A stretch of DNA of 8,614 nucleotides, from the NCBI GenBank assembly GCA_948560485.1, contig CAOXUF010000033.1, positions 2,177-10,790 of the forward strand, in the 5' to 3' direction. The notes under the pieces were generated by a model that saw only the letters and a list, made by a program, of their open reading frames with translations, was not told the origin of the DNA and made no database searches. Below, piece by piece: positions 1 through 8,614 of the stretch (position 1 is its first letter; the number at the start of each line of letters is the position of its first letter). The translations under genes and the position numbers were made by a program. This stretch comes from an uncultured Eubacterium sp. GTDB taxonomy: Bacteria; Bacillota_A; Clostridia; Lachnospirales; Lachnospiraceae.

Positions 1-22
1 CAGACGTGTGCTCTTCCGATCT
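1..22 (+). other. Illumina sequencing adapter remnant at contig edge
   Basis: The first 22 bases, ending in GCTCTTCCGATCT, match the 3' end of the standard Illumina TruSeq/multiplexing adapter exactly. They are not genomic DNA. An apparent GTG start at position 8 and the first five codons read from it (MLFRS) come from the adapter and should not be annotated as protein. Genomic sequence begins at about base 23. This also shows that the window starts at the physical end of an assembled short-read contig. Confidence 0.97.
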
Positions 23-370
23 TTTCTTGTAAGATATATATGGAAACCTTTAGAATCTCTAGGTATTCCTGACCCTACTAGCGCTGCAAAAAACAATAAA
101 AGAAAAAACTCTACAGAAAAGAAATTGACAAATTGGGCAAAACAAAACCAGCATATATTAATTACAGGTCATACGCATCATCCTATGATGGGTACAGGCA
201 ACTCTCCATATTATAATACAGGAAGTTGTGTATCTCCTTATGGCATTACCTGCATTGAAATCTATGATGGTTGTATTCATTTGATAAAATGGGCACTTGA
301 CAGCACCGATGAGCAGATTGTTTATGTTTCCAGATCGGAATTAGATAAGAGAAACTGTATGGTTTTATAG
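23..370 (+). CDS. Metallophosphoesterase family protein, C-terminal fragment
   Basis: This is the last 115 residues of a calcineurin-like metallophosphoesterase, open at the 5' side because the contig ends in adapter. The recognisable block is ILITGHTHHP followed by YYNTGSCV and a short beta-strand ending. GHTH is the last metal-binding motif of the family, whose members hydrolyse phosphodi- or monoesters with two metal ions. The N-terminal DxH, GDxxD and GNHD motifs are missing with the rest of the gene, so substrate and subfamily cannot be assigned. The last seven codons lie in one arm of a perfect 21-bp inverted repeat, and the stop codon falls in its loop, so the C-terminal tail is partly fixed by the terminator. 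The family call is firm; the function is open. Confidence 0.85.
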   Translation, partial: FLVRYIWKPLESLGIPDPTSAAKNNKRKNSTEKKLTNWAKQNQHILITGHTHHPMMGTGNSPYYNTGSCVSPYGITCIEIYDGCIHLIKWALDSTDEQIVYVSRSELDKRNCMVL

Positions 371-392
371 GCCATACAGTTTCTCTTATCTA
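342..392 (+). terminator. Long perfect hairpin, probable terminator between convergent genes
   Basis: Bases 342-362 and 372-392 are exact reverse complements (21 bp) around a 9-nt loop. The hairpin includes the end of the metallophosphoesterase gene, whose stop codon (368-370) is in the loop. It ends two bases before the stop codon of the opposing ArsC-like gene (395-397). On the + strand it is followed by a moderately U-rich stretch (TTATATCTTTTC). On the - strand there is no U tract, so it is a better terminator for the + strand gene. It may still block readthrough in both directions. Confidence 0.75.
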
Positions 393-394
393 TA

Positions 395-745
395 TTATAT
401 CTTTTCATTCCAATCCGCTTCTTTAAACCCTACCAGCACATAATCCTGTCCGACTAATATTGGTCTTTTCACTAACATACCATCTGTTGCCAGCAGTTCA
501 TATTGTTCTTCCTCACTCATTTCTGGTAACTTATCTTTTAATCCTAATTCCTTATACTTTAATCCACTGGTATTAAAGAATCTCTTTAATGGCAGTCCAC
601 TCATCTCATGCCACTTCTTCAATTCTCCTGCTGTCGGATTATTTTCTTTAATATCTCTGCTCTCAAATTCTACGTTGTTGTCCTGTAAAAATTTCACAGC
701 TTTTTTACAAGTGCTGCACTTCGGATATTGAATTATCTTAATCAT
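395..745 (-). CDS. ArsC/Spx-family thioredoxin-fold protein
   Basis: This is a 116-residue protein of the ArsC/Spx superfamily. It opens with a beta strand and a CxxC motif (C10-S-T-C13 in YPKCSTCKKA). Further on come G50-L-P, a DGMLVKRPIL segment at about 88-97 matching the family's conserved R/K-R-P-I strand, and a VGF(K) C-terminal motif. The length suits the YffB/YusI-like branch and is shorter than Spx (about 131 residues), lacking its C-terminal extension. Known relatives reduce arsenate or act as thiol-disulfide proteins, and Spx binds RNA polymerase. No other arsenic gene is nearby, so arsenate reduction should not be assumed. GGAGG lies 9 nt upstream of the ATG. No convincing promoter is visible in the 112-bp gap upstream, where the metY terminator lies. 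Confidence 0.85.
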   Translation of the reverse strand: MIKIIQYPKCSTCKKAVKFLQDNNVEFESRDIKENNPTAGELKKWHEMSGLPLKRFFNTSGLKYKELGLKDKLPEMSEEEQYELLATDGMLVKRPILVGQDYVLVGFKEADWNEKI

Positions 746-805
746 TTTGCTGCCTCCATCCCATTATCTTCTTAACAAATTCTATAGTATCACAATATTT
801 CACAC

Positions 806-837
806 AAAAAAAGATGTAATCACTATAGATTACACCT
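806..837 (-). terminator. Rho-independent terminator of the cysK-metY operon
   Basis: Read on the - strand, AGGTGTAATC and GATTACATCT form a 10-bp stem with one G-U pair and a 6-nt loop, followed directly by a run of seven T. It begins about 20 bases past the metY stop codon, as expected for the end of that transcript. Confidence 0.85.
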
Positions 838-857
838 TTCTCAAAACATTTATTTTA

Positions 858-2147
858 CTATTCCACTGCTTTAAATGCCTCATCCAAATCCTCAAGAATG
901 TCATCAATATTTTCTGTTCCAATAGACAGTCTGATTGTGTTTGGCTTGATATCCTGTTCCAATAATTCTTCCTGTGTGCACTGACTGTGAGTCGTTGTTG
1001 CCGGATGAATTACCAGAGACTTTGAATCCGCTACATTTGCTAACAATGAGAATAACTGCAAGTTATCAATAAATTTATGTGCTTCTTCCTGTCCACCCTT
1101 TATATTGAATGTAAAAATACTTGCCCCGCCATTTGGGAAATATTTCTCATATAGTGCATGATCCGGATGTTCTGGAAGTGATGGATGATTTACCTTTTCT
1201 ACCAACGGATGATTTGATAAATATTCTACTACCTTCTTTGTATTTTCATTATGTCTATCGATACGAAGTGACAATGTCTCTGTTCCCTGCAATAACAAGA
1301 ACGCATTAAATGGTGAAATTGCCGCTCCGGTATCTCTTAAAAGAATTGCTCTAATGTATGTAGCAAATGCTGCCGGTCCTGCTGCCTCTGTAAATTTCAC
1401 CCCATGATAACTTGGGTTTGGTTCTGAAATTCCAGGATATTTACCAGAAGCTGCCCAATCAAATGTACCACCGTCTATTATCACACCACCAAGAGATGTA
1501 CCATGTCCACCAATAAACTTCGTAGCAGAATGCACTACGATATCTGCCCCATGTTCAATTGGTCTGATTAAATATGGTGTACCAAAAGTATTGTCTACTA
1601 CGACCGGAAGTCCATGTTTATGTGCAATCTCTGCAATCGCATCAATATCCGGAATATCACTATTTGGATTTCCAAGTGTTTCTAAATAAACTGCCTTTGT
1701 ATTTTCCTGTATTGCACCTTCTACCTCTTCCAAATTATGAGCATCTACAAAAGTAGTATGAATCCCATAATTTGTAAGTGTATGTGCCAGAAGATTTGAT
1801 GTTCCACCATAAATTGTTTTTTGTGCAACAATATGTTCTCCAGCACTAGCCAATGCCTGAATCGTATAAGCAATGGCTGCCGCTCCTGATGCAACTGCAA
1901 GACCTGCTACACCACCTTCTAATTTTGCAATTCTGTCTTCAAAAACTCCCTGTGTAGAGTTTGTAAGTCTTCCATAAATGTTTCCTGCGTCTGCCAGACC
2001 AAATCTTGCTGCCGCATGTGCAGAGTCTCTAAATACATATGATGTTGTCTGATATATCGGAACCGCTCTGGCATCTGTTGCCGGATCCGGATTTTCCTGT
2101 CCTACGTGTAACTGTAATGTTTCAAATTTATAATTTCTCTTGCTCAT
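858..2147 (-). CDS. metY: O-acetylhomoserine aminocarboxypropyltransferase (sulfhydrylase)
   Basis: This is a PLP enzyme of the Cys/Met metabolism family (fold type I) that joins O-acetylhomoserine and sulfide (or methanethiol) to give homocysteine (or methionine) in the cytoplasm. The 429-residue length is typical of MetY and longer than the roughly 380-400 of MetB/MetC. The N-terminal FETLQLHVGQ and AVPIYQTTSYVF, the YGR phosphate-binding triplet (58-60), Y113 of TIYGGT, VVVDNTF (D185) and the PLP lysine K210 in HSATKFIGGHG are all present. The C-terminal NIDDILEDLDEAF is also characteristic. AGGAG lies 9 nt before the ATG. The gene starts 48 bp after cysK with no terminator between, so the two are probably cotranscribed, pairing the cysteine and homocysteine routes of sulfide assimilation. 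It could also have minor O-acetylserine activity, as some homologues do. Confidence 0.95.
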   Translation of the reverse strand: MSKRNYKFETLQLHVGQENPDPATDARAVPIYQTTSYVFRDSAHAAARFGLADAGNIYGRLTNSTQGVFEDRIAKLEGGVAGLAVASGAAAIAYTIQALASAGEHIVAQKTIYGGTSNLLAHTLTNYGIHTTFVDAHNLEEVEGAIQENTKAVYLETLGNPNSDIPDIDAIAEIAHKHGLPVVVDNTFGTPYLIRPIEHGADIVVHSATKFIGGHGTSLGGVIIDGGTFDWAASGKYPGISEPNPSYHGVKFTEAAGPAAFATYIRAILLRDTGAAISPFNAFLLLQGTETLSLRIDRHNENTKKVVEYLSNHPLVEKVNHPSLPEHPDHALYEKYFPNGGASIFTFNIKGGQEEAHKFIDNLQLFSLLANVADSKSLVIHPATTTHSQCTQEELLEQDIKPNTIRLSIGTENIDDILEDLDEAFKAVE

Positions 2148-2195
2148 TTTTGTAATCTCCTATCTATTCTTTTTCATCCTATTTCCATAAATAAC

Positions 2196-3128
2196 CTACT
2201 GAAAGAGAGCCGTGCTGTAGTATCTGTCTCCTGAATCAGGAAGCAGTGCAACAATTTTCTTTCCTTTGTTTTCCGGTCTCTTTGCCAGTTCTGTTGCTGC
2301 AAACAATGCTGCTCCTGATGAAATTCCAACCAAAACACCTTCTGTTTTTGCAATTGCTTTTCCTGTTTCAAAAGCGTCTTCATTCGCAACTGGTATAATT
2401 TCATCATAAATTTCTGTATTAAGTACATCCGGAACAAATCCTGCGCCGATTCCCTGAATCTTATGCGCTCCTGCTCTTCCTTCCGAAAGCACTGGGCTGT
2501 CCTTTGGTTCTACTGCTACAACTTTTACATTTGGATTCTTTGATTTTAAATATTCTCCAACACCCGTAATTGTTCCACCGGTTCCTACGCCTGCTACAAA
2601 AATATCAATCTCTCCGTCTGTATCTTCCCAGATTTCCGGACCTGTCGTCAACTTATGAACTTTAGGATTTGACGAATTTATAAACTGTCCAAGAATAACA
2701 GCCCCCGGTGTTTCGTTCTTTATCTCCTCTGCCTTAGCGATAGCACCTTTCATTCCTTTCGAACCTTCTGTAAGAACAATTTCTGCTCCATATGCTTTAA
2801 TAATATTTCTTCGCTCAACACTCATTGTCTCCGGAATGGTAATAACGACTTTATAACCTTTTGTTGCTGCAACCGCCGCAATACCAATTCCCGTATTTCC
2901 AGATGTCGGTTCAATCAATGTTGCTCCCGGCTTAATTCTGCCACTCTCTTCTAGATCCTGTATCATCTGAAGTGCCACTCTATCCTTGACGCTTCCTGCC
3001 GGATTAAAACATTCCAACTTTACTAAAATCTCTGCCTCCGTCGCATCTGCATTTCTCTGATAATTTTCCACCAGCAAAAGAGGGGTCTTCCCTATTAACT
3101 CTAACGCACTTTTTTTTATGTCTGACAT
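2196..3128 (-). CDS. cysK: Cysteine synthase A (O-acetylserine sulfhydrylase)
   Basis: This fold type II PLP enzyme converts O-acetylserine and sulfide to cysteine. It has 310 residues, the usual length, with all landmarks intact: IGKTPLL near the N-terminus, the Schiff-base lysine K48 in NPAGSVKDR, the substrate loop EPTSGNTG (73-80), the phosphate-binding GTGGT (182-186), GISSG (269-273) where serine contacts the PLP ring nitrogen, and the C-terminal SGDRYYSTALF. The ending is of CysK type without a C-terminal CBS domain. GGAGG lies 9 nt upstream of the ATG. It is the first gene of a cysK-metY operon. Its promoter region holds two CC-N13-GG dyads like the one before iscS, suggesting control by an Rrf2-family regulator such as the one encoded at 7584-7994. 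Confidence 0.96.
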   Translation of the reverse strand: MSDIKKSALELIGKTPLLLVENYQRNADATEAEILVKLECFNPAGSVKDRVALQMIQDLEESGRIKPGATLIEPTSGNTGIGIAAVAATKGYKVVITIPETMSVERRNIIKAYGAEIVLTEGSKGMKGAIAKAEEIKNETPGAVILGQFINSSNPKVHKLTTGPEIWEDTDGEIDIFVAGVGTGGTITGVGEYLKSKNPNVKVVAVEPKDSPVLSEGRAGAHKIQGIGAGFVPDVLNTEIYDEIIPVANEDAFETGKAIAKTEGVLVGISSGAALFAATELAKRPENKGKKIVALLPDSGDRYYSTALFQ

Positions 3129-3163
3129 TTCTACATACCTCCAATTATATTTATGTTTTAATT

Positions 3164-3180
3164 CCTATTAATTTAGTAGG
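3164..3180. promoter_or_regulatory. Putative Rrf2-type operator, cysK proximal dyad
   Basis: The 17-bp element CCTAT-N7-GTAGG has AT-only flanks (AATT before, TTTT after on the + strand). It fits CC-N13-GG, the geometry described for IscR type 2 sites (CC-NYA-N7-TRN-GG), and the half site read as ATAGGAATT resembles the CymR box. It lies roughly 11-27 bases downstream of the predicted start of cysK transcription and 36 bp upstream of the start codon, a position suited to repression. Function is inferred. Confidence 0.55.
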
Positions 3181-3197
3181 TTTTAATCACTGTTAAA

Positions 3198-3226
3198 ATA
3201 ATACCATCTTTTTCCTATCTTTGCAA
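3198..3226 (-). promoter_or_regulatory. Predicted sigma-A promoter of cysK-metY
   Basis: On the - strand TTGCAA (3221-3226) and TATTAT (3198-3203) are separated by exactly 17 bp, giving 4/6 and 5/6 matches to the -35 and -10 consensus. The predicted transcript starts near 3191 with a leader of about 60 nt. The -35 hexamer lies inside the upstream 17-bp dyad (3214-3230), so binding there would compete with RNA polymerase. Confidence 0.55.
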
Positions 3227-3230
3227 TAGG
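3214..3230. promoter_or_regulatory. Putative Rrf2-type operator, cysK distal dyad
   Basis: The element CCTAT-N7-ATAGG has perfect 5-bp arms and 17-bp overall length, flanked by T runs on both sides of the + strand. It overlaps the predicted -35 of cysK. Its centre (3222) is 50 bp from the centre of the proximal dyad (3172), close to five helical turns, so two bound dimers would lie on roughly the same face of the DNA. Confidence 0.55.
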
Positions 3231-3315
3231 TTTTTAAATTTTAATTAAAATAAATGTCATTTTCATTTTACATATTTTTATAATGTAATGCTACTATATT
3301 TTTTTATGTACTAAC

Positions 3316-3347
3316 AAAAAAACATGAAAGACTTCTCCCTCATGTTT
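3316..3347 (-). terminator. Rho-independent terminator after the DUF2383-like gene
   Basis: On the - strand AAACATGA (3347-3340) pairs with TCATGTTT (3327-3320) across a 12-nt loop, and the second arm runs into seven T (3322-3316). It starts about 20 bases past the stop codon at 3368. It isolates the cysK promoter from the upstream transcript and may be the final terminator for the iscS-iscU-mnmA operon if transcription reads through. Confidence 0.75.
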
Positions 3348-3367
3348 CTTCGCCTAATATTCGATAT

Positions 3368-3799
3368 TTATAAAAACTTTTCCATGTGTCCCATAAACTC
3401 TTTTTCTGTTTTTACCAACTGATGTGCAATCCTTTTTGCTTCTTCGGAAGCATTGCTATAATCATTTTCATATTCACAGATAGACTGAATCCCCATATTA
3501 CATCCATCCATCATCAACTTCGCTGCCTGATGATTGTCTCCCATAAAAGTCATTTTCATTTCAGTAGTCAAATGAGACATGACACTTGCCATTAAGCCCG
3601 GTTCCTTTCCATTCTCCCCTGCATCCTGCAGTAAATGTACTGTCCTTGCTTTAATCTGCTTATGTTTATCCTTATATTCTTCAATAATATTTTTCATCTG
3701 ACTATCATGTAATTTTTCTTCAACTTGTTCCATACTTCCTATTGCCATCTTACAACCGGAATTACACTCTTTTAGCAATTTAATTGTATCCTCGTTCAT
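3368..3799 (-). CDS. Small Met-rich helical protein, DUF2383/ferritin-like
   Basis: This 143-residue cytoplasmic protein has no signal peptide or membrane segment. It is nearly all predicted helix, about four long amphipathic stretches (roughly 3-30, 33-60, 67-88 plus 90-113, and 117-142), which suggests a four-helix bundle of the DUF2383/PA2169 type in the ferritin-like group. That assignment rests on length and pattern, not on a diagnostic motif. No clear ferritin diiron ExxH pair is seen. The protein has 14 methionines, and cysteines at 12, 16 (CNSGC), 100 and 108. The start is set by GGGAGG a few bases before the ATG at 3799; a start at 3826 would lack this site. It lies 77 bp downstream of mnmA on the same strand, possibly in the same transcript. 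Function unknown. Confidence 0.7.
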   Translation of the reverse strand: MNEDTIKLLKECNSGCKMAIGSMEQVEEKLHDSQMKNIIEEYKDKHKQIKARTVHLLQDAGENGKEPGLMASVMSHLTTEMKMTFMGDNHQAAKLMMDGCNMGIQSICEYENDYSNASEEAKRIAHQLVKTEKEFMGHMEKFL

Positions 3800-3829
3800 A
3801 TTACCTCCCGGGTGTATCAAACCCAAACT

Positions 3830-3854
3830 AAAAAAATTAATGATTTTTATTAAT
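3830..3854 (-). terminator. Weak AT-only hairpin after mnmA
   Basis: On the - strand ATTAAT (3854-3849) and ATTAAT (3841-3836) form a 6-bp A/T-only stem followed by a run of T. Such a stem is weak, so it is at most a partial terminator for the iscS-iscU-mnmA transcript. Some readthrough into the gene at 3368-3799 is likely. Confidence 0.3.
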
Positions 3855-3876
3855 ATTTACAAGTATACAGATTTTA

Positions 3877-4959
3877 TTACATTATTTCAGTTTTCACAAT
3901 ACAGCCTCCGCCAAGAACTATTTCCCCATTATATAATACAACCGACTGTCCTTTTGTAATTGCACGAATAGGCTCATCAAATGTAATTTTTACATTACCA
4001 TTATCCAATACCTCTGCCACTCCCTCTGTCAATGGTTGATGATATCTGGTTCTTCCACTAATTCGAATGGGTTCTTTTGGAATCTCCCCTGAAATCCAAT
4101 TGAAATCTGCAGCAATTAATTCTGTTGAAAATAAATCTTTATTTCTTCCTACTACAACCTCATTTGTTTCCGGTTTGATTTCTAGCACATAATGTTTTCC
4201 ATCGCGATTCACATTAATTCCTTTTCTCTGACCAACTGTATACCGATAATATCCGTTATGTTGTCCAATTACTTTTCCGTTAATATCTAAAAAATTACCC
4301 TTTCCAACTTTTTCATTCGTGTAATTTTCAATAAACTGCATATGATTGCCATCAGGGATAAAACATATATCCTGGCTATCATGTTTATCTGCATTAATTA
4401 ACTGATACTTATCAGCAATTTTTCTGATTTCCTCCTTAGTATATTCACCGAGCGGGAGCATAGTATGTGCCAGCTGCTCCTGGGTCATATAATACAGAAC
4501 ATAACTTTGATCTTTTGAATCATCCACACCTTTTAATAACTCATATTTTTTTGTTTCCTGATTAAATCTGATTCGTGCATAATGTCCGGTAACAATCACG
4601 TCACATTCTAATTCTTTTGCCCGACGGTCTAACTCATTAAATTTCAGATAACGGTTACAGTCTACACAAGGATTTGGTGTCATACCGCATTTGTAACAAC
4701 TCACAAATTTGTCCATAACTTTTTCCCTAAATTGTGCTTTAAAATTAAACACGTAATATGGAAAACCAAACTTATGGGCAATACTTCTGGCATCTTCTAT
4801 ATCACTTAAAGAACAACAGGTCTTTTCCTGAGACATATTTAAATCTTCATTATCATAAAGTTTCATTGTAACGCCTATAGGCTCGTATCCTTTTTCTTTC
4901 ATAAACACGGCAGCAACACTACTGTCTACACCACCGCTCATTGCAATCAGTGCTTTCAT
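3877..4959 (-). CDS. mnmA: tRNA-specific 2-thiouridylase MnmA
   Basis: MnmA adenylates and then thiolates C2 of the wobble uridine U34 in tRNAs for Lys, Glu and Gln, using sulfur that originates from a cysteine desulfurase. With the start at 4959 the protein is 360 residues, the normal length. AAGGA sits 7 nt before this ATG, while the in-frame ATG at 4995 has no site. The PP-loop SGGVDSS lies at about residues 8-14. The catalytic region TPNPCVDCNRYLKF has C98 and C101, and QDICFIPDG has C199, so this is the CxxC plus Cys version rather than DxxC. That three-cysteine set has been reported to hold an Fe-S cluster in some MnmA proteins. An additional pair, C88 and C91 (CYKC), lies just ahead. 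The gene follows iscU by 72 bp, which fits sulfur or cluster delivery within one operon. Confidence 0.96.
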   Translation of the reverse strand: MKALIAMSGGVDSSVAAVFMKEKGYEPIGVTMKLYDNEDLNMSQEKTCCSLSDIEDARSIAHKFGFPYYVFNFKAQFREKVMDKFVSCYKCGMTPNPCVDCNRYLKFNELDRRAKELECDVIVTGHYARIRFNQETKKYELLKGVDDSKDQSYVLYYMTQEQLAHTMLPLGEYTKEEIRKIADKYQLINADKHDSQDICFIPDGNHMQFIENYTNEKVGKGNFLDINGKVIGQHNGYYRYTVGQRKGINVNRDGKHYVLEIKPETNEVVVGRNKDLFSTELIAADFNWISGEIPKEPIRISGRTRYHQPLTEGVAEVLDNGNVKITFDEPIRAITKGQSVVLYNGEIVLGGGCIVKTEIM

Positions 4960-5031
4960 AAATTCATCCTTCATCACGGCATAGCCATTATTCATATTTC
5001 ACTAACATACTACCCCAATTGAATGATTTTA

Positions 5032-5406
5032 TCAACACGATTTTTTCATCTGATAATCCTCAATCGCACACTTAATAGCTTCTTCTGCCAATACCGAACA
5101 ATGTATCTTATGAGCAGGCAGCCCCTCAAGCGCCTCTACTACAGCCTTATTCGTCAATTCCAATGCCTGATGAACCGGCTTTCCCTTTATCAATTCAGTT
5201 GCCATTGAACTGCTGGCAATAGCAGAACCACAACCAAATGTCTGAAACTTCACATCAGATATCACCCCATTATCTACCTTAATATAGATTTTCATAATAT
5301 CTCCACACTTGGCATTTCCTACTTCACCAATACCATCTGCATCATCAAGTTTTCCTACGTTTCTAGGATTCATAAAATGATCCATTACTTTCTCACTATA
5401 TAACAT
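5032..5406 (-). CDS. iscU: Fe-S cluster assembly scaffold IscU/NifU-like
   Basis: This is the scaffold on which [2Fe-2S] and [4Fe-4S] clusters are built from iron and the persulfide sulfur of cysteine desulfurase. The 124-residue protein is a single IscU domain without the C-terminal NifU extension. The three cluster cysteines are C34 (NAKCGD, with D36), C59 (FGCGSA) and C103 (HCSVLAEEAI, preceded by H102). Two further cysteines, C113 and the terminal C124, are not family ligands. The loop recognised by HscA in proteobacteria (LPPVK) reads LPAHK here, and no hscA/hscB is visible, so it probably works without the dedicated chaperones. GAGGAG lies 4 nt before the ATG, and the gene begins 23 bp after iscS. 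In Clostridia it is often annotated nifU. Confidence 0.95.
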   Translation of the reverse strand: MLYSEKVMDHFMNPRNVGKLDDADGIGEVGNAKCGDIMKIYIKVDNGVISDVKFQTFGCGSAIASSSMATELIKGKPVHQALELTNKAVVEALEGLPAHKIHCSVLAEEAIKCAIEDYQMKKSC

Positions 5407-5429
5407 AAAAACTCCTCTCGTTTATTGTC

Positions 5430-6617
5430 TTATTCATTATTTGTTTCTTTTTGTTTCGTAATCTGTTCCCACATTGGAGAAATACTTCTAAGATACTCCA
5501 CCACTTCTTTTGTCTGCTCTACAATATAGTCCATTTCTTCCATGGTATTTTCAGAACTTATTGTCAGCCTCAGAGAACCGTGAGCGACCTCATGAGGTCT
5601 TCCAATTGCCAGAAGAACATGGCTGGGTTCCAACGAACCGGATGTACATGCTGAACCGGATGAAGCAAAAATACCTCTGGAATCTAACAACAACAATAAA
5701 GATTCCCCTTCAATTCCCTCAAAAATGTAATTCACATTTCCGGGTAATCTGTTTTTCCAGTCACCATTTAACATCGAATGACTGATTTCAGACAGCCCCA
5801 CAATCAACCTGTCTCTTAAAGCAGTCTCTTTTCGGGCATTTTCTTCTAAATGACTACATGCTTCTTTCAAAGTTTCTGCCATACCTGCAATTCCCGGAAG
5901 ATTTTCCGTACCCGCACGTTTTCCCCGCTCCTGCGCTCCTCCTTCAATAATATTTGTAAGAGGAAGATTTTTTCTAACATATAATGCTCCCACCCCTTTT
6001 GGCCCATGAAATTTGTGGGATGATAGTGACAACATATCAATATTTAATTTTTTTACATCAATTTCTACATGGCCTGCTGCCTGAACCGCATCTGTATGAA
6101 AGATAATTTCTTTTTCTCTGCATATTCTCCCAATCTCTCCAATAGGCTGTATCGTCCCAATCTCATTATTTGCAAACATAACTGTCGCGAATGCTGTATC
6201 TTCTCTAATTGCATCAACAAAATCTTCTACTCTGATAATTCCATCTTCCGGTACATCCAATAGCGTTACTTCAAAACCTTTCTTTTCTAATTTTTTTAAT
6301 GTATGGAGTACTGCGTGATGTTCTATTTTCGTCGAAATAATATGTTTCTTCTTATTTAAAAGACCAATTTCTGCTGCCGAGATAATCGCCTGATTATCTG
6401 ACTCAGTCCCTCCTGACGTAAAATATACTTCTTTAAATTCTGCTCCAATACAATCAGCAACATCCTTTCTTGCTTTTTCAAGTATTTCCTTAGCTTTCTG
6501 TCCCATACTGTGCAGACTCGAAGGATTACCATATACATCCTTCATTATATTTAAAACAGTTTCCACTGCTGACTTACTCATTTTTGTTGTAGCAGCATTA
6601 TCAGCATATATATACAT
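5430..6617 (-). CDS. iscS: Cysteine desulfurase, IscS/NifS class I
   Basis: This PLP enzyme removes sulfur from cysteine, leaving alanine and an enzyme persulfide that feeds IscU and MnmA. It has 395 residues. The start at 6617 (MYIYADNAATT) is chosen because GGAGG lies 7 nt upstream and the family begins at this YxDNAATT strand. A longer reading from 6722 would cross the promoter. Visible landmarks are TSGGTESDN (68-75), H101 over the PLP ring, the Schiff-base lysine K202 in SSHKFHGPKG, RAGTEN (234-239), and the catalytic C324 in the flexible loop SSGSACTSG, which marks class I (IscS/NifS) rather than SufS. It is first in an iscS-iscU-mnmA operon with a near-consensus promoter overlapped by an Rrf2-type dyad. 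nifS is the usual name in many Clostridia annotations. Confidence 0.96.
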   Translation of the reverse strand: MYIYADNAATTKMSKSAVETVLNIMKDVYGNPSSLHSMGQKAKEILEKARKDVADCIGAEFKEVYFTSGGTESDNQAIISAAEIGLLNKKKHIISTKIEHHAVLHTLKKLEKKGFEVTLLDVPEDGIIRVEDFVDAIREDTAFATVMFANNEIGTIQPIGEIGRICREKEIIFHTDAVQAAGHVEIDVKKLNIDMLSLSSHKFHGPKGVGALYVRKNLPLTNIIEGGAQERGKRAGTENLPGIAGMAETLKEACSHLEENARKETALRDRLIVGLSEISHSMLNGDWKNRLPGNVNYIFEGIEGESLLLLLDSRGIFASSGSACTSGSLEPSHVLLAIGRPHEVAHGSLRLTISSENTMEEMDYIVEQTKEVVEYLRSISPMWEQITKQKETNNE

Positions 6618-6633
6618 ATTGTTTCCTCCTTTT

Positions 6634-6656
6634 ATTCCTATCGTTTCACTAGGAAT
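6634..6656. promoter_or_regulatory. Putative Rrf2/IscR-type operator of iscS
   Basis: ATTCCTA (6634-6640) and TAGGAAT (6650-6656) form a perfect 7-bp inverted repeat with a 9-bp spacer. Its 17-bp core (6637-6653) is CCTAT-N7-CTAGG, the same CC-N13-GG form as the two dyads before cysK. It overlaps the -10 box by two bases, covers the expected transcription start and ends 4 bp upstream of the ribosome binding site, an arrangement that would repress when occupied. Confidence 0.65.
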
Positions 6657-6683
6657 TATACTTCTGTTTTTTAAATTTGTAAA
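6655..6683 (-). promoter_or_regulatory. Sigma-A promoter of iscS-iscU-mnmA
   Basis: On the - strand TTTACA (6678-6683) and a perfect TATAAT (6655-6660) are separated by 17 bp. Transcription should start near 6648, giving a leader of about 30 nt. A promoter this strong needs a repressor if expression is to be adjusted, and the overlapping dyad provides a site. Confidence 0.85.
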
Positions 6684-6766
6684 TATCTTTCTTTTATCAA
6701 ACTGTTTTTTTCGACTTTGCAAATATATTTGTACAGATTTGAGAGTGATATGTTACATTTTTCCTG

Positions 6767-6795
6767 TTGACAAATTACATTTTTTACGGTATAAC
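6767..6795 (+). promoter_or_regulatory. Sigma-A promoter of the BIG2/cell-wall-hydrolase gene
   Basis: A perfect TTGACA (6767-6772), a 17-bp spacer and TATAAC (6790-6795) lie about 50 bp upstream of the start codon, with an expected transcription start near 6802. This argues for vegetative expression rather than a sporulation sigma factor. Copies of TTACATTTTT at 6753-6762 and 6776-6785 flank the -35, 23 bp apart from start to start. Confidence 0.8.
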
Positions 6796-6844
6796 CATTA
6801 TTCGTAAGACAAACGCAACATTTTTGTAACAAACAGAGGTTGTT

Positions 6845-7540
6845 TTGAAGATTAAAATTTTTAGTTTTATGTTATTATTGTTTATATGTACAGCTACTAC
6901 ATTTACAATAAAAGCTGACACTCAGCCAATAACTACGAACAAATCAATAAAAGTAAATAAAAACACAAAATTATATAAAATACTTAAAGTTAAGAAAAGT
7001 ACAATGAAGAACTACACTATCACATCAAGCAAACCTAAAGTTGCTTCTGTTTCATCGACAGGTGTAGTCAAAGGATTAAAAAAAGGTTCTTCTACAATCG
7101 AACTGCTTTCAAAATCAACTGGTACAGCTTTTGCTAAAGTTAAAATTAAAGTTAAAAACAAATATAACAAGGCTGAATTAAGATTAATGTCATCAATCAT
7201 TTTCAGCGAAGCCGGCAGCGAGTGTTTTGCTGGAAAAAAAGCTGTTGGAATTGTTATCATGAACCGCATAAAATCAAAAAGTTTTCCAGGCTCTTTAAGC
7301 GGGGTTATTTATCAGCCATACCAGTTCGGTCCTGTTAGAAACGGCTCATTAAGCCGCTCCCTTTCCTTATATGACAGCGGAAGATTAAACAATGACTGTA
7401 TTAAAGCAGCAAAATTAACATTAAATGGAGACAAAAAAGTAAAATACAGAAATAAAACAATTGATATGTCCAGTTACTTATTCTTTAGTGGATATGTCAG
7501 TGGAGCAAGATTATCAATTCAGAATCATCAATTTAAATAA
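6845..7540 (+). CDS. Secreted BIG2-domain cell wall hydrolase (SleB-like)
   Basis: This 231-residue exported protein starts with a TTG codon. AGAGG lies 5 nt upstream, and this start supplies the lysines of the signal peptide (MKIK, then a hydrophobic stretch to about residue 20, likely cleavage after A24 in TIKA). Residues about 34-103 are an Ig-like BIG2 domain (TSSKPKVASVSSTGVVKGLKKGSSTI), which usually mediates cell surface or wall contact. Residues about 111-231 match Hydrolase_2, the SleB/CwlJ catalytic domain: IIFSEAGSE with probable catalytic E122, AVGIVIMNRIKSKSFP, and QFGPVRNG. The ending SIQNHQF corresponds to the family's GNHxF. It probably cleaves peptidoglycan during growth or in spore-related processes. 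It lies between the Rrf2 gene and the isc operon but on the opposite strand, and no role in sulfur metabolism is evident. Confidence 0.88.
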   Translation: MKIKIFSFMLLLFICTATTFTIKADTQPITTNKSIKVNKNTKLYKILKVKKSTMKNYTITSSKPKVASVSSTGVVKGLKKGSSTIELLSKSTGTAFAKVKIKVKNKYNKAELRLMSSIIFSEAGSECFAGKKAVGIVIMNRIKSKSFPGSLSGVIYQPYQFGPVRNGSLSRSLSLYDSGRLNNDCIKAAKLTLNGDKKVKYRNKTIDMSSYLFFSGYVSGARLSIQNHQFK

Positions 7541-7587
7541 AATAAAAGAGTTCGCTTCAATTTAATTTGCGAACTCTTTTATTTTAT
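7537..7587. terminator. Symmetrical bidirectional terminator containing both stop codons
   Basis: Bases 7537-7555 and 7569-7587 are perfect reverse complements (19 bp) around a 13-nt loop. The GC-containing core GAGTTCGC is flanked by A runs on one arm and T runs on the other, so both strands get a hairpin with a U-rich tail. The TAA of the hydrolase gene (7538-7540) and the TAA of the Rrf2 gene (7584-7586) sit at mirror positions and pair with each other in the stem. Confidence 0.9.
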
Positions 7588-7994
7588 ATTCTTTTATTTA
7601 TCACATCATCTAATGTAACGCTGTCAAGATATTTATCAATAATATGATTTAATTCTTTCCAAAGTGGCAGCGTGACACAATCTTTTGCTCTTTCACAAGC
7701 TTCAGCTCCTTCTTCTAAACACATAACCGGAGCTAATGTACCTTCTGTAAGTATTAAAATTTCACCTACCGTATATTCTGATGGAGTCTTGGCTAATTTA
7801 TATCCTCCCGTTTTTCCTCTTTGGCTGCGTACCATATTTCCCTTATTAAGCATCGACACAATCATCTCTAAATATTTCATAGATATATTCTGTCTCTCTG
7901 CAACATCTTTTAACGAAACAAAATTTTCATCTCCGTTCTGAGCCAGATCTATCATTACACGAAGAGCATATCTTCCTTTTGTTGAAATCATCAT
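7584..7994 (-). CDS. Rrf2 family transcriptional regulator, IscR-like
   Basis: This is a 136-residue winged-helix DNA-binding protein. The N-terminal STKGRYALRVMIDLA, the recognition-helix region QNISMKYLEMIVSML and the wing RGKTGGYKLAK are typical of Rrf2 proteins (IscR, CymR, NsrR). Three cysteines follow, C92, C100 and C106, in a C-x7-C-x5-C pattern close to the cluster ligands of IscR (C-x5-C-x5-C). The histidine that follows the third cysteine in E. coli IscR is replaced here by leucine, so the fourth ligand is unclear. It probably senses Fe-S status, though a CymR-like cysteine-sensing role is possible given the nearby cysK. GAGGTG lies 7 nt before the ATG. The start overlaps the PAP2 stop codon as ATGA, so translation is likely coupled. 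Predicted targets are the CC-N13-GG dyads at cysK and iscS. Confidence 0.92.
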   Translation of the reverse strand: MMISTKGRYALRVMIDLAQNGDENFVSLKDVAERQNISMKYLEMIVSMLNKGNMVRSQRGKTGGYKLAKTPSEYTVGEILILTEGTLAPVMCLEEGAEACERAKDCVTLPLWKELNHIIDKYLDSVTLDDVINKRI

Positions 7995-8545
7995 AATATT
8001 TCACCTCTGTTCTGTTTTTTTGCAATAAAAGCACTGATAATTCTATTTCCTGCATAATATGTTGCCATTCCGATAATCACCCCTAATACTGCTCCGCCTA
8101 AAACATCTGTAGGAAAATGAACATATAAATATAATCTGGAAAAAGCAATTCCTGCTGCAAGTGGAATTACTATCCATCCCCACTCTTTTCTATAAAGCGT
8201 TATAATTGTTGCTGCTATCACAGATGCCTGTGTATGCCCCGATGGGAATGAATAATCTTTTGGCACAGATATTAACATATTAAATTCTGTGTCAAGCCAG
8301 CACGGTCTTGGTCTTGCCACCAGATTCTTCAAAATTCCATTGCCAATAATCAATCCAAGCAATAACCCTACAAGGACTAAAAACCCTATTTTACGATGTT
8401 TCTTACTTATCAGCAAAACAACACCTATTACTATCCATATAGCACCGGCATTTCCTAACATAGTGATTCTTGGCATAAGCCAATCCATAAATCCACTACT
8501 TAGCATACTTTGTATTTTATCTAATATTGTCCAATCAATCGCCAT
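7991..8545 (-). CDS. PAP2 family membrane phosphatase
   Basis: This is an integral membrane phosphatase of the PAP2 superfamily, 184 residues with about five hydrophobic segments (about 33-47, 52-70, 106-118, 123-141, 147-165). All three catalytic motifs are intact: K73-x6-R80-P81 (KNLVARPRP), P101-S-G-H104, and S136-R137-x5-H143-x3-D147. Relatives dephosphorylate undecaprenyl diphosphate (BcrC/PgpB type) or phosphatidic acid; the sequence alone does not decide between them. The start at 8545 is preferred because AGGA lies about 7 nt upstream; the ATG at 8551 would be too close to it. It is the promoter-proximal gene of a PAP2-Rrf2 pair. A TATAAT at 8594-8599 could be its -10, with the -35 outside the window. 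Confidence 0.9.
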   Translation of the reverse strand: MAIDWTILDKIQSMLSSGFMDWLMPRITMLGNAGAIWIVIGVVLLISKKHRKIGFLVLVGLLLGLIIGNGILKNLVARPRPCWLDTEFNMLISVPKDYSFPSGHTQASVIAATIITLYRKEWGWIVIPLAAGIAFSRLYLYVHFPTDVLGGAVLGVIIGMATYYAGNRIISAFIAKKQNRGEIL

Positions 8546-8614
8546 AATCATTTCCTGTTTCGTTATTTCTTGTCATTCTACAATATATTTCTTATTATAT
8601 TAAAACATAATCTG

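What the first reader, a model, noticed from the sequence alone, without database searches (positions are those of the whole stretch)
3164..6656. Shared 17-bp CC-N13-GG dyads link cysteine synthesis to Fe-S assembly and tRNA thiolation
Three dyads of one form, CCTAn-N7-nTAGG, occur at 3164-3180, 3214-3230 and 6637-6653, and I see none elsewhere in the window. All three fall in promoter regions of sulfur genes and overlap or flank predicted promoter elements. The geometry equals the IscR type 2 site (CC-NYA-N7-TRN-GG), and an Rrf2 protein is encoded at 7584-7994. If the same protein binds all three, it would adjust cysteine production (cysK-metY) and cysteine desulfuration (iscS-iscU-mnmA) together, merging roles that CymR and IscR hold separately in better-known bacteria.
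Basis: partly seen in the sequence, partly recalled or inferred. Interest (0 to 1): 0.75.

Follow-up and report, generated by a model that had tools for sequence, protein, structure and literature searches.

The report
One switch for cysteine and iron-sulfur
A gut-type bacterium carries the same short DNA switch site in front of its cysteine-making genes and its iron-sulfur and tRNA-sulfur genes, and the site is kept in place in its relatives, so one regulator probably tunes both; it is a variant of regulators known from other bacteria and has not been tested in the lab.

Summary
The three dyads are real and behave as conserved operators. In the genus, 21 of 22 iscS genes have an exact CCTA-N9-TAGG upstream; spacing N9 gives 23 sites against 2 at all other spacings tested (cysK: 21 against 1). 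A 21-bp form hits 24 places in 21 of 23 genomes, all 24 upstream of cysK or iscS. Of 44 sites, 24 enclose a -35 hexamer, 12 start 1 bp after TATAAT, 8 are second sites downstream at cysK. The genome has one Rrf2 over the cut-off, from a clade with three invariant cysteines and a recognition-helix lysine seen in 41 of 41 clade rows and 0 of 34 other rows. In a subclade iscS-iscU-metY-cysK run together behind one dyad beside rrf2. Joint control is well supported by comparison; protein binding and the signal are untested. Cysteine-Fe-S links in clostridia are partly in print (PMC2940859, PMC3828012).

The parts
3214..3230 (-). distal cysK dyad CCTATTGCAAAGATAGG (minus strand), enclosing the -35 hexamer
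   Evidence: 12 other genus members have the equivalent site with TTGACA inside
3198..3226 (-). predicted cysK promoter TTGCAA-17-TATTAT, TG before the -10
   Evidence: consensus match only
3164..3180 (-). proximal cysK dyad CCTACTAAATTAATAGG, 50 bp from the distal one, downstream of the predicted start of transcription
   Evidence: exact second dyad in 8 genus genomes including G000, 41 or 49-50 bp on
2196..3128 (-). cysK (cysteine synthase A)
   Evidence: TIGR01139 445.2 bits, cut-off 350.95
858..2147 (-). metY (O-acetylhomoserine/O-acetylserine sulfhydrylase), follows cysK
   Evidence: TIGR01326 627 bits, cut-off 495.1
6655..6683 (-). predicted iscS promoter TTTACA-17-TATAAT
   Evidence: 11 of 12 matches
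6637..6653 (-). iscS dyad CCTAGTGAAACGATAGG, starts 1 bp after TATAAT and ends just upstream of the ribosome-binding site
   Evidence: a dyad 1 bp after TATAAT in 12 genus genomes including G000
5430..6617 (-). iscS/nifS-type cysteine desulfurase (start at 6617 set by me from the ribosome-binding site and the MYIYAD start)
   Evidence: over the cut-off for NF002806 (332.2, cut-off 304); just under for TIGR03402 (528.3, cut-off 530.75)
5032..5406 (-). iscU/nifU-type scaffold
   Evidence: TIGR03419 215.9 bits, cut-off 187.9
3877..4995 (-). mnmA (tRNA 2-thiouridine synthase), same strand behind iscU; co-transcription inferred
   Evidence: NF001138 437.5 bits, cut-off 284
7584..7994 (-). Rrf2 regulator with CX7CX5C and recognition helix SMKYLE; the presumed repressor
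   Evidence: PF02082 133.6 bits; only Rrf2 over the cut-off in G000
8097..8113 (-). fourth exact CCTA-N9-TAGG, inside PAP2 coding sequence (PTDVLG); judged a decoy
   Evidence: a near-copy at about the same distance from rrf2 in G013

Best explanation
The three dyads are operators of the single Rrf2 protein at 7584-7994. As a dimer it would bind WWWWCCTA-N9-TAGGWWWW and repress two promoters: at cysK-metY by covering the -35 hexamer, with a second dimer just downstream of the start; at iscS-iscU-mnmA by covering the start of transcription. When the repressing form falls, cysteine synthesis and cysteine desulfuration rise together. The three conserved cysteines make an iron-sulfur cluster the likeliest sensor (IscR-like), joined to a cysteine-centred regulon (CymR-like). 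Shown by computation: the sites, their conservation, spacing, overlap with promoter-like hexamers, gene linkage, and that this is the only Rrf2 gene found over the cut-off. Inferred: binding, repression, dimerisation, the cluster and the signal.
For: Sites and chance. Spacing: 23 N9 sites in 22 unique genus iscS upstream regions against 2 at all other spacings 2-19; 21 in 28 unique cysK-type upstream regions (paralogues included) against 1. Without using CCTA: WWWCC-Nk-GGWWW gives 34 at k=13 and 0-3 at each other k from 5 to 21. Separate set: iscS loci of genome contigs (80 loci; IscS ORF recovered in 70): upstream of IscS 34 sites at N9, 0-3 at other spacings except 10 at N17; none upstream of 54 IscU or 10 MnmA ORFs (divergent rrf2 and iscS share sites, so those counts overlap). 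Specificity: 24 of 24 genus hits upstream of cysK or iscS, reversed control 1; 80 hits in 73 of 299 family genomes, control 0. Promoter overlap. One Rrf2 over the cut-off in the genome (the second, sub-threshold hit lies in an ORF that reads as MarR-like). Gene run with divergent rrf2. Clade: 41 of 41 rows keep the three Cys and the helix Lys; 36 of 36 Rrf2s of genome contigs too. No Rfam match, hence no known riboswitch or T-box, in the window at gathering threshold.
Against: No binding or expression data. Genus exceptions: cysK of G002 and G009 without an exact dyad (in G009 cysK-metY is followed by an Rrf2 without the triad), iscS of G006 with a 1-mismatch site only, no iscS upstream region recovered for G002. 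Only 30 of 69 genome contigs iscS genes with enough upstream DNA have an exact site; the strict 23-bp form occurs in only 73 of 299 family genomes, and not in G000 itself. Plain CCTA-N9-TAGG and looser forms are not clearly enriched genome-wide. Seven genus members have a second Rrf2 without the triad, with dyads in front of it, and one cysK next to such an Rrf2 (G027) has a dyad, so the site may be read by more than one Rrf2. The fourth IscR ligand, His, is absent (Leu).
Confidence: 0.74

Rival explanations
1. The dyads are bound by a regulator of another family, or by a second Rrf2 that the assembly misses, and the Rrf2 at 7584-7994 controls other genes.
For: The window Rrf2 gene is not next to the dyads (a cell-wall hydrolase gene, 6845-7540, lies between); no exact dyad outside coding DNA was seen upstream of rrf2 itself.
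Against: Genome 98.87% complete with one Rrf2 over the cut-off; Rrf2-type CC-N13-GG geometry; in relatives rrf2 is divergent from iscS with the dyad between them; G022 (99% complete) also gives one hit to this Rrf2 and keeps dyads at both promoters.
Confidence: 0.13
2. The dyads act as RNA or as promoter sequence: leader hairpins or mere promoter constraint, without a repressor.
For: Two dyads lie at or downstream of the predicted start, and one overlaps the -35.
Against: The distal cysK dyad is upstream of the start and would not be transcribed; a 4-bp stem with a 9-base loop is weak (reading; not folded); the N9 spacing and A/T flanks are kept in sites of all three positions; no Rfam match.
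Confidence: 0.05
3. CymR-type mechanism: the Rrf2 works with CysK as corepressor and senses O-acetylserine/cysteine, the three cysteines being structural or redox thiols rather than cluster ligands.
For: Site looks like the CymR box (recalled); the family-wide targets are mostly cysteine genes; B. subtilis CymR is controlled by CysK (passages of PMC3828012 and PMC9239247); the His ligand of E. coli IscR is absent.
Against: The triad is kept in 41 of 41 clade rows and in 0 of 15 rows of the CymR-like group; of five cysK genes next to an Rrf2 without the triad, four (G009, G036, G038, G048) lack an exact dyad and one (G027) has it.
Confidence: 0.3

Closest known systems
CymR (Bacillus/Staphylococcus cysteine repressor)
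   Same: Rrf2 family; controls cysK and other cysteine genes; CC-N13-GG palindrome with CC-K-A-T half-sites and AATT flanks (consensus recalled; not found in a held paper)
   Different: Window protein has three conserved cysteines that B. subtilis CymR (2y75) lacks; scores under the CymR model cut-off (112.9 against 195); its sites also front iscS-iscU-mnmA
IscR (E. coli; Thermincola potens)
   Same: Three cysteines in the same region; best PDB hit is 4cic, 99.5 bits (that 4cic is T. potens IscR is recalled); controls iscS-iscU; site geometry and A/T flanks as type 2
   Different: Under the IscR model cut-off (126.7 against 207.55); CX7CX5C not CX5CX5CX2H (form from PMC9218516 passage); no His; inner operator bases CCTA not CCxYA; sites also at cysteine synthesis
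Cpe1786 and the rrf2-iscS-iscU-trmU cluster of Clostridium perfringens
   Same: Same gene set next to an Rrf2 protein; the four genes rise 3- to 6-fold on cysteine limitation, and the authors name the Rrf2 as candidate (PMC2940859, passages)
   Different: There cysK is under a T-box; no operator is described in the passages seen
CAC2236 (CymR-like) and CAC1675 (IscR-like) of C. acetobutylicum
   Same: Predicted CymR-like sites at both genes; similarity of IscR and CymR motifs noted (PMC3828012, passages)
   Different: Two separate Rrf2 proteins there, one found in the window's genome

Membership tests
Rrf2 superfamily | Rrf2 domain over cut-off | tested here: met
   PF02082 133.6 bits, cut-off 30; TIGR00738 136.1, cut-off 73.3
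IscR | equivalog model TIGR02010 over cut-off 207.55 | tested here: not met
   126.7 bits
IscR | three cysteines in the cluster loop | tested here: met
   CX7CX5C; 41 of 41 clade rows; spacing differs from CX5CX5C
IscR | His as fourth ligand (CX2H) | tested here: not met
   Leu in the window protein; clade rows Leu 36, Val 2, Phe 2, Ile 1; the 19 other rows Lys 12, Arg 6, Gln 1
IscR | [2Fe-2S] cluster that controls DNA binding | not testable with these tools
   needs purified protein
IscR | type 2 site WWWWCCxYA-N7-TRxGGWWWW | tested here: not met
   geometry and flanks met, inner YA not; 0 exact type 2 matches in 50 unique genus regions; consensus from a passage of PMC4055776
CymR | equivalog model NF047409 over cut-off 195 | tested here: not met
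   112.9 bits
CymR | CymR box (recalled CCKAT-N7-ATMGG with AATT flanks) at cysteine genes | tested here: inconclusive
   six half-sites: K 6/6, A 6/6, T 4/6 (sequence); the consensus is from memory
CymR | complex with CysK | not testable with these tools
   needs an interaction assay

The most novel reading that the evidence does not exclude
In this family an IscR-like Rrf2 clade with a cysteine triad and an SxKYLE helix has taken over the cysteine master-regulator role, so iron-sulfur cluster status directly gates cysteine synthesis, Fe-S assembly, tRNA thiolation and, in some genera, glutamate-cysteine ligase and amino-acid uptake, through one CCTA-N9-TAGG operator; the clade's lysine has shifted specificity from CCxYA to CCTA.
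Probability: 0.45. Interest if true: 0.68.

Novelty: new variant of a known kind. Interest (0 to 1): 0.52.

Why it matters
Cysteine is the sulfur donor for Fe-S clusters and tRNA thiolation and is harmful in excess. None of the library searches made here listed a paper that I could identify as settling the cysteine regulator of this bacterial family. One operator and one candidate regulator make the question directly testable: if a cluster-bearing Rrf2 controls cysteine synthesis, cluster status rather than O-acetylserine would set the cysteine supply.

Tried and rejected
Whole-genome scans of G000 with looser motifs gave background: 95 hits against 67 control and 39/51 against 69/56. I read the context of only a small part of these places, apart from the dyads themselves (13 loci; five loci); most lie in coding sequence and I recognised no sulfur gene downstream. 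The 20 exact sites: 3 are the dyads, 14 lie in ORFs (one the PAP2 copy), and 3 (L006, L113, L116) are outside clear genes or in a doubtful ORF, each within a longer inverted repeat of another kind (reading). Helical phasing of the paired cysK dyads (41 or 49-50 bp; 41-52 with 1-mismatch sites) was considered, but the iscS pairs are 34 bp apart, so no claim is made. The in-frame TAA flagged in rrf2 of eight genus members is, in the two read (G001, G020), only a slightly earlier natural end. The CymR consensus was sought in print without success. Structure prediction was not run, sequence matches to solved IscR and CymR being strong already.

Dropped or missing rows: three Rrf2 loci (L198, L252, L276) were not recovered by my ORF caller and are absent from the tree; Rrf2 hits of G043 and G050, fragments in G012, G027 and G046, and the second Rrf2 of L261 were not put in it; G037, G056 and G059 gave no Rrf2 hit. 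The tree used the quick method with few columns; 32 of 73 inner branches are open. In one search iscS of G000, G006, G008 and G010 shows no dyad, because for G000, G008 and G010 the ORF caller took a start upstream of it; resets the starts (G006 stays without an exact one). 10 of 80 genome-contig loci gave no IscS ORF.

A check of this report against the calls (78, 79 made for it) changed: 'cystine-type' uptake to amino-acid-type (no model over its cut-off), the count of sulfur-related family targets, the list of genomes with one gene run, and the term 'cysteine-less'.
Full report
What is there. The window carries, on the minus strand, cysK-metY and iscS-iscU-mnmA, and an Rrf2 regulator gene. 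The three dyads are at the stated places. With up to one mismatch the window has 7 matches against a shuffle mean of 1.69; in the two intergenic stretches that hold the dyads (466 bases) 20,000 dinucleotide shuffles gave a mean of 0.0012 exact matches and never 3. G000 (2.48 Mb, 98.87% complete) has 20 exact matches against 30 for the reversed pattern. Of these 20, with four A/T on both sides 4 remain, three of them these dyads, the fourth in an ORF.

Anatomy. The predicted cysK promoter is TTGCAA-17-TATTAT with the -35 inside the distal dyad and the proximal dyad 50 bp on; the predicted iscS promoter is TTTACA-17-TATAAT, with the dyad starting 1 bp after it and ending before the ribosome-binding site. 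Both arrangements suit a steric repressor; repression itself is inferred.

Conservation in the genus (G000-G022). iscS was recovered in 22 of 23 genomes; 21 of 22 have at least one exact dyad upstream, G006 a 1-mismatch site. A cysK orthologue with its own dyad was found in 13 genomes; G002 and G009 have a cysK without an exact dyad. In six genomes (G001, G003, G011, G015, G020, G021) cysK lies about 1.8 kb behind iscS on the same strand and contig (in G003 only the end of iscS is on that contig); the genes between are iscU and metY where read (G001, G020), one dyad enclosing TTGACT precedes iscS, and rrf2 is divergent. G018 has the same iscS promoter but its cysK is on another contig; no cysK was recovered for G017. 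Spacing: N9 23 against 2 (iscS) and 21 against 1 (cysK-type, 28 regions with paralogues) over spacings 2-19. Because that pattern came from the sites, I also tallied WWWCC-Nk-GGWWW: 34 at k=13, 0-3 elsewhere; position 4 is A in 67 of 68 half-sites; no exact IscR type 2 site. The 44 exact sites fall in three kinds: 24 enclose a -35-like hexamer (13 cysK, 11 iscS) with a hexamer matching TATAAT at 4-6 of 6 places 17 bp on, 12 start 1 bp after TATAAT (iscS), 8 are second cysK sites. A 21-bp form with TTGACA inside, up to 1 mismatch, hits 24 places in 21 of 23 genomes (reversed control 1), all 24 upstream of cysK or iscS; G000 and G002 have none in that form.

Wider sets. Around iscS relatives of genome contigs (80 loci), 36 Rrf2, 12 MetY and 15 CysK ORFs lie on the same loci. 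Upstream of 70 IscS ORFs: 34 N9 sites, 0-3 at other spacings except 10 at N17; 36 Rrf2: 14, and 7 at N17; 12 MetY: 7; 15 CysK: 1; 54 IscU and 10 MnmA: 0 (divergent genes share sites). By gene, 30 of 69 iscS with enough upstream DNA have an exact site. In 299 family genomes the strict 23-bp form has 80 hits in 73 genomes and no control hit. All 80 were fetched and sorted by script. The first gene downstream is MetY-type in 33 (seven of them at only 201-312 bits, so truncated or more distant), IscS in 11, CysK in 8, Rrf2 in 1, other in 24, none in 3; two of the 'other' are MetY behind a short spurious ORF. The rest include 2 glutamate-cysteine ligase family proteins (Pfam), one SufC (308.9 bits, cut-off 212.8) and 8 solute-binding proteins of the SBP_bac_3 or NlpA kind (6 scanned; L354 and L389 by reading), whose substrate is not established: the one checked fits no amino-acid model over its cut-off. 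Fourteen are of other kinds or unassigned (L339, L349, L350, L351, L353, L360, L365, L370, L373, L375, L392, L394, L396, L408). So 58 of 80 are plainly cysteine or Fe-S related, 66 with the solute-binding proteins.

The regulator. G000 has one Rrf2 over the cut-off; the other hit, 22.8 bits, lies in an ORF that reads as MarR-like. The protein reaches neither the IscR nor the CymR equivalog cut-off. In a quick tree it lies in a 40-row group (support 99) of Rrf2s, some next to iscS, some next to cysK or metY, apart from a group without the cysteine triad (15 rows, 5 of them next to cysK) and from the other iscS-linked Rrf2s. With G051 added (41 rows), the three cysteines and a helix lysine (SxK) are invariant; the lysine is in 0 of 15 CymR-like and 0 of 19 other rows, and in 36 of 36 genome contigs Rrf2s with the triad. 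By position it aligns with Ser40 of E. coli IscR. A table fragment in PMC9338935 lists an S40 against base 5 of the half-operator, but I could not tell from the passage which protein is meant, so a role in the CCTA preference is conjecture.

Who binds. Of five cysK genes next to an Rrf2 without the triad (G009, G027, G036, G038, G048), four lack an exact dyad. But seven genus members (G004, G006, G007, G008, G010, G012, G019) have a second Rrf2 without the triad and with dyads upstream, in five followed by a gene that reads as glutamate-cysteine ligase, and the IscR-like rrf2 of G036 and G048 also has exact dyads upstream. The site is therefore probably shared more widely among clostridial Rrf2 proteins. 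In G000 and G022 only the protein with the triad was found.

What is known. Cysteine limitation raises rrf2-iscS-iscU-trmU expression in C. perfringens, and the authors proposed the Rrf2 protein as mediator (PMC2940859, passages). Similarity of IscR and CymR motifs in C. acetobutylicum is in print (PMC3828012, passages). In C. difficile the iscR-iscS2-nifU genes appear in an iron study's table (PMC6311696, passage). I found no paper that joins cysK-metY and iscSU-mnmA under one Rrf2 operator in this family (searches, seen as listings, with passages of ten papers), but the library lacks most subscription journals and regulon databases such as RegPrecise (recalled), so it may be recorded there.

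Verdict. Real, conserved operators; joint control very likely; regulator identity likely; sensing unknown. A new variant of a known kind, of moderate interest.

Noticed in passing
window 1-22: The window begins with what looks like an Illumina adapter remnant (adapter sequence recalled); 15 of 43 differences from G000 fall in its first 21 bases.
   Followed up: partly
window 6642: One of the 28 remaining window/G000 differences lies in the N7 spacer of the iscS dyad; the half-sites of all three dyads are unchanged.
   Followed up: yes
L055, L063, L073, L079, L080, L095 and others, upstream of iscS, rrf2 or metY: An extra TAGG half-site 8 bp beyond the dyad, between -35 and -10 (CCTATTGACA..TAGG....TAGG), accounts for most of the N17 peak; role unexplained.
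   Followed up: partly
L269, L270, L271, L272, L275, L278, L279: In seven genus members a second Rrf2 without the cysteine triad carries dyads upstream; in five (L269-L272, L275) a gene that reads as glutamate-cysteine ligase follows.
   Followed up: partly
L374, L389, L414: Dyad-fronted genes encode solute-binding proteins that fuse SBP_bac_3 and NlpA domains (L374, L414 by Pfam; L389 by reading); substrate unknown.
   Followed up: partly
L294 (G007:C17) and L375 (G026:C1): CysK paralogues lie amid genes that read as nitrogenase-like components in L294; in L375 a nitrogenase component 1 type gene (PF00148) follows a dyad.
   Followed up: no
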